Assembly (NCBI RefSeq): GCF_009696275.1
Contig: NZ_VUMI01000011.1
Coordinates: 1 to 64,000 of the forward strand
DNA length: 64,000 bases
Direction of reading: 5' to 3'
Origin: Eisenbergiella porci
Lineage (GTDB): Bacteria > Bacillota > Clostridia > Lachnospirales > Lachnospiraceae
Every line of letters begins with the position of its first letter. The first letter of the stretch is position 1. Of this stretch, positions 1 through 64,000 are shown in pieces. The translations under genes and the position numbers were made by a program. The notes beneath the pieces are model-generated. The model searched no databases. It saw only the letters and a list, made by a program, of their open reading frames with translations, and had not been told where the DNA came from.

Positions 1-1182
1 TCCCGTGAGCTTGCCGTCTCAAAAATAAAGGAAGCACAGGAGATGTATTCTCTTGAAAGCCGCTGCTTCCTTGAATCCACCGGGATCTACCACATCCCAC
101 TCCTGTACTTCCTTCGTGATAAGGGTTTTGACTGCGCCGTCATTAATCCTATCATTACTAAGAATAGCACAAATAGGAACGTCAGGAAACTCCATAATGA
201 TAAATTTGATTCAAAAAAAGCTGCTAAAGTCGGCCTGGATGCCTCCCTTAAGACTTCCATTGTCCCGGATGACGCAATCATTGACCTGCGCAATCTCGTG
301 CGTGACTACTATTATTTCAAGGACCTGCAATCCGCTATCGTATTGAAGCTTAATGCGGAACTCAAAGTGTCCTTCCCCGCATACCTGAATGTGTTCAGCA
401 AGGTCACAACCCAGACTTCCTTAAAGCTTCTGGAAGCTTACCCCCTTGCAGCGGACATGCTTGCCGCCCCAAAAGACGAGCTTGTGGAAATCATCCGCAG
501 CACGGCACGCTTTGGGGAAAAGTATGCCCTCGCCAAGTATGATGCCATATGCACCGCTGCAAAGGATGCCGCTGTTTTCGGGCGTGCCCTTAAAAGCAAC
601 GCTCTCCGGATCAGGCTATACATAAAAATGTACTGGGAATACCATGCCCATCTGGACAGCATACTGGAAGAACTGCATCAGGCTGTCGACAAACTGGAAG
701 GGACACCGGACTATGACCGCATCTGCCTTATCCAGACACTGCACGGTATCGGCTTTTTGAGTGCCGTCGTCCTGATCGCGGAAATGGGATCCTTTGACCT
801 GTTCCCTTCGCCTAAGAAGCTCTATGCTTACTTTGGACTGGATCCTGGTGTAAACGATTCCGGCAAGTTCCATGGAGACAGGGTTCACATGTCCAAGCGG
901 GGCTCCAGTCTTGCCAGGCGTATCCTGCATATGGTCGCCATCAACAACCTGAAAGTGGATAAAGCAACAAAAGCCCCCGTGAACCCGGTCATTTATAATT
1001 ATTACATCCGCAAATGTGCCAGCAAAAAAAAGATCGTTGCTGTCGGGGCCGTCATGCACAAAATCTGCAACATCATTTTCGCCATGCTCCGGGATAATAA
1101 GCCTTTTGAGCTCATTACGCCGAAAGAACACTGTGAACATTATGCAACAGAGCACCCAGAATCTGTGAACAACGCTGCCTGA
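1..1182 (+). mobile_element. IS110-family transposase, 5' end outside window
   Basis: The reading frame is open from base 1, so the start lies upstream of the window; 393 codons are visible. The N-terminal part carries the DEDD-type features of IS110 recombinases (FLESTG, then NP...LHNDKFDSKKAA, the usual K-x-D-x-x-DA region). The C-terminal part is the transposase_20 domain (LIQTLHGIGFLSAVVL, YAYFGLDPGV, SKRGSSLARRIL). These enzymes move circular intermediates and, in recently studied members, use a bridge RNA made from the element's non-coding end. Neither terminus can be placed here. The visible part is intact, so the element may be active. Family assignment is sure; subgroup is not. Confidence 0.9.
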
Positions 1183-1632
1183 TAGATTTGAATTACATTT
1201 TAAAATCCCATGGCAATGGGTTTATTAAGGTTACCCTTTTTTACATCAGCTGCTTGAAAAAAACTTTGTAAACATTTTTCATTTTACCTATTGACATTTC
1301 TTAGCTGGACTTCTCTTTCCTTATGCTTCTATTCTAACAAATCACAGGAAAGGAAAATCCTTCTGATTTTTTGGATTTATTACTGTTTTTTTGGAAAATT
1401 GGTTGTGCCGCCATCCAATCCGTGTTAAATTATCCCTACGGATATTCTAATCTTCTTCCGGCCTTTTTAACAGGCCTTTAAATATCCGTTCTTTTCTCTT
1501 ATGCCGCCAGACGGCATCCGGCGTTTTCGCCATCATCTCTTTTCTAATAATTACGAAACAGAAAGCGTGGTGTACAGCCTATGGTTTAATTTCGCCCACA
1601 TTACCGTTGAAACAAAATAAAAATACTGTATA
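1183..1632. other. Non-coding stretch after the IS110 gene
   Basis: No gene is seen. It should contain the 3' non-coding end of the IS110 element and the junction with chromosome, but IS110 elements lack long terminal inverted repeats and the boundary cannot be placed by eye. A short CCCAT-GGCA-ATGGG hairpin lies about 25 bases after the transposase stop (near 1207-1220). The rest is AT-rich. Confidence 0.5.
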
Positions 1633-2520
1633 ATGGAGGTAACACAAAAATTGGAAGTACAAATTACCAAAGAATACAAGGACAGGCTGTTCCGCCTGGT
1701 TTTCGGGGAAAAGGAGGATTTGCTTGCACTATATAATGCGGTAAACGAAAGCGCCTATTCCAACCCAGAGCAGCTTGCGATCGTGACGCTGGAAAACATG
1801 CTCTATCTGAAAATGAAAAATGATATCTCCTTCCTCATCGGAGATATCCTGAATCTTTATGAACACCAGAGCACCCTGAATCCCAATATGCCGGTCCGCG
1901 GTTTTCTCTACTTTGCCGAGACCTACCAGAAATACCTGATGAAGCATAAATACAGGCTGTACGGCAAAAAGCTCATTCCCCTTCCCCGGCCGAAATATAT
2001 TGTCTTTTACAACGGCCTGGAGGATCAGCCCGACCGCGTTGAGCTGAAAATGTCCGACGCTTTTCCTCCTGCTTCGGATGCCGGAGAGCCATGCCTGGAA
2101 TGCCGGGCAATTATGCTTAACATCAATGCGGGGCACAACAGCGGGCTCATGGATAAGTGAAGGAAATTAAAGGAATATTCCATCTTTGTAGAAAAAGTAC
2201 GAACGAAACTGCAAATGAATCTGCCCTTCGATGAAGCGGCAGATGCCGCCATCCGGGAATGTATTCAGGAAAATATACTGAAGGACATTCTCACAGCCCA
2301 TCGCGCGGAGGTGATTGATATGTTATTTACGGAGTATGACGAGCAGGAACACATGGCTTTTTTAAAGGAAGAAGGTCTGGAAGAAGGCATAAAAGAGGGA
2401 GAAAACAGGGTCAATCAGTTAATACGGCTCCTGATTGAGAACGGACGCAGCAGTGAAATAGAAAAGGCCGTTACCAGCCATGACTTTCAGGAAAGCCTGT
2501 TCCAGGAATTTGGCCTCTGA
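1633..2520 (+). pseudogene. Rpn-family recombination-promoting nuclease, interrupted by TGA
   Basis: One continuous frame of about 295 codons broken by a single TGA at 2158-2160. The first half (175 aa) resembles the PD-(D/E)XK domain of Rpn / 'nuclease family transposase' proteins (KDRLFRLVFGEKEDLLALYNA; later MLNINAGHNSGLMDK). The second half (from about 2161) is the typical Rpn tail: RKLKEYSIFVEKVR, EAADAAIRECIQENILKDIL, EYDEQEHM and the Glu/Gly-rich EEGLEEGIKEG. In relatives the broken position usually reads LMEKC-R, so a Cys codon TGC/TGT probably became TGA. A downstream ATG at 2215 could start a short C-terminal protein, but no good ribosome site precedes it. It sits next to an IS110 element, a usual setting for Rpn genes. 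Confidence 0.8.
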
Positions 2521-2697
2521 TATCTGCATTATTTGCTGAATTAACCTTTCCCTGTATCTATCGCAGGATAAACGCCTCTATCGACACAAAGCAAATAAAT
2601 TCTTGCTTTGCAAATAATGGTAGTATATACTTAAAAATACAAATACCCCGGGTATTTATCACGGTTTCCGGGGACAGGGAAAGGAAGGAATCATCCC

Positions 2698-3432
2698 ATG
2701 ATTCGTTTTATCAGTGTGGCAGTATTCGTAGTTTTATTTCTTATCCTGAGCATTCCGCTTATGATCGCAGAGTGGATTATCGGGAAATTCAATATGGACG
2801 TCAAAAACAGGAGTTCCCTGGCTATTGTCAACTGGGCTTTCCGCTGGTGTCTGCGCCTGTCCGGCGTTAAAATCACCTACATCGGCGAAGAACGCGTTCC
2901 CAGGGATCAGGCCGTGCTTTACATCGGAAACCACCGGAGCTATTTTGACATCCTTATGACCTATGTCCGGGTTCCACGCCCCACCGGCTATGTTGCCAAA
3001 ATAGAAATGTTGAAAATACCTCTCCTCAGCAACTGGATGAAGAACCTGCATTGCCTGTTTCTGGACAGGAATGATTTGAAACAGGGCGCCAAAATTATTT
3101 TAACCGCTATTGGAAAAATTAAGGACGGCATTTCCATCTGCATTTTCCCGGAAGGCACCCGCAACAAGGTTCCCGATACTTTCCTGCCTTTCCATGCAGG
3201 AAGCTTCAAAATTGCCGAGAAATCCGGCTGTCCCATCGTCCCTATTGCTTTGAATAACGCCGGTGATGTTTTTGAGGATCATCTTCCCAAGATAAAGAAA
3301 ACTCATGTCGTCATCGAATACGGCGAGCCGATTTATCCCAATGAGCTTCCAAAAGAAGACAAAAAGAGACTGGCGGATATTACGCTGGAGAGAATTAAAG
3401 AGATGTATTTTAAGAATAAAGAGCTGGTGTAA
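2698..3432 (+). CDS. plsC: 1-acyl-sn-glycerol-3-phosphate acyltransferase
   Basis: Membrane-bound enzyme that acylates lysophosphatidic acid to phosphatidic acid in phospholipid synthesis. 244 aa, normal for the family. An N-terminal hydrophobic segment (about residues 5-28) is followed by the acyltransferase domain with the HX4D motif (NHRSYFD, His79/Asp84), then a block IV-like substrate motif FPEGTRNK (about 150-157) and the VPIALNN stretch. A GGAAAGGAAGG ribosome site precedes the ATG. It stands alone between two decayed regions and looks intact. Confidence in family is high; acyl-chain specificity cannot be read from the sequence. Confidence 0.93.
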   Translation: MIRFISVAVFVVLFLILSIPLMIAEWIIGKFNMDVKNRSSLAIVNWAFRWCLRLSGVKITYIGEERVPRDQAVLYIGNHRSYFDILMTYVRVPRPTGYVAKIEMLKIPLLSNWMKNLHCLFLDRNDLKQGAKIILTAIGKIKDGISICIFPEGTRNKVPDTFLPFHAGSFKIAEKSGCPIVPIALNNAGDVFEDHLPKIKKTHVVIEYGEPIYPNELPKEDKKRLADITLERIKEMYFKNKELV

Positions 3433-3825
3433 ACATACCGTAAAATAAACAAAGCGGATATGAATGAAATAATCAGATTATTGGATCGATGGTGTCCGGG
3501 TCTTAACGATGAACTGCAGGGTTTTGCCGATGCAAGTAGTATACCTGTCTCGAAAGTTGCTTATTATGCAGGTACATATCTTCGTCCGTCATGTAGCCAA
3601 ATCGCAATATCTGCCCAGAAAAGTGCAAACGGCCACCCTATTCTTGCACGGAGTTATGAATATCATCACGATTTAGAAGAATTTACACTGGCGCGCACAT
3701 GTGCAGATGGGAAAAATGTTCATATAGGCACCTGTGTGATGATGTTTGGGCGGGAAGAGGGGATTAACGATAAGGGATTAGCTGTAGCTATGAGCATGAA
3801 CACTGGACGCCAGATAAAAACCCGT
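3433..3825 (+). pseudogene. C45-type acyltransferase/hydrolase fragment
   Basis: Residues encoded from about 3460 to 3810 resemble the N-terminal half of peptidase C45 / choloylglycine-hydrolase-like Ntn enzymes: NDELQGFADASSIPVSKVAYY, the nucleophile region SCSQIAI, GHPILARSYEYH and GINDKGLAVAMSMNTG. No ribosome site precedes the ATG at 3460, and the frame runs back only to the plsC stop, so the N-terminus is missing. After MSMNTGR the frame enters DNA that, on the other strand, codes for the end of a serine hydrolase, so the C-terminal half is missing too. A deletion has joined two unrelated gene ends near 3810-3830. Confidence 0.75.
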
Positions 3826-4855
3826 GGGATGATGTACCGCCGCCATCCGGGCAAGCTCCTTCTCCAGACGCTCCACCGTCTCCTCAGCCGGAAGCTGGCC
3901 CTCAAACAGATAAAGCTTATTATCATCGTAGTTCGTGGATAGTAAATCCCCGAAGGCGCCCGCGATGCGTCGGCCCAGATTTGCAAAATCAATTCCCTCC
4001 TTATTCGCCATCAGTGTAACGCATACCAGTTCCTTTGCATCCGTAAAGCGGCTCATGAATCAGCACGGAACCGGCCAGTCCGATATCCCAGAAGGAAATA
4101 TCCTGTGCGGATGCCCAAATATCCGAAAAACCTCTTAACGCGGAGGAATCCGTACGTGGTATCAAACCTCCTTCTCCGTCATAGCTTGCCGCAGGCTCTG
4201 TGGGATCAATGTACAGCCGATCCTTCTTAAACAGCTGATGTACATTTTCCGTAAGAGAAACATCCTCATGCATAAAACGCCCCAAATCCTCCGCAAAGCC
4301 GGTATGGCGCAAACCAAGGTATTGAATCTGCCTTTTCGTAACAAAGTCATGGTAGCTCTGTTCCCCCGCCCTTTCCACAATTTCCGTCAGCAGAAGAAAA
4401 TTCGTAGCGCTCTGCATCACCTCTGTTCCCGGTTTAAAGTGCAGCGGCAGCGTCTGAACCGAATCTATTAATTCTCCAAAGGCCCCTGCCCTGTATGGAT
4501 TAAAATCCTGCTGGAAGCGGTAATCCGGCAGACCCGATACATGGCGCAGCAGCTGAAGTATTTCAATTTCCTTCCAGGCTTCCGGAACCACCTGAATCCA
4601 TTTTCCTACCGTATCGGAAAGATCCAGCCTGCCGTCTTCATAAAGCTGCATAACGGCCACCGCCGCAAAAGCCTGGGAAATATGCCCCGCCGGCCACATA
4701 GTGTTAGGGGAGGCCAGACGCCTCTGCTTTTCATCAGACATTCCGTATCCAACCACCCGCGGGATATACGGCGCCTGTACAATGGCAGGCGTAAGTCCGG
4801 GGATCTCATGCTCCCGCATAAAATCATATATCATACTGTCTACCGCCTGTCCCAG
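3825..4855 (-). pseudogene. Beta-lactamase-family serine hydrolase, frameshifted and truncated
   Basis: Reads right to left. 4834-4060 encodes a PF00144-like protein (GYGMSDEKQRRLA, FAAVAVMQLYEDGRLDLSDTVG, LLRHVSGLP, WASAQDISFWD) ending GSVLIHE. The family then continues in another frame from about 4056 (SRFTDAKELVCVTLMANKEG, LLSTNYDDN, LPAEETVERLEKELA), so a deletion with frameshift lies near 4050-4056. The tail ends at the junction near 3825 where a different gene begins. The usual SxxK nucleophile motif reads HISQ, so this copy or its subfamily may lack that chemistry. A CTG at 4855, seven codons before the ATG, has a GGAGG six bases upstream and may be the decayed original start. Confidence 0.75.
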
Positions 4856-4876
4856 ATTTTACCTCCGACACATAAA

Positions 4877-4921
4877 AAGGGTATTCCAATACCTGAGCAC
4901 ACAGGCTTATGGAATACCCTT
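4877..4921 (-). terminator. Terminator of the fucose operon
   Basis: A 12-bp perfect stem AAGGGTATTCCA / TGGAATACCCTT with a 21-base loop. On the minus strand it is followed by TTTTTATG, fitting an intrinsic terminator about 40 bases after the mutarotase stop. Confidence 0.85.
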
Positions 4922-4958
4922 AAAGTCATTTCTGTTTTATTTTCTCTTCGTTCTTTCC

Positions 4959-5399
4959 TTAATCCTTCACGACGCCCTTCTGCAGCATCACATTGGCATA
5001 TACAGCCATTTCGCCGGTCGCCACAATGGCATAAGCAGTTTTTGCCTCATCATAGAAGGCAAACCTTTCAATATTGCCGACCGCCGCGCTTCCCCTGTTG
5101 TCGTACCTGGAAATGATTTCTTTATACTCATCCCAGATAGGAGTCTCCACAGGATCTCCCGGCATTACCTCCATCAGGTTCACGGGATGCTCTACATAAG
5201 TATCAAGCGGGAATACCTGAAGGATGGCGTCCAGAATTTCCGGGACACCGTGTCCGTCCAACCGAACTACCTTGGCATTTTTCCCCATGGATTCCACCGG
5301 GAAATTCCCGTCCGCAATTACAATCCTGTCACTGTGTCCCATTTCACACAGAACCTTTAACAGCTCCGGTGATAAAACAGAAGGAATTCCTTTTAACAT
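4959..5399 (-). CDS. fucU: L-fucose mutarotase (RbsD/FucU family)
   Basis: Interconverts alpha and beta anomers of L-fucose so that the isomerase gets its preferred form; cytoplasmic. 146 aa, normal length. The family pattern is clear: MLKGIP.VLSPELL, then EMGHSDRIVIADGNFP with the conserved His22 and Asp30, and VEHPVNLMEV in the middle. The start is the ATG at 5399: a GGAGG lies five bases upstream, while the in-frame TTG at 5411 lies on that ribosome site. It is the last gene of the fucose operon, 12 bases after the kinase stop, and is followed by a strong terminator. Confidence 0.92.
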   Translation of the reverse strand: MLKGIPSVLSPELLKVLCEMGHSDRIVIADGNFPVESMGKNAKVVRLDGHGVPEILDAILQVFPLDTYVEHPVNLMEVMPGDPVETPIWDEYKEIISRYDNRGSAAVGNIERFAFYDEAKTAYAIVATGEMAVYANVMLQKGVVKD

Positions 5400-5411
5400 A
5401 GCTGCCTCCAA

Positions 5412-6887
5412 TCACCATTTCATGATAGCTTCACAATAGTTCCGATAGGCTTCCTCCCAGCGTTCTCCATCCTGCGGGTCAAACCTGCGGATTTCTTCCG
5501 AAGCCTTAATTACACTGCGGATTTCTTCCAGACTTTCCACAGCGCCTTCCGCCATTAGCTGAATCGCCACGTTTCCGTAAACAGTGGCCTCCACAGGACC
5601 TGCATATACGGGACGCCCGCATGCATTTGCTGTCAGCTGGCACAGCAGCGCACTCTGTGTTCCGCCGCCCACCATATGTATCACGGGATATTCCTTTCCC
5701 GTACATTCCCTGATTTCTTCAAAAGCCATACGGTATTTCAGCGCAAGGCTTTCGTTAATGCAGCGTACGATCTGCCCTTCCGTTTCCGGTACCGGCTGCC
5801 CGGTACGTTTGCAGAATTCCCGGATTCTGCGGGGCACATTTCCTGAAGGCGCAAATTCGGGAGCGTCCGGATCGATCAGAGAACGGAACGGCTCCTCTTT
5901 GGAAGCCAGCTTTTCCAGCTCGCCGAAGCTGAATTCCTTTCCTTCCCGCATCCACTGCCTGCGGCTCTCCTGAATCAGCCAAAGACCGATAATATTCTTC
6001 AGGAAGGAAATTTTTCCTCCCACGCCGCCCTCGTTTGTAATATTAAAACGGGCGCTGTTTTCATCAATAATCGGCTCATCAAGCTCTGTGCCAAACAGGC
6101 ACCAGGTCCCGCAGCTTATGAAAATAAAATCCTTTTCCCCTGTAGGCACGGCCGCCAGCGCACACTGGGTATCATGTCCGGCGCCCGCCACTACCTTCAT
6201 AGGCTCAATCCCCAGCTCCTCACACAGCTGCTGGCTGAGTGTTCCCACGGTAGTACCGCTGGGAACCACCTGCTGCAAAAGCCTTTCAGGCAGGCCCAGC
6301 TTTTCTATCACCTCATCCGACCAGTTCTTCTTTACAGCATCCAGCATCTGCGTTGTGGATGCAATGGAATACTCGCAGCATTTCCCGCCGGACAGATAAT
6401 AATTGAATAAATCCGGCATCATCAGAAGGCTGTCAGCCTGTTCCAGCAGTTCCTTTTTATTCAGCGCAAGATACAGGAGCTGGAATACCGTATTGATTTC
6501 CATAAACTGATTGCCGGTGATTCCATAAAATGTATCCTTGTCTATTTTTTCAAAGCTTTTATCCAGCATCCCATTCACTCTGGCATCCCGATAATGCACC
6601 GGATTCCCCAGCAGATTCCCTTCCTTATCCAGAAGTCCGAAATCCACTCCCCAGGTATCCACACTGATGCTGTCTATCTTCCCATATGCTTTGGATTTAA
6701 TCAGCCCCTGCTTGATTTCATGAAACAGGCGGAGAAAATCCCAATACATGGTATTCCCCAGGATGACGGGATCGTTGGAAAAACGGTGCAGCTCCTCCAC
6801 GGTTATCTTTTCCCCGTCAAAGCTTCCCAGCATGACTCTTCCGCTGGAAGCCCCCAGGTCAACCGCTAATACCTTCTTTGTCTCCAT
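5412..6887 (-). CDS. FGGY sugar kinase, rhamnulokinase family, probable L-fuculokinase
   Basis: Phosphorylates a ketose, here most likely L-fuculose to fuculose-1-phosphate. 491 aa, full length. N-terminal ATPase motif DLGASSGRVML (residues 10-20), VDTWGVDFGLLD (76-87), GAGHDTQCALAAVP with the catalytic-base Asp239, and the C-terminal GGGTQSALLCQ. The sequence is closer to RhaB than to E. coli FucK, but it sits between fucose isomerase and fucose mutarotase and no rhamnose isomerase is nearby, so fuculose is the more likely substrate. RhaB-type kinases serving fucose pathways are known from gut bacteria. Family is sure; substrate is inferred from context. Confidence 0.85.
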   Translation of the reverse strand: METKKVLAVDLGASSGRVMLGSFDGEKITVEELHRFSNDPVILGNTMYWDFLRLFHEIKQGLIKSKAYGKIDSISVDTWGVDFGLLDKEGNLLGNPVHYRDARVNGMLDKSFEKIDKDTFYGITGNQFMEINTVFQLLYLALNKKELLEQADSLLMMPDLFNYYLSGGKCCEYSIASTTQMLDAVKKNWSDEVIEKLGLPERLLQQVVPSGTTVGTLSQQLCEELGIEPMKVVAGAGHDTQCALAAVPTGEKDFIFISCGTWCLFGTELDEPIIDENSARFNITNEGGVGGKISFLKNIIGLWLIQESRRQWMREGKEFSFGELEKLASKEEPFRSLIDPDAPEFAPSGNVPRRIREFCKRTGQPVPETEGQIVRCINESLALKYRMAFEEIRECTGKEYPVIHMVGGGTQSALLCQLTANACGRPVYAGPVEATVYGNVAIQLMAEGAVESLEEIRSVIKASEEIRRFDPQDGERWEEAYRNYCEAIMKW

Positions 6888-6977
6888 AGGCGGCTCCTTA
6901 TTCTGATTCTGTGAAACAACAAATCAGGGCCAGGCGGACCTTCGATTCGTCTGACCCTAATGACCTGCTCCGGGATG

Positions 6978-8771
6978 TTATTTGTACATAGGGCCGTAAG
7001 TAGCACATGCACGGTAATCCTGGCCTTCCTTATCCATACCGAATGCATTCCATGCGGAAGGACGGAAGATCTTTTCTTCAGGCACGTTGTGCATGCTTAC
7101 CGGGATTCTCAGCATGGAGCACATGGTAATCAGATCCGCTCCGATATGCCCATAGCTGATAGCGCCATGGTTTGCGCCCCAGTTATTCATTACATCATAT
7201 GCTGTTGCAAATGCGCCCTTGCCGGTTGTGCGGGGTGCAAACCAGGTGCAGGGCCATGTATAATCCGTACGTTTCCAGAGCTTGTCAGAAACCTCATCGG
7301 GAAGCTTCACCGTCCAGCCCTCTGCGATCTGGAGCATGGGCCCAAGTCCCTTTACAAGGTTCAGACGGATCATGGTAACAGGCATCTGGGCTTCCGTAAC
7401 AAATCTTGAGGAGTAGCCGCCTCCTCTGAAGTATCCGAAGTCCGCTTCATTCCATGTGGTGGCTTCCATGATAGCCTTCTGATCCTCCTGAGTAATCTCA
7501 TACCAGGGCTTCATCACGTTGTTGCCGTCCTTATCCTTTGCCTGTCCGTTGGCATCCAGACATGCTGCGCCGGAATTAATCAGGTGGATAAATCCGCCCG
7601 CTTCCTTCGCTACGCCTTCTATCTCATAGCCAGTCGCTTTCTTAACCGCTTCCGGGCTCCAGTAGGTACGCACATCTGCAAAAATCTGCGCCCGGTTGGT
7701 CAAAAGCTTCATAAACATCATTCCCAGGCCGTTGAGGACGTCATTTTCCGTCGCGAGTACATAAGGCTCTCTAGGTCCGTTCCAGTCAAAGGAGGTATTC
7801 AGCATCGCTTCCGCGAAATCACAGTTGGGGTAGAAATCCGTCCACTGACGCTGTCCCTGGAAGCCTGCCGCAATCGCATTATGGCCTACCATTTCCTCTT
7901 CACAGCCAACGGGCAGGTTCTTGTTGCCGTTCATCAGATCTTTGATGATACACATCATCTTAACAACGAACTCCCAGTCCTCGTCCTTCTTCTCTCTGGA
8001 CTTCTGAACCTCTTCAGGATTTTTATCAAAGCCTTCAATGCAGTTTGCTTTTGTCCAGGCCAGCGCCTTTTCAAATTCTGCCTTGTCATAAATGCCTTCC
8101 GTCATACGGCGGATGATTTCCACCTCATCCACGGATTCCACACGCATTCCCAGATACTCTTCAATAAATGCGGGATCAATGATGGAACCGCCGATGCCCA
8201 TGCAGATAGAACCAATCTGCAGATAAGATTTTCCTCTCATAGTGGCAACCGCTACCGCAGCTCTTCCGAAGCGAAGCAGCTTCTCCACAACATCCTCCGG
8301 GATATCCGTTGCGTCCGCATCCTGAACATCATGTCCGTAAATACCGAATGCCGGAAGTCCCTTCTGCGCATGGGTAGCCAGTACACTTGCCAGATATACG
8401 GCTCCGGGACGCTCCGTACCGTTAAAGCCCCATACGCCCTTGATCGTATTGGGATCCATATCCATTGTTTCCGCGCCATAGCACCAGCAGGGTGTTACGG
8501 TCAGGGTAATATCCACACCGCCCTTGCGGAATTTGTCCGCGCATGCCGCAGTCTCGCCCACACGCCCGATGGTAGTATCTGCAATGATCACCTTTACAGG
8601 CTCCCCGTTGGAGTAGCGTAAATTCTCTTCAAACAGCTTTGCCGCTGCCTTCGCCATATTCATTGTCTGCTCTTCCAGTGATTCCCTCACCTTCAGGTAG
8701 CCTCTTCTTCCGTCGATGGTGGGCCTGATGCCAATTACCGGATAATCCCCTACATATCTGTTTTCTGCCAT
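6978..8771 (-). CDS. fucI: L-fucose isomerase
   Basis: Mn-dependent cytoplasmic isomerase converting L-fucose to L-fuculose, the first step of fucose breakdown. 597 aa, matching the usual 590-600. Diagnostic stretches include [20 protein letters not shown] at the N-terminus, [33 protein letters not shown], the metal-site region [20 protein letters not shown], and the C-terminal [16 protein letters not shown]. The ATG at 8771 has a GGAGGGA ribosome site. First gene of a three-gene operon (fucI-kinase-fucU), divergent from an AraC regulator. Some D-arabinose isomerase activity is typical of the family. No aldolase or transporter for the pathway is linked here. Confidence 0.95.
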
Positions 8772-8813
8772 TTCTTTCCCTCCTTGAAAAAATACCTTTA
8801 CCGGTTTCCACAG

Positions 8814-8847
8814 GAACTTAACTGATACCGCTAAGTTCGTTAAGTTC
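8814..8847. promoter_or_regulatory. Inverted repeat in the fucI leader, candidate operator
   Basis: GAACTTAAC - 16 bases - GTTAAGTTC, a perfect 9-bp inverted repeat, with an overlapping direct repeat TAAGTTC-GT-TAAGTTC. It lies 43 bases before fucI in the divergent fucI/AraC spacer. It could be an operator or a leader hairpin; I cannot tell which. Confidence 0.5.
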
Positions 8848-9000
8848 AGTATATCATTGGCAATTTCTTTTTGCCTGTGTTATAATGGCAAAAAATATAA
8901 CAATATTCACTTTTTTTTAAAAAACTGTGAAATAAATAAAAACAGGGGAAAACCCTCTGCAGGCCGTTTGTGAAAGCGCCATATATATGGAGGAAAGCGT

Positions 9001-9864
9001 ATGCATTATCTGGATTATAATGAAAAAATAGATCATGGGACACCGGATTTTCCCATTGCATTTTATCATGTGGATGAGCATCATTCGCGGTATAATATGC
9101 CCTTCCACTGGCATAAGGAAATGGAGCTGATTCAGATATTAAGCGGTTCTCTCCGGCTTTATCTGGATGATGAAGAGATAAACGCAGGGGCCGGCGATGT
9201 GATTCTTATCGGGGAAGGCATCATACACGGCGGCGTTCCTGAGCATTGTATATATGAATGCGCCGTTTTTGATTTAAATCCCACTCTCATGCATACGGAC
9301 GCCTGTAAACGGTATATCCGGCTCATTTCCCGGCATCAGATACGGCTGTATAACTATTTTCAGGCGGGGGAAAGCAGGAATTCCCGCCTGCTGAAGGCAG
9401 CCTGCCGTCTTTTTGACGCGGTACGTTACCCCCATGCGGGAAGCGAGCTGAGAACGTTGGGAGCTTTGTTTGAGTTTTTCGGCTGTATTTTTGAAGAGGA
9501 ATATTATGTTCCCACAACGGAGGAGCCTTCGTCGGCCCCCAAGAAAATGGATCAGCTTAAGCCTGTTCTGGAATACATTGACGCCAATTATGCCAGCCCT
9601 GTCACACTTGCGGATCTGTCACGGATTGCGGGAATGACGCCCAAATACTTCTGCCGCTATTTCCGTACCGCGGTGCACCGGACTCCCATGGATTATCTGA
9701 ACTATTACCGCGTGGAGCGCGCCTGCTACATTCTGAGCACCACCGAGCTTCCCGTCACGGAAATTGCCTATCAATGCGGCTTTAATGACAGCAGTTATTT
9801 TGTCAAAACCTTTAAGAAATATATGGGAGTGACCCCGAAGCACTATGCCCTGGGACGAGTTTGA
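9001..9864 (+). CDS. AraC-family regulator, probable fucose operon activator
   Basis: 287 aa. N-terminal cupin sensor domain (HWHKEMELIQILSGSLRLYL, then GAGDVILIGEGIIHGG) and a C-terminal double helix-turn-helix (TLADLSRIAGMTPKYFCRYF; TEIAYQCGFNDSSYFVKTFKK). GGAGGAAAGCGT precedes the ATG. It is divergent from fucI, the usual place for a local sugar-responsive regulator, so fucose or a pathway intermediate is the likely effector. That link is inferred from position only. Confidence 0.88.
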   Translation: MHYLDYNEKIDHGTPDFPIAFYHVDEHHSRYNMPFHWHKEMELIQILSGSLRLYLDDEEINAGAGDVILIGEGIIHGGVPEHCIYECAVFDLNPTLMHTDACKRYIRLISRHQIRLYNYFQAGESRNSRLLKAACRLFDAVRYPHAGSELRTLGALFEFFGCIFEEEYYVPTTEEPSSAPKKMDQLKPVLEYIDANYASPVTLADLSRIAGMTPKYFCRYFRTAVHRTPMDYLNYYRVERACYILSTTELPVTEIAYQCGFNDSSYFVKTFKKYMGVTPKHYALGRV

Positions 9865-10224
9865 AAAAAGACAGGATTTCCAAAACAGAATCTTTTATCG
9901 CATTTCCGGTAATACAGGCACTTTCTGAGCCTTTCGGATAAAAATGTAAAAGATCCTGCTTCAGAAACCTCTGAGAGAACCGGACATCGGTATTAATATG
10001 GATAGATTCCATATCGATATGTTTTGTACATTTATATAATAAATAATAACGTATTGCATTACATGTGTCAACTCTATAAAATCTTAGTTCTTCCGGTTTT
10101 CAGTATATAAAAAAAATACTGTCCGGCTTCCTGTTCCCCCCTCGGAAATGCACGCTGTTTTTTTATCTTCAAAATTAAAACAGACGCCTCCGGCTGCTGC
10201 CGAAAGCGTCTGTCATCACTGTTC
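9865..10224. other. Gap between converging operons
   Basis: No gene is seen. The gap separates the end of the AraC gene from the end of the GH112 gene. It contains a loose long-range inverted similarity (CAGGAT...CTTTTATC against GATAAAA...ATCCTG, about 9871-9960), an AT-rich stretch near 10030, and the GH112 terminator. Confidence 0.5.
10181..10212 (-). terminator. Terminator after the GH112 gene
   Basis: Two-part stem: CAGACGC / GCGTCTG outside and CCGGC-TGCT-GCCG inside. On the minus strand it is followed by TTTTAATTTT, 12 bases after the GH112 stop. Confidence 0.85.
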
Positions 10225-12381
10225 TCAGATTTCGTACCAGATAATCTGGTTTGCTTCCAAATCCAAATCAAAGCCTGTTCCGTCACCCTTATATACGGTC
10301 GTGGACTGGGGTTCATAGGTGTTATTTACCACACAGTATTTGCCGTTTTTAATATAGGCATGTACTTCCACGCTATAGTTGGTGCTGAACCACTTATTGA
10401 TATTTTCTTCTTCGCCTGTGCTCCATAAAATAGCACGGTAGAGAAGCCTGCTGTTTTCAAAGCTGTAAGGAAGCCCGCTGATATATACGGCGCGGCCCTT
10501 GCCGAACTCATTCACCGCCAGCTTTACTTCTTTATCCTCGGATACAAGCACCTGTGCGTTTTCCAGCGCATAAATATATTTCCTTGATTCGCCGAAATCA
10601 ATTCTCTCCTGAGAGTCAGCCGTAATGAAGTGGCTGTGGTTTTCCCAGTTGTATTTATCATAGCCGAGTGTGAAGTCTCTTTCTTCCTCAACGCCGAACA
10701 CATTTGCCAGCTGGAAGAAATGTCCGTTTGCCTGATGGCCGCTGGGTTCTCCCACACCGATAATGCCGCCGCCGTTATATACGAATTCCTTAACGGCAGA
10801 AGAAATTACCGGATTGCACCACCACTCACCGCCTGTCTGTGCGGTATCCGCATCGCCTACGTTGATGATGACATCAATATCCTTTAAAATATCCTTATCT
10901 TCCAGGATATCTTCAAAGCTGATGAACTTCACGTCAAACGGCGCGCCGGAGAGCGCCTCTATAATTCCTGCATAGGAGTAATTCTGCTTGAAGTAAATCG
11001 CATGATGCACCATATGATTTCCCCAGGCTCTCATTTTTCCCCAGCAGTTCAGCACTGCCACCTTCTTAATGCAATAAGGCGTAGTGCCCTTGATATTATC
11101 GTAAAGCTCCCTGAATTCCGCACATACGGATTCCACGTAATCCACAAAATCGGGGAATTCATTCGCCAGCTTCAGGTAACCGCCATAGCCGATGCGGTCA
11201 ATAGGCTTTCTCAGAATCGCACGTCTTGCCGTTACCCAGTTCGTCTTTGCTTCCTTAACAGGATCGCCTCCCTCATGGAAGGTATCCGGGAAGAAATAAG
11301 GCAGGAGGCGGCCTTCCGTATATTTCACCCCTTCGATATCGCTGATCAGACGGAGTGTTGCTCCGTTGCCCACGCTTCCAACCACCGCATCAAGGCCGAT
11401 GGTCTTAAACTCATCCATAAACGGTTCCGTTCCAATCCAGTGGTCACCCAGGAACATCATCGCCTCCCTGCCGCATTCATGGCAGATATCCACCATTTCC
11501 CTGGCAATCTTGGCGACCTCTCTTCTCTGGAAGGCCTGGAAATCCTTGTATTCTTTGGAAGGAATACGGTACTGGTTATTGTAATAGCCCTGATCAATGA
11601 TGAATTCAGGCCGGAATTTGTAGCCTGCTTCCTTTTCGAACTGTTCCAGGATATAAGGGGATACTGATGCGGAATATCCGTACCAGTCCACATATTTTTC
11701 TCTGGCCAGCTCGTCAAATACCAGCGTAAACTGGTGGAAAAATGTGGTGAAACGCAGCACATTTACATACGGATGCTCCTCAATAAATTTGCGCAGGCGC
11801 TTCATGGTATATTCATGGGTTTTTGGCTGTCTCACATCAAAGGTAATCTGATGCTCTACATCCTTCCACTCATTTACCACCGCGTTGTACATATGTACCG
11901 GATCCCACATGATATATGCAAGAAAGCTCACGGTATAGTCATGGAAAGGCACGCTTTTGATTTCCACCTCTCCCGCTTCTTCATCATAGGTCCAGTCCGC
12001 TGTGGGAACCACCTCTCCCGTTGTCCGGTCGATTACCTCCCACCAACGTCTGATGTCATCCCTGCTGTTAGGGGTAAGCATATCAGGATACAGGCCTTTC
12101 ATAAGCCTGATCCTCAAAGCTTCCCCGGCTGCCGTGTAGAACGGCGTCATTACATACATCTGCTGGATTTCATCAGGATTAGCCTTTGCCCAGGCATTAT
12201 CCTTTCTCGTAGTATAATAGGTGGAATAAACCTTCAGTCCCACATCCTTTAACTCTACGGGAAAATCCGTGCCGTCGCAGTCACGAACCGCATCTGCGCC
12301 CCAGCGTTTGGATAAATCCAGTGTTTCCTGTATCACGTCTATATCGGTGGGAATTGTTACTCTCCCTTTTTCCTGACTCAT
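10225..12381 (-). CDS. lnpA: GH112 beta-galactosyl phosphorylase (lacto-N-biose / galacto-N-biose type)
   Basis: Phosphorolyses beta-1,3-galactosyl-HexNAc disaccharides to alpha-Gal-1-P plus GlcNAc or GalNAc in the cytoplasm. 718 aa, usual family length. It follows the Bifidobacterium LnpA pattern closely: RVTIPTD start, WGADAVRDCDGTD, WEVIDRTTGEVV, HDYTVSFLAYIMWDPVHMYN, MMFLGDHWIGTEPF (proposed general-acid region), GVKYTEGRLLPYFFPDTFHEGGDP, RIGYGGYLKLA, WGKMRAWGNHMVHHA, IGVGEPS and VYISGLPYSFENSRLL. GH112 also includes galactosyl-1,4-rhamnose phosphorylases, which eye inspection cannot exclude. It is the last gene of an operon with a sugar ABC importer, and a NahK-like kinase lies 16 kb away, which favours the HexNAc substrate. 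Confidence 0.9.
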   Translation of the reverse strand: MSQEKGRVTIPTDIDVIQETLDLSKRWGADAVRDCDGTDFPVELKDVGLKVYSTYYTTRKDNAWAKANPDEIQQMYVMTPFYTAAGEALRIRLMKGLYPDMLTPNSRDDIRRWWEVIDRTTGEVVPTADWTYDEEAGEVEIKSVPFHDYTVSFLAYIMWDPVHMYNAVVNEWKDVEHQITFDVRQPKTHEYTMKRLRKFIEEHPYVNVLRFTTFFHQFTLVFDELAREKYVDWYGYSASVSPYILEQFEKEAGYKFRPEFIIDQGYYNNQYRIPSKEYKDFQAFQRREVAKIAREMVDICHECGREAMMFLGDHWIGTEPFMDEFKTIGLDAVVGSVGNGATLRLISDIEGVKYTEGRLLPYFFPDTFHEGGDPVKEAKTNWVTARRAILRKPIDRIGYGGYLKLANEFPDFVDYVESVCAEFRELYDNIKGTTPYCIKKVAVLNCWGKMRAWGNHMVHHAIYFKQNYSYAGIIEALSGAPFDVKFISFEDILEDKDILKDIDVIINVGDADTAQTGGEWWCNPVISSAVKEFVYNGGGIIGVGEPSGHQANGHFFQLANVFGVEEERDFTLGYDKYNWENHSHFITADSQERIDFGESRKYIYALENAQVLVSEDKEVKLAVNEFGKGRAVYISGLPYSFENSRLLYRAILWSTGEEENINKWFSTNYSVEVHAYIKNGKYCVVNNTYEPQSTTVYKGDGTGFDLDLEANQIIWYEI

Positions 12382-12423
12382 ATTGTGCCTCCTCTTCTTT
12401 AAATAAATACGGCATCCATGCCA

Positions 12424-13296
12424 TTAACCTTTGATACCGCCTCCTGTAACACCGGCAATAATCTTCTCGGATAAGAAAATGTACAATAAGAATGTGGGCA
12501 AGAACACGATAACAACCGCCGCAAACAGTCCGCCGTAGTCTCCCGTGTACTTCATGGAGTTTACAATCTGGAGAAGGCCGACGCCTACAGGTGTCATTCT
12601 TTCGGAGCTTGCAAAGATCAATGCCATGAAGAATTCGTTCCACACACCCAGGAAGTTAAAAATAGTTACCGTAATCAGCGCCGGCTGTACCAGAGGCAGC
12701 ATGATAACCCAGAAGGTTTTAGCCGGAGGGCAGCCGTCAATTGCCGCCGCTTCTTCGTAGGTCTTACTCAGAGTTGCGAAGAAGTTGAGCAGATAGGTTG
12801 TTGTATAAGGTACATTTAAGAAAATATACAAAAGTATCAGCAGAATCCTGCCCTTCAGATTCCATTTTGTGGAGAGTGAGAAAATAGGCATGATAATCAT
12901 AACCGCAGGAATACTCATGGCAACGATCAGGCTGGATTTCATGACCTTGTTGCCGAGGAATTCAAACCTGGACAGCACATAGGCTGCAGGCGCGGAAATC
13001 AGGATTACGCCGACACAGGCCGTTATCGCATACAGCAGGGAGTTGGCGAAGAATACGGAAACATTCTGCGCTTTCCATGCGTTTGCATAGTTCTCAAAAT
13101 GAAGGCCGCTCTCAAATTTGAATACTGATCCGGAGAAAATTTCCCTGGATGTGGAAAGGCTGGCGCCCAGAATCCATAATAAAAAGGCAGCTGTGAATAT
13201 GATCCAGACAAGTACGATAATATATCCCGGAAGAAGAGATGCTTCTTTTCTCCAGTTAATTCTTTCTTTTACCTTAGGCTCTTTCTTTTTGCTCAT
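12424..13296 (-). CDS. Carbohydrate ABC transporter permease (MalG type)
   Basis: One of two membrane subunits of the importer feeding the GH112 phosphorylase. Six predicted membrane segments; cytoplasmic EAA loop EEAAAIDGCPPAKTFWVIMLPLVQPAL (about residues 190-216) that docks the ATPase; C-terminus ends VTGGGIKG as is usual. The start is taken at ATG 13296, which has GAGGAGGTG at good spacing; the earlier GTG at 13305 lies on that ribosome site. It lies 15 bases after the other permease gene. No ATPase subunit is encoded here, so a shared MsmK-type ATPase is expected elsewhere. Confidence 0.9.
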   Translation of the reverse strand: MSKKKEPKVKERINWRKEASLLPGYIIVLVWIIFTAAFLLWILGASLSTSREIFSGSVFKFESGLHFENYANAWKAQNVSVFFANSLLYAITACVGVILISAPAAYVLSRFEFLGNKVMKSSLIVAMSIPAVMIIMPIFSLSTKWNLKGRILLILLYIFLNVPYTTTYLLNFFATLSKTYEEAAAIDGCPPAKTFWVIMLPLVQPALITVTIFNFLGVWNEFFMALIFASSERMTPVGVGLLQIVNSMKYTGDYGGLFAAVVIVFLPTFLLYIFLSEKIIAGVTGGGIKG

Positions 13297-13311
13297 AATC
13301 CACACCTCCTC

Positions 13312-14205
13312 TTAGAATTCCAGATCATCATCTCTGAGCAGTCTGTTCATGACGACATAGATAACAACAATGATGAGTGCCAGAATCACGCCGGTAGCAG
13401 CACCTGCGCCCGCATCTCTTGTTGAGTTGCCCTTGCCGCCGAAAACCGTATCATACAGATAAACAACGGGAACCGTGGTGGTAATCTCCGAATCCACAGG
13501 TGAAAACATTTTTGACCACAGGAAGAATGTGGTGGTATGTACGCTCCAGAAGGTAATGTTCGTCTTGGTAATTCCCTTCAACAGAGGCATTGTTATCTTG
13601 CCGAACTGCTGAACCTTGTTGGCTCCGTCTATCGTTGCCGCCTCATATAAATCCGCCGGGATTCTTTCAATACCGCTGATAAATATCAGCATGTAATAGC
13701 CGACCGCACCGAAGATGAATGCAAACAGCATTGCCCAGAACTTGGTATCATTGCCCAGCCATTTTACGCCCTCCAGCCCAAATGTCTGAAGGATTTTATT
13801 GAGCATACCATAGTCGTTGTTGTAAACATACTGAATCCACATGGTTGCCAGGGCAACAGCACTGATAACGTTGGGAAGGTAAATTGCAGCACGGAAAAAC
13901 TTCTTAAAGCGGATGCCGCTTGTCAGTATAACAGCGAACAGAAGCGAAAAGGAAAGAACAATAATGCCGCCCACAAGCCAGATACGGAACATATTCCACA
14001 TGGAAGCCTGCCATCCGGGGCTGTTGAAAATCTTCTGATAGTTGCTCATACCGTTAAAGACCCAGGTGGAGGTGTCTGATGTCACACTTTCAATCTGGAA
14101 GAAGCTCATGATTACGGTCCTGACCACAGGATAAAAATACATGATGAGGAGGGTTAACAAACAGGGTAATATAAAACCTACAATTAAGGACTTATTTTTT
14201 TTCAT
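13312..14205 (-). CDS. Carbohydrate ABC transporter permease (MalF/UgpA type)
   Basis: 297 aa from ATG 14205, chosen because AGAAGAGGTG lies upstream and because the next codons give the usual MKKNKSLIVGFILPC start with the first membrane segment. Predicted six membrane helices and an EAA loop (DLYEAATIDGANKVQQFGKITMPLL). Partner of the downstream MalG-type permease. It follows the solute-binding-protein gene after an attenuating hairpin, so its mRNA level is probably lower than that of the binding protein. Confidence 0.9.
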   Translation of the reverse strand: MKKNKSLIVGFILPCLLTLLIMYFYPVVRTVIMSFFQIESVTSDTSTWVFNGMSNYQKIFNSPGWQASMWNMFRIWLVGGIIVLSFSLLFAVILTSGIRFKKFFRAAIYLPNVISAVALATMWIQYVYNNDYGMLNKILQTFGLEGVKWLGNDTKFWAMLFAFIFGAVGYYMLIFISGIERIPADLYEAATIDGANKVQQFGKITMPLLKGITKTNITFWSVHTTTFFLWSKMFSPVDSEITTTVPVVYLYDTVFGGKGNSTRDAGAGAATGVILALIIVVIYVVMNRLLRDDDLEF

Positions 14206-14232
14206 TAATATGTCACCTCTTCTTGTCAAAAG

Positions 14233-14257
14233 AGGCGGCACCACTTCAGTGCCACCT
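14233..14257 (-). terminator. Attenuator hairpin between binding protein and permease genes
   Basis: On the minus strand AGGTGGCAC-TGAAGTG-GTGCCGCCT (9-bp stem, one G-U pair) followed by CTTTT. It lies in the gap between the binding-protein stop and the first permease start, so it probably acts as a partial terminator or mRNA stabiliser. Confidence 0.65.
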
Positions 14258-14288
14258 CCACTTGATAAACCTGTTTAGTTTTTATGTT

Positions 14289-15644
14289 TTAGTATAAAGC
14301 ATCCATTGCTGCTGCGAAATCTTCACCGGTAGCATATTTGCCTTCATACAGGCTGATGATGATATCCTTAAAGCTGGTCTTTAATTCGGAGTTATCATTC
14401 AGGCCCATGTTCCAGGACAGGGGAGCTTTGGTAGCAACCAGAGCTTCTACGGTACCGCTCATGATAGCGGGTGCTGTATTGCTGGGGTCTGCAGGAATCT
14501 GATCCGCTGTATCAGCCATCTTCTGGTCAAATTCGCCGCTTGTTAAGAACATCAGGAAATCAAATGCTGCCTGTGCGTTCTCGCTGTATTTTGTGATAGC
14601 AAGGGAGTTAGCGCCTGCATATGCATTAGAAGGATCCGCGCCGCCTTCAACTGCAGGGTAGTTGAACATTCCCCAGTTGATTTCTGTGCCGGAGTTGTTG
14701 TTTACTTCAGGTGCTACGTAATTAGCGCAGACAACCATTGCCACTTTACCAGTTAAACCAATCTTGTTCTGGCTGGAAGGATATTCATCCGGAGCGCCGT
14801 CTGCAAGATATCCTGCTTTAACAAAATCGATAATCTGCTGAGCTGCTTTTACAACGCCTTCGTTCTTGCTCCAGCCGCCGTTTACAGCCAGGTCGGAGAT
14901 TGCTTTTTCACCGATTACTCTGTCAAGATGGTAACCAAAGGTGAAATCTGCGTATGCGCTGTCAAGAGCCAGGGGCTGATAGCCTTTGTCAACCATGGTC
15001 TGGCATGCTGCAAGGAACTCATCCCATGTGGTGGGAACGGAGATTCCGCAGTCATCGAAGATATCCTGGTTGTAGAACACGCCGCCTACCTGGGGCTGCT
15101 CTGTTACACAGGGAAGGAATCCTGCCCACTCTGTTGCAACTTCATTGAAGCATGCATAGCTGGTTGCGTCATAGTTAGCTGCCTTAGCCATATCTGTAAG
15201 GTCATAGCAGTAATCTTTGTAGTTCTTTGCGATTCTGGAATAGTCATCTTCGAAGATATCAATCTTCTCATTGGATTCCAGAGCTGCCTGGATGATGGTG
15301 TTGATGTCACGGCCCTTCCACTCGATATTAATGGTTGCGCCTGTCTTCTCCTTGAAAGCATCTGCTGCTTCCTGGATTACCTGGCCCTGAGGCTCTGTGG
15401 AGTTCCACATGGACCACATTGTCAATGTAACGCCGCTGTAATCTGCCGCTCCGCTTTCTGCTGTCGTTTCAGCTGCTGCGGTTGATTCAGCAGGAGTTGT
15501 TTCTGCCTCAGCTTCCTCTGTAGCTGCGGGAGTCTCTGCAGGCTTTGACTCAGCAGGCGCTGTTGTGCCGCTGTTGCCGCAACCTGCCAGCAGGCTTGCT
15601 GCCATAACAGCTGTTAAAAACAAACTGACGAATTTCTTTTTCAT
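14289..15644 (-). CDS. Sugar ABC transporter solute-binding lipoprotein
   Basis: 451 aa extracellular lipoprotein. Signal peptide MKKKFVSLFLTAVMAASLLAGC with lipobox LLAGC (Cys22), then a low-complexity Thr/Ala/Glu-rich linker (about residues 25-68) and the family 1 binding domain (VTLTMWSMWNSTEPQG, INIEWKGRDINTIIQAAL). AGGAGGAAAAAA precedes the ATG. First gene of the operon binding protein-permease-permease-GH112, which suggests that the ligand is the GH112 substrate, a galactosyl-HexNAc disaccharide; that is inference from gene order. Confidence 0.9.
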   Translation of the reverse strand: MKKKFVSLFLTAVMAASLLAGCGNSGTTAPAESKPAETPAATEEAEAETTPAESTAAAETTAESGAADYSGVTLTMWSMWNSTEPQGQVIQEAADAFKEKTGATINIEWKGRDINTIIQAALESNEKIDIFEDDYSRIAKNYKDYCYDLTDMAKAANYDATSYACFNEVATEWAGFLPCVTEQPQVGGVFYNQDIFDDCGISVPTTWDEFLAACQTMVDKGYQPLALDSAYADFTFGYHLDRVIGEKAISDLAVNGGWSKNEGVVKAAQQIIDFVKAGYLADGAPDEYPSSQNKIGLTGKVAMVVCANYVAPEVNNNSGTEINWGMFNYPAVEGGADPSNAYAGANSLAITKYSENAQAAFDFLMFLTSGEFDQKMADTADQIPADPSNTAPAIMSGTVEALVATKAPLSWNMGLNDNSELKTSFKDIIISLYEGKYATGEDFAAAMDALY

Positions 15645-15693
15645 TTTTTTCCTCCTTTAGTTTGTGCATCATGTATCGTTTTTTGATAATCTC

Positions 15694-15722
15694 AGTATAT
15701 CTTTTATAGCCAATCTATACAA
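15694..15722 (-). promoter_or_regulatory. Promoter of the GH112/ABC operon
   Basis: On the minus strand TTGTAT (plus 15717-15722) - 17 bases - TATACT (plus 15694-15699), about 50 bases before the binding-protein start. The weak -35 fits dependence on an activator, such as the divergent AraC protein. The remaining divergent spacer up to 16015 is strongly AT-rich; no other element is seen. Confidence 0.6.
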
Positions 15723-16015
15723 TCCATATCTTGCTTCTTTTTTTAGAAATATTGCTTTTTATCGCAAGATTTGTTAATATATTTTTAGTCATATACGTGC
15801 GCCATCAGATTTAACTGCTTGTTTTTTTAAACAGATTGCTTAATCTCTTACTTTAAAAACCTGTGTTTTTTATATTTTTATACATCTTTTTTGCACAAAT
15901 GTTTGCTTTTCATTGTTATCCGCCCGTTTTCAAGCGCAGTATTTCTAAAAAGAAAAGGAATGACGGATTGCATGTATAGCCTAAAAGACACCGACCAACC
16001 ATAAAGGAGAAATTT

Positions 16016-16843
16016 ATGCCGATTACAAGATACCCCCTGGAAACCGGGGAAATTGATCCGATTAATGCAAAGCTTTTATATGTCACGCATTCCATTTATG
16101 AAAACGACTGGCCCAGCCTGCCGCATATGCACTATTTTACTGAGCTTTGCTATATTAAAAAGGGTACGGGGAATTATTTGATTGAAGATCAGAACTTTCC
16201 TATTAAAGAGGATGATTTTATCATCATCAATTCCTATACCTCCCATACAGAGCGGTCTGTGGGGGAGATTCCGCTGGAATACATTATCCTTGGTGTTGAA
16301 GGCCTGAATTTTTCCTTCGGTGGGGAGCATGAGCACCTTATTTTCAACTGCAGGCGTGATCATGAGGAATTTGCCTACTTTATGGATTCCCTGCTGGGGG
16401 AGATGGAGAATAAAAGGCCCCACTATGAGCTTGTGTGCCAGGATCTTCTCAACATGTTGATCGTCAAGCTGATACGCAGGACGAACTTTTCCTTTGAATT
16501 CGTTCCCTCCGTGAAGTCCAGCCGGGAATGTATCAAGCTGAAGCAGTATATGGAGGCGAATTATAACCAGAACATCACGCTGGACACGCTTGCCCATGTA
16601 TCCCATCTGAATAAATACTACATGGTGCATGCCTTTACCCGGCAGTTCGGATGTTCTCCCATGAATTATCTGATAGAGGTAAGAATAAAGGCCAGCAAGG
16701 AGCTGCTGGCCAGTACGGATTACAGTATAACGGAGGTTGCGCAGTCCTCCGGATTTTCCTCACAGAGCTATTTTGCCCAGTGCTTTCTGAAACACTGCCA
16801 TATGACGGCCAGCGCTTACCGGAAGGCCTGTCAGGGCAGATAG
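16016..16843 (+). CDS. AraC-family regulator of the GH112/ABC operon
   Basis: 275 aa. N-terminal cupin domain (LPHMHYFTELCYIKKGTGNYLIEDQNFPI, DFIIINSYTSHTE) and C-terminal AraC HTH pair (TLDTLAHVSHLNKYYMVHAF; TEVAQSSGFSSQSYFAQCFLKH). AAAGGAGAAA precedes the ATG. Divergent from the binding-protein gene with a 371-base AT-rich spacer, so it most likely controls that operon. Effector unknown. Confidence 0.88.
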   Translation: MPITRYPLETGEIDPINAKLLYVTHSIYENDWPSLPHMHYFTELCYIKKGTGNYLIEDQNFPIKEDDFIIINSYTSHTERSVGEIPLEYIILGVEGLNFSFGGEHEHLIFNCRRDHEEFAYFMDSLLGEMENKRPHYELVCQDLLNMLIVKLIRRTNFSFEFVPSVKSSRECIKLKQYMEANYNQNITLDTLAHVSHLNKYYMVHAFTRQFGCSPMNYLIEVRIKASKELLASTDYSITEVAQSSGFSSQSYFAQCFLKHCHMTASAYRKACQGR

Positions 16844-16855
16844 GATCCGGCAGGT

Positions 16856-17821
16856 TCAGAGCTTCAGCTCATACTGTCCATCGAAGCAGGAAACAGCCTT
16901 CCGCTCCGTTACCTTGTCTCCTTCTCTGACATGTCCGACAAGCATTTCGCTGTTTTTATCCATCTGCCGCAGATTGGCCTCCAGAGCCTTCGGGGAATGG
17001 TTGGCATAGCAGTAGATGCAGCCATTAGGACAGGTGTTATAGGCGCCGATGTCAATGCTTTCATAGCAGCCGCAGCCTTTTCGCTGTCCTTTGTCAGGCT
17101 TGAGCTTCACGCTGCCGCCCAGGATATCCTCTATGACGGCCCTGTCAATGCAGGAGGCTCTTCCCACGCCAAATGCGGTCAAATCCTTTGCCTCACAGCA
17201 GGCGCTGACCTGCAGCCCATATGTCGCACCGGTGCGGGCAAAAAAGGCCGCCAGCTCCTCCATTTCCGTTTCCGCCGCATCGCGCAGCAGGCTTTTCCTC
17301 CTGGCTTCAGGTTTTCCCGGTTTCTGCCAGTACCCATTTCCGGAGTATCTGTCCACAAAGCTGACAATCACGCTCCGCATACAGCCCTGCAATTCCAGGC
17401 ACAGCTGCCGGAACGCCTGTTTATGATATCCGATTCCCATTTCTTCATTTAAAATAACAGGATCATAACGCCAGATAATCCTGCTGCTTCCAATCTGTTC
17501 CGCCAGGCTGCGGAAGGTGCGGATAATTTTCTTTTTATCCCGCAGGCCCGGTTCCAGCGCTTTGCCATAGGGCGTAAGCGTAAACTGGAAATAATACCGG
17601 TAGCCTCTGCTGTCCAGTTCCTTCAGATAAGGCATCAGCGGCTGCGGATCCTTCGTCCAGAAAACAATGCAGTCCACTGCCTCCGGCGTCATGGGTATGC
17701 GGCCAAGCTGGCCCGCGTTAAACGGATTTCTTACCACCGCAAAGCCTTCACGGATCCGGTTCATAAACCATTCGCAGTATCTGCAGGGGATATCGGTTCT
17801 TCTGGAAACAGACAGAATCAT
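16856..17821 (-). CDS. DUF1848 protein with a radical-SAM-like Cys motif
   Basis: 321 aa, the usual length for DUF1848. It opens with the family signature MILSVSRRTDIP, followed by FAVVRNPFNAGQ, VFWTKDP and YYFQFTLTPYG, then IIWRYDP. Near the C-terminus it has CPNGCIYCYAN, a CX3CX2C spacing as in radical SAM enzymes, preceded by another pair CGCYES. The start overlaps the murF stop by four bases (ATGA), so the two are translationally coupled. The function of the family is unknown to me. An Fe-S protein acting in repair or modification is possible but unproven. Confidence 0.85.
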   Translation of the reverse strand: MILSVSRRTDIPCRYCEWFMNRIREGFAVVRNPFNAGQLGRIPMTPEAVDCIVFWTKDPQPLMPYLKELDSRGYRYYFQFTLTPYGKALEPGLRDKKKIIRTFRSLAEQIGSSRIIWRYDPVILNEEMGIGYHKQAFRQLCLELQGCMRSVIVSFVDRYSGNGYWQKPGKPEARRKSLLRDAAETEMEELAAFFARTGATYGLQVSACCEAKDLTAFGVGRASCIDRAVIEDILGGSVKLKPDKGQRKGCGCYESIDIGAYNTCPNGCIYCYANHSPKALEANLRQMDKNSEMLVGHVREGDKVTERKAVSCFDGQYELKL

Positions 17822-19197
17822 GTCAGTTGCTCCACCACCTTTTCAAAGCCCATCCCACGGGAAGCCTTCACCAGTATCGTGTCACCCGGCAGAAGGAGGT
17901 CCGAAAGGCCTTCCAGAAGGCTTTCCCTGTCCGGAAAATAATGGATGCCGTGTTTTTCCCCCGCTTCCGCCGCCTTCAGGGCGCCTTCGTACATGTGACG
18001 GGACAGCTCCCCGGTACAGATCAGGCAGTCCACGCCTTTTTCCACGGCATACCCTCCCACGCATTCATGCAGCTTCGCTTCCTCTTTCCCCAGTTCAAAC
18101 ATGTCTCCCAGCACCGCCACAGTCCGGCCGTCGGCCTGAAGGAGAAGATCCACGGCCGCCTTCATGGAAACCGGATTGGCATTATAGCAGTCGTCGATGA
18201 CAACTTTATCCGCCAGCTCAATGATGTGGCTGCGTCCGCTGACACCTTCCACCGCGGCAATCCCCTTACTGATTTCCTCCGGCGTAAGGCCAAGCAGGCG
18301 TCCTACGGCAGTGGCGGCCAGGGCATTATATACCATATGTCCGCCGGGAAGCGGTATCTTCGCGTTAAAGCTTATCCCCGACTCCCTGTCATGAATCACC
18401 GCCTCGCTTCCGAGAAGTCCCCTGCCTGCAATATCCGCCGCATAAATCCGGCAGCTTGAAGAAAGCCCGAAGGTTACCGGAGGCTTTCCTTTTACTTCTT
18501 TTATTGTGCTGAGCATGTCATCGTCGCCGTTAACGCATACGGCGCCGTCTTCGCCCATGAAATCAAAAATTTCCGACTTGGCCTTCAGGATCCCTTCCCT
18601 GCTTCCCAGGAATTCCAGATGGCACTGGCCGATATTTGTCATGATACAGATATCGGGACGGGCAATGCGGCTTAAATTATGCATTTCCCCGAAATGGTTG
18701 ATACCCATTTCCAGTACCGCAACCTCCGTGTCCTCAGGCATGGAAAGCACCGTCAGCGGCACGCCGATTTCATTATTATAATTTCCCAGGGTCTTATGGA
18801 CCCTGTATTTCTGCGAGAGTACGGAAGCAACGAATTCTTTGGTGCTGGTCTTCCCCACGCTTCCGGTGATGCCTACAACCTTCACAGACAGCTGCCTGCG
18901 GTAAAATTCCCCTATCCTTTTCAGGGCTTCAAAGCTGTCCTCCACCAGAATGCAGGGGCCTGCAGGCTGCTCCGGCAGCCGTTCGCATACTACGCCAAGC
19001 GCGCCGCCCGCAAAAACCTCCGGTATAAACCGGTGTCCATCCACCCGTTCTCCTTTTGCGGCAATAAAAAGGAAATCCTTTCCGGCTTTTCTGGAGTCGA
19101 TCACCACGCCCGCCGCCTCGGCAGCAGGGGGCTCACCCGGGCAGATCAGCCTGCCGCCGCATGCCTGGGCGATGTTGGTTAAAGTCATATTTTTCAT
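17818..19197 (-). CDS. murF: UDP-MurNAc-tripeptide-D-Ala-D-Ala ligase
   Basis: Joins D-Ala-D-Ala to UDP-MurNAc-tripeptide, the last cytoplasmic step of peptidoglycan precursor synthesis. 459 aa from ATG 19197, chosen because translation then begins MKNMTLTNIAQACGG as in the family; an AGAGGAC sits upstream, whereas longer starts overlap ddl. ATP loop GITGSVGKTSTKEF (about residues 109-122), central-domain TLGNYNNEIGVPL, and the C-terminal DDCYNANPVSMKAA. It lies 19 bases after ddl, so product and enzyme are made together. Confidence 0.95.
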   Translation of the reverse strand: MKNMTLTNIAQACGGRLICPGEPPAAEAAGVVIDSRKAGKDFLFIAAKGERVDGHRFIPEVFAGGALGVVCERLPEQPAGPCILVEDSFEALKRIGEFYRRQLSVKVVGITGSVGKTSTKEFVASVLSQKYRVHKTLGNYNNEIGVPLTVLSMPEDTEVAVLEMGINHFGEMHNLSRIARPDICIMTNIGQCHLEFLGSREGILKAKSEIFDFMGEDGAVCVNGDDDMLSTIKEVKGKPPVTFGLSSSCRIYAADIAGRGLLGSEAVIHDRESGISFNAKIPLPGGHMVYNALAATAVGRLLGLTPEEISKGIAAVEGVSGRSHIIELADKVVIDDCYNANPVSMKAAVDLLLQADGRTVAVLGDMFELGKEEAKLHECVGGYAVEKGVDCLICTGELSRHMYEGALKAAEAGEKHGIHYFPDRESLLEGLSDLLLPGDTILVKASRGMGFEKVVEQLT

Positions 19198-19216
19198 ATA
19201 CGTCCTCTTTTCCTGA

Positions 19217-20242
19217 TCAGTCCTTTTGCGCCAGCTCCAGAATCCACTGGCACAGGTCTTCAAAGCTTATTCCAATGGCCCGGGCTTCCTGCGGAATCAG
19301 GGAGGTAGGGGTCATTCCGGGAAGGGTGTTGGCCTCCAGGCAATACAGCTTGCCTTCCTTATCCATCATGAAATCCATCCGCGCATATTTTTTGAGGCGC
19401 AGCGCCCGGAATACTTTTTCGGAAATGAGCTGCATTTCCCTGGACTTATCCTCCGGCAGGTCCGCCGGGCAGGTTTCAATGGTGCTTCCCGCCTGGTATT
19501 TGTTCTTATAATCATAAAAGCCGCAGAGAGGGGCGATCTCAATTACCGGCAGCGCTTTTCCGTCAATGACTGCACAGGAAAATTCCCGTCCTTCAATATA
19601 CTGCTCAATTACCGCTTCCTCATCATATTTGAAGGCTTCCTCCAGGGCGGCCTGGTATTCCTTTTCCTCATGCACGATGCATACGCCCACGCTGGAACCG
19701 CCCTTGCAGGCCTTAACTACACAGGGATAAGGCACTCTTTCCGCGCTTTCCTGTCCCTTTCTCACACGGATCCCCGCCGGGGTCGGAATGCCGTGGAAGG
19801 CAAAAAGCTCTTTTGCCAGGCTCTTATCCATGGACAGCGCCGAGCTGACGTAATCCGTTCCCGTATAATGGATTCCAAGCAGGTCAAAAGCCGCCTGCAC
19901 CTTTCCGTTCTCTCCGTCCTCTCCATGCAGTCCCAGGAAAACAACATCGGCCATCTGGCAGATCTCTATCACGTTGGGGCCGAAAAAGCTCCTTCCGCCA
20001 TCCTTTCGCAGCGCCTTTATCTGCACTATATCAGGATTGCTTTCCTTGATTCCCCCTATGTTTTCAGCCCAGTCCACATCCTTTTCAAAAATGCCGGCGT
20101 AATCGTCTTCATATCCCAGATAGACATCCAGCAAAACCGCCTGGTGTCCCTTTTTCTTTAACGCTTCATAAATCATGCGGCTGGAGCTTAAGGAAACATC
20201 CCTCTCCGTACTGATGCCGCCGCCTAATACCACAATTTTCAT
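19217..20242 (-). CDS. ddl: D-alanine-D-alanine ligase
   Basis: Makes D-Ala-D-Ala for peptidoglycan. 341 aa. ATP-grasp fold with GGGISTERDVSLSS at the N-terminus, GLHGEDGENGKVQ, the KGGSSVGV loop, and the omega-loop FYDYKNKYQAGST carrying the Tyr typical of D-Ala-D-Ala enzymes rather than the His of VanA-type D-Ala-D-Lac ligases. The C-terminal metal site is YCLEANTLPGMTPTSL. First gene of ddl-murF-DUF1848. Nothing suggests built-in glycopeptide resistance here. Confidence 0.95.
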   Translation of the reverse strand: MKIVVLGGGISTERDVSLSSSRMIYEALKKKGHQAVLLDVYLGYEDDYAGIFEKDVDWAENIGGIKESNPDIVQIKALRKDGGRSFFGPNVIEICQMADVVFLGLHGEDGENGKVQAAFDLLGIHYTGTDYVSSALSMDKSLAKELFAFHGIPTPAGIRVRKGQESAERVPYPCVVKACKGGSSVGVCIVHEEKEYQAALEEAFKYDEEAVIEQYIEGREFSCAVIDGKALPVIEIAPLCGFYDYKNKYQAGSTIETCPADLPEDKSREMQLISEKVFRALRLKKYARMDFMMDKEGKLYCLEANTLPGMTPTSLIPQEARAIGISFEDLCQWILELAQKD

Positions 20243-20545
20243 GAGTCTCCTCCAATTCCTGTAATTTATTTTAAGCTAAGACAGCTTTTCTCAGGAACTG
20301 TTATAAAATGCACAGTCCAGTTCCTTACTACCTTATTTTTCACAGGGCCAATTTATGTCAGATACCGCCCGTGCTTTTCAATTGTAGCATATCCGGGGCT
20401 ATTAGAAAATGAAAAAGATGCTTTTTTTAAGGCTCACAGTGTTCCGGGGGAGGGCATGGAAATACCCGTCCGGGCCGCGGGAGGGATGCGGTTCGGGCGG
20501 GTTGGGATTTGAACAGGGACCTGGATAAGAATTCAGGAATTAAAA
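20243..20545. other. ddl upstream region with a G-rich block
   Basis: 303 bases without a gene. The part near ddl is AT-rich and should hold its promoter. From about 20430 to 20512 lies a G-rich block on the plus strand (GTGTTCCGGGGGAGGGCATGG, later CGGGCCGCGGGAGGG) that resembles part of the large palindromes elsewhere in the window. It is not itself a clear palindrome. Confidence 0.4.
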
Positions 20546-21739
20546 TTAAAAGCCGGTATCCCTGTATACAATTTTTCCGTTAATTATAGTGCACATGGTC
20601 CTGGTGAAGGTTTCCATAGGGTTGCCTGTAAAAATAGCAATATCCGCATCCTTTCCTGGTTCCAGGCTGCCCACACGATCAAATACGCGGCAGATACGGG
20701 CGGGATTGCAGGTAATGGCTCTCAGTCCTTCCTCCAAAGGCAGTCCGGACTTTACGGCAAGACCCGCGCAAATGGGCAGCGACTGGATAAGGGATACGGG
20801 GTGATCGGTGGTAATTGCCACCAGCACCCCTGCCTCGCGCAGAATGCCTGCGGTTTTAAAAGCCATATTCTGTACTTCTATTTTGCTTCTGCTGGACAGG
20901 TCGGGGCCGACTATTGCGGGAAAGCCCTCTTTTGCCAGGTCCTCCGCGATGAGGTGTCCTTCACTGCAGTGGTCAAGTGTCATAGAGAGTCCGAATTCTT
21001 TTGCAATGCGTATGGCGGTATATATATCGTCCACCCGATGTACATGCGCCTTCAGGGGAATTTTCCCTTCCAGTACGGGCATCCAGCATTCCAGGCGGAA
21101 ATCCGGTTCAAAATCCGGTTCCTGCCCCTTCGGGCAATCCTTTGTCAGGCGCATTTTTTTCTTACGGTATTGTACAGCCTTATGGAGCTCCTCCCGCAGG
21201 ATTCCCGCGATGGCCATTCTGGTAACCGGGGATTTTTCCTGGCCGGAAAAATTAACCTTGGGGTTTTCTCCGAAAGCGATTTTCATAGCGGCAGGGGCCT
21301 TTACAATCAAATCATCTATGCGTCTGCCCTTTGTTTTAATAAAGGCAAACTGGCCGCCCACCACGTTGGAGCTTCCCGGGCCTACCATAATTGAGGTAAT
21401 TCCTGCCCGGACGGCATCGTCAAATGCGGCATCCATGGTATTTACGGCGTCTATGGCTCTCAGCCAAGGCGTTACCGGAGAGACATTTTCATTGCAGTCA
21501 TCTCCCTCCATCCCTTTTTTTTCTTCCGTAATGCCAACATGGCAGTGGGCTTCAATCAGGCCCGGCATCACCAGGCAGCCGGATGCATCAATGATTTCCG
21601 TACTGCCCGTGTCCGGGACTTCTATCCTTTCCGCCACTGCGGTTATTTTTCCATTTTCGATCAGGACGCTGCCCTTGGGGATAACCTTTCCCATCATGGG
21701 AAATACGCGTCCGTTTTGTATCAGCAGCTTACCTTCCAT
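20546..21739 (-). CDS. Amidohydrolase, imidazolonepropionase-like
   Basis: 397 aa metal-dependent hydrolase of the amidohydrolase superfamily. Beta-sandwich start (LLIQNGRVFPMMGKVIPKGSVLIENGKI), then LVMPGLIEAHCHVG with metal ligands His65 and His67, later LKAHVHRVDD and LDHCSEGHLI (two further His) and the ITTDHPVSL Asp, closing with NPARICRVFDRVGSLEPGKDADIAIF. The substrate is unknown; cyclic amide or dipeptide-like compounds are typical. It begins one base after the spoIIQ stop (TGA-G-ATG), so it is co-transcribed with the sporulation pair. Whether it has a sporulation role is open. Confidence 0.85.
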   Translation of the reverse strand: MEGKLLIQNGRVFPMMGKVIPKGSVLIENGKITAVAERIEVPDTGSTEIIDASGCLVMPGLIEAHCHVGITEEKKGMEGDDCNENVSPVTPWLRAIDAVNTMDAAFDDAVRAGITSIMVGPGSSNVVGGQFAFIKTKGRRIDDLIVKAPAAMKIAFGENPKVNFSGQEKSPVTRMAIAGILREELHKAVQYRKKKMRLTKDCPKGQEPDFEPDFRLECWMPVLEGKIPLKAHVHRVDDIYTAIRIAKEFGLSMTLDHCSEGHLIAEDLAKEGFPAIVGPDLSSRSKIEVQNMAFKTAGILREAGVLVAITTDHPVSLIQSLPICAGLAVKSGLPLEEGLRAITCNPARICRVFDRVGSLEPGKDADIAIFTGNPMETFTRTMCTIINGKIVYRDTGF

Positions 21740-21740
21740 C

Positions 21741-22658
21741 TCAGCTCAGCCTGTTCAGTGGATTTACCGGCTGTCCGTCTTTGGTCAGCTTGAAATAAAC
21801 ATTGCAGCCTTCCACGCTGTAATATTTGGTAGGCTCCGCCACCTTTCCGATAATTTCCCCGGTGGTTACCACATCACCTTCGGCTACGGTAAGATCCGTC
21901 AGCTGTCCGTAGGTAAGTTCATAGCCGTCGCCCAGATTCATAATGACTGCGGTTCCGATTTCCGGATCCTCATAAATGGTGGTTACCTGTCCGTCGGCGG
22001 CAGCCGTAATGCCTTCTCCCTGGGTAGCGGCAATGATGATCGCCGGATTATATTTATACTGCTGGAGTGTGGCAAAAAAGACGGTCTTGTCCATGCTGTA
22101 ATTCACGAGGACATTTCCCACGATGGGCCATACAAGGGTATCTGACTCGGAAAAATCCAGGGCAGGCACCGTATTCATGGCATCCTCGTCTCTTTTTGCA
22201 GTCTCATTCCCATCGTCTGTTTTTGCTATGGCATCGGACGCGTTTGCTTCCAGCGCTTCCTGTGATTCCTGTGCCAGCGCCTCCTGTTGCGCTTCGGCCT
22301 GTGCCGCCTCTGCAGCTGCCTGCTCCGCTGCCGCCTGCTCTCCGGCGTTTGCCGTGCTGCCAAGCATTTTCATGTCAGGGTTGTCCACTTTCCCGGAATT
22401 GGCCTCCTGAAAGCTGGGATCATAGTCCAGCTCACCGGCATCAGCCTGCTGTTCACCCAATTCCTGTGCTTCACCCGCTTTATCCCTGTTGGCTTCGTCC
22501 AGCGTGGTGAAATCCACAATATAATTATCCTCTTCTTTTTCCTGGCCTCTGTTTCTTACATACAAGCCGGTAGCGGTCAGCGCCGTCAGAACGAGGCAGC
22601 TGGATACCAGCATGATTGCTTTTTCTTTTCTAAAGCTTGATCTCCTTCTTCTTCTCAT
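21741..22658 (-). CDS. spoIIQ: SpoIIQ-like LytM/M23 protein, zinc ligands lost
   Basis: 305 aa from ATG 22658 (AAGGAA upstream). One membrane helix (about residues 14-34) after a basic MRRRRRSSFRKEK start, an Ala/Gln/Glu-rich spacer with AEQAAAEAAQ-type repeats, then a LytM domain (LVWPIVGNVLVNYS ... ITAAADGQVTTIYEDPEIGTAVIMNLGDGYELTYGQLTD ... GCNVYFKL). SpoIIQ of the forespore membrane pairs with SpoIIIAH of the mother cell during engulfment. The M23 zinc ligands are absent: HxGxD is replaced by YNPAIIIAATQG, YGHL by YGQL, and HLHF by NVYF. So it can only be structural. It follows spoIID by 89 bases, the usual clostridial order. Confidence 0.85.
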   Translation of the reverse strand: MRRRRRSSFRKEKAIMLVSSCLVLTALTATGLYVRNRGQEKEEDNYIVDFTTLDEANRDKAGEAQELGEQQADAGELDYDPSFQEANSGKVDNPDMKMLGSTANAGEQAAAEQAAAEAAQAEAQQEALAQESQEALEANASDAIAKTDDGNETAKRDEDAMNTVPALDFSESDTLVWPIVGNVLVNYSMDKTVFFATLQQYKYNPAIIIAATQGEGITAAADGQVTTIYEDPEIGTAVIMNLGDGYELTYGQLTDLTVAEGDVVTTGEIIGKVAEPTKYYSVEGCNVYFKLTKDGQPVNPLNRLS

Positions 22659-22747
22659 AGGGCATTCCTTCTCTTTCCTATTCATTTTGGCAGATGCCAA
22701 TTATCAGTTGAAATCCTTCAAGCTTAGTCTTTCCGTTTTCCTTTCCA

Positions 22748-23755
22748 TTATTCAGTTTTTTGTATTTCAACACCTTTAAAAAAATCTTTTAAAAGAGCCA
22801 GAAAATCCTCGCCCTGCACCGCCCTGCGGTTAGCCTCAAACTGACAGAAACCCAGCCCATGCCCTACGCCGCGGCTTTCCAGCACTACAAGCCCCTGCTC
22901 CTCACTGATGGTAAAGCAGGAGGAATTCAGGGAAAAAAGGCTGCGGAATTTTTCTCCCGACATATGTATTCCCTCCGCATCCACCCACAGGACATAACCG
23001 GCGCTGTCTCTTGTGAGGGTTATTTTTTCCGTTTCACTGACTCCCAGGGCCGTCCAGAATTCGTTTTTCTTTATGGTTGTTCGCAAGGTATAGCCTTCGG
23101 CTTCTATATCATGCTCGCAGTCCACGCTCACCAGATAATCATAGCCTTCGCCCAGCACCTCCCTGCCGTTTCTCGTCTTTCCCGCACTGAGCCAGAAGTA
23201 GGCCGGTTCTATAAGCTTTCCCTCCCAGGTCAGATACATACCCTTTGTTTCTGATACAGCCCGGGAAATTTTTGCCTGATTATCCACAGCCGAGCTTCCC
23301 CAGAGAGCTTCCCGTTCCCGCAGATCCAGATAGTCCTGTCCGATTTTCCTGGCGGAAATCGTTGTTTCTTCAACCGATGCCCTTTCCTCATACGCCTTCA
23401 TGCACATGGTCCGGAGGATCACAGCCTGCGCCTTGAGCGTCTCTTCCTCACAGCCTGCGGGGATACTGGCCGCCAAAGCGCCTTCCACATAAACCTCCAG
23501 GGGGATTCTGCTCACTCCCGCGCTGCTTTCACAGGCCACCATGAACTTTCCTTCTTCCTCAAATACCGGAACGGTTTCATGGCCGCTTTCTCCTTTTCCG
23601 AAAAAAAGGCTGCATACATAGGGAAGCAGGAGTAAAAATAAAAGGACCGCACAAAGATCCAGCAGCCGCTGCCGGCCTGCGGAATTTCTGAATGCGGGGG
23701 AAAACGGCCTGCGGGGGGTGGGGCGGGTTTTCGGAAGTAACTTTTTTCTGTCCAT
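22748..23755 (-). CDS. spoIID: Stage II sporulation protein D (SpoIID/LytB domain)
   Basis: Peptidoglycan lytic transglycosylase of the engulfment machine. 335 aa from ATG 23755, chosen because GGAGAG lies seven bases upstream; the frame stays open to 24226 but that part lies in a palindrome and looks non-coding. Cytoplasmic basic tail, one membrane helix (LLDLCAVLLFLLLLPYVCSLFF, about residues 35-56), then the SpoIID domain (PLEVYVEGALAASIPAGCEEETLKAQAVILRT; AGKTRNGREVLG; GVGHGLGFCQFEANRRAVQG). The place of the catalytic Glu in the usual A-x-EMP-A motif reads AASIPA, so the Glu is Ser. Activity is doubtful unless another residue serves. Confidence 0.87.
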   Translation of the reverse strand: MDRKKLLPKTRPTPRRPFSPAFRNSAGRQRLLDLCAVLLFLLLLPYVCSLFFGKGESGHETVPVFEEEGKFMVACESSAGVSRIPLEVYVEGALAASIPAGCEEETLKAQAVILRTMCMKAYEERASVEETTISARKIGQDYLDLREREALWGSSAVDNQAKISRAVSETKGMYLTWEGKLIEPAYFWLSAGKTRNGREVLGEGYDYLVSVDCEHDIEAEGYTLRTTIKKNEFWTALGVSETEKITLTRDSAGYVLWVDAEGIHMSGEKFRSLFSLNSSCFTISEEQGLVVLESRGVGHGLGFCQFEANRRAVQGEDFLALLKDFFKGVEIQKTE

Positions 23756-23828
23756 AGTCATCTCTCCGCATTCTGCATATTTACTCCATTCTATGTCCCA
23801 CCACCCATTTTTATTCGTGGGGAACGGA

Positions 23829-24192
23829 TGAAGGCATGTGCCACGGCGGCTTCCCGTCTCTGTCCGGTGGGGGCCGGGGCCTGTCTGTGTTTCCCGGGGG
23901 CGGCGGTGGGGTATTTTCTGATCCAGTTTCAAAAACGGGGTGTTTCTAACTGTTTCGCAAAGCCAGGATTCGGCCAACGTGGCCAAAACTCCTCGCCCGC
24001 GCGACTTACGTCGCATTGGCTCGTCAGACAGGCCACTAGGGGCGGCCGAATCCTGGCTTTTCGAAGCAGTAAGAAACATCTCCGTTTTTTCCAATGGATC
24101 TGAAAATATCCCCACCGCCGCCCCCGGGAAACACAGACAGGCCCCGGCCCCCACCGGACAGAGACGGGAAGCCGCCGTGGCACATGCCTTTA
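23829..24192. repeat. Very large GC-rich palindrome A
   Basis: Arms 23831-23910 and 24111-24190 are exact reverse complements over 80 bases. Pairing continues inward with few mismatches through about 23911-23993 against 24030-24110 (shared CAAAGCCAGGATTCGGCC-type blocks), leaving a small centre near 24000. The whole could fold into one hairpin of about 160 bp. It lies between the 3' end of the aconitase-like gene and the start of spoIID. Outer ends read GGAT-AAGGCATGTG. No target-site duplication was seen. Confidence 0.95.
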
Positions 24193-24350
24193 TCCTATTG
24201 GTTGTGATAATAGGGAGGAAGGACAAGGGGTAAATATGGCAAAGGCCATATCTGTATTTGGGAACAGATATGGCCTTTGGAGGTGATAATGATAAAAAGT
24301 TATTGGTAATGAGCGATATTTAATAATAATTTGTTAGGGTTGTTATTTTA

Positions 24351-26642
24351 CTATTTTACGCGGTTGTAATTTATGAGGCAGCCGTCCAGGATGATTTGGC
24401 GTTCTTCTTTGGTTAGGTCGCCCAAGGTTAGGGGGAAGGGGGTGAGGCCTTCGGGGGTCACGGTGTAGGCGGTAATGGTGTCCTGGGCTTCTTCTACGGC
24501 TTTTCTGATGCCGGGGATGAAGAGGTAGTCTTTGTTGGTAAAGGGAAGGGGGCCTTCTTCAATGAGGAAGGGGAGCATTCCCCAGTTAATCAGGTTGGAG
24601 CGGTAGCGTTTGGTGGCGTATTCGGTGGCTATGTTGGCCCAGCCGCCCAGGACTTTCTGGCAGCTGGCTGCCTGTTCCCTGGCGGATCCATCGCCGGGTT
24701 TTACTGCAAAAATGGTGGATCCAAAGCCGATGTTTCCTTCGCCTGCTTCCGGGAAGCGGGTGTGGATGGTTTCCATGACGGGCTTCAGCTCGGGCTTGGC
24801 CTCCAGGGGGCACTTTCCTTCCATTACGGCGGTCTGGGCGGTTTGGATGTCTTTTGCCAGGCCTACGTAGGCGGGGTCTTTGCGGGAAAGCGTGAATTCC
24901 GCAAGGCCCAGAGGGTTGGAGCGGTAGGAGGAGGTTTCTCCGGAGGGGATCAGTTCATCGGTTGTGGTAACCGGGTCGTGGATCTCGGATACTAAGCGGA
25001 GTACCAGGTTTTCCGGGAGTTCGCACATGGCCGGCCAGTCTTTGATGTTGGGGCCGAAGTGGATTGCCACCTCAGGATCCGCCGCGCCCTTGGAATCGAA
25101 TACGCGGTTTGCATATATTTTGGAGTCAAAATGGTATTTGTATTTGCCCAGGGTAGCATCAAATTCCGTTGCCGGTGTGAGGACGCCTTTGTTGGCTGCA
25201 GTTGCCGCAATGGAGCGGGCATCCATGAGCGCAACGGATGCGATCTGGCCGTTCTGGAGCTTGCTGCCTTCTCTGTTGGGGAAGTTCCTGGTGGAGTGGC
25301 GGATGCTGAAGCCGTTATTGGCCGGGGTATCGCCTGCTCCGAAACAGGGGCCGCAGAAGGCGGTTTTCATGACTGCGCCGGTTTCCATAATCGTGGCGGC
25401 ACAGCCGTTTTTGATGAGTTCCATATAAATGGGCATGGAAGCAGGGTAAACGCTGAGCGTAAATTCATCCGCACCGATGTATTGTCCTTTGAGGATGTCC
25501 GCTGCCGCGCAGATATTTTCAAAGCCGCCGCCTGCACAGCCGGCGATGATTCCCTGGTCCACATGGAATTTTCCGTTTCTCACTTTGTCGTGCAGGGTGT
25601 AGTTGACAGCGCCGTCAAGGCTTACCTGGGCTTTCTTTTCCACATCGCCCAGGATGTCATCCAGATTGGCGTTGAGTTCTTCAATCGTATAGGTGTTGCT
25701 GGGGTGGAAGGGCATGGCAATCATGGGTCTGATGGCGGAGAGGTCCACAGTTACCAGGCCGTCATAGTAGGCCACGTTTCCGGGGTTGAGTTCCTTATAT
25801 TCTTCCTTCCTGCCATGGATTTCGTAGAATTCTTCGATTTCCCTGTCTGTTTTCCAGATGGAGGAGAGACAGGTGGTTTCCGTGGTCATGACGTCGATGC
25901 CGATTCGGAAGTCAGCACTCAGTTTTTCCACGCCGGGGCCTACAAATTCCATGACTTTATTTTTCACATAGCCATTTCTGAATACTGCGCCGATGACAGC
26001 CAGGGCAACGTCCTGGGGGCCTACGCCTCTGATGGGCTCTCCGGTGAGGTAAACGGCAACTACGCCGGGCATTTTGATATCATAGGTCTGGTTGAGAAGC
26101 TGTTTAACCAGCTCCGGCCCGCCTTCGCCCATGGCCATGGTTCCCAGCGCGCCGTAGCGGGTATGGGAATCGGAGCCGAGAATCATCCTGCCTCCGCCGG
26201 CAAGCATTTCCCTGGCGAACTGGTGGATAACAGCCTGATGAGGGGGCACATAGACGCCGCCGTATTTCTTGGCACAGGTGAGTCCGAAGAGGTGATCGTC
26301 TTCATTAATCGTCCCGCCCACCGCACAGAGTGAATTGTGGCAGTTGGTAAGCACATAGGGTATGGGGAATTTGGTCAGCCCTGATGCTCTCGCCGTCTGA
26401 ATAATTCCTACAAAGGTTATATCATGGGAGGTCAGCTTGTCAAATTTGATTTTCAGGTTGTCCATGTTACCGGAAGTGTTGTGGCTTTCCAGGATGCCGT
26501 AGGCAATTGTTTCCTTTGCCGCTTCCTCCTTTGTTACCTGTCTTCCGGTTTCGGCAGCTATCCGCGCCGCCGCATCCTGATTATCAGGAATGATCTGTGT
26601 GCCGTTTACAAGATAGGCACCGCCTTCTAGTAATGTTACCAT
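24351..26642 (-). CDS. Aconitase-family hydratase (YbhJ-like)
   Basis: 763 aa, 4Fe-4S hydro-lyase. Matches the aconitase domain order: [71 protein letters not shown] and [32 protein letters not shown], supplying the cluster cysteines and active-site Ser/Arg. A C-terminal swivel domain follows ([27 protein letters not shown]). It resembles the putative hydratase YbhJ and the aconitases of Clostridia rather than AcnA. It may serve as the citrate-isocitrate enzyme for glutamate synthesis. The 3' third uses strikingly C-ended codons (plus strand G-rich) compared with the 5' part. Strong ribosome site AAGGAGGAGAC. Confidence 0.85.
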
Positions 26643-26699
26643 GTGTCTCCTCCTTTATTTATGTAATGCATAATTTTCAGCTTCACTTACTGATTACTT

Positions 26700-26728
26700 A
26701 TTATAGAGGAAACACAAAAAGGAATCAA
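26700..26728 (-). promoter_or_regulatory. Promoter of the aconitase-like gene
   Basis: On the minus strand TTGATT (plus 26723-26728) - 17 bases - TATAAT (plus 26700-26705), about 60 bases before the start codon. Consensus -10 and correct spacing. Confidence 0.7.
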
Positions 26729-26903
26729 TCTTAAATTGCGGGTACTTTCCGGTATCCGCAGATAGCGCTGCAATTTACATCTCCTTTGGGCTTCCGGCGC
26801 CTATGCTAAAATTCTGTTAAGCTGTGTGTAAAACAGTTGAGTCATCTTCTGCTTTCTGTTATTGTGTATAGTAAAAACATTTCCCAAAGGAGGTATGCAT
26901 TTT

Positions 26904-26975
26904 ATGGATGAATCAGACGACAGTGACGGAAATCCTTCCTGTTTTCAGTTCCGCAGAATGGTATTGCTGGAATGA
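26904..26975 (+). CDS. Possible 23-residue acidic leader peptide
   Basis: ATG at 26904 preceded by AAAGGAGGT, the best ribosome site in this region, ten bases upstream. It encodes MDESDDSDGNPSCFQFRRMVLLE and stops 73 bases before the CNNM/CBS gene. No known family. It may be a leader peptide or a decayed gene start; the strong ribosome site is the only support. Confidence 0.35.
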   Translation: MDESDDSDGNPSCFQFRRMVLLE

Positions 26976-27048
26976 TCCTTTTTGTCACAGGAACCGGCAG
27001 CCATCACTGAATTGAATTATGAAAGGATTTTATCTGTAAGGTTAAATT

Positions 27049-28275
27049 ATGAATATTACACTGTTAATTATTATTTTATGTATTGTCATGTCTGCTTATT
27101 TCTCCGCAACGGAAACCGCTTTTTCTTCCCTGAACCGTATCCGCATAAAAAATATGGCCGATAAGGGGAACAAAAGGGCCGCGCTTGTCCTGAAGCTGTC
27201 CTCGGATTATGACAGGCTTCTTTCCACCATTCTTATCGGCAATAATATTGTGAATATAGCCAGCGCTTCCCTTTCTACCCTGCTGTTTGTCAGGTTCCTG
27301 GGGGAGGATATGGGCGCCAGTGTTTCCACCGCCGTCACTACTGTGGTGGTCCTGATTTTCGGCGAGGTGTCTCCCAAGAGTATTGCCAAGGAAGCGCCTG
27401 AGAGCTTTGCCATGTTTTCAGCGCCCCTTCTGAACGGTTTCGCCCTTCTGCTCACTCCCCTGAACTTTCTTTTTAAACAGTGGAAAAAAGTGCTCTCCCG
27501 GCTTTTTGGCACCGCCTCAAACCAGACTATTACAGAAGAGGAGCTGATAACGATTGTGGAAGAGGCGCAGCAGGGCGGCGGCATCGACAGCCAGGAGGGC
27601 GAGCTGCTGCGCAATGCTATTGAGTTTAACGAGCTGAAGGCGGCTGACATCCTTACTCCCAGGATCGATATTACCGGAATCAGCGCGGATGCCTCCTCTG
27701 AAAAAATTGCTTCCGTTTTCGCGGCTACCGGTTATTCCCGTCTTCCTGTATATCAGGGCTCCATTGACAATATCACCGGAATTTTGTATCAGAAGGATTT
27801 TTACAATTCGGTTTATGGAACGGACAAAGCCATTGAGAGCATCATCCGCCCGGCGCTTTACATAACCAGGCACCGTAAAATCAGCCTGCTGTTAAAGGAG
27901 CTTCAGGCTTCCAAGCTTCATATCGCCGTCGTCATCGATGAATTCGGCGGCACCGTAGGCATTGTTACCCTGGAGGATATCCTGGAGGAGCTGGTGGGGG
28001 AAATATGGGATGAACATGACGAAATCATCCAGCCCATCCGCAGGCTTTCCGGGAAGGAATATCTGGTCATGGGCAGCGCCAATGCGGATAAGCTGTTCGA
28101 AACGCTTGGCGTGGATGAGGAAACGGAGACGGTCTCCGTCAACGGCTGGATTATGAATAGCCTCTCAAAAATACCGGAAAAGGGAGACTCCTTCAGCTTT
28201 CACGGCTGGAAGGTAATCGTAACGGAAATGGAAGAAAGACGTGTGAAAACCGCACGTATGGTCCGCACCGATTAA
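27049..28275 (+). CDS. CNNM/HlyC-CorC family membrane protein with CBS pair
   Basis: 408 aa. N-terminal DUF21 transmembrane domain (about residues 1-130: MNITLLIIILCIVMSAYFSATETAFSS, LIGNNIVNIASASLST, IFGEVSPKSIAKE), a central CBS pair (LTPRIDITGI ... YSRLPVYQGSIDNITGIL ... VIDEFGGTVGIVTLEDILEELVG), and a C-terminal CorC_HlyC domain. Members are linked to Mg2+ or Co2+ efflux and acid or salt tolerance; 'hemolysin' is a historical name. It stands alone, with a weak ribosome site, and is followed by a strong bidirectional terminator. Confidence 0.9.
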   Translation: MNITLLIIILCIVMSAYFSATETAFSSLNRIRIKNMADKGNKRAALVLKLSSDYDRLLSTILIGNNIVNIASASLSTLLFVRFLGEDMGASVSTAVTTVVVLIFGEVSPKSIAKEAPESFAMFSAPLLNGFALLLTPLNFLFKQWKKVLSRLFGTASNQTITEEELITIVEEAQQGGGIDSQEGELLRNAIEFNELKAADILTPRIDITGISADASSEKIASVFAATGYSRLPVYQGSIDNITGILYQKDFYNSVYGTDKAIESIIRPALYITRHRKISLLLKELQASKLHIAVVIDEFGGTVGIVTLEDILEELVGEIWDEHDEIIQPIRRLSGKEYLVMGSANADKLFETLGVDEETETVSVNGWIMNSLSKIPEKGDSFSFHGWKVIVTEMEERRVKTARMVRTD

Positions 28276-28304
28276 GACAGGCGCCGGACGGCGCACCATC
28301 AAAA

Positions 28305-28330
28305 CAGCCGCGCCAATAAAGGCGCGGCTG
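28305..28330. terminator. Bidirectional terminator between converging genes
   Basis: CAGCCGCGCC-AATAAA-GGCGCGGCTG, a perfect 10-bp stem. Flanked by AAAA on the left (TTTT for the minus transcript), serving the kinase gene at 28362 and the membrane-protein gene ending at 28275. Confidence 0.85.
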
Positions 28331-28361
28331 TCATATGATAATCATTCCCCATGTAAAACGC

Positions 28362-29477
28362 TTATAAATATTTCTCTGCGATTGCCGTCATTTTATCCCA
28401 CTTGCTCTCCATGTCGGCCACCAGCTTGAACTGGGTGCGGGCGCGGTCCAGGTTATGCTCGGGACGGTGGATTTTGAAATAAACATCTCCCTGAAGATAG
28501 TCCGCCAGGAATCTCATTCCGCATTCAAGCGTCATGAGCTTTGCCCCCATGGGAAACATACGGATTTCCTGCTCTGTCAGGCTGCCGCCGCAGCCTTCCA
28601 CATAGCCTTTGGTATAGATTTCAAAAAGCTTCAGGTCACAGCTGATTAAATCCAGATTTTTCTCATCTTCCGCTCCGGTGCTCGCGCCAAAACGGATGGA
28701 ATCACCGTAATCATAAAGTGCGGAGCCGGGCATTACCGTATCCAGGTCAATGACGCACAGACCTTTTCCCGTCTTATTGTCGATCATGATATTATTCAGC
28801 TTCGTATCATTATGTGTAACACGCAGCGGAAGCCTGCCCTTAGCCAGCGCATCACAGATAACATGGGTATCAGGCTCTCTGTCCAGCACGAAACGGATTT
28901 CTTCCTGCACGCCGGAGGCTCTCTTCATCACATCCTCTTCAACCGCCCTGGTAAAATCCACAAACCGGCTCACCGTATTATGGAAATTCGGGATGGTTTC
29001 ATGCAGGGTCGCCGCCGGATAATCCGCCAGCAGCCTCTGGAAATTACCAAAGGACAACGCGCTGTTATAGAAATCCTCCGGCTTCTCAACGATATCAAAG
29101 CAGGTCGCATCTTCAATAAATATGTAGGTTCTCCAGTAATCGCCGTCCTCGTCCACCAGGTAATTATCTCCGTCAACCGTGCGGATTACGTTCAGTGTTT
29201 CCCGATCCGGATCTCCGCCGTTCTGGATAATTTTATTTCTGAGGAAGGAGGTTACATTCATGATGTTCTCCATTAGCTCCCTGGGCTTTTTAAAAATTTC
29301 ATGATTCATGCGCTGCAGAATGTACCGTTTTGGCCTGCCGTTATCAAGCGTACAGGTCAGACGGACCGTATCATTAATATGACCGCTTCCATAAGGAACC
29401 GCTTCGGTCAGGGTTCCTTCAATCCGGAACATCGGCGCAATTTTCTCTTGAATTACCTTCATATCCAGTTTATCCAT
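28362..29477 (-). CDS. nahK: N-acetylhexosamine 1-kinase (NahK/LnpB type)
   Basis: Phosphorylates GlcNAc or GalNAc at C1 using ATP, the step after GH112 phosphorolysis. 371 aa from ATG 29477 (AGGAG upstream; the longer start adds an unrelated tail). APH-type kinase fold. It follows Bifidobacterium NahK closely: VPYGSGHINDTVRLT, RYILQRMNHEIF, YWRTYIFIEDATCFDIVE, LPLRVTHNDTKLNNIM (catalytic loop), DLDTVMPGSALYDYGDSIRFGASTGAEDEKNL, and LECGMRFLADYLQGDVYFKIHRPEHNLDRARTQFKLV. It is not in the GH112 operon but divergent from its own AraC regulator. General annotation would be 'aminoglycoside phosphotransferase family', which misses the likely role. Confidence 0.85.
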   Translation of the reverse strand: MDKLDMKVIQEKIAPMFRIEGTLTEAVPYGSGHINDTVRLTCTLDNGRPKRYILQRMNHEIFKKPRELMENIMNVTSFLRNKIIQNGGDPDRETLNVIRTVDGDNYLVDEDGDYWRTYIFIEDATCFDIVEKPEDFYNSALSFGNFQRLLADYPAATLHETIPNFHNTVSRFVDFTRAVEEDVMKRASGVQEEIRFVLDREPDTHVICDALAKGRLPLRVTHNDTKLNNIMIDNKTGKGLCVIDLDTVMPGSALYDYGDSIRFGASTGAEDEKNLDLISCDLKLFEIYTKGYVEGCGGSLTEQEIRMFPMGAKLMTLECGMRFLADYLQGDVYFKIHRPEHNLDRARTQFKLVADMESKWDKMTAIAEKYL

Positions 29478-29997
29478 TTCCACTCCTATCTGCGCGCTGT
29501 GACGCGCATGCGGCTGTAGCCGCATACAAATCCTACCGGCTGCAGTGCTTTTCTTCCGGCCCCTGAAAACGCTTTTCTGCCAGCCTTCATCTCCGCTACT
29601 TCTCCGGTCCCAGATCCGCAGCCATTTTCCCTTTTTGTATTTTCATTATAACATTATTACACAATAATTATTTACACAATAATTTCGCTTTTTTATCTGA
29701 TTATGCCAACAGATAGACTTTTTACATAAAAATATATTCATTTATTTTTATTTTTTGTTTATATTTTGTAATTTATTTATTTTTATTTTCAATATCAAAG
29801 GCTCATTGCACAAATAGTTCAAATCTCTTTGTACTATCTGTCCGCTTATTTATACAATCAGTTGGGCAAAATAAAAAAAAGTATGAAAAAAAGGTGAATT
29901 TCTTCCCCGAATTTGTTAATATAAGTTCATACGCATTATAAACTTTCCGGAGTGAACAGCTTTTTTTCCGGCCCCGGATGAAGAAAGGATAAGAGAC
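29478..29997. other. Divergent spacer nahK / AraC
   Basis: No gene seen in about 520 bases. The part from 29640 to 29900 is extremely AT-rich (long runs of T and A) and should contain both promoters; no clear operator repeat was picked out. Confidence 0.5.
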
Positions 29998-30921
29998 ATG
30001 GAAAATACAAATGCCGGCGCTTATGAGTATGTGACACTGCAGCCTTCCCTTCTGATCAACAGGCTGTATACCGTACATTATTTTGAATATATGAATGATT
30101 TTTCCTTTCCCGGGGAAGCCCATAATTTCTGGGAGTTCCTGTGTGTGGATAAGGGCGAGGTCAATGTGGTCGCCGGAAGCCGCACCCTGTCCCTGAAAAA
30201 GGACGAAATTATATTTCATAAGCCTAACGAATTCCATACGGTGCGTTCCAACGGCAAGGTGGCGCCTAACGTGGTGGTGGTTTCCTTCGAATGCACCTCG
30301 CCTGCCATGGATTTTTTCAGGGACCGGGTGTTTACAATCGGCGAATCGGAACGCAGCCTCATCGCCCAGATCATTACGGAGGCCCGGCAGCTGTTTTCCT
30401 CCGTCCTGGATGATCCTTATCTGAAAAAAATGGAGCTGTCCGCCAATCCGCCCTTTGGAAGCGCACAGATGATCCAGCTTCATCTGGAACAGCTGTTAAT
30501 TCAGCTGATCCGCCATTATACGGCAATAAAACCGGAGCTTAAACGTCCTACCACACTGAAGCAGAAATCCGATGTGGATCTTTATGAACGGATAATGAAT
30601 TACCTGGAGCTTCATATTTATGCACAGCTGACGATTGAACAGATCTGCAGGGACAACCTGGTGGGACGTTCCCAGCTGCAGAAGCTCTTCCGTGAAAAAA
30701 ACGGCTGCGGCATCATCGATTATTTTTCCCGGATGAAAATCGACACCGCCAAGCAGCTGATCCGGAACCAGAGCCTGAATTTCACACAGATAGCGGATAC
30801 CATGGGTTATACGTCCGTCCATTATTTTTCCAGGCAGTTCAAAAAAATTACGGGCATGACGCCCTCCGAATATTCTTCTTCCATCAAAAAATTATCAGAA
30901 GAGCCGCAGTTCAGGAAATAA
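29998..30921 (+). CDS. AraC-family regulator, divergent from nahK
   Basis: 307 aa. N-terminal cupin-like sensor (GEAHNFWEFLCVDKGEVNVVAGSRTLSLKKDEIIFHKPNEFHTV) and C-terminal AraC HTH pair (TIEQICRDNLVGRSQLQKLFREK; TQIADTMGYTSVHYFSRQFKKITGMTPSEY). GAAAGGATAAGAG precedes the ATG. Its place suggests control of the HexNAc kinase gene. The last codons and the stop lie inside a terminator hairpin. Confidence 0.87.
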   Translation: MENTNAGAYEYVTLQPSLLINRLYTVHYFEYMNDFSFPGEAHNFWEFLCVDKGEVNVVAGSRTLSLKKDEIIFHKPNEFHTVRSNGKVAPNVVVVSFECTSPAMDFFRDRVFTIGESERSLIAQIITEARQLFSSVLDDPYLKKMELSANPPFGSAQMIQLHLEQLLIQLIRHYTAIKPELKRPTTLKQKSDVDLYERIMNYLELHIYAQLTIEQICRDNLVGRSQLQKLFREKNGCGIIDYFSRMKIDTAKQLIRNQSLNFTQIADTMGYTSVHYFSRQFKKITGMTPSEYSSSIKKLSEEPQFRK

Positions 30922-30943
30922 CCCTGAGCTGCGGCTCCTTTTT
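30901..30943 (+). terminator. Terminator overlapping the end of the AraC gene
   Basis: GAGCCGCAG-TTCAGG / CCCTGA-GCTGCGGCTC followed by CTTTTT. The AraC stop codon lies in the loop, so the hairpin also encodes the protein's last residues. Confidence 0.85.
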
Positions 30944-30975
30944 ATCAGTCCGGGCAGCCGTTTCCGACCTCGCGG

Positions 30976-32448
30976 CTACTCTCCCAAAACCTTTTCCAGT
31001 TCCTTAATAACTATTTTCAGCGCTTTAATTCTGGCGTATTTCTTATCCACGGACTCCAGGATATGCCATGGCGCATAGGTGGTGCTTGTTTTCTGAATCA
31101 TCTCATTGACCGCCAATTCATAGGCATCCCATTTTTCCCGGTTTCTCCAGTCCTCATCCGTAATTTTCCACTGCTTTTCCGGTGTGTTCTGTCTTTCGTT
31201 AAACCGCTCCAGCTGGGTATCCTTATCAATATGCACCCAGAACTTGATGACCACCGCGCCCCAGTCCACCAGCTCCTTTTCGAACTCATTGATTTCGTTA
31301 TAGGCACGCTGCCAGTCGTTAGTACTGCAGAAACCCTCAATTCTCTCCACCATAACGCGGCCGTACCAGGTTCTGTCAAATACTGCAATATGCCCGGTCT
31401 TGGGAAGCCTGGTCCAGAAACGCCAGAGATAATGGCGCGCCTTCTCATGCGGCTCCGGGCTGGCGATGGGGTGCACCTCAAAGCCTCTGGGATCCAGCGC
31501 CCCGGTGATCCGTTTGATATTGCCGCCCTTTCCTGCCGCATCCCAGCCCTCATAAGCGATGATCACAGGAACCCGCTTACGGTACAGCCGGTTGTGCAGT
31601 TCTCCCAGCCTTTTCTGAAGCTTATCCAACTCCTCCTGATATCCAGCTTCCTCTATTGTTTTATCCAGCGCGATTTCGCCAAGCTTCGGCATTTTTTCCA
31701 ACGGGAAGGTATTCTGCAGCAGCGGAACAGCAAGGCTCTTATTCTGCAGCGCCACGTCAATCCCCTGACAAAGCATCTCCAGCACCTGCAGCTGCGCCCA
31801 CTTCCTGGAATGGGCATCTACAATATACCAGGGGGCGGTGGAAACATTGGTGTCATCAAGATAGCGGTCGAATACCTTCAGACATTTATCATAATGCTTA
31901 TTCTGCCAGCGGTCGGATTCGCTCACCCGCCAGCTCGTATCCTTATTTACCAGCAGCGCGTCCAGACGCTTCCGCTGTTCTTTTTCATCAATATGGAAGA
32001 AAAACTTCATAACAAGATAGCCGTTGTCCGTAAGCTGTCTTTCAAAACGTTTTACACTGTCAATTCTGGAAGCATAGCCCTTGTCATCCAGCTTTCCCTG
32101 CAGCACATCCCCTGTGATTTCGTCCATCCAGCCGGAATCAAGGAACGTGAATTTTCCCGCCTCGGGAATCCTGGCAAAATACCGGTACAAAAACGGTTTC
32201 CTCAGTTCCTCCTCCGTAGGCGCCGCCATGGTTGCCACCTTGAAAAAACGGGGATCAATGTTCCTGATAATCTTCCCAATAGTACTGCCCTTCCCGGCAG
32301 TTCCCCAGCCTTCCATCAGCACCAGCACCGGCAGGCCGTGCTCCTTAATCTGCATTTGCAGCGCCCCCAGCCTCTTTCTGGCCTCCCCCAGACGCCTGCC
32401 CAGTTCCTCTTCCCCGGGTCTTTCCTGCTCTACGTGATTTTTCAGCAT
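30976..32448 (-). CDS. Polyphosphate:AMP phosphotransferase, tandem PPK2 domains
   Basis: 490 aa from ATG 32448 (GGAGGGAGGTAAT upstream). Two PPK2 domains in tandem: the first has the Walker A loop MEGWGTAGKGSTIGK and FLDSGWMDE, the second EGWDAAGKGGNIKRI and FDRTWYGRVMVERIEGF. Two-domain PPK2 proteins of this length phosphorylate AMP to ADP with polyphosphate. The first domain departs more from consensus (lid FLDSGW instead of FDRSWY), as is usual for the non-catalytic half. Monocistronic. Role in nucleotide or energy balance from stored polyP. Confidence 0.9.
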   Translation of the reverse strand: MLKNHVEQERPGEEELGRRLGEARKRLGALQMQIKEHGLPVLVLMEGWGTAGKGSTIGKIIRNIDPRFFKVATMAAPTEEELRKPFLYRYFARIPEAGKFTFLDSGWMDEITGDVLQGKLDDKGYASRIDSVKRFERQLTDNGYLVMKFFFHIDEKEQRKRLDALLVNKDTSWRVSESDRWQNKHYDKCLKVFDRYLDDTNVSTAPWYIVDAHSRKWAQLQVLEMLCQGIDVALQNKSLAVPLLQNTFPLEKMPKLGEIALDKTIEEAGYQEELDKLQKRLGELHNRLYRKRVPVIIAYEGWDAAGKGGNIKRITGALDPRGFEVHPIASPEPHEKARHYLWRFWTRLPKTGHIAVFDRTWYGRVMVERIEGFCSTNDWQRAYNEINEFEKELVDWGAVVIKFWVHIDKDTQLERFNERQNTPEKQWKITDEDWRNREKWDAYELAVNEMIQKTSTTYAPWHILESVDKKYARIKALKIVIKELEKVLGE

Positions 32449-32661
32449 ATTACCTCCCTCCTGGTCTCCTTGCAGAAGATCATACAAATATAATTTGTAG
32501 TTTTCCCGTAACTATTCAGCAGGTCTGTTCAGTAAATGCAAAGGCCTGTCTGAAATACTGCAAACAATTACATTTTGCTTTCCCCGCCTTTCTTTCAGTG
32601 TATCACACGCAGGGCCGGGAGACAAGGAAGATTGCCCGAATTACGTCAATTAAATACTACA

Positions 32662-32685
32662 GCGCCGTATTCACAAATACGGCGC
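32662..32685 (-). terminator. Hairpin after the DUF3169 gene
   Basis: GCGCCGTATT-CACA-AATACGGCGC, a perfect 10-bp stem, 38 bases after the DUF3169 stop. The U tail (TGTAGTATTT) is weak. Confidence 0.55.
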
Positions 32686-32722
32686 CATAATCACTCATTA
32701 TATCCAGGACAAACCAATATCG

Positions 32723-33472
32723 TTACATCTTATTCCCTTTCTCCAGCCTCATGCTGCCAAAGCAATAAACCCCCGTATTCACACCCCAGGCAATACAAAT
32801 AAGAACAATCGGGAAATTTCCCGTATCAAACATCAGTTTACCAAAAAACGCTGCTGCCTCCAGCAGGGGAAGTAAGGTTTTCATTGCTATAAAGGAACTG
32901 TAGGACGCCTTATAAATCACCATCTGCTCCGCTTCATCACAGCTCTCCAGCCATTTCTGCGTAAAATGGGCGTCTCCCACATCCCCCCGCTTCAGCGGCT
33001 GAATCCGCTTCACCTGCTTCACCAGAAACGCCTCCATAACCACAACAACCGTACAGCACACCAGGAAACATACGACGTTTGCCAGCATCATGGGATTCTT
33101 CCCATCCACAGCCAGTCCGAACAAAAGAAACTGAATCACCATATTCAGTTCATTCGCCGTTATCGCCGCATTCTGATATTCCCCTGCCCGATCCTCCGCT
33201 TCATAGTTCCCCAGCTTAATCTGCGCACCGGCCCTGAAATAAAGCGTCACAGCAATGCCTCCCAGCACAATAAAAAATCCAAGCTGATACCACAGGGCAT
33301 ATGCCAGATAGCCATTAAAAAACAAATGCATTACATTCTCAGTCTCTCCCTTTATGGAAAAAATCAGAAAAGCACCGAAAAACCCCAACGCTCCCCCAAT
33401 CACAAGCCAAAGCGCTATTTTCCCAATAATACGCCCCATACTCTTTGATTTCCCTGTCATCTTTTCACTCAT
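32723..33472 (-). CDS. DUF3169 family membrane protein
   Basis: 249 aa from ATG 33472 (GGCAGGAGG upstream). Six or so hydrophobic segments, beginning IALWLVIGGALGFFGAFLIFS and YLAYALWYQLGFFIVLGGIAVTLYF; a cytoplasmic stretch RIQPLKRGDVGDAHFTQKWLESCDEAEQ lies in the middle. It fits the DUF3169 membrane family usually found beside a small XRE regulator, as here. Function unknown to me. Its coding strand is G/T-rich (plus strand C/A-rich). Confidence 0.75.
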   Translation of the reverse strand: MSEKMTGKSKSMGRIIGKIALWLVIGGALGFFGAFLIFSIKGETENVMHLFFNGYLAYALWYQLGFFIVLGGIAVTLYFRAGAQIKLGNYEAEDRAGEYQNAAITANELNMVIQFLLFGLAVDGKNPMMLANVVCFLVCCTVVVVMEAFLVKQVKRIQPLKRGDVGDAHFTQKWLESCDEAEQMVIYKASYSSFIAMKTLLPLLEAAAFFGKLMFDTGNFPIVLICIAWGVNTGVYCFGSMRLEKGNKM

Positions 33473-33607
33473 AAAAACCTCCTGCCGGCCGGCTTTTACC
33501 TGCCATCCTTTCAAAATATCCGTTAACCTTTCCAAAAATTACACGCCTGTCAATCCTGCCCAATCTTCACTCAGCCTTCCGCCAACCCTTCATTCGTCCT
33601 CAAACCT

Positions 33608-33811
33608 TCATTCATCCTCATATGTAAAAATATCCTCCACAGTCGTACCGCAAATAGCCGCCAGCTTCAGCGCCAGGCTCACCGACGGAGAATAATCCCC
33701 CCTCTCGATAAGGCTGATCGTCTGCCTGGACACCCCCGCCAGCTTCCCCAGCTCCGCCTGATTCACACCCAGCCTTGCCCGATGTTCCTTCAATCGATTA
33801 TATAACGGCAT
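33608..33811 (-). CDS. Small XRE-type HTH repressor
   Basis: 67 aa from ATG 33811 (AAAGGAGGG upstream). It is almost wholly a helix-turn-helix: NRLKEHRARLGVNQAELGKLAGVSRQTISLIERGDYSPSVSLALKLAAICGTTVEDIF. It is transcribed with the DUF3169 gene 135 bases downstream. Three identical-pattern palindromes cover its promoter, so autorepression of the pair is very likely. Confidence 0.92.
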   Translation of the reverse strand: MPLYNRLKEHRARLGVNQAELGKLAGVSRQTISLIERGDYSPSVSLALKLAAICGTTVEDIFTYEDE

Positions 33812-33904
33812 CCCGCCCTCCTTTCCCGGCCATCCCATAACGCCTCCGGCCGCAGCAGCATGATTAATTTACTTCCTGCCTAAGAGCTCTTATCCAATCT
33901 TTAA

Positions 33905-33974
33905 TGACAACTTTCCTTGTCAAAATCATCATACCACTGACAAATAAAGTTGTCAATGACAAATTTACTTGTCA
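33905..33974. promoter_or_regulatory. Three TGACAA-N6-TTGTCA operators
   Basis: Palindromes at 33905-33922, 33938-33955 and 33957-33974, each TGACAA, six bases, TTGTCA. The middle one fills the -35/-10 spacer, the upstream one overlaps the -35, and the third lies just after the -10. This is a classic self-repression layout for the HTH protein encoded downstream. Confidence 0.9.
33928..33956 (-). promoter_or_regulatory. Promoter of HTH-DUF3169 operon
   Basis: On the minus strand TTGACA (plus 33951-33956) - 17 bases - TATGAT (plus 33928-33933). Near-perfect sigma-A promoter, about 117 bases before the HTH start. Confidence 0.85.
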
Positions 33975-34257
33975 TTCTTATTATAGATTTAACTGTTAAT
34001 TCTATAATACATTTCCCTGCCATTTCACTTTACCCTCTTCTTCCTGCCACCCTTGTTTTTTACTTTCCAAACGGACATGTCTGCCTGCGCAGACATCACC
34101 ATGAATGAAAGCCGATTGCTCCGGGACTTTCACAGTAAATCCCCAATAAAATAAGCACCTGATTCGCTTTCCCTCCTCAGATGCCCTTAAAAAAACTAAA
34201 ATTTATCAATCTCCACAGCCCAGTCAAAAATCCCTCCCTATACAATCCGCACAGCCA

Positions 34258-34338
34258 GGGGATAAATGCATCGGCGCCAGCGCCTTCGTCCTTTTGCCAT
34301 AAGGGAACTGCCGGGGGCCGGTGCATTTACCTTATCCC
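34258..34338. repeat. Palindromic element D
   Basis: Imperfect inverted repeat: GGGATAAATGCATCGGCGCC at the left against GGCCGGTGCATTTACCTTATCCC at the right, 81 bases in all. It lies six bases after the DeoR-type gene's stop and may work as its terminator, but no T run follows. The GGATAAA-GCAT end resembles the ends of palindrome A. The rest of the 33839-34343 gap is AT-rich with no other feature besides the operators. Confidence 0.55.
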
Positions 34339-34343
34339 TCCAC

Positions 34344-35120
34344 CTAAAGCTGAGGCGCCACCACTGTTTTGACCCCCTTATCCCCAAAGCTCTCCACCAG
34401 TTCCTCCGGTGCATGCCAGTCCGTAATCAGAACATCAATATCCTCCGGCCGGGCGATAAGCACCATGGAATCATCACCGAATTTCGTGTAATCCAGCATC
34501 ATTATTTTTTCCTTGGAGATAGAAAGTATCTTTCTTTTCAGCTCAGCCTCTCCCAGCGTCGGCGTGGAAAAGCCTCTTTCCACCGTAAAATGATTGCCGC
34601 TGATAAAACCCTTGTCAAAAAAAAGGTTCCCAAGCACCTGCTCCGCCAGATAACCCACGCAGGAATAAATATTCGTGCGCAGCTCTCCCCCGATAATAAT
34701 GCTGTGGATATCGCTTGCCTTCGCCAGCTCCATGGCCACATAAATATTATTGGTACACGGCATTATATTTCTTTTCGGCCCTTCCACGATTAACCTTGCC
34801 AGCTCACAAACCGTCGTACCGCTGTCCAGGAAAATAGCTTCCCCGTCCTGGATGCAATCATAGGCCGCCATGGCAATCGCTCTTTTCTCCTCCCGGTGAC
34901 GCACTTCGTTTTCCTGATGGGAAAATTCCCGCAGCGATCCGTACCTGCTGACCGCTCCGCCCCAGGTCCGCTTCAGAACACCCTCCTGCTCCATGCTCGC
35001 AAGAAGCTTACGCACAGAAACCTCCGAAAGCGAAAAAGCCTCGCTTAATTCCGAAACTGAAATAGATGATTTTATTTTCAGCTGATCTAAAATATATTTC
35101 CGACGTTTCTCCTGATTCAT
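34344..35120 (-). CDS. DeoR/GlpR-family sugar-phosphate regulator
   Basis: 258 aa. N-terminal DeoR winged HTH (RRKYILDQLKIKSSISVSELSEAFSLSEVSVRKLLASMEQEGVLKRTWGGAV) and a C-terminal sugar-phosphate sensor domain (IFLDSGTTVCELAR, LNIYVAMELA-like NNIYVAMELA, IIIGGELRTNIYSCVG, DKGFISGNHF, ISKEKIMMLDYTKFGDDSM). Divergent from the glycerol-1-phosphate dehydrogenase gene, its most likely target. The effector may be a polyol phosphate. Confidence 0.9.
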   Translation of the reverse strand: MNQEKRRKYILDQLKIKSSISVSELSEAFSLSEVSVRKLLASMEQEGVLKRTWGGAVSRYGSLREFSHQENEVRHREEKRAIAMAAYDCIQDGEAIFLDSGTTVCELARLIVEGPKRNIMPCTNNIYVAMELAKASDIHSIIIGGELRTNIYSCVGYLAEQVLGNLFFDKGFISGNHFTVERGFSTPTLGEAELKRKILSISKEKIMMLDYTKFGDDSMVLIARPEDIDVLITDWHAPEELVESFGDKGVKTVVAPQL

Positions 35121-35300
35121 ATGCCTTCCTCTCTGCCGTCCTGCTCCGGCAGTTCCTTCTTTTTTTTACAAAACCCATAGCCCCTTGGGCTGATTTCAGG
35201 CCTGCATGATGCCCCGCTCCCATCTGACATGCTCTTCTTTCGAAACACCCCCTGGAATATCGGAACACGCCCGGGTTCTGTCCGGCTTCGTTCTTACCCA

Positions 35301-35330
35301 ATTATATACTTTATCCCACACATTCTGCAA
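35301..35330 (-). promoter_or_regulatory. Promoter of the DeoR-type gene
   Basis: On the minus strand TTGCAG (plus 35325-35330) - 18 bases - TATAAT (plus 35301-35306), giving a leader of about 175 bases. Confidence 0.6.
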
Positions 35331-35432
35331 CCGTTCTTTGTGTTTCCCTTCTGTTTCATGATAAATTTCGTCAACAGATCCGATTGTTGTTACGGTTCTT
35401 TCATTTTATTTACGATTTTATTTCATTTTCTA

Positions 35433-35461
35433 TGGACATCAAAAGATGATTATATTATAAT
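35433..35461 (+). promoter_or_regulatory. Promoter of the glycerol-1-phosphate dehydrogenase gene
   Basis: TGGACA (35433-35438) - 17 bases - TATAAT (35456-35461), about 105 bases before the start codon. Confidence 0.65.
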
Positions 35462-35566
35462 ATAGCTGAATCGGATGCCGAAAGTGCCGGCTGGCGCGGC
35501 AAACATGCTATTTTAACCGGATAGTTACATTCTTTACCATAAATCAAACCCATAGGAGGAATCCAC

Positions 35567-36829
35567 ATGATAATCGACAGTGCCAAACTCAACGGCCCCT
35601 GCTCCTGCGGCAGAAGCCATGAAATGATCACAAAGGAAGCCATAATTGAACCCGGCTGCCTGAAAAAGCTGGATCTTTATATGGACAAATACGGCCTTAC
35701 CGGAAAAAGGGCTGTAATCTACGACGAAAATACATATCATGCCAAAAACATCATCCATCCGGCCGCTGATCAGGAAATCATTCTCGATCCGTCCAATCTC
35801 CATGCCAACGAAATCGCAGTGGGAAAGGTGATGGAGCAGCTTGAGGAAAATATTGATTATCTGGTTGCCATCGGAAGCGGAACCATCCACGATACTACCA
35901 GATATTGTGCAAACGACAGAAAAATCCCCTTCGTTTCCTGTCCCACGGCCGCCAGCGTAGACGGCTTCTGCTCCACGGTTTCCGCTATGACCTGGAAAGG
36001 CTATAAGAAAACCATGCCCGGCGTGGCGCCCGTTTTTGTCCTGGCCGATATTGATATTATCAAGGAGGCCCCTCTTTACCTTGCCCTCAGCGGCGCCGGC
36101 GATATTTTTGGAAAATATACGGCTCTGGCTGATTGGAACGCTGGCCATGCCATTACGGGCGAATATTTATGCCCGGTTATCGAAGGTATGACCCGGGATG
36201 CTGTGGACGCAGTCCGTTCCTGCTGCACCGGCCTGGCCGAAGGAGATGAAAACGCCTTTGAACAACTGACCTATGGTCTGATTCTTTCCGGACTGGCCAT
36301 GCAGCTTATGGGAAATTCCCGCCCTGCTTCCGGTTCGGAGCACCATGTCTCCCACCTTATCGAAATGCAGCCTGCCGCTTTTCCGTTCCATTCAGATGCT
36401 CTCCATGGCGAAAAGGTGGGCGTGGGCACCATCCTTATTTCCCGTGCCTGCCATAAACTGGCTGAAATCGAGGATATTACGCCTTATGTACATCCTTATT
36501 CCATGATCCCCGCTTCCCAGCTGGAGTCTTTCTATGGCCCCGCCCTGTATCCCAGCATCGTGGAGGAAAACAAAAAGGACTGCATGGAAGGGGCCACCCC
36601 TGAAATGCTCATTAAAGCATGGCCGGAAATACGCAGAATCATTTCAACCATCCCTGCTCCTGAAGAACTGTCCGCCCTTTATGAGAAAATCGGTGCAAAA
36701 AAAACACTGGAGGATATCGAAGTTCCCTCCGAATATCTCCCCCAGCTTCTTAAATTTTCTCCCAGCGCCCGCAACCGCCTTACTTTGATGCGTGTATGCT
36801 GGATGCTGGACATTCCTGAACTTAGCTAA
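35567..36829 (+). CDS. egsA: sn-glycerol-1-phosphate dehydrogenase (AraM/EgsA family)
   Basis: NAD(P)H-dependent enzyme reducing dihydroxyacetone phosphate to glycerol-1-phosphate. 420 aa; ATG with AGGAGG upstream. Fe/glycerol-dehydrogenase fold: VAIGSGTIHDTTRYCA, FVSCPTAASVDGFCS, AGDIFGKYTALADWN, and the metal ligands in GSEHHVSHLIEM and FHSDALHGEKVGVGTI. Gut Clostridia often carry this gene (as araM) beside pentose genes; here only a divergent DeoR regulator is linked. A related polyol-phosphate substrate is possible. Confidence 0.88.
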   Translation: MIIDSAKLNGPCSCGRSHEMITKEAIIEPGCLKKLDLYMDKYGLTGKRAVIYDENTYHAKNIIHPAADQEIILDPSNLHANEIAVGKVMEQLEENIDYLVAIGSGTIHDTTRYCANDRKIPFVSCPTAASVDGFCSTVSAMTWKGYKKTMPGVAPVFVLADIDIIKEAPLYLALSGAGDIFGKYTALADWNAGHAITGEYLCPVIEGMTRDAVDAVRSCCTGLAEGDENAFEQLTYGLILSGLAMQLMGNSRPASGSEHHVSHLIEMQPAAFPFHSDALHGEKVGVGTILISRACHKLAEIEDITPYVHPYSMIPASQLESFYGPALYPSIVEENKKDCMEGATPEMLIKAWPEIRRIISTIPAPEELSALYEKIGAKKTLEDIEVPSEYLPQLLKFSPSARNRLTLMRVCWMLDIPELS

Positions 36830-36921
36830 TCTATGCAGGAAAAAGCTGCAGAATTTATTGCTGAAAAAAACAGCTGTTCTTCAAAAAGGCAGGCCGCCGG
36901 ATTCTTAGCGGTTCCTGCCTT

Positions 36922-37242
36922 GCACTGTCCCCGGTACACATAGATCATCTCAAAAAAATCATGATTATGGAATGCTGTAAGAAAATACCGGATACCGTTT
37001 TCCCTGTCTGTGGCATGAACCGTTTCCATCGTCACCTTTGCCTGCTCCTCTTTATCAAAGGCCTGGACGGCACGTATGGTCCGATGCCTTTTTGTCCCTC
37101 CAAAAACATCCTCCATTTCCCCATATCTGTTCCGGGAAAGGTTTGTCATATAACCGTCTCTGTTTTCATGGTTCCTGTTTTTTTCCGTCTTTTCAAGCAG
37201 GATCCATTCATTAATAATCTCAGTATCTTTTTTCTTTCCCAT
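36922..37242 (-). pseudogene. AraC-family regulator, N-terminal fragment
   Basis: About 107 residues match the N-terminal cupin part of an AraC regulator (RYFLTAFHNHDFFEMIYVYRGQC). After that Cys the reading turns into unrelated residues and stops at 36826, with no HTH domain. It was probably the regulator of the adjacent GH106-like gene, which is also broken. The rest of the gap to 37371 holds only the region before that gene. Confidence 0.7.
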
Positions 37243-37371
37243 AAACCTCTCCTGTCACTTTATTACATAAATAGCAGTATATTTTGTCATTTCCCTCAAT
37301 ACGGAAATCCCTGCTTTGCACCTATAATGGACTTGTAGCCAATATTTTATTTACATACTAGGAGGAATCCA

Positions 37372-39559
37372 ATGAAAGCATATACTACCGAACCAATATG
37401 CCCCAGGCTGTCTCATTATAATACCTCTGCCGGCTTTGCGGAAGAATTCCGCAGTCCTGCAGGAAACACCCGCCCCAGAATACGCTGGTGGCTGCCCTCC
37501 GCCTATCTAAGCATGGGCGGTATCGAAAATGATATCCGCTCTATGGCAGAAGCCGGCTTTGGCGGTGCGGAGGTGGTCCCCATGCCTCGCTTTGACATCC
37601 CTGGTGATTTAACCATAGAGTGGGGTACGCCCCGATGAAAGGCTTTTGCCGAACACATCCTGGAAATCGCTGGGAAATATAATTTTACCATTGATTTTTC
37701 CATAACACCCTTCTGGCTCCTGGCGCTGCCTTCCGTTACGGATGCATCCAATCCGGAACATGGTGCCCAGATGGAAACCGACTGTGCCTGGATTGACGGC
37801 ATTACCAAAGCTGCTCCTTTTTCAGGATCCGTTCCTGTATCAGAGCAAGCCGTAGCGGATGCCGCCTCCGTAGGCTGCATCCCTCGTCTGGCTGCTGTCA
37901 CCTGTGCAAAATATGCAGATAAGCCTTCACATACCCTTGTCCATTCTTCCGCCCGTGCCTTTCTCCTTAACAGGGAAGTTCTGGCTGACAAATCGGATCC
38001 TCTTTCCTGGAGTCTCTCCTTTACTCCTGAGGAGGATGGAGAATATGTAATTTTCGCCTGGTGGGAACACCCCTCAGGAAACAAAACCTGCCAGAACCTG
38101 CAGCTAGATCATTACAGCCGCAAGGCCACAAAGCTTTTAACCGACTACTGGGAAAAAGAACTGATTCCATGTTTTGAGCGAGTTTTCCAATAACTGGAGC
38201 AGCTGTCAGCCAAACTGGCTGCATGCCAGATTATATACAGACTTTCTGGCCAGAAACCAACTTGTCCTAAGACAGGGAAGCAGCAAAATGGATCTCGCAG
38301 TTTACAGACATAGCTATGAGGAAATCATTGATTTCAACCATGCTGTCAAGCTGTATGATGACGACGGGCTTTTGGAGCAGCCGGGCTATACCTATGATTT
38401 CGTCAGTCCCTCCTCACTGGAGCTTTCCGGCCTTTACGTGTCCGATGGGCGCCTGGCTCCCGACGGTCCCGCTTATCAGGCACTTCTGCTGAATGCACAG
38501 CAGTTTCTGCCCTATTCTACTGCGCTGAAGCTGCTGGAATTTACAAAAGCCGGACTGCCAGTACTGTTTATCGGAACGCTGCCCGGGCAGTCCGCCTTTC
38601 ATCTGGAAAAGGACATTTATCCCATCATAGAAGAAATGCTTCGGCTTCCTCTGGTAAAGCAGGTGGATTCCGTCCGGAGTGTTCCCTCCGTCCTCCTGGA
38701 ACTCGGAATTCTTCCCAATGCTAGGTACCACAGTCCCTCCAAAATGCTGAATGTCCACAGGCAGACACAACAGGCCGATTTTTATTATTTTTATAATTAC
38801 GGGGATGCTGACACTTATCCTCTGGCCCGGGAAATGGCTGCTGTTAAAACAGATGTGACGCTTCACGGCAGCGGCGTGCCATTCCTGCTGAATGCATGGG
38901 ACGGACGGATTACCCCCATTGCCGCCTACGAATCTACGGACACAACGGTAACCCTCCGTCTCCGTCTGGATAAAAACGACAGCTGTATCATCGCTTTGAT
39001 ACGAGAACCCGGATATCTTGACACAGCTTTCCCCGGACTCCATACGGTGTTGCCTGAGCTTTGGGCTGAATATACCGACGGACAGCAGATACTTCTGAAA
39101 TCACTGACAGGCGCCCGGATTGATGTTCCTTTTTCCGATAAAAAGGTGGTATCCGCCGGCTTTACTGCGATTCCTGCCTCCATCCCTTTAAAAGGCTGGG
39201 AACTTACCCTGGAAAAGTGGTCGGAAAGTCCGGTTCCCAATGAAAGCATAAAAAGTATACAGACCTTCTTTTCCCTGGAACATTTGGTTCCCTGGAAAGA
39301 GCTTCCCGGCCAGGAGTTCACATCAGGAATCGGTACTTACCGTATTTCCTTTTCCCTGGATAATGGCTGGGAGGATTGCGGGGAGAATACCCTGTGCATT
39401 ACCGTCGCTTCCACACTTCTGAATGCCCTCCTTGCATATTCCAACTGTCATCCGCTCTCCTTCAGCCGCTGGCAGAAAGAAATCAGAGTACCTGACGCTT
39501 ATGGCATACTTAATGACGTTACCCTGGTTCCCTATGCCTGGAGTATACCGGAAAACTGA
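37372..39559 (+). pseudogene. GH106-like glycosidase (alpha-L-rhamnosidase type), broken
   Basis: Starts well (AGGAGGAATCCA before ATG) with the GH106-type opening RPRIRWWLPSAYLSMGGIENDIRSMAEAGFGGAEVVPM. A TGA at 37636-37638 interrupts the same frame (WGTPR-stop-KAFAEHIL), probably a former TGG Trp. The frame goes on to a stop at 38191-38193 (KLLTDYWEKELIPCFERVFQ), and the family continues in another frame from about 38195 (FLARNQLVLRQGSSKMDLAVYRHSYEEIIDF, DDGLLEQPGYTYDFVSP, LYVSDGRLAPDGPAY) to the end. Total coding is about 730 codons against roughly 1,000 for the family, so a large internal deletion lies near 38190. Clearly non-functional as an enzyme. Confidence 0.85.
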
Positions 39560-39593
39560 TAGCAGTAAACGTACGCCGCCGGGCGCATCATCA

Positions 39594-39629
39594 GGAAAAA
39601 GCTGCCGGATAAATCCGTCGGCTTTTTCC
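39594..39629. terminator. Terminator between converging genes
   Basis: GGAAAAAGC-TGCCGG / CCGTCGGC-TTTTTCC stem with an ATAAAT loop, between the end of the GH106-like pseudogene and the end of the response-regulator gene (stop at 39631). The T run is inside the stem on both strands. Confidence 0.7.
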
Positions 39630-39630
39630 T

Positions 39631-41148
39631 CTATTTCGAAGGCTTTTTATTATTGCGGATAACCGTTCTCTTATATTCCCGAATTGTCATGCCTGTAACA
39701 TTTTTAAACAGCCGGATCATATAATTCATATTCTGAAAATTCATTTCTGCCGCAATTTCATTTAAAGAACAGCTCCCACAATCCAGATATTCCTTGATTT
39801 TCTCCACCCGTCTGTTATTAATATATTTCACATAGGTCTCTCCCGTATATTCCTTAAACTTCTTGCAGAAATGCGGAACACTCATAAAGCTCTGTGCTGC
39901 CGCTTCCGTCAATGGAACCTGTTCACAGATATGAGCCTCAATATACTGCAAAACCGTTTCCATTGTGTCATCAGCCAGCCTTTTTAAAAGTTCCTCTGAA
40001 AGCTCTGCCATATCCGCCTTCAGCCTGTGTTCCAGTAAGCTTCTCCCGGCTGCATTCATTATACCTTCCATTCTGACGGCAAATTCTAATATCATCTGGC
40101 CGGCCAGACTGTATTTCTGCGCCAACGCATAAATAAACTGGTTCATCTGGTGAAACAGATCGCTTTTCACGCTCTCCACATCCGTCCGCCTGCTGCCATA
40201 GAAATCGAAAAATAAGTTCAGCTCCCTGCTAAATTCCTCCAGCCATCCCGGCTCCAGGAAGCTGTCCACATTCAACGCAAGGGAGATTTTTCGTTCCGTC
40301 TGCTGCCTGTCAGCCATAAAAAAACAGCTTTCCCGTTCATAGAAATCCAGGCTCAGCAGTTCCAGCCCCTCCTGGTAATAAGCTCTGATTTCCTTCAGTT
40401 CCTCAAAGAAACGGCTGCAGCCTATCATAAGTCTTTCATTGATAAACAGCCTCACATTCTGCCGCAGATCACTGCAGTTTTTCCGAAGCAGTTCCATTTT
40501 TTCTGCTTCCTCCATCTGTTTGGGGAATTGAAACAAAATGAACATTTCTTTATTATAAGGGGAAAAAAACGTTCCCATTCCTTCTTTTTCCACAATATTT
40601 TCCAGTAAATGAATCAGCATGGTCCGATCCACATTTTCCAACAGTAGGGAAGCCTCCATACTTTCCGCACTATGTATACTCAATACTCCGACCGCATAGC
40701 TGAAATATTGTGTACCTTTTTCATTGGCCCATTTTGTTTTTACCTCCCCTGACTTTTCCGCCAGCCTGGGAATGATTTTTTCGGCATTAATCTTTTCAAT
40801 TATGCTGTACAGCTTCTCTTCTGTCACCTCCTGCTTCAATATATAACTGTCGGCTCCCAGTTCCAGAGCCTCCCTGGCATAAGAAAAATTATCATGGCAG
40901 CTTACAATAATAATCCCTGTACTGAGGTTTTCCTCCCTTACTGCTTTAATTAAGATAAGTCCGTCCATGTCCGGCATTTCTATATCTGTAATAACAATAT
41001 CCACCGGCCCCTGTTCGCGCAGATAAACAAGCGCATCAAGAGACGAAGAAAAAGTTCCCTGCACCGCTATATTCTGTTTGTTTTCCAAAAAGGTCTGGAT
41101 TCCTATCCTGGCCAATATCTCGTCATCAATAATAATTATTCTTATCAT
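39631..41148 (-). CDS. Response regulator with AraC-type output (YesN-like)
   Basis: 505 aa. Receiver domain 1-120 (IIIIDDEILARIGI; phospho-acceptor in VDIVITDIEMPDMDG; SCHDNFSYAREALELGADSYILKQ), a variable middle, and an AraC HTH pair at the C-terminus (PLTEAAAQSFMSVPHFCKKFKEYTGETYVKYI; NEIAAEMNFQNMNYMIRLFKNVTGMTIREYK). Overlaps the kinase gene by four bases (ATGA), so the two are made together. Likely activates the ABC importer encoded divergently at 43206. Confidence 0.92.
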   Translation of the reverse strand: MIRIIIIDDEILARIGIQTFLENKQNIAVQGTFSSSLDALVYLREQGPVDIVITDIEMPDMDGLILIKAVREENLSTGIIIVSCHDNFSYAREALELGADSYILKQEVTEEKLYSIIEKINAEKIIPRLAEKSGEVKTKWANEKGTQYFSYAVGVLSIHSAESMEASLLLENVDRTMLIHLLENIVEKEGMGTFFSPYNKEMFILFQFPKQMEEAEKMELLRKNCSDLRQNVRLFINERLMIGCSRFFEELKEIRAYYQEGLELLSLDFYERESCFFMADRQQTERKISLALNVDSFLEPGWLEEFSRELNLFFDFYGSRRTDVESVKSDLFHQMNQFIYALAQKYSLAGQMILEFAVRMEGIMNAAGRSLLEHRLKADMAELSEELLKRLADDTMETVLQYIEAHICEQVPLTEAAAQSFMSVPHFCKKFKEYTGETYVKYINNRRVEKIKEYLDCGSCSLNEIAAEMNFQNMNYMIRLFKNVTGMTIREYKRTVIRNNKKPSK

Positions 41149-42887
41149 TCCATCTCCCCGTCTTCCAAAACCGGCAGAATAAAATGCGCACAGGTTCCCT
41201 TCCCCGGCTCGCTTTCCATAAACAGACCATAGGAAGTCCCGTATTCCAGCTTTATTATCTGTTGTATATTCTTAATTCCCACATTCGTATGCTGTTTGTC
41301 CGCCGGCTCTTCTCTGCTTTCCCATTCCTGCACATCAAATCCTTTGCCGTTATCACGTATGATGACATGAAGCCGTTCCTCTTCCTTGTATGATTTCAGC
41401 TCTATTCTTCCATCACTCAGCTTTCCTCTGCTGAAGCCGTGTATTATCGCATTCTCCACAATCGACTGCAGTAGGAACTTCCGTATCAGAAGCTCCTGCG
41501 TATCCTCCGATATAGAATATGCAATATCAAAATTCATAAATCTCGTTTTCTGGATTACAGTATAGTTCTCCAGCAACCTGATTTCGTCCGTAAGCCGGTG
41601 AAGGCTGCTTCCTTTATTGGTAATCTGCATCAGAATATAGATTAGTGAATCCGTAACCTTCTGAATCACCAGCTGCTTATTGATCACGGCAAGCCATTTT
41701 ACCGTATTCAGGGAATTATATATAAAATGCGGGTTCATCTGCGAAATCAGCACCTGCATCTCAAAATTATTTTTTTCCCGCTCCACCCGCCGATTGTCCA
41801 GAATCAGTTCATGTACCTTCCTCGTCATAGTATTAAAATGTATGAAGAGCGTTTTAATCTCCTTAGTTCTGCAGGTTTCCTCAGCGCTCACCTGCAGATT
41901 TCCTTCTGCAAAGGTATCCATTGCATGCGTCAGCAATAGGATCGGCTGGACAATATGCCGGTTCATCAAAATAATCATGACAAAGATAAGGAGGACATAA
42001 ACACTGACAATAAACAAAACACTGAGCCCAACCGGTTTAAAATCCGAAAAAAGAGAATTTACCGGTACAATAGCAAGCTGAAGCCAATTCGTCTTATATG
42101 ACTTTGCATATGCCACAAGACAGTTTTCACCCCCTACCTTTTCCGTAAAAAATCCCGTCTTATCCTTTACATCCAGTATATCAAACGGTTCATTCAGCCG
42201 CTTTATATCCGAACAATACAACACCGTACCGGATGGATGTATTATATAGGTTGTCGCCCCTTCCATATTGATGGTAGCAAAGGCATTATCAAAAATCTCC
42301 TTATCCACGGTCATATACATAATTCCCAGATTCTTCTTTTCCGCAGTATTCAAAGACCTGGCAATTACATACTTATAGGTTCCGAACGGATACGGAGAGT
42401 AAAAGCTTTCAGGAAGCCATATCATCCGTCCCCCCTCCGCAATAATCTCTTCCTTTTTCCCGTTAACATATTCAACAATTTTCGCATTGGAAGCTCCTGC
42501 GTGCACCATTGTGTCATGGGAATCGATCTGCATGGACGCCATATCCGCATTAGATGCGCACATATTGCTCATTTCCACTCTTATCCTGTCCCAGTCCCCC
42601 GCGGACAGATCTTTCTTTTCCAGAATGGCAACTGTTTTATTCAAATAAAGCGTCATAGAAGTATCACGATACCTGTTATAAGCCGTATTCAGCTGTTCCT
42701 GTGTGGATGCCAGATTGGTAACCAGATATTTTCCATAGATTCTGCAGGTATACTTGTACATAATATTGACGGACAGAGCAACCAGCAGCAAAAAGGGAGC
42801 TATAATAAGGAAAATATAATACAGCACTACATGGTGCTTTAGGCTGATCGATAACGGCTTTGCTTTGATACTATTCATTTTCCGCAT
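41145..42887 (-). CDS. Sensor histidine kinase (YesM-like, HPK7 type)
   Basis: 580 aa. N-terminal membrane helix (about residues 18-41), large extracytoplasmic sensor with a Cache-like pattern, second helix (LSVLFIVSVYVLLIFVMIILM), HAMP, then the His_kinase domain with the phospho-acceptor in QMNPHFIYNSLNTVKWLAV and HATPase in VENAIIHGF and IIRDNGKGFD. Partner of the AraC-type response regulator. Such pairs sense sugars, often through a binding protein. Still intact although the linked glycosidase gene is broken. Confidence 0.92.
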   Translation of the reverse strand: MRKMNSIKAKPLSISLKHHVVLYYIFLIIAPFLLLVALSVNIMYKYTCRIYGKYLVTNLASTQEQLNTAYNRYRDTSMTLYLNKTVAILEKKDLSAGDWDRIRVEMSNMCASNADMASMQIDSHDTMVHAGASNAKIVEYVNGKKEEIIAEGGRMIWLPESFYSPYPFGTYKYVIARSLNTAEKKNLGIMYMTVDKEIFDNAFATINMEGATTYIIHPSGTVLYCSDIKRLNEPFDILDVKDKTGFFTEKVGGENCLVAYAKSYKTNWLQLAIVPVNSLFSDFKPVGLSVLFIVSVYVLLIFVMIILMNRHIVQPILLLTHAMDTFAEGNLQVSAEETCRTKEIKTLFIHFNTMTRKVHELILDNRRVEREKNNFEMQVLISQMNPHFIYNSLNTVKWLAVINKQLVIQKVTDSLIYILMQITNKGSSLHRLTDEIRLLENYTVIQKTRFMNFDIAYSISEDTQELLIRKFLLQSIVENAIIHGFSRGKLSDGRIELKSYKEEERLHVIIRDNGKGFDVQEWESREEPADKQHTNVGIKNIQQIIKLEYGTSYGLFMESEPGKGTCAHFILPVLEDGEME

Positions 42888-43037
42888 ATTCTTTCCTCCC
42901 GCTTTCTGTTTTTATTGCCGGCTGCACATCCCCGCTGAATCATTACAAATATTGTAATTGGACAGCTTCCAAATATTTTTCATTCTAGCATACCCATTTT
43001 TTATTTACAATCAAACAGGCGTAACGGCGGACTTTCC

Positions 43038-43112
43038 GATAAAATCGTGAACAAAAAAGAAAATAGGTAACTTTACCGCCTGTGCCGTACGGAATTGGAT
43101 AATATTGTGAAC
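43038..43112 (+). promoter_or_regulatory. Direct repeat upstream of the ABC operon, candidate regulator sites
   Basis: GATAAAATCGTGAAC (43038-43052) and GATAATATTGTGAAC (43098-43112) match at 12 of 15 positions and start 60 bases apart. The second ends 20 bases before the -35 of the binding-protein promoter. Good candidates for the AraC-type response regulator. The rest of the 42888-43205 spacer shows no gene. Confidence 0.6.
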
Positions 43113-43132
43113 TCCAATCATAGGAAAGTTAA

Positions 43133-43160
43133 TTGCCTTGTATTTTAAAAAATATATAAT
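43133..43160 (+). promoter_or_regulatory. Promoter of the second ABC operon
   Basis: TTGCCT (43133-43138) - 16 bases - TATAAT (43155-43160), 45 bases before the binding-protein start. Confidence 0.65.
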
Positions 43161-43205
43161 GGGTACATAATCTCGAGGTTGCAGCAAATATAAGGAGGAT
43201 TCATT

Positions 43206-44558
43206 ATGAAAGGGAAAAAAGTTCTGGCACTATTGACATGCACGGCTCTTCTGGCAGGCGGCCTTACGGCCTGCGGCAATTCATCATCCACCGCACCTGC
43301 ACCATCCACGGATAATACCGCTGAAACAGCCGCTCCGGAAGCAGAAACTACCAAGGCCGCCGCTGAGCAAACATCCGCAGCCTCTGACGATGCCTCCACT
43401 GAGGAAGATATCACAGGCTCCCTGACCATCTGGGAACATGGAACCACCTTTGAAAATTCGTTAGCTGCCGTTATTGAAGGCTTCCAGAAAAAATATCCCA
43501 ATGTGGAAGTTGAATATGAAATTAAAGACGGAGATACCTATTACAGCCTTCTCACCACCGCAATCCAGTCCGGTGAAGCGCCGGATCTGTTCTGGACAAA
43601 CGGAACAGCTACCACGAATATGCAGGATTATGTAAAAAATGACGTGTTGATGGATATCAGCGATCTGGATTTCAGTGCATTGACGGAAGACAGCATGAAG
43701 CTCGCTACAATCAATGACACGGTTTATTCAGTTCCCTGGCTTACCATGGACACACGCGCATGTTTCTACAATAAAGACCTCTTTGCAGAAAACGGCTGGG
43801 AAATCCCAACTAAATTCAGTGAATTTGAAGCGCTTTTGGAAAAACAAAAGGGAGCCGGCATTATCCCCATCTCCTTCTCCCCTACCAGCTTCTTCAGCGT
43901 ACTTTTCATCTTTGAACCTGTGTTATCCGCTATGGATCCTGCCTATACAAAGGGTCTGTCCGATTACTCCGTAAAGCTCACGGATCAGCCGGCCAAGGAT
44001 GCCCTCAACAAACTGATTGAATGGGCGGACAAAGGCTACTATGGTGAGAACTATAAGGGCGTTACCGATGGTTCCGCCGCCATTCTGACCTTTACAATGG
44101 GAAAAGCCGCCATGTTTATCGGCGGTTCCTGGGAAATGTCCAGTATTGAATCCAATAACCCCGACCTGAATTATGGTGCATTCCAGATTCCCGCAGAAGA
44201 CGGCACTACTGGTATGGTTGGTACCTGCGCCAACGGATTTTCCATCTATAAAGATACTAAAAGCCCGGAAGCTGCCAAAGCATTTGCCCAGTACTGCGCA
44301 TCTCTGGAGGCGCAGACAACATGGGTACAGGTGCAAAGAGCCGTATCCGGAAGTCCTGAAATCCAATCCGCCAACCCGATTGCCAATGAAATATCTGACT
44401 GTGATAATGTTTATACCAGCTGGCAGTCCCTCATTTCCAAATATTCCATAGAAGGAGGTACGGGAAATGCCATCACGGAAGAATACTTCCCCAAACTTTT
44501 CGTGGGAGATATCACAGTGGATCAGTTAATGGAGGATTTAGCTAAAGAAATGCAATAA
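43206..44558 (+). CDS. Sugar ABC transporter solute-binding lipoprotein
   Basis: 450 aa lipoprotein with signal peptide and lipobox (ALLAGGLTAC, Cys23), a Ser/Ala/Thr/Glu-rich linker to about residue 70, and a family 1 binding domain (GSLTIWEHGTTFENSL, YPNVEVEYEIKDGDTYYSLLTTAIQSGEAPDLFWTNG). AAGGAGG precedes the ATG. Ligand unknown; the linked broken GH106-like gene hints at a rhamnose-containing oligosaccharide, but this is weak. Confidence 0.9.
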   Translation: MKGKKVLALLTCTALLAGGLTACGNSSSTAPAPSTDNTAETAAPEAETTKAAAEQTSAASDDASTEEDITGSLTIWEHGTTFENSLAAVIEGFQKKYPNVEVEYEIKDGDTYYSLLTTAIQSGEAPDLFWTNGTATTNMQDYVKNDVLMDISDLDFSALTEDSMKLATINDTVYSVPWLTMDTRACFYNKDLFAENGWEIPTKFSEFEALLEKQKGAGIIPISFSPTSFFSVLFIFEPVLSAMDPAYTKGLSDYSVKLTDQPAKDALNKLIEWADKGYYGENYKGVTDGSAAILTFTMGKAAMFIGGSWEMSSIESNNPDLNYGAFQIPAEDGTTGMVGTCANGFSIYKDTKSPEAAKAFAQYCASLEAQTTWVQVQRAVSGSPEIQSANPIANEISDCDNVYTSWQSLISKYSIEGGTGNAITEEYFPKLFVGDITVDQLMEDLAKEMQ

Positions 44559-44570
44559 CCAAAGCGGTAT

Positions 44571-44610
44571 ACGGACCTGTATGGATACAGGTCCGTATCA
44601 GGCTTTTTTT
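44571..44610 (+). terminator. Strong terminator inside the ABC operon
   Basis: ACGGACCTGTAT-GG-ATACAGGTCCGT (12-bp perfect stem) followed after five bases by seven Ts. It lies between the binding-protein and permease genes, so most transcripts should carry only the binding-protein gene. Confidence 0.85.
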
Positions 44611-44630
44611 ATCAGACTGGAGATTTGCTT

Positions 44631-45545
44631 ATGAAGGAAAGAAGTAGAAAAAAGAAGCCCTATCTCTTTTTTATTGCCCCGGGCTTTATCGCATATACAG
44701 TTTTTATCATCCTTCCCATTATTTATGTCATATATCTTTCGGTATTTGAATGGTCGGGATTAGGTGAAATGAATTTTATCGGCATCGGGAATTTCAAAAC
44801 TCTTTTTACCAATACAAGAATCGCCCCCGTGTTCTGGAATGCCCTGAAAAACAACCTGAAATATCTGCTCTGCGTATGGTTTATTATCACGCCCTTCCAG
44901 TTCCTCGTCGCTTATCTGTTCTATCTTAAAATACCGTTTTTCAAATACTATAAATTCATGATTTTTATGCCCTACGTCATTAGTTCCACCATCGTAAGCT
45001 TTTTTGCCACAATGATGTTTAACCCGACTATCGGTTTCCTGAATACTTTTTTTGAAAAACTGGGACTCCATCAATTCGTAAGCGCATGGGTAGGGGATCC
45101 TAAGCTATCCTTTAAAATCATGATAGTGCTTGTTATCTGGCAGGGCGCCGCTTCGGGAATGATGATTTTTTATGCCAATATGATGGATATTCCCCAGGAC
45201 ATTATCGAGGCGAGCAGAATTGACGGCTGCTCTGAGGGGCAGCGGCTTACAAGAATCCTGATCCCGCTTTCCCTTCCCGCCTGCTCCTCCATCATTGTCA
45301 TGAGTTCCATCTGGGCACTGGGTGTCTTCGATATTCCCTTTATGCTGGGCGGGCCTACTGGAGGGGTAAACAGTTCGCTGGATTTCGTGAACTTGGTATT
45401 TTACAGGTATACCTTCGGGAGTGTGCTCAGCGGAGAAGTAAACCTGGGCTTCGGCGCTTCCATCAGCGTTACCATGTTTATTATTATCATGATCGTTACC
45501 TTCATACAGAATAAGGTATTAACTAAATTTGAATATGATACATAA
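44631..45545 (+). CDS. Carbohydrate ABC transporter permease (MalF type)
   Basis: 304 aa from ATG 44631 (GGAG eight bases upstream; the TTG at 44625 is less likely). Basic start MKERSRKKKPYLFF, six membrane helices, EAA loop DIIEASRIDGCSEGQRLTRILIPLSLPA. It follows the binding-protein gene after a strong terminator; no separate promoter is obvious. Confidence 0.9.
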   Translation: MKERSRKKKPYLFFIAPGFIAYTVFIILPIIYVIYLSVFEWSGLGEMNFIGIGNFKTLFTNTRIAPVFWNALKNNLKYLLCVWFIITPFQFLVAYLFYLKIPFFKYYKFMIFMPYVISSTIVSFFATMMFNPTIGFLNTFFEKLGLHQFVSAWVGDPKLSFKIMIVLVIWQGAASGMMIFYANMMDIPQDIIEASRIDGCSEGQRLTRILIPLSLPACSSIIVMSSIWALGVFDIPFMLGGPTGGVNSSLDFVNLVFYRYTFGSVLSGEVNLGFGASISVTMFIIIMIVTFIQNKVLTKFEYDT

Positions 45546-45555
45546 GGAGGACAAT

Positions 45556-46413
45556 ATGGCACGGAAAGGAAAAAATAAAGAAATCATCTCCACAACCTCC
45601 CGGCTTGTGCGTTGGTTCTTTTCGATATTATTGCTTATTTTTACCAGTATCACCATATTCGTTCTTCTCTCCACACTTTTAAATTCCTTTAAGACAAAAA
45701 CGAATATACTTAATGATACCTTTGGATGGCCGCAGGCCTTTTCACTGGACAGTTATGTGGAAATATTTACGAAGGACAAATTTGGAAAGTACTTCTTCAA
45801 CAGCATCATCCTGACTGGCTGCGGCACTACCGGCTGCGTTCTCCTCGCCGCGCTGACCGCCTTCGGCATTGCCAGATATGAGTTTAAGGGAAAGCCGTTC
45901 CTCACCTCCTATTTCCTGTTCGGCATGATGTTTCCCATTCAGGTAAGCGTACTGCCGCTGTTCATTATCCTGAAAAAGCTTTCTTTGCTGAATAAGCTTC
46001 CCGGCTTGATCCTTGTATATGCATCCGGTATATCACTGTCCGTATATATCTTCCAAAAATTTTTCAGGACGGTCCCAACAGCACTGGATGAATCGGCAAG
46101 GCTTGACGGAGCCAGTGAACTGCGTATCTTTGCACAGATAATCCTTCCCCTTTGCAAACCGGTAATATCCACCGTTGCATTAATCACCGCCGTAGGCGAG
46201 TGGAATGATTTCTATATGCCCATGGTTCTTCTGGGCGGAAAAAATGTCCGGACACTCCCTCTGGCTATTTATAACTATCTGAATGAATTTATCAAATATA
46301 TGAACGTTTCCTTTGCCGCTGTAATGATAACGCTGGTACCCATTATTGTTATCTATTTTCTGTTCTCCAACCAGCTGGTGGAGGGGATTACCGGCGGTGC
46401 CGTTAAGGGCTGA
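45556..46413 (+). CDS. Carbohydrate ABC transporter permease (MalG type)
   Basis: 285 aa from ATG 45556 (AAGGAGGAC upstream; earlier in-frame ATG at 45529 lies within the previous gene). Six membrane helices; EAA loop ALDESARLDGASELRIFAQIILPLCKP; C-terminus EGITGGAVKG. Last gene of the importer operon. No ATPase is encoded nearby. Confidence 0.9.
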   Translation: MARKGKNKEIISTTSRLVRWFFSILLLIFTSITIFVLLSTLLNSFKTKTNILNDTFGWPQAFSLDSYVEIFTKDKFGKYFFNSIILTGCGTTGCVLLAALTAFGIARYEFKGKPFLTSYFLFGMMFPIQVSVLPLFIILKKLSLLNKLPGLILVYASGISLSVYIFQKFFRTVPTALDESARLDGASELRIFAQIILPLCKPVISTVALITAVGEWNDFYMPMVLLGGKNVRTLPLAIYNYLNEFIKYMNVSFAAVMITLVPIIVIYFLFSNQLVEGITGGAVKG

Positions 46414-46463
46414 TGCATCCTGCTGTTACTTTTCGTCCCATAGAGTACTCAGCTATAAAAAAA

Positions 46464-46547
46464 GAAGCATACGGCAGCAAATCATCCGGAATTCAGAAAG
46501 TATTACACTCCCCGGAACTGATAAACTGGCCGTATGCTTCTCTTTTA
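46464..46547 (+). terminator. Terminator of the second ABC operon
   Basis: GAAGCATACGGC / GCCGTATGCTTC, a 12-bp perfect stem with a 53-base loop, followed by TCTTTTAAT. The long loop is unusual. Confidence 0.7.
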
Positions 46548-46627
46548 ATAATTTAAAATATACGAAATCTGTTGCTTACTTTTTAGTTGACCTGAATATG
46601 AGGAATAAGTAATCCGGTTCCGTATTG

Positions 46628-46987
46628 CTAATCTTCCATAATCTCGTTTACTTTTTCCACACTGATGCCACAAATTTCAGCAATTTTCTTCTCGGAACAG
46701 CCCTCTCTTAAGCACCTCTTTACCTTTTTCGCCAGATTGATTCCCTTTTCAATGCCTTCTTCCAGTCCCTTTTCAATGCCTCTTTCTTCAATTGCTTCAC
46801 TCAAATTACTCATCTGTCTCAGCTCCTCTCCCATTTCCTGTTCTATTTCAATCCCATAATCCCGCGCCAGTATCTCTTCTTTCTCCGTAACGCTCATCGA
46901 AGGAGAAAGAAGCATATTAAGCTTCTGCACTTCCTGCCGTTTTAAATGTGATTTTTCGGCAGAAACTGCCAGAATGTGCGAATGCAC
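46628..46987 (-). pseudogene. Rpn-family nuclease, C-terminal fragment
   Basis: 119 codons resembling only the tail of Rpn / nuclease-family transposase proteins: LLSPSMSVTEKEEILARDYGIEIEQEMGEELRQMSNLSEAIEERGIEKGLEEGIEKG, then a short helix-turn-helix-like end (SEKKIAEICGISVEKVNEIM). The PD-(D/E)XK nuclease domain is missing. Second decayed Rpn copy in the window, from a different subgroup than the one at 1633. Confidence 0.65.
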
Positions 46988-47114
46988 TAAAATAAATAAG
47001 AATATAAAAATGATACTTTATTAATGTTTAGTTGTCAACAATAATCATTAACAAAATATCGCAATAAAACATAGCAATTGAAATATAGAATGAAATATTA
47101 AAATATAATAAATA

Positions 47115-47175
47115 CAAAAAATGCCGTCACCGACGTAAAGCAATTCCTACATAGCTTCACGTCAGGCGGCGGCAT
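47115..47175 (-). terminator. Terminator of glycogen phosphorylase gene
   Basis: On the minus strand a long stem (ATGCCG...GACGT.AAGC with GCTT.ACGTC...CGGCAT) followed by TTTTTTG; 65 bases after the glgP stop. The rest of the 46988-47239 gap is AT-rich and empty. Confidence 0.85.
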
Positions 47176-47239
47176 TCTGTCTTATTTTTTGAAGATTACC
47201 GATATTTTAATCTCTTCTTTAACCAACCGGCTGCTTTTC

Positions 47240-49735
47240 TTATTTTGCCTTCGGCTTCTCCACTCTCTTAGGCAGCACTACCTTATCCAGATGCCAGATA
47301 TCGTCCACATATTCCTGGATAGTCCTGTCAGAACTGAATTTGCCGGAGCAGGCCACGTTCAGGATTGCGCTCTTTGCCCAGTTTGCTTCATCCCTGTAAG
47401 CTGCCTCCACTCTGCGCTGTGCTTCCGCATAAGGCTTGAAATCCTTCAGAATAAAATACATATCCGCCTTGGAGGTGCTCTGTGTGTTCAGCAGGGAATT
47501 GTACAGCGGGCGGAACAGCTCCGTATCATAGGGGGCAAAGGTTCCGTTGATTAACTGCATCAGCACTCTGCGGATGTCAGGATCGTTGTTGAAAATATCC
47601 ATGGGGTTATATCCGCCGTAGTTCTCAAAACGGATAACCTCGTCGGAGCTTAAACCGAAGATAAAGGTATTTTCCATTCCTACCTCTTCCACGATTTCCA
47701 CATTGGCGCCGTCCATGGTGCCCAGGGTAAGCGCACCGTTGAGCATGAATTTCATATTTCCGGTTCCGGATGCTTCCTTGCTTGCCGTGGAAATCTGTTC
47801 GGACACATCTGCTGCGGCAAAAATCCATTCCGCATTGGAAACCTTATAGTCTTCTATAAATACCACCTTGATCTTGCCGCCAATGGAAGGGTCGTTATTC
47901 ACTACATCCGCTACCGCATTGATCAGCTTAATGGTAAGTTTTGCGTTGCGGTAGCCCGCCGCCGCCTTGGCCCCGAAGATAAAAGTTCTGGGATAGAACT
48001 CCAACTGGAGATTGTTCTTGAGTTCGTTATAAAGATACATAATATGCAGGATATTCAGCAGCTGGCGCTTGTACTCGTGGAGCCTCTTTACCTGCACATC
48101 GAAAATGGAACGGGGATCCACTTCCACACCGTTATGCTCCAGGATATATCTGGCAAGGCGCACCTTGTTCTGATATTTGATATTCATGAACTCCTGCTGT
48201 GCTTTTTCATCCTCGGCATAAATTTTCAGGCCGCTGATTTTGGACAGATCAGTAATCCAGTCATTGCCCACATGATCCGTTACCCACTGTGCAAGCAGCG
48301 GATTCCCATGGAGCAGGAATCTTCTCTGTGTGATGCCGTTCGTCTTATTGTTGAACTTTTCAGGCATCATTTCATAGAAATCTCTCAGCTCCTGCTTTTC
48401 CAGGATTTCCGTATGGAGCCTTGCCACGCCGTTGACAGAGTAGCCGGATACGATGGCGAGGTGTGCCATTTTCACCTGTCCGTCATAAATAATAGCCATT
48501 TTGGCAATCTTGTTCTGATCTCCCGGATACTGCTGGGAAACCTGCGCTATGAAGCGGCGGTTGATTTCCTCCACGATCTGGTAGATTCTGGGGAGCAGCC
48601 TTGAGAATAGCTCAATGGGCCATTTTTCCAGGGCTTCCGCCATGATGGTATGGTTAGTATAGGCACAGGTTTTGGTGGTCACAGCCCATGCTTCATCCCA
48701 GGTGAGATAATAATCATCCATCAGGATACGCATCAGCTCGGCAATTGCCACCGTAGGATGGGTGTCATTGAGCTGGAAGGTCACCTTCTCATGGAATTTT
48801 CTGATATCATCATGCTTTCTCATGTATTTTTCCACAGCCTCCTGGACGGAAGCGGAAATGAAGAAATACTGCTGCTTCAGACGAAGTTCCTTGCCTGCAT
48901 AATGGTTGTCATTGGGATAGAGGACCTCTACGATATTCCGGGCCAGATTCTCCTGCTCCACAGCCTTCTGGTAATCTCCCTTGTCAAAGGACTCCAGCTG
49001 GAAGCACTCCACCGGCTCCGCATCCCAGATGCGCAGTGTGTTCACGATCCCATTTCCATAGCCCACAATCGGCATATCATAGGGAATCGCCTTTACGGAC
49101 TGATATCCCTCCTGTTTAAAGTTATTGCGGCCGTTTTCGTCCACGTATACATTGACATAGCCGCCGAACTTAACCTCTTTGGCATACTCGGGACGGCGCA
49201 GCTCAAACGGGTTTCCATCTGCCAGCCAATTATCGGGAACCTCTATCTGGTATCCGTCACGGATCTCCTGCTTGAACATGCCGTAACGGTAACGGATGCC
49301 GCAGCCATAAGCGGAATACCCCATGGTTGTCAGGGAATCCAGGAAGCAGGCAGCCAGTCTGCCCAGGCCGCCGTTGCCCAGCGCCGGATCAGGCTCCTGA
49401 TCCTCCACCAGATTGATATCGATACCCAGATCCTCCAGGGCCTCGGCCACATCATTATAGGCTTGCAGGTTGATCAGGTTATTTCCCAGCGCGCGGCCCA
49501 TCAGGAATTCCATGGACAGATAATAAACGGTCTTGGGATCCTGCTTCGCATATTCCTTCTGGGTATTCATCCAGTTGTCTACGATCACATCCTTGATAGC
49601 ATAGGCTACCGCCTGGAAAATCTGCTGCTGCGTCGCCTCCTCCAGGGTCTTGCGGTAAAGAGTTTTCACATTATATATAACGCTGTTCTTGAAAAGCTCT
49701 TTGTCGAATTTCTGTAATACCGTTTTCTTAAGCAT
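47240..49735 (-). CDS. glgP: Glycogen/starch alpha-glucan phosphorylase
   Basis: PLP enzyme releasing glucose-1-phosphate from the non-reducing ends of glycogen or maltodextrin. 831 aa, full length. YYLSMEFLMGRALGNNLINL, DPALGNGGLGRLAACFLDSL, TFQLNDTHPTVAIAELMR, KRLHEYKRQLLNILH, and the PLP-lysine region EASGTGNMKFMLNGALTLGTMDGANVEI. GAGGAGGAAATAC precedes the ATG. Monocistronic, with its own terminator. Confidence 0.95.
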   Translation of the reverse strand: MLKKTVLQKFDKELFKNSVIYNVKTLYRKTLEEATQQQIFQAVAYAIKDVIVDNWMNTQKEYAKQDPKTVYYLSMEFLMGRALGNNLINLQAYNDVAEALEDLGIDINLVEDQEPDPALGNGGLGRLAACFLDSLTTMGYSAYGCGIRYRYGMFKQEIRDGYQIEVPDNWLADGNPFELRRPEYAKEVKFGGYVNVYVDENGRNNFKQEGYQSVKAIPYDMPIVGYGNGIVNTLRIWDAEPVECFQLESFDKGDYQKAVEQENLARNIVEVLYPNDNHYAGKELRLKQQYFFISASVQEAVEKYMRKHDDIRKFHEKVTFQLNDTHPTVAIAELMRILMDDYYLTWDEAWAVTTKTCAYTNHTIMAEALEKWPIELFSRLLPRIYQIVEEINRRFIAQVSQQYPGDQNKIAKMAIIYDGQVKMAHLAIVSGYSVNGVARLHTEILEKQELRDFYEMMPEKFNNKTNGITQRRFLLHGNPLLAQWVTDHVGNDWITDLSKISGLKIYAEDEKAQQEFMNIKYQNKVRLARYILEHNGVEVDPRSIFDVQVKRLHEYKRQLLNILHIMYLYNELKNNLQLEFYPRTFIFGAKAAAGYRNAKLTIKLINAVADVVNNDPSIGGKIKVVFIEDYKVSNAEWIFAAADVSEQISTASKEASGTGNMKFMLNGALTLGTMDGANVEIVEEVGMENTFIFGLSSDEVIRFENYGGYNPMDIFNNDPDIRRVLMQLINGTFAPYDTELFRPLYNSLLNTQSTSKADMYFILKDFKPYAEAQRRVEAAYRDEANWAKSAILNVACSGKFSSDRTIQEYVDDIWHLDKVVLPKRVEKPKAK

Positions 49736-49896
49736 GTATTTCCTCCTCGATCCTCTTTATATTCTTTAATTACGGTCTTTTCCGGCACTTCCGGGCTTTG
49801 TCCTTTGCCCATATTCGCCCAATACGTACAGTTTACAACAATTTACCAATAATGAAAACAGTAATTTTGTAAAAAGAACTGATAAAATAAGGTAAA

Positions 49897-49930
49897 GAAA
49901 GCCGCCACTTTAGCCAAGCGGCGGCCTTTC
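49897..49930 (-). terminator. Terminator of ileS
   Basis: On the minus strand GAAAGGCCGCCGCT-TGGCTAA-AGTGGCGGCTTTC (one bulge), followed by TTTACC, 54 bases after the ileS stop. Confidence 0.7.
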
Positions 49931-49983
49931 TCCCTTGAAAACCCGAATTACCGTACTTTGCAACTGTTCAGTTCACAGCACAG

Positions 49984-52900
49984 TTACTGTACTTTTTCAA
50001 TTCCAATGGTCACATTTTCACCATTTACGTTCCATTCCTTGCTTACAGCCAGGTTTTCCCCTGCCGTAATGGAATCCGCAAGAACCTTGCCTGCAATGAA
50101 CTCCTGATTGGAGGCGGCGATTCCTGCCACCTTTTCATTGCCGCACAGGGACACTCTGATGTGATCCATCACTTCAAAATCCGCTTCCTTACGCATGGTC
50201 TGGATCTTGCTGATGATTTCATATACAAAGCCTTCCTCGATGAGTTCTTCCGTCAGGTTCGTATCCAGAACTACTGTCATATTATTATCCGCCTCGGATA
50301 CATAGCCTTCCTTCTGGGTCATTTCGATAAGAAGGTCATCCTTGGTCAGGCTTACTTCCACGCCGTTTACGTCGAATTTCAGCGCTCCTGCCGCATTCAG
50401 CTCATCCATGGCCGCATTGCCGTCCAGGGATGCCAGGGTCTTCTGGATGCCGCCCAGCTGTTTTCCGTACTTCGGTCCTACCGTACGCAGCTGCGGCTTG
50501 AAGGTATAGGTGGTAAAGTCCCTTACATCCTCTGTAAATACCACCTTCTTCACATTCAGCTCATCCTCCACGATCTCCTTATAGAAATCACTGAGGACGG
50601 TTCCGGCCTTCACGAACATGGTTCCGATGGGCTGGCGGTTCTTGATGTTTGCCGTATTTCTGCAGGCGCGTCCCATCACGACGATGTCCAGCACCTCTTC
50701 CATGGCTTCCTCAAGTTCCTTATCCACATAAGAAGGATTGGCTGTGGGGAAGTCGCACAGATGCACGCTTTCCGGCGCGCTCTTGTCCAGGCTTCTCACC
50801 AGGTTCTGATAGATCTCCTCCGTCATGAAGGGAATCATGGGCGCTGCCAGCTTGCTCACCGTTACCAGTGCGGTGTAGAGGGTCATGTAAGCATTGATCT
50901 TGTCCTGCTCCATTCCCTTTGCCCAGAAACGTTCACGGCTTCTTCTTACATACCAGTTGCTGCATTCGTCCACAAAATCCTGCAGCGCTCTTGCCGCTTC
51001 GGAAATCTGATAGTTACCCAGACGGGTATCCACTTCCGTAATCAGCGTATTCAGGCGGCTAAGCAGCCACTTGTCCAGCACGGAAAGCTTATCGAATTCC
51101 AGTGTATATTTGGAAGCGTCAAAATTATCAATATTGGCATACAGTACAAAGAATGCGTAGGTATTCCACAGCGTCCCCATGAACTTACGCTGTCCCTCGA
51201 TAACCGCTTTCCCATGGAAACGGCTGGGCAGCCAGGGCGCGCTGCTTGAGTAAAAATACCAGCGGATCGCATCCGCGCCGTATTCCTGCAACGCTTCAAA
51301 GGGATCTACCGCATTGCCTTTGGACTTGCTCATTTTCTGTCCGTTTTCATCCTGCACCAGTCCCAGGACGATTACATTTTCAAAAGAGGTCTGGTCAAAC
51401 AGCAGCGTGGATTCCGCCAGCAGGGAATAGAACCAGCCGCGGGTCTGATCCACCGCTTCGGAGATGAACTGCGCGGGGAACTGCTGCTCAAAGGTTTCCT
51501 TATTCTCAAAAGGATAGTGATGCTGGGCAAAAGGCATGGCTCCTGAGTCAAACCAGCAGTCAATTACCTCGGGCACACGCTTCATGGGCTTGCCGCACTT
51601 CGGGCAGGGGATGGTGATGGCATCGATATAAGGGCGATGAAGCTCAACGGTCTTCGCTTCCGGATTGCCACTTAAGCGCTCCAGCTCCTCCCTGCTTCCT
51701 ACGGAAAGCATTTCCCCACAGTCACACTGCCAGATATTTAAAGGGGTCCCCCAGTATCTGTTTCTGGAAAGTCCCCAGTCCTGGATATTTTCCAGCCAGT
51801 CGCCGAAACGTCCTTTTCCGATGGATTCCGGAATCCAGTTGATGGTATTGTTGTTGCCGATCAGGTGCTCCTTGACAGCGGTCATCTTGATGAACCAGGA
51901 CTCTCTCGCATAATAGATCAGCGGCGTGTCGCATCTCCAGCAGAAGGGGTAGCTGTGTTCGAACTTCGGCGCGGAAAACAGCAGGTCTGCCGCCGCCAGC
52001 TCCTTTAAGATGATCGGGTCCGCTTCCTTGCAGAAGGTACCTGCCCAGGGAGTCTCTTTTGTCATTTCACCTTTGGCATCCACCAGCTGAACGAAGGGCA
52101 GATCATAATTGCGGCCCACATTGGCATCGTCCTCACCGAAGGCAGGCGCGATATGAACAACACCGGTACCGTCCGTCAGGGTAACATAGTTGTCACAGGT
52201 TATATAAAATGCTTTTTTATGCTGTTTTTCGCAGGTTTCCACCGCACAGTCAAACAGCGGCACATATTCCTTGTATTCCAGATCCTTGCCCACATAAGTT
52301 TCCAGCACTTCATAGGCCGGCGCCTCCGGGTTTTCCTTGTTCAAATCGCCCAGCACGGTATCCAGAAGCGCCTGCGCCATATAATAGGTATAGCCGTCGG
52401 CGGCTTTTACCTTGGCATAGGTTTCCCCGGGGTTCACGCACAGCGCCACGTTGGAAGGCAGTGTCCAGGGTGTGGTGGTCCATGCCAGGATATAGGCATC
52501 CTCATCCTTTACCTTAAAACGTGCGATTGCGGAACGTTCCTTCACATCCTTGTAGCCCTGAGCCACCTCATGAGAGGACAGCGGGGTGCCGCAGCGCGGG
52601 CAGTAGGGAACGATTTTAAAGCCCTTGTAAAGAAGGCCCTTGTCCCAGATTTTTTTCAGCGCCCACCATTCGGATTCAATATATTCATCGTGATAGGTTA
52701 CATAGGGATCATCCATATCAGCCCAGAAGCCGACCTTTTTGGAAAAATCCTCCCACATGCCTTTGTATTTCCATACGCTTTCCTTACATTTTTCAATGAA
52801 AGGCGCGATGCCGTATTCCTCGATCTGCTCCTTGCCGTCCAGGCCCAGAAGCTTCTCCACCTCCAGCTCCACCGGAAGCCCGTGGGTATCCCACCCGGCC

Positions 52901-53151
52901 TTCCTGGGCACCATATAGCCCTTCATGGTGCGGTAACGGGGAATCATATCCTTGATTGCACGGGTTTCCACATGTCCGATGTGGGGCTTGCCGTTTGCGG
53001 TGGGCGGGCCGTCATAAAAGGTATAGGTCGGGCATCCCTCCCTGATTTTCATGCTTTTTTCAAAAATTTTGTTGTCTTCCCAGAATTGTTCCACCTCGTG
53101 TTCACGTTCCACGAAGTTCAGGTCTGTGTTTACCTTAGTGTAAAGTGACAT
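49984..53151 (-). CDS. ileS: Isoleucyl-tRNA synthetase
   Basis: Charges tRNA-Ile. 1,055 aa from ATG 53151 (AAGGAAGAAGGAA upstream, start MSLYTKVNTDLNF); the longer frame runs into the T-box leader and is not coding. Class I signatures PHIGHVET (HIGH) and KMSKSKGN (KMSKS), the editing domain LAWTTTPWTLPSNVALCV, and the zinc-type Cys pairs (CPRCGTPL, CPKCGKPM). A long C-terminal domain as in the eukaryotic-like (type 2) clade, often mupirocin-insensitive; the phenotype is not readable here. Regulated by the upstream T-box. Confidence 0.96.
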   Translation of the reverse strand: MSLYTKVNTDLNFVEREHEVEQFWEDNKIFEKSMKIREGCPTYTFYDGPPTANGKPHIGHVETRAIKDMIPRYRTMKGYMVPRKAGWDTHGLPVELEVEKLLGLDGKEQIEEYGIAPFIEKCKESVWKYKGMWEDFSKKVGFWADMDDPYVTYHDEYIESEWWALKKIWDKGLLYKGFKIVPYCPRCGTPLSSHEVAQGYKDVKERSAIARFKVKDEDAYILAWTTTPWTLPSNVALCVNPGETYAKVKAADGYTYYMAQALLDTVLGDLNKENPEAPAYEVLETYVGKDLEYKEYVPLFDCAVETCEKQHKKAFYITCDNYVTLTDGTGVVHIAPAFGEDDANVGRNYDLPFVQLVDAKGEMTKETPWAGTFCKEADPIILKELAAADLLFSAPKFEHSYPFCWRCDTPLIYYARESWFIKMTAVKEHLIGNNNTINWIPESIGKGRFGDWLENIQDWGLSRNRYWGTPLNIWQCDCGEMLSVGSREELERLSGNPEAKTVELHRPYIDAITIPCPKCGKPMKRVPEVIDCWFDSGAMPFAQHHYPFENKETFEQQFPAQFISEAVDQTRGWFYSLLAESTLLFDQTSFENVIVLGLVQDENGQKMSKSKGNAVDPFEALQEYGADAIRWYFYSSSAPWLPSRFHGKAVIEGQRKFMGTLWNTYAFFVLYANIDNFDASKYTLEFDKLSVLDKWLLSRLNTLITEVDTRLGNYQISEAARALQDFVDECSNWYVRRSRERFWAKGMEQDKINAYMTLYTALVTVSKLAAPMIPFMTEEIYQNLVRSLDKSAPESVHLCDFPTANPSYVDKELEEAMEEVLDIVVMGRACRNTANIKNRQPIGTMFVKAGTVLSDFYKEIVEDELNVKKVVFTEDVRDFTTYTFKPQLRTVGPKYGKQLGGIQKTLASLDGNAAMDELNAAGALKFDVNGVEVSLTKDDLLIEMTQKEGYVSEADNNMTVVLDTNLTEELIEEGFVYEIISKIQTMRKEADFEVMDHIRVSLCGNEKVAGIAASNQEFIAGKVLADSITAGENLAVSKEWNVNGENVTIGIEKVQ

Positions 53152-53278
53152 TTCCTTCTTCCTTTCTTTCTCCGGCATACAGCCATTCCTGTTTGATAAA
53201 TTCGCGTCCTGCCGCGTGTCCGCCGTCTTGCATGGCAGTTCAGATCTCCTGGCACCTGCGCCATTCTGCGTCTGAAAC

Positions 53279-53314
53279 AAAAAAATCCCCGTCCTTTCTT
53301 GTAAAAGGGCGAGG
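53279..53314 (-). terminator. T-box-controlled terminator
   Basis: On the minus strand CCTCGCCCTTT-TACAAG-AAAGGACGGGG followed by seven Ts, right after the T-box core and about 130 bases before the ileS start. Confidence 0.88.
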
Positions 53315-53592
53315 TCTGAGGCTCGTTGTACCACCTGTTACATCATACGGCTTATAAAAACAGCTGCCAAACCTGTCCTTATAAGAAAATATGGTTTCCC
53401 GTAACGGGGGAAATCCGGCGTCGCCTACTCGAAAAACCGGATGCTTCCTGCATCCTGCGCTTTCTTTCAGCCTGCGGCTCCGAAGTGATATTCACCATGT
53501 CTTACTCGTACCGGCCTCCCACCTGCGCCGACTCGCTGTAACTTTCCAAACATGCCTACTGTCTTCATCACGGCCTTTGTTTCTGTGTTCAT
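53279..53592 (-). ncRNA. T-box riboswitch (tRNA-Ile sensing) of ileS
   Basis: On the minus strand, in order: stem I with GTGAATATCACTTCGGAGCC, specifier ATC (plus 53487-53489, an Ile codon); the GAGTAGGC and CCCGTTACGGG stem III region; the T-box core ACAGGTGGTACAACGAG (plus about 53322-53337), whose TGGT pairs with the ACCA end of tRNA-Ile; then the terminator. Uncharged tRNA-Ile would stabilise the antiterminator and allow ileS expression. Confidence 0.9.
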
Positions 53593-53598
53593 GTCGGT

Positions 53599-53628
53599 AT
53601 TATATAGCCCGCAAAGCCGCATTGTCAA
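53599..53628 (-). promoter_or_regulatory. Promoter of the ileS leader
   Basis: On the minus strand TTGACA (plus 53623-53628) - 18 bases - TATAAT (plus 53599-53604). Both hexamers are consensus. Predicted leader is about 440 bases. Confidence 0.85.
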
Positions 53629-53640
53629 GGGCTTTCGTGC

Positions 53641-53743
53641 TTTATCCCCCCATTTGTGCGCAGAGGGGCATGCGGTGCTTCCGGCTGGTGTTCGGGGTCC
53701 GGCTGTGTTCTCCGGGAGGCGGCGGGGTGGATGGAGATAAATT
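53641..53743. repeat. GC-rich element C, related to palindromes A and B
   Basis: About 103 bases between TTTATCCCCCCA and TGGATGGAGATAAA ends (loosely inverted). The interior has GCTTCCGG and CTGTGTTCTCCGGGAGG followed by CGGCGG, close to CTGTGTTTCCCGGGGG-CGGCGG of palindrome A and CTATGTTCTCCAGGGG-AACGGCGG of B. It looks like a single half-unit of the element seen inverted in A and B. It lies just upstream of the ileS promoter and of the ClC gene. Confidence 0.5.
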
Positions 53744-53946
53744 TGACGGATAAGGGTTTTGTGCTGTATTCTGTTTGAATGGTTTGTTGTTATGCGCGGG
53801 AGGTTGTATAATTGTAGTTGGTATGGAGGGAGGACAGGGGATGGCGGGCGGGGATAGGAGGAGTAAATGCGGGATTTTGGTTAAATGTGGTATGTATGGT
53901 TTGTTTTTGGCAGCGTGATATGGATAGGGAAATTGAGGAGGATATT

Positions 53947-55212
53947 ATGAACTGGCTTAGGGCTTATGCGGAAAAGCTATACAGGAATCTGGGGCAGTAT
54001 TTTCGGTGGCTATTGTTTGGGGTTGTTACGGGAGTGGCCGTGGGGTTGTTTGCTTCGCTTTTTTCCTGGTGCCTGATACAGGTTACGGCTTTCAGGATAG
54101 GGCATCGTTATATGTTTCTGACGCTGCCGCTGGGCGGGCTGCTTATTGTTTTTACGTATAAGGCGTTTCATTTTGAGAATAACGGCGGGACGGATTCGGT
54201 GATTGAGAGCATTCACAGTGAAATCACGATTCCGTTCCGGATGGCGCTGCTGATTTTCAGTTCCACCATTATTACGATCCTGTGCGGCGGCTCCGTGGGG
54301 CGCGAAGGGGCGGCGCTGCAGATTGGGGGAAGCATCGGCAAAAAACTGGGGGACATCTTCCATTTTAATGTAAAGGATAAAAAAATCATATTGATGAGCG
54401 GCATGGCGGCGGCTTTTGCGGCTCTTTTCGGGACGCCGATGGCAGCGGCTTTTTTTGCCATGGAGGTTTCCAGTGTGGGGATTATGTATTATGCGGCGCT
54501 GGTGCCCTGTATCTGTGCGGCGCTCATTGCCCATAAAATTGCATTTTCCCTGGGCGTACAGACCGAAAATTTCCATGTGATGAATGATTTGGAGCTGTCC
54601 CTGATCCCCGGGCTGAAGGTGGTGCTGCTGGCCATATGCTGTGCGATTCTCAGCATCCTTTTCTGCATGATGCTGCAGATGGGGGAGGCCCTGTTTAAAA
54701 AATACTTTACCAACCTTTATATCCGAATCGCCGCCGGCGGCCTGCTCCTGATACTCCTCACCCTCATCTGCGGCAGCCAAGACTACCTTGGCACAGGCAT
54801 GCCCGTCATCGAGCACGCCCTCTCCGGGACAGCGATCCCCTGGGCCTTTTTCTTTAAAATGCTCTTTACGGTCATCACCATATCCGCCGGCTACAAAGGC
54901 GGAGAAATCGTGCCCTCCCTTTTCATCGGCGCCACCTTCGGCTGCACCCTGGGCGCCCTCCTTGGGCTCCCCGCCTCCCTCGGCGCCGCCGTTGGCATGA
55001 TCGCCGTTTTCTGCGGCGTAACCAACTGCCCCGTAACCTCCATCCTCATAGCCTTCGAACTCTTCGGCTTCGACGACGCCTACTACTTCCTCATAGCCGT
55101 AGCCACCAGCTACATGCTCTCCGGCTACTACAGCCTCTACCACAGCCAGACCATCGTCTACTCCAAGTTCGAAAACAAATACGTCAACCAACCCACCAGC
55201 CACCGCTTTTAA
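53947..55212 (+). CDS. ClC-family anion channel/exchanger, possibly CLC-F-like
   Basis: 421 aa from ATG 53947 (GAGGAGG upstream; the longer start at 53818 adds an unlikely tail). About ten or more membrane helices. Motifs: NNGGTDSVIESIHSE in place of the usual GSGIP loop, GGSVGREGAALQIGGSIG with the gating Glu, GTPMAAAFFAMEV, and AGYKGGEIVPSLFIGATFG, then SYMLSGYYSLYHSQ near the end. The GGExxP and SGYxxxYxxQ forms recall fluoride-exporting CLC-F proteins more than EriC chloride exchangers, but I can only suggest this. The 5' half is G/T-rich and the 3' half C/A-rich on the coding strand. Confidence 0.85.
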   Translation: MNWLRAYAEKLYRNLGQYFRWLLFGVVTGVAVGLFASLFSWCLIQVTAFRIGHRYMFLTLPLGGLLIVFTYKAFHFENNGGTDSVIESIHSEITIPFRMALLIFSSTIITILCGGSVGREGAALQIGGSIGKKLGDIFHFNVKDKKIILMSGMAAAFAALFGTPMAAAFFAMEVSSVGIMYYAALVPCICAALIAHKIAFSLGVQTENFHVMNDLELSLIPGLKVVLLAICCAILSILFCMMLQMGEALFKKYFTNLYIRIAAGGLLLILLTLICGSQDYLGTGMPVIEHALSGTAIPWAFFFKMLFTVITISAGYKGGEIVPSLFIGATFGCTLGALLGLPASLGAAVGMIAVFCGVTNCPVTSILIAFELFGFDDAYYFLIAVATSYMLSGYYSLYHSQTIVYSKFENKYVNQPTSHRF

Positions 55213-55262
55213 GTCCTTTTTCTTTTCCTCCTGAATTCTTCCATCACCTGCCTGCTCACCAG

Positions 55263-55518
55263 CCGCCCGTGGAGGAAACCGGTGTGCCGGCGTGGGCTAT
55301 GTTCTCCAGGGGAACGGCGGTGCAGGTGTGTTTTTTGCGGATGCCTTTTATGCCATGGAGATGAGACCATAAAACCGGCAGACGCCCCTGCCGGTTTTAG
55401 TCCTGGGCTCATCGGAATGCCCGGCATAACCGGCACCCGCAAAAAATACACCTGCACCGCCGCTCCCCTGGAGAACATAGCCCGCCGCCGGCACACCGGT
55501 TTCCTCCACGGGCGGCCC
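55263..55518. repeat. Large palindrome B
   Basis: Arms of about 115-125 bases meet around a perfect central hairpin, AAAACCGGCAG-ACGCCC-CTGCCGGTTTT (55371-55398). The outermost 30 bases (GCCGCCCGTGGAGGAAACC... at 55263 against 55518) pair exactly, and pairing continues with scattered mismatches (GGCTATGTTCTCCAGGGG, CGGCGGTGCAGGTGT). It sits between the ClC stop and pncB; the central hairpin with its T run could end ClC transcripts. Confidence 0.93.
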
Positions 55519-55658
55519 CCCTCGCGAAAAAATCTTGCTTTCTTGGGTAATTACGCGTATGATATGTGTAATTTAATACATTCCTATACAGGCATGGGAC
55601 AGCCCTTCATCCGCCGTCCCGTGTCTGAACCCATAATGCTGAAAGCGGAGGAGAAACC

Positions 55659-57116
55659 ATGAAAACGCGGAATCTTACCCTCATGACCGATCTTTACGAA
55701 CTGACGATGATGCAGGGCTACTTTAAGAACATGGACCGTAATGAAACGGTAATTTTTGACGCCTTTTACCGGAATAACCCGATGGAATCCGGATACGCCA
55801 TCTGCGCAGGGCTTGCGCAGGTTATTGAATATGTGGAAAACCTGCATTTCGATAATGATGAAATTACCTATCTGAAAAGTCTGGGAATTTTTGAGGACGA
55901 CTTCCTTGAATATCTGCAAAATTTCAAATTTTCCGGAAGCATCTATGCAATTCCGGAAGGAAGCATCATGTTCCCCAGGGAACCAATGATTAAAGTCATC
56001 GCTCCTATTATGGAAGCGCAGCTGATTGAAACCGCTATTCTGAATATTATCAACCACCAGAGCCTCATCGCCACCAAGACGTCCAGGGTATGCTATGCGG
56101 CCCGCGGCGACGGAATCATGGAATTCGGCCTCCGCCGCGCGCAGGGGCCTGACGCCGGCATTTACGGCGCAAGGGCCGCTATGATCGGCGGCTGCATCGG
56201 CACCAGCAACGTGCTTGCCGGACAGATGTTTGATGTACCCGTGAAGGGCACGCATGCCCACAGCTGGATCATGAGCTTCCCGGATGAATACACCGCCTTC
56301 AAGGTATATGCGGACATGTATCCCGGCGCCTGCATCCTGCTGGTAGATACCTATGATACCCTGAAATCCGGCGTTCCCAATGCCATCCGCGTATTTACGG
56401 AAATGCGTGAGGCGGGCATTCCGCTGACCTTCTACGGAATCCGCCTGGACAGCGGCGACCTGGCGTATCTTTCCAAGAAAGCAAGGAAGATGCTGGATGA
56501 GGCAGGCTTCCCGGACGCCGTTATCTCCGCCTCCAACGATCTGGATGAATACCTGATCGACAGCCTGAAGGCACAGGGCTGCAAGGTTACCTCCTGGGGC
56601 GTGGGCACCCATATGATCACCTCCAAGAACTGGCCTTCCTTCGGCGGCGTGTACAAGCTTGCCGCCATTATGGATGAGAACGGGAACTTCATCCCCAAAA
56701 TAAAGCTTTCTGAAAATTCAGAAAAAATCACCAATCCGGGCAATAAAGTAATTCACCGCATCTATGAAAAGGAATCAGGAAAAATCAAGGCGGATCTCAT
56801 CGCCCTGGAGGATGGGGTTTTTGACGAGAATGAGCCTCTTCTCCTCTTCGATCCCCTGGAGCCGTGGAAAAAGACGCTGCTGGAGCCCGGTACCTATACC
56901 ATGCATGAACTGATGGTTCCCGTCTTCCTGGATGGGAAATGTGTCTACACCTCTCCCAGTGTTATGGAAATCAGGGAATACTGTCAGAAGGAGCTGGACA
57001 CGCTCTGGGATGAAACGAGACGTCTTGTCAACCCTCACCAGGTATATGTGGATCTTTCCTCCGAGCTGTATCATATCAAAATCCAGCTGCTGGATCAGAT
57101 GGGACAGGTTCACTGA
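55659..57116 (+). CDS. pncB: Nicotinate phosphoribosyltransferase
   Basis: Makes nicotinate mononucleotide from nicotinate and PRPP, NAD salvage. 485 aa. Opening LTLMTDLYELTMMQGYF is the family hallmark, followed by FDAFYRNNP, EFGLRRAQGPD, GTSNVLAG, the phospho-His region KGTHAHSWIM, GIRLDSGDLAYLSKKARKMLD, and the PRPP-site GVGTHMITSKNWPSFGGVYKL. GGAGGAG precedes the ATG. It is followed 27 bases later by a degV gene, probably co-transcribed. Confidence 0.95.
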   Translation: MKTRNLTLMTDLYELTMMQGYFKNMDRNETVIFDAFYRNNPMESGYAICAGLAQVIEYVENLHFDNDEITYLKSLGIFEDDFLEYLQNFKFSGSIYAIPEGSIMFPREPMIKVIAPIMEAQLIETAILNIINHQSLIATKTSRVCYAARGDGIMEFGLRRAQGPDAGIYGARAAMIGGCIGTSNVLAGQMFDVPVKGTHAHSWIMSFPDEYTAFKVYADMYPGACILLVDTYDTLKSGVPNAIRVFTEMREAGIPLTFYGIRLDSGDLAYLSKKARKMLDEAGFPDAVISASNDLDEYLIDSLKAQGCKVTSWGVGTHMITSKNWPSFGGVYKLAAIMDENGNFIPKIKLSENSEKITNPGNKVIHRIYEKESGKIKADLIALEDGVFDENEPLLLFDPLEPWKKTLLEPGTYTMHELMVPVFLDGKCVYTSPSVMEIREYCQKELDTLWDETRRLVNPHQVYVDLSSELYHIKIQLLDQMGQVH

Positions 57117-57143
57117 CCAATATAAAAACAACAAGGAGACTTT

Positions 57144-58025
57144 ATGCTTAAAATAATCACGGACTCCGCCTCTGACCTGACGGAGGAAGTCATCCGCCGC
57201 TATCAGCTTCATGCCATACCCACTCCGGTGGTCATTGATGAGGTGGATTATCTTGACGGCCAGACCATCCATTCCAGGGAATTTTACAATATACTGGACG
57301 ATACCAGCCGCGATGTGAAAACCTACCACATCAACCCGGCCATGTTTGAGGAAGCCTTTACCCCCTATGCCAAAAACGGGGACAGTGTAATATATCTCTG
57401 TTTTTCCACCGGAATCGCGGGCACCTTTAATGCCGCCAATCTGGCAAAGGCTAACGTACTGGAGGAATACCCCGATTTTGATCTGACCATTATCGATTCC
57501 CTCTGCGCCTCCGCAGGCTTCGGCCTTCTGGTGGTCAAGCTGCTGACCATGCTTGAGAACGGCGCCTCCAAGGAGACGCTGCTGGAAGCCGCCGAATTCT
57601 ACCGCAGGCACATCCGGCATGTGTTTACGGTAAATACGCTTGCCTATCTGATTAAAGGCGGCAGGCTTTCCAAATGGAAGGGTAATCTGGCGGAAGCGCT
57701 GGATATGAAGCCGGTGCTGATTGTGGACGAAGCAGGGAGCCTGCAGGTCCTGAAAACGGTGCGCGGGCACAAGAAATCCCTGAAAAGCCTGGTGGAATAT
57801 GCCCAGGAAAACGGCGTTGAAATCGAAAAACAGCTGTTTTCCGTCTGCCACGGCGAGGATGAGGAGGCTATGGATTTCGTCCTGGACCTGCTCCGGGAAA
57901 AACTGCATCCCGCAGATATTATGGTATCGGTTGTAGGCTGTGCCATCGGCGCCCATACGGGACGCGGACTCGTGGGTGTCTGTTTCCTGGATGCTTCAGA
58001 GGAGCCGTACCGGAAGTATCTGTAA
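57144..58025 (+). CDS. DegV family fatty-acid-binding protein (FakB-like)
   Basis: 293 aa. MLKIITDSASDLTEEVIRRY is the DegV signature; then VYLCFSTGIAGTFNAA-like VIYLCFSTGIAGTFNAANLA, DSLCASAGFGLLV, and VNTLAYLIKGGRLSKWKG with the Arg-Leu-Ser pocket, ending VGCAIGAHTGRGLVGV. DegV proteins bind a fatty acid and present it to a FakA kinase; no FakA is near. AAGGAG precedes the ATG. Confidence 0.92.
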   Translation: MLKIITDSASDLTEEVIRRYQLHAIPTPVVIDEVDYLDGQTIHSREFYNILDDTSRDVKTYHINPAMFEEAFTPYAKNGDSVIYLCFSTGIAGTFNAANLAKANVLEEYPDFDLTIIDSLCASAGFGLLVVKLLTMLENGASKETLLEAAEFYRRHIRHVFTVNTLAYLIKGGRLSKWKGNLAEALDMKPVLIVDEAGSLQVLKTVRGHKKSLKSLVEYAQENGVEIEKQLFSVCHGEDEEAMDFVLDLLREKLHPADIMVSVVGCAIGAHTGRGLVGVCFLDASEEPYRKYL

Positions 58026-58074
58026 CCGTTTAATCCTCTGAAGGCTGCAATCTCCACAGAAGAAATCATGTCAG

Positions 58075-58130
58075 TATAAAAAACGCCTGTCATCCGGAAG
58101 AATCAGCTCCCGGATGACAGGCATTTTTTT
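58075..58130. terminator. Bidirectional terminator degV / YczE-like
   Basis: GCCTGTCATCCGG-AAGAATCAGCT-CCCGGATGACAGGC (13-bp stem) with TTTTTTTG to the right and AAAAAAC to the left, so it can serve both converging genes. Confidence 0.9.
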
Positions 58131-58160
58131 GTATATTGCAATTGTTCTGTTTTCTTGCAG

Positions 58161-58793
58161 CTACTGTTTATTTTCCTTTCCATACAAAAACGGCCGCGCG
58201 ACGTGAATATTAAAAAAGTCTATCAGCGGTCCCATAAAGAACGCCGTCACTACCGTTCCCACCCCCACTACCGCTCCCAGGGCAAATCCCACAATAACGC
58301 AGATCACATCCGTGGTAATCCGCAGATACCGGAATTTTCCCAGCTTCCGTTCCGTCAGAATCAGGGACACGGCATCATAGGTGGATACTCCCAGATCCGC
58401 CGTAAAGTACATGGCCGATGCAAAGCAGAGGATTACCAGTCCTGCTGCCAGCAGCGCAATCCGCACCGGCATGGACGGACTGTCCCCCACCAGGCCTGCC
58501 ACCACGTCGTCCGAAAACTGTACCACGTATCCCAGCAGGAAAATGTTCACAAAAGTGGATATCCCGATATGATGTTTATTCAGGAGAAAAATAAGCAGCA
58601 GCATCAACAGGTTTATCAGCATATACAGCGTCCCGAAGTCCATAAATGTAACCTTGTTGCTGATTCCATTCACAAACACCTGAAATGGATCCGTCCCAAA
58701 CCGGGCGTTCCGGAATAATCCCACCGCCAGTCCGCTGACGATGACGCCGATAAAGGCCATCAATATTCTTTTTTTTATTTTTTTGTCATTCAT
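58161..58793 (-). CDS. YczE/YitT-like membrane protein
   Basis: 210 aa, five or six membrane helices (FIGVIVSGLAVGLF, FGTLYMLINLLMLLLIFLL, STFVNIFLLGYVVQF, IALLAAGLVILCFASAMYF, VICVIVGFALGAVVGVGTVVTAFFMGPLIDFF). ARFGTDPFQVFVNGIS and TADLGVSTYDAVSLIL fit the YczE family. In Bacillus YczE influences lipopeptide synthesis and is not a proven transporter. It lies 30 bases after the 556-aa gene and may be the last gene of that operon. Confidence 0.8.
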   Translation of the reverse strand: MNDKKIKKRILMAFIGVIVSGLAVGLFRNARFGTDPFQVFVNGISNKVTFMDFGTLYMLINLLMLLLIFLLNKHHIGISTFVNIFLLGYVVQFSDDVVAGLVGDSPSMPVRIALLAAGLVILCFASAMYFTADLGVSTYDAVSLILTERKLGKFRYLRITTDVICVIVGFALGAVVGVGTVVTAFFMGPLIDFFNIHVARPFLYGKENKQ

Positions 58794-58823
58794 AATATTC
58801 TCTTTCCATTTTCCTGACCGTCC

Positions 58824-60494
58824 TTACTGCCCGGCCAGCAGTTTTTCCTCCAGATCCCTGCGGTTACGGATGCGGATCGTATGGTCGAAGGCAGTATAAT
58901 CGGTGAAATATACCGTAACAGCTCCCGGGGTCTTGGTTTCACTGTCCTCCTTCCCCTCTGTAAAACGATGCTCTCCAAATCCCGGCCCGATTAACAGGCT
59001 GTCCTTTTCATTGTAGACCTCCAGTTCCGGATCCTTGATTACCAACACCTCACTGCCGTTCACCGGAAGCATCACATGCTCGCTTGCCATATAATCAATG
59101 CCGGAAAAGGCCAGCTCCACTCTCCAGGGTGCTCCCTGCACTCCCTCTGTTACCACACGCACGTCTATGCCGCCCTCCGCAGGCTCCACATACACATCAA
59201 TCTCCATATCCGGTCCCAGCTTCTTCTTCCTCTTGCTCTGATCCATCTTCCACCAGTCGCTGGTTTCCGGCTTTTCTTCAAAAGGCAGGTAGTACCAGCC
59301 CCTCATGGTCTGATGGAGATGGGCCGTGCCGCCAGGCAGGATTTCCATCGTTTCCGCCTTAAACGCCCTGTGCTCACAGAAGCTTCCCGCCACCTTCATC
59401 TCCAGCTTGCTGGTTCCGTTATGGAAATAGAGGAAATTGGACTTCTCCCGCATCACCGTGTAGCTGTAGTGCCCCTTCCTGGCCCGCAGTATTCCGGAAT
59501 CCTCATATAACCGGACGAAATCCGGCTGTTCATAGCGTCCCGCATACTCAAAGCTTCGGTATTCGGGGTGCAGCATCAGATAAATCAGGCATTCCGGCGA
59601 GGAAATCTTTTTTTCCTCAATGATGTCAAAAATAGTGTTGCACATCCCGAGGAATTCCGGAATGTCATATTTCATGCCCATGGCCAGATACTCTATGTAA
59701 TAGCTCAATGGATATACCAGCCTGTCTTTGTCGAAACGGGTGGAATTGGCAGTGAAAATACTTCCGTCCGGCTCCCAGTAGGTAAGCATCATATGAAGGT
59801 TGCGGATAGTATGCTGCTCGTATTGGGCGTCCCCAGTGGCGTCGGAAAGCATCAGCATGGCATCGTTATTAACGCTGTTATAATTACCGGCGGATTTCTC
59901 TGCGAACTCACCGTCGGCATTGCAGTCAATCCCCTCTATCAGGTAAATACCCGCGCTTTCCGACAGCTTTTTATCATTGAAAAGCACCCCGCATTTCGCC
60001 AGTGAAGAAGCAATTGCCCAACGGTGGTTGGGCGTATGGAAGCCGCCCTCCAGCAGGCCGTATGCGCCGTCATGTACAATTTCCCCCACCCTATGTAAAA
60101 AAATCTCTTCCTGTTCGGTGCGATTCCCAAGCTTTTGCAGATACTCATACACCGGGATAAAGAAACCAATGCAGAAAGCCGTATCCGGCGCTGAGAAGAA
60201 GTTACAGGTAACATAGTCAAAAAGTCCGTTTTCGTGCTGCACGCTGCGGATATAGGAAAGCCCCAGTTCTGCCCGCTGCGCCAGCAGGGAATTGCGGTAA
60301 TAGCGGCTGTCCGGATTACAATACAGCGTGATCATGGGTTCCACGCAGATAATCGTATATTTGGCCTGGACCATCCGATCCCTGTCATAAAAGCCTCCGT
60401 AACAGGGGCTTTTTTCATCCAGCTCCTGCGACCGCAGACGGCTGAATACCCGTTCCTCGGTATCCCTTAAAATTATTTCATAATGTTTTTCCAT
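58824..60494 (-). CDS. Unrecognised 556-aa protein, possible (alpha/alpha)6 glycan-active enzyme
   Basis: I do not recognise a named family with confidence. The first two-thirds has the look of an alpha/alpha-toroid (helical pairs around NPDSRYYRNSLLAQRAELGLSYIRSVQHENGLFDYVTCNFFSAPDTAF, GGFHTPNHRWAIASSLAKCG, SAGNYNSVNNDAMLMLSDATGD, YWEPDGSIFTANSTRFDKD). The last third is beta-rich (AHLHQTMRGWYYLPFEEKP, IDVYVEPAEGGIDVRVVTEG), together recalling heparinase II/III-like lyases or unsaturated glycosidases. No signal peptide, so cytoplasmic. Linked to an Lpl-type ABC importer, which supports a role in breaking down an imported glycan. Confidence 0.6.
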   Translation of the reverse strand: MEKHYEIILRDTEERVFSRLRSQELDEKSPCYGGFYDRDRMVQAKYTIICVEPMITLYCNPDSRYYRNSLLAQRAELGLSYIRSVQHENGLFDYVTCNFFSAPDTAFCIGFFIPVYEYLQKLGNRTEQEEIFLHRVGEIVHDGAYGLLEGGFHTPNHRWAIASSLAKCGVLFNDKKLSESAGIYLIEGIDCNADGEFAEKSAGNYNSVNNDAMLMLSDATGDAQYEQHTIRNLHMMLTYWEPDGSIFTANSTRFDKDRLVYPLSYYIEYLAMGMKYDIPEFLGMCNTIFDIIEEKKISSPECLIYLMLHPEYRSFEYAGRYEQPDFVRLYEDSGILRARKGHYSYTVMREKSNFLYFHNGTSKLEMKVAGSFCEHRAFKAETMEILPGGTAHLHQTMRGWYYLPFEEKPETSDWWKMDQSKRKKKLGPDMEIDVYVEPAEGGIDVRVVTEGVQGAPWRVELAFSGIDYMASEHVMLPVNGSEVLVIKDPELEVYNEKDSLLIGPGFGEHRFTEGKEDSETKTPGAVTVYFTDYTAFDHTIRIRNRRDLEEKLLAGQ

Positions 60495-60603
60495 TCTCGT
60501 TCATTCCTTTCCCATTACTCAAGTACAAAGAAGTGTGGCTTAAGCATATTATTATATCCCCGGAGCCGCTCATGGCTCAGGGAATCAATTGATTACCTGA
60601 GAA

Positions 60604-60629
60604 AAGCCTGCTACCGGAGTAACAGGCTT
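60604..60629 (-). terminator. Hairpin after the Lpl-type binding-protein gene
   Basis: AAGCCTG / CAGGCTT stem with a 12-base loop; on the minus strand followed by TTTTCTC. It lies between the binding-protein stop (60694) and the 556-aa gene, so it may reduce read-through. Confidence 0.65.
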
Positions 60630-60693
60630 ATTCTGCTTATCAATAACTATAAATTTCGGTGCATCCAGCCTTCGCCTTCCATATTAACGCACT

Positions 60694-62328
60694 CTAGTTC
60701 TGGCTGTCAAAGTATTCTGCTCTTCCGTCCAGGATTTTCTGCAAACCTGCATTTACCAGCTCGTTACGGCCTGACTCATAGGTAGCCTCAAACTGATCTG
60801 CGGGCGCTACGATACAGCGATATACAAACTCAATCATACGGGTCTTAACATCCGTGCCGTAGGTCTGCTCATCTTCTGCTATGTAGGAGAATACAGGGAA
60901 ACGGAACTTTCCTACTTCCTTCACTGTCTGGATACTTTGATACCATTCAAGGCTTGCCCACTGGGTGGCCTGGTTGTTGAAGGAGGTCTGCGCCAGCACC
61001 TCGGGATCATTGGCCCACTCAAAGTTCAGGTTCATGATGCACCAGTCATCACAGGTGCCAGGATAACCTTTCTCGTTCTTTTCAGCCTCGGCAGGCTCTA
61101 CTGCCACACCAAGATCATCTGTCTTGTAATCCGGTGTATAACGTATTTTGACAGCCACTTCAGGGTCAGCCATCCAGTTCAGATACTTCATGCAGGCTTC
61201 CACCTTCTCATCACTTGTGGCGGTAGGAATCATTACAAACATGGCATAACGGTACTCAAAAGGATTTCTGTAGCTTCCATCCGGCAGATCAAAGCACTGA
61301 ATGGGTACGAAGGTCTCATGACCCAATGCATTGTTCAGAATTTCAAAGCTTGCATGAGGATGATAAGGGTCGTCCAGGACGAATCCCACGTTGCCGTTGG
61401 AAATTGCCGCCATATATACATCTTCAGCCGTATCAGTAGGGAAATCTTTGGTGATCAGGCCGTCATTGTACCATTGGTTCAGCTGCTTCAGGCCTTCCTC
61501 CGCACCGGGAGCCACCGACATATACCATTCATTATAGATATAGGCTGTACGGTCATCCGGCAGATCCACATAGGAACCAAGGAAATTCAGGTACATCTTC
61601 TCGGTATCATTCCGTCCGCTCATAGCCCAGGGGATAGTGGTGTCGCCGCCCAGATTTTTTTCTTTTACAGCATAGAGATATTTGCCAAGTTCCTCTTTCG
61701 TAGTGGGCATTTCCATGCCAAGCTCGTCCAGCCAGTCTTTTCTGATGTATGCCATGTGGCGGGGTTCCTCAGTACCTCTCTGCTTCATCACGGCATATTT
61801 CTTATCCTCCATTACACTGATATCCTGGGCTTCAGCGCAGAACTTCTGGATATTGGATCCATACTGATTATAAACGTCAGTCAGTTCATGAAGCGCGCCG
61901 CTGTTGGCATAGCTGTAGAACAGGGTCTGATCATAGGTAAATACAATATCCGGGGCGGTTCCGCCGGACATCATGATATTCAGCTTGTCATCGGATTCCG
62001 AACGGGGAACGGAAACATATTCCACATTAATATTATACAGTTCCTTTACCTGCTCCTGGATCCACTGAGTCAGAGCGTTATTCTCCGTGGTTGTTCCGGG
62101 CGCCGCATTTCCTCTGTCCCATGCCATCACGCGGATGGTAACCTCTTTCCCTTTTTCCGCAGTATCTGTTCCGGCTGCCGCCTCTGTGCCGGAAGCGGCT
62201 GTCTGGGCGCTGCCTCCGTCCGCCGTGCCGGCTCCTGTCTCTTTTCCGCCGCAGCCTGCCATTGCCAAAGTCATTGCAGCGGCAAGGGCAACTGCCAGTG
62301 TCTTCTTAAAAATACCTTTTCTCTTCAT
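60694..62328 (-). CDS. Lpl-type ABC transporter solute-binding lipoprotein
   Basis: 544 aa from ATG 62328 (GGAGG upstream). Signal peptide with lipobox LAMAGC (about Cys25), a Gly/Ala/Thr-rich linker, and a large binding domain of the LplA/YtcQ kind (VTIRVMAWDRGNAAPGTTTENNALTQWIQEQVKELYNINVEYVSVPRSESDDKLNIMMSGGTAPDIVFTYD). These importers carry larger oligosaccharides, commonly pectin or host-glycan fragments. It follows two permease genes. Confidence 0.88.
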   Translation of the reverse strand: MKRKGIFKKTLAVALAAAMTLAMAGCGGKETGAGTADGGSAQTAASGTEAAAGTDTAEKGKEVTIRVMAWDRGNAAPGTTTENNALTQWIQEQVKELYNINVEYVSVPRSESDDKLNIMMSGGTAPDIVFTYDQTLFYSYANSGALHELTDVYNQYGSNIQKFCAEAQDISVMEDKKYAVMKQRGTEEPRHMAYIRKDWLDELGMEMPTTKEELGKYLYAVKEKNLGGDTTIPWAMSGRNDTEKMYLNFLGSYVDLPDDRTAYIYNEWYMSVAPGAEEGLKQLNQWYNDGLITKDFPTDTAEDVYMAAISNGNVGFVLDDPYHPHASFEILNNALGHETFVPIQCFDLPDGSYRNPFEYRYAMFVMIPTATSDEKVEACMKYLNWMADPEVAVKIRYTPDYKTDDLGVAVEPAEAEKNEKGYPGTCDDWCIMNLNFEWANDPEVLAQTSFNNQATQWASLEWYQSIQTVKEVGKFRFPVFSYIAEDEQTYGTDVKTRMIEFVYRCIVAPADQFEATYESGRNELVNAGLQKILDGRAEYFDSQN

Positions 62329-62448
62329 AGCTGTACCTCCATTTAAAATTATATTTCTTAAAAATATCCGGATTTTCCGCCGGATATAGTTTAACAAAAC
62401 CATATCACCTCTCCGGAGCCGTACATCGGTTTTTCCGGACCTTACCGG

Positions 62449-63318
62449 TTACCCCTTTACAGCCCCGATCATGATGCCTTTAGTGAAGAATTTCTGTACA
62501 AACGGATATACCACCAACATGGGAAGCATGGAAATCACAATACTTGCCGCCTTGATATTTTCCGCTATCAGGTTTGTAGTCATACCTTCCTCTACGGATA
62601 CGTTCACCGCCTCCACAAACTGCTTCAATACCATCTGAACGGTATAAAGCGAAGAAGAGTTTATGTAGTACAATACATCACTGATCCCGTTCCACCGGCC
62701 CACCGCATAGAACAGGCCCAGGGTCGCCATTGTGGGGTATACCAGCGGAAGCGCCACTTTTGTCAGCGTGGTAAGCTGGCTGCAGCCGTCTATCTTTGCC
62801 GCGTCATAGATGGCGGAATCAATCCCGCGGAAGGAATTGCACATGATAATCATGTTGTAGGCACTCAGCGCTCCCGGAATTATCAAAGCCCATACCGTAT
62901 CGATCATGCCAAAGCTTCTTACGTTCAAATATTCAGGGATGATTCCCGGATTCAGATACATGGTCAGTACAAACAGGGTCATGATGAGGCCGCCGCCCTT
63001 TAAGCCTTTCTTGGAGAGCGGATATGCCGCCAGCACAGTCATCAGAAGGTTCACTGCCGTAGAACCCAGCATCAGTACGATGGAATAGCCAAATGCACGT
63101 ACGAAGCTTCCGCTCTGTAACGCCTTGGTATAGGCTTCCGTATTAAAGCCTACCGGGAATACAAAAACCCTGCCTGCCGTAATCGCATCCTTGGAGCTGA
63201 AGGATACGGAGATAACCCGCAGAATTGGAATCATCGCGATTACCGTTATCAGGATAAAAAATGCCGTCCAGAAGAACTGGAATAATTTTTCTGTTCTGCT
63301 GTTAATTCCGCTGTTCAT
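62449..63318 (-). CDS. Lpl-type ABC permease (YtcP-like)
   Basis: 289 aa, six membrane helices; EAA loop SAIYDAAKIDGCSQLTTLTKVALPLVYP; C-terminus KFFTKGIMIGAVKG typical of YtcP. Start ATG overlaps the stop of the upstream permease (TAATG). Confidence 0.92.
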   Translation of the reverse strand: MNSGINSRTEKLFQFFWTAFFILITVIAMIPILRVISVSFSSKDAITAGRVFVFPVGFNTEAYTKALQSGSFVRAFGYSIVLMLGSTAVNLLMTVLAAYPLSKKGLKGGGLIMTLFVLTMYLNPGIIPEYLNVRSFGMIDTVWALIIPGALSAYNMIIMCNSFRGIDSAIYDAAKIDGCSQLTTLTKVALPLVYPTMATLGLFYAVGRWNGISDVLYYINSSSLYTVQMVLKQFVEAVNVSVEEGMTTNLIAENIKAASIVISMLPMLVVYPFVQKFFTKGIMIGAVKG

Positions 63319-64000
63319 TACACAATCCCCTCCTGTCCCATCTTCTTAATCACCCAGTTGGCCGACAGTACCAGCACGACTCCTACCACCGTCTGGAAAA
63401 GTCCCACCGCCGTAGCAAAGTCAAACCGCCCTGATGCCAGACCAATGGAATATACATAAGTGCTGATTACACTGGATGCATCACGCACCATGGTATTTCC
63501 CATCAGATAAGGCCTGTCAAAGCTGATGGACACCAGCTTGCCAATCTGCATAATCAGCAGGACGGTTATCGTGGAAGAAATCTGCGGCAGCGTCACATAC
63601 CAGATTCGCTGCAGGCGTGTAGCGCCGTCTATGTAAGCAGCCTCTCCCAGGGAAGCATCCGTAGCCATCAAAGCCGCCAGGTAAACGATAAGAGAATAGC
63701 CTGCGCCCTGCCATACGCCGGAAAACCAGTACACAAACCGCCATATTCCGCTGTTGCTCAAAAACGGGATACTTTCAGCGCCCAGGGCGTTTGCGATGTT
63801 GTTCACCATACCGGTATTGGCAAACAGCTGGGTAACGATACCTGAAATAATAACCCAGGACAGGAAATTCGGCAGGTACAGCAATGTCTGCGTCACCTTA
63901 CGCACCCTGCCGCTACTCAGCTCATTCAGGAAAACTGCCAGAAATATAGGGATGGGAAAGCCGATAATCAAGTCTCCCATATTCAGTATCAGGGTGTTTT
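63318..64000 (-). CDS. Lpl-type ABC permease (LplB-like), 5' end outside window
   Basis: The frame is open through the right edge (NTLILNMGDLIIGFP continues upstream of the ATG at 63980), so the gene starts beyond the window. About 227 codons visible of a usual 300. Opening of the visible part, PIPIFLAVFLNELSSGRVRKVTQTLLYLPNFLSWVII, and the EAA loop SLGEAAYIDGATRLQRIWYVTLPQI are characteristic. Confidence 0.9.
   Translation of the reverse strand, partial: NTLILNMGDLIIGFPIPIFLAVFLNELSSGRVRKVTQTLLYLPNFLSWVIISGIVTQLFANTGMVNNIANALGAESIPFLSNSGIWRFVYWFSGVWQGAGYSLIVYLAALMATDASLGEAAYIDGATRLQRIWYVTLPQISSTITVLLIMQIGKLVSISFDRPYLMGNTMVRDASSVISTYVYSIGLASGRFDFATAVGLFQTVVGVVLVLSANWVIKKMGQEGIV

Follow-up and report, generated by a model that had tools for sequence, protein, structure and literature searches.

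In bacterial DNA, a long palindrome that is nearly perfect is expected to be unstable. Such a palindrome lies between a SpoIID domain gene and an aconitase gene in the 64,000-nucleotide stretch of Eisenbergiella porci DNA analysed here (the window), and this locus raises the question of what such a palindrome is and how its arms stay matched. We found that it is one copy of a dispersed gut-bacterial family of small, probably mobile hairpins, which we call family A. The special feature of the element is that its arms are of free sequence, yet are maintained as a pair. The neighbouring genes and the elements in the window are as follows.

22748–23755, minus strand: SpoIID domain gene (PF08486), a neighbour whose 5′ end faces the palindrome
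23817–23825, plus strand: G-rich 5′ flank GTGGGGAAC; similar G-rich flanks lie 5′ of many family A copies
23826–23911, plus strand: 5′ outer arm, pairing with 24110–24195; little matched by own-genome copies
23923–24097 (about), plus strand: conserved core hairpin of family A, described by covariance model R1
23943–23950, plus strand: conserved TTTCTAAC; A23948 opposite A24071 is the conserved A-A mismatch (coordinates counted on the sequence)
23988–23994, plus strand: conserved loop strand ACTCCTC, exact in 86 of 91 copies
23995–24020, plus strand: apical hairpin, varying in sequence and length among copies
24021–24030, plus strand: conserved loop strand TCGTCAGACA; TCGTC[AG]GACA is exact in 72 of 91 copies
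24069–24076, plus strand: conserved GTAAGAAA, pairing with TTTCTAAC
24110–24195, plus strand: 3′ outer arm (repeat finder)
24196–24218, plus strand: 3′ flank, holding a GGCAGG-like motif in many copies, weak in the window copy
24351–26642, minus strand: aconitase gene (PF00330), a neighbour whose 3′ end faces the palindrome
55262–55516, minus strand: family C palindromic element, behind a chloride-channel gene (PF00654)

The repeat finder gave arms of 86 nt (23826–23911 and 24110–24195) that are 99% complementary and 198 nt apart. A first reading of the window from its letters (the sequence-only reading) had described exact 80-bp arms at 23831–23910 and 24111–24190, and these are borne out; the single arm mismatch, near the outer end at 23830, falls outside them. 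That reading also had the pairing continue inward at high identity almost to the centre. A second, inner pair does exist (23931–23975 with 24044–24088, enclosing a 68-nt centre), but it is imperfect, at 84%, and this imperfection recurs in the same manner in other copies. Folded as RNA, the plus strand of 23820–24200 reached −328 kcal/mol, where 100 dinucleotide shuffles gave −147 ± 6, and the minus strand −321 kcal/mol, with shuffles at −144 ± 5. By eye, no T run follows the window copy to make, with the hairpin, an intrinsic terminator; a T run lies within about 20 nt behind some other family A copies. Frames within the window copy are shorter than 100 amino acids, except one entering from spoIID, and we treated this minus-strand open frame across the palindrome as chance. 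Between the element and the aconitase gene there is also a perfect 16-bp inverted repeat (24240–24279) without a clear T run.

A search of the palindrome's own genome (6.10 Mb, 149 contigs) found copies elsewhere, contrary to the refuting outcome named in the sequence-only reading (no copy anywhere else); in all, 46 matches were counted there, both orientations and half copies included. A covariance model of 175 positions, built from an alignment of 27 own-genome cores and giving rough E-values, scored the window core at 176 bits in this orientation and 78 bits in the other. The model matched four of 13 genus genomes (G000, 71 matches; G160, 67; G155, 21; G107, 3), many of these counted twice, once per strand, as is natural for a palindrome. 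When 150 genomes of the same taxonomic family were sampled, the own genome alone matched, which is a weak negative because the filters were stricter and G107 was missed. An exact loop pattern of the G155/G107 type found G107 only among 299 genomes of that taxonomic family, and a looser pattern found, among 245 genomes of the class, the own genome and, in each of two other genera, a single place, these two places being about as rare as three control hits. Pattern searching of a genome contig collection returned ten stretches, nine in Eisenbergiella tayi DSM 26961 and one in Streptomyces. Phages and plasmids gave no blastn match to the element, and viral contigs gave no match to the one pattern tried. 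As far as sampled, family A is restricted to Eisenbergiella. Our searches of the open PMC literature turned up no description of such elements in Eisenbergiella, although one may still exist.

We read 91 family A loci (36 in G000, 40 in G160, 13 in G155 and 2 in G107), with palindromes mostly of 250–450 bp (range 127–557). Genes recurring near them include response regulators and ABC transporter parts, as judged by eye from translations. Scanning 680 kb (the window and the fetched loci) revealed palindromes with other cores, and two further families, B and C, share the design of family A with different cores. Scored family B matches numbered 40 in G160, 40 (weak) in G155, 28 in G154, 11 in G000 and 2 in G107; the first look gave 144 candidates in G160 and 62 in G155, and 40 were scored in each. 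Family C matches, some of them partial or on both strands, numbered 28 in G107, 8 in G000, 7 in G154 and 3 in G160, the window element at 55262–55516 being included in this count. The E. tayi-like genome G160 thus holds at least 40 family A copies (read) in addition to the 40 scored from family B. One genus, then, keeps dozens of long near-perfect palindromes per genome. In G160, family B is a young burst, with the 40 scored cores 90–100% like the query (for example L088:3767-4051, L110:2541-2809 and L175:3915-4180), and one of the copies in this genome sits upstream of its aconitase gene. At three G000 loci (L123, L125 and L129), two family A-type palindromes point in opposite directions with about 500 bp between them.

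We consider it likely that these are MITE-like, non-autonomous, one-hairpin elements that insert, have one arm copied from the other, carry a core held by selection and, in family A, may act on the host through 3′ UTRs. The first step would be spread by insertion. No long palindrome lies behind the aconitase gene in any of ten readable other genus genomes (L174–L183; the incomplete L184 and L185 were excluded); by eye, a SpoIID-like frame follows aconitase in L174–L182, and in L183 another gene lies between. We counted direct repeats that were exact, at least 7 bp long and near the ends, taking the expectation from mismatched flanks, and used 58 of 60 family B loci (L313 and L331 were excluded) for this and for gene placement. 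Family B copies in G154 carry direct repeats of 7–10 bp in 9 of 26 cases against 0.3 expected, six of them of 9 bp; the figures are 4 of 26 in G160 (0.6 expected) and 2 of 6 in G155 (0.0 expected). Young family B copies have therefore inserted in a MITE-like manner with target duplication. For family A we counted 3 of 33 in G000 (1.0 expected), 3 of 14 in G155/G107 (0.25 expected) and, at 7 bp or more, 0 of 40 in G160 (1.25 expected); the window copy has no flanking direct repeat, and one G000 copy (L158) has a 10-bp repeat at its exact ends. This signal is weak, as the copies are old or different, and family A would have spread in the way its sister family did. The copies elsewhere in the genome, the palindrome-free locus in all ten relatives and the family B duplications uphold the suggestion of a non-autonomous mobile element made in the sequence-only reading. 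Its further proposal of insertion as an inverted pair does not hold, as each copy is a single palindromic element with its own core.

Like a MITE, the element is short, multi-copy and gene-free, and its arms themselves are the terminal inverted repeats. A common end, GGGTGYAGATAAAA, of the G154 family B copies occurs at 104 places with at most one mismatch, against 8 for a control, and part of the family A copies have the ends GGATAAACGCATC. Among 26 PF00872/PF01609 transposase loci in five genomes, no pair of matching ends bracketed a transposase, although single ends or a mini-element lay near L357, L359 and L370. End-pattern searches yielded hairpin copies, solo ends and mini-elements of 60–90 bp, with no end pair 1–2.5 kb apart among the places listed. 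Because the autonomous partner was not found and family A is without regular duplications, we do not claim full MITE membership. A candidate end, GGGTGTGGATAAAA, at G000 contig ends was rejected as part of another repeat. At L343 (G154, near 942063) there is a 60-bp mini-element that is barely more than the terminal repeats GGGTGTAGATAAAA, and similarly close end pairs occur at other G154 places. Single arms or single 16-bp ends (CAGGATAAACGCATCA) that have no partner were seen at L251 and L256 (G000) and at L248 and L253 (G155). They are perhaps remnants of deleted palindromes; solo arms at other sites, as at L251 and L256, are expected if palindromes decay by deletion.

The outer arms are matched within copies and divergent between them. 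In 87 family A copies (L125, L130, L147 and L168 were dropped from the 91), the arms have a median of 79 pairs (range 37–170), 12 copies are perfectly paired, and Watson–Crick pairing stands at 94.8% in G000 (33 copies), 96.2% in G160 (40) and 95.2% in G155/G107 (14). Between copies most 5′ arms are little alike, with a median local score of 11.5 against 9.5 for shuffled arms. At least the 40 best-scoring 5′-arm pairs listed nevertheless exceed the top shuffled score (23), L139, L157 and L158 forming a close trio, so that common descent is still visible in some family A arms. Pairing does not extend into the flanks, where it is no better than between mismatched flanks.

Differences between arms come mainly as paired changes. 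For 18 of the 26 G154 family B copies, those with the common end, the departures from the commonest pair in the outermost 55 pairs comprised 56 both-side Watson–Crick changes, 2 both-side non-pairs and 39 one-side changes. Over 67 pairs we counted 60 both-side cells, against 13.7 ± 3.2 when shuffled (reached in none of 500 shuffles) and 2–8 when slid; relatedness inflates paired counts, but sliding keeps the relatedness and abolishes the signal. We also compared disjoint close pairs of copies that had 40 or more comparable stem pairs and were at least 72% identical. Both-side and one-side changes numbered 134 and 7 (G160), 103 and 16 (G000) and 14 and 6 (G155/G107) in family A, and 78 and 8 (G160), 30 and 21 (G154) and 13 and 2 (G155) in family B. 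Summed over the six groups, 372 both-side Watson–Crick changes stand against 60 one-side changes, with 14 further both-side changes that are not Watson–Crick; some family A comparisons rest on barely aligning arms, which may inflate the paired counts. One-side changes are still frequent in the youngest set (21 against 30 both-side in G154 family B). The "active upkeep" of the arms suspected from the sequence is thus seen in how they differ, and arm-to-arm template copying apparently fits the pattern. During or after insertion, one arm would serve as template for the other and the two would thereby stay matched, most simply through replication template switching across the hairpin. With one arm copied from the other, arm sequence would be free and pairing would not. 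The families, with old and young copies, several cores and both shared and private sites, amount to a natural experiment on this levelling of arms.

The core behaves differently. Conservation across the 91 cores is 95% or higher in TTCTAA, ACTCCTC, TCGTC..ACA and TAAGAA, as well as in a few single columns. TTCTAA pairs with TAAGAA except for one A-A mismatch, which is kept in 83 of 91 copies and levelled to a pair in three (L111, L116 and L155), five being unclassed. Core pairing is 80.6–86.0% Watson–Crick by group, below that of the outer arms. Since the mismatch and the asymmetric loop resist levelling, some factor probably recognizes the folded single strand of the family A core, whether RNA or single-stranded DNA, and selection would hold these features against the copying. 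Strong covariation is also seen in the core (158 both-side cells against 39.8 shuffled). Covariation is the usual proof of RNA structure, but here it can also arise from copying at the DNA level; it is therefore no proof on its own, and only the levelling-resistant mismatch and loop speak for function. Within the whole window no Rfam family reached its gathering score, one search giving a single match at E 0.79; for seven loci with B and C elements the only matches were microRNA-type ones and a single IRES, none of them at gathering score. We read the best sub-gathering match (E 2e-12) as a generic long hairpin. We provisionally set aside an integron attC site, a retron, an IS110 bridge RNA and a self-cleaving ribozyme as identities of the element.

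Placement points to the strand that may be read. With ORFs called mechanically, 30 of 87 family A copies have the end of a sense gene no more than 40 bp upstream, and 8 of 87 have an antisense gene within that distance downstream (p 0.0005); within 15 bp the contrast is 19 to 4. By genome, the bias is significant in G160 (17 to 4) and non-significant singly in G000 (9 to 2, p 0.065) and G155/G107 (4 to 2). TAG accounts for 15 of the 30 upstream stops, compared with 86 of the 475 ORF stops across the loci. Family B shows no such bias (18 against 22 of 58). Likewise, arm mismatches in family A are G-T in 101 cases and A-C in 53 (39 against 13 copies), and in family B 31 and 43 (12 against 18 copies); the family A figures supersede an earlier count from 27 own-genome copies with lenient ends (G-T 64, A-C 28). 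From the sense placement and the G-T excess, the plus strand seems to matter as the folded strand in transcripts for family A, and not for family B. The window copy does not illustrate this bias because its plus strand is antisense to both neighbours. For family A, RNA is favoured over single-stranded DNA because the copies lie in sense just behind stops and tolerate G-T over A-C. As a last step, a very stable hairpin in a 3′ UTR might alter mRNA 3′ ends or mRNA lifetime in the host.

The core covariation and the G-T excess of the family A arms would also suit plain stable RNA genes, in which ordinary compensatory mutation under selection keeps the arms paired and no copying takes place. The arms, however, are matched better than the conserved core, G-T makes up just 1.2–1.6% of family A arm pairs, and 219 of the 372 paired changes are of a type unable to pass via G-U. 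One-base gaps are also mirrored in both arms, at two places in L295 and in an A/T run in L324, and family B is equally maintained without a strand bias. We therefore regard RNA genes alone as an unlikely explanation.

If arms were rebuilt at each transposition, one from the other by fold-back synthesis, and not in place, copies would likewise show paired differences and have variable arms around a fixed core. Sites at which G000 and G160 both carry the element, and at which the two flanks also match, bear on this. There are three (L126/L111, L169/L083 and L123/L090), other G000/G160 loci sharing one flank only, and they make the "recent formation" offered in the sequence-only reading unnecessary. 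In the two that we aligned in full, the cores align and the arms do not, each arm pair being matched. At L126/L111, the arms are matched within each genome and unalignable between the two, and the cores share features that look, by eye, private to the pair, which suggests change in place. We regard rebuilding at transposition as similarly unlikely.

The conserved mismatch and asymmetric loop, best read as a single strand, might instead belong to a REP/REPIN-like or IS200/IS605-like single-stranded DNA element mobilized by a Y1 transposase. TAG followed by a G-rich 5′ flank, an arrangement seen in many family A copies, recalls a tag beside a hairpin, as reported for GTAG-tagged REPs. We counted flank motifs in 73 family A copies, leaving out those of G155/G107: a GGGGGAC-like 5′ motif occurs in 37 (24.4 when shuffled, with a maximum of 30 in 200 shuffles) and a GGCAGG-like 3′ motif in 36 (10.3 when shuffled), compared with 1 and 8 of 58 family B copies, respectively. 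Family B, however, has 7–10 bp direct repeats and symmetric terminal repeats, and we know of no REP/REPIN-like or IS200/IS605-like element that makes such terminal direct repeats. REPs and REPINs are palindromes of 20–40 bp associated with a Y1 (RAYT) gene, and the Eisenbergiella element does not fit them in size. We consider this origin very improbable. An assembly artefact, which a draft of 149 contigs with 4.9% contamination might invite, is contradicted at the level of the family because the same design is found in other assemblies, including the one-contig G154 (family B), and hardly deserves belief.

Beyond the one-hairpin mobile element that we favour, we put forward tentatively the idea of a chassis shared by unrelated cores, in which a stem of free sequence, renewed arm from arm, would show a conserved single-stranded tip to a specific protein of the host or of the element, with family A doing so in 3′ UTRs. 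If this doubtful but possible reading were true, the families would make up a new class of mobile elements that display RNA, and their covariation would be made by a DNA copying process, not by slow compensation.

In behaviour, these elements resemble MITE-like repeats such as bcr1–bcr18 of the Bacillus cereus group, as far as the part of that report available to us describes them (PMC3446304). Those are 18 group-specific, intergenic families, of which bcr1–bcr3 are MITE-like and some have conserved structure; transcription was recorded for 84 of 165 copies in one strain and for 62 of 155 in another (40–51%), often in UTRs, and bcr3 was correlated with mRNA decay rate. The bcr repeats belong to other organisms and are likened here by description, not sequence, and the available part of the report mentions no free-but-matched arms, which are a feature of the Eisenbergiella elements. 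Prokaryotic MITEs, in the portion of a second source that we drew on (PMC10969869), are likewise short, gene-free and multi-copy, with terminal inverted repeats and direct repeats at the youngest copies; here, in contrast, nearly the whole element is palindrome, the core is more conserved than the ends, and a transposase partner was not found. Long perfect inverted repeats are also kept in the living genomes of Nematomorpha, according to the section consulted (PMC6649704), although those palindromes sit inside mitochondrial genes and the Eisenbergiella ones are dispersed and intergenic.

Template-switch hairpins and quasipalindromes combine paired multi-base changes with matched stems, as here. 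In the part of their work that we used (PMC8794818), Monttinen and Loytynoja describe template switching in RNA stems, with an excess of G-C and U-A through correction to the 5′ base; set against such hairpins, the Eisenbergiella stems have 37–170 pairs (median 79). The base asymmetry is matched only partly. As it predicts, the 5′ arm has more T than A in 71 of 73 family A copies from G000/G160 and in 51 of 52 family B copies from G154/G160. The bias is reversed elsewhere, with A at least as frequent as T in 13 of 14 family A copies from G155/G107 and in 6 of 6 family B copies from G155. G exceeds C in most 5′ arms only in G000 (26 of 33). The 3′ flank of the family C copy in the window, TGGTGAGCAGGCAGGTGATGG, is similar by eye to family A flanks.
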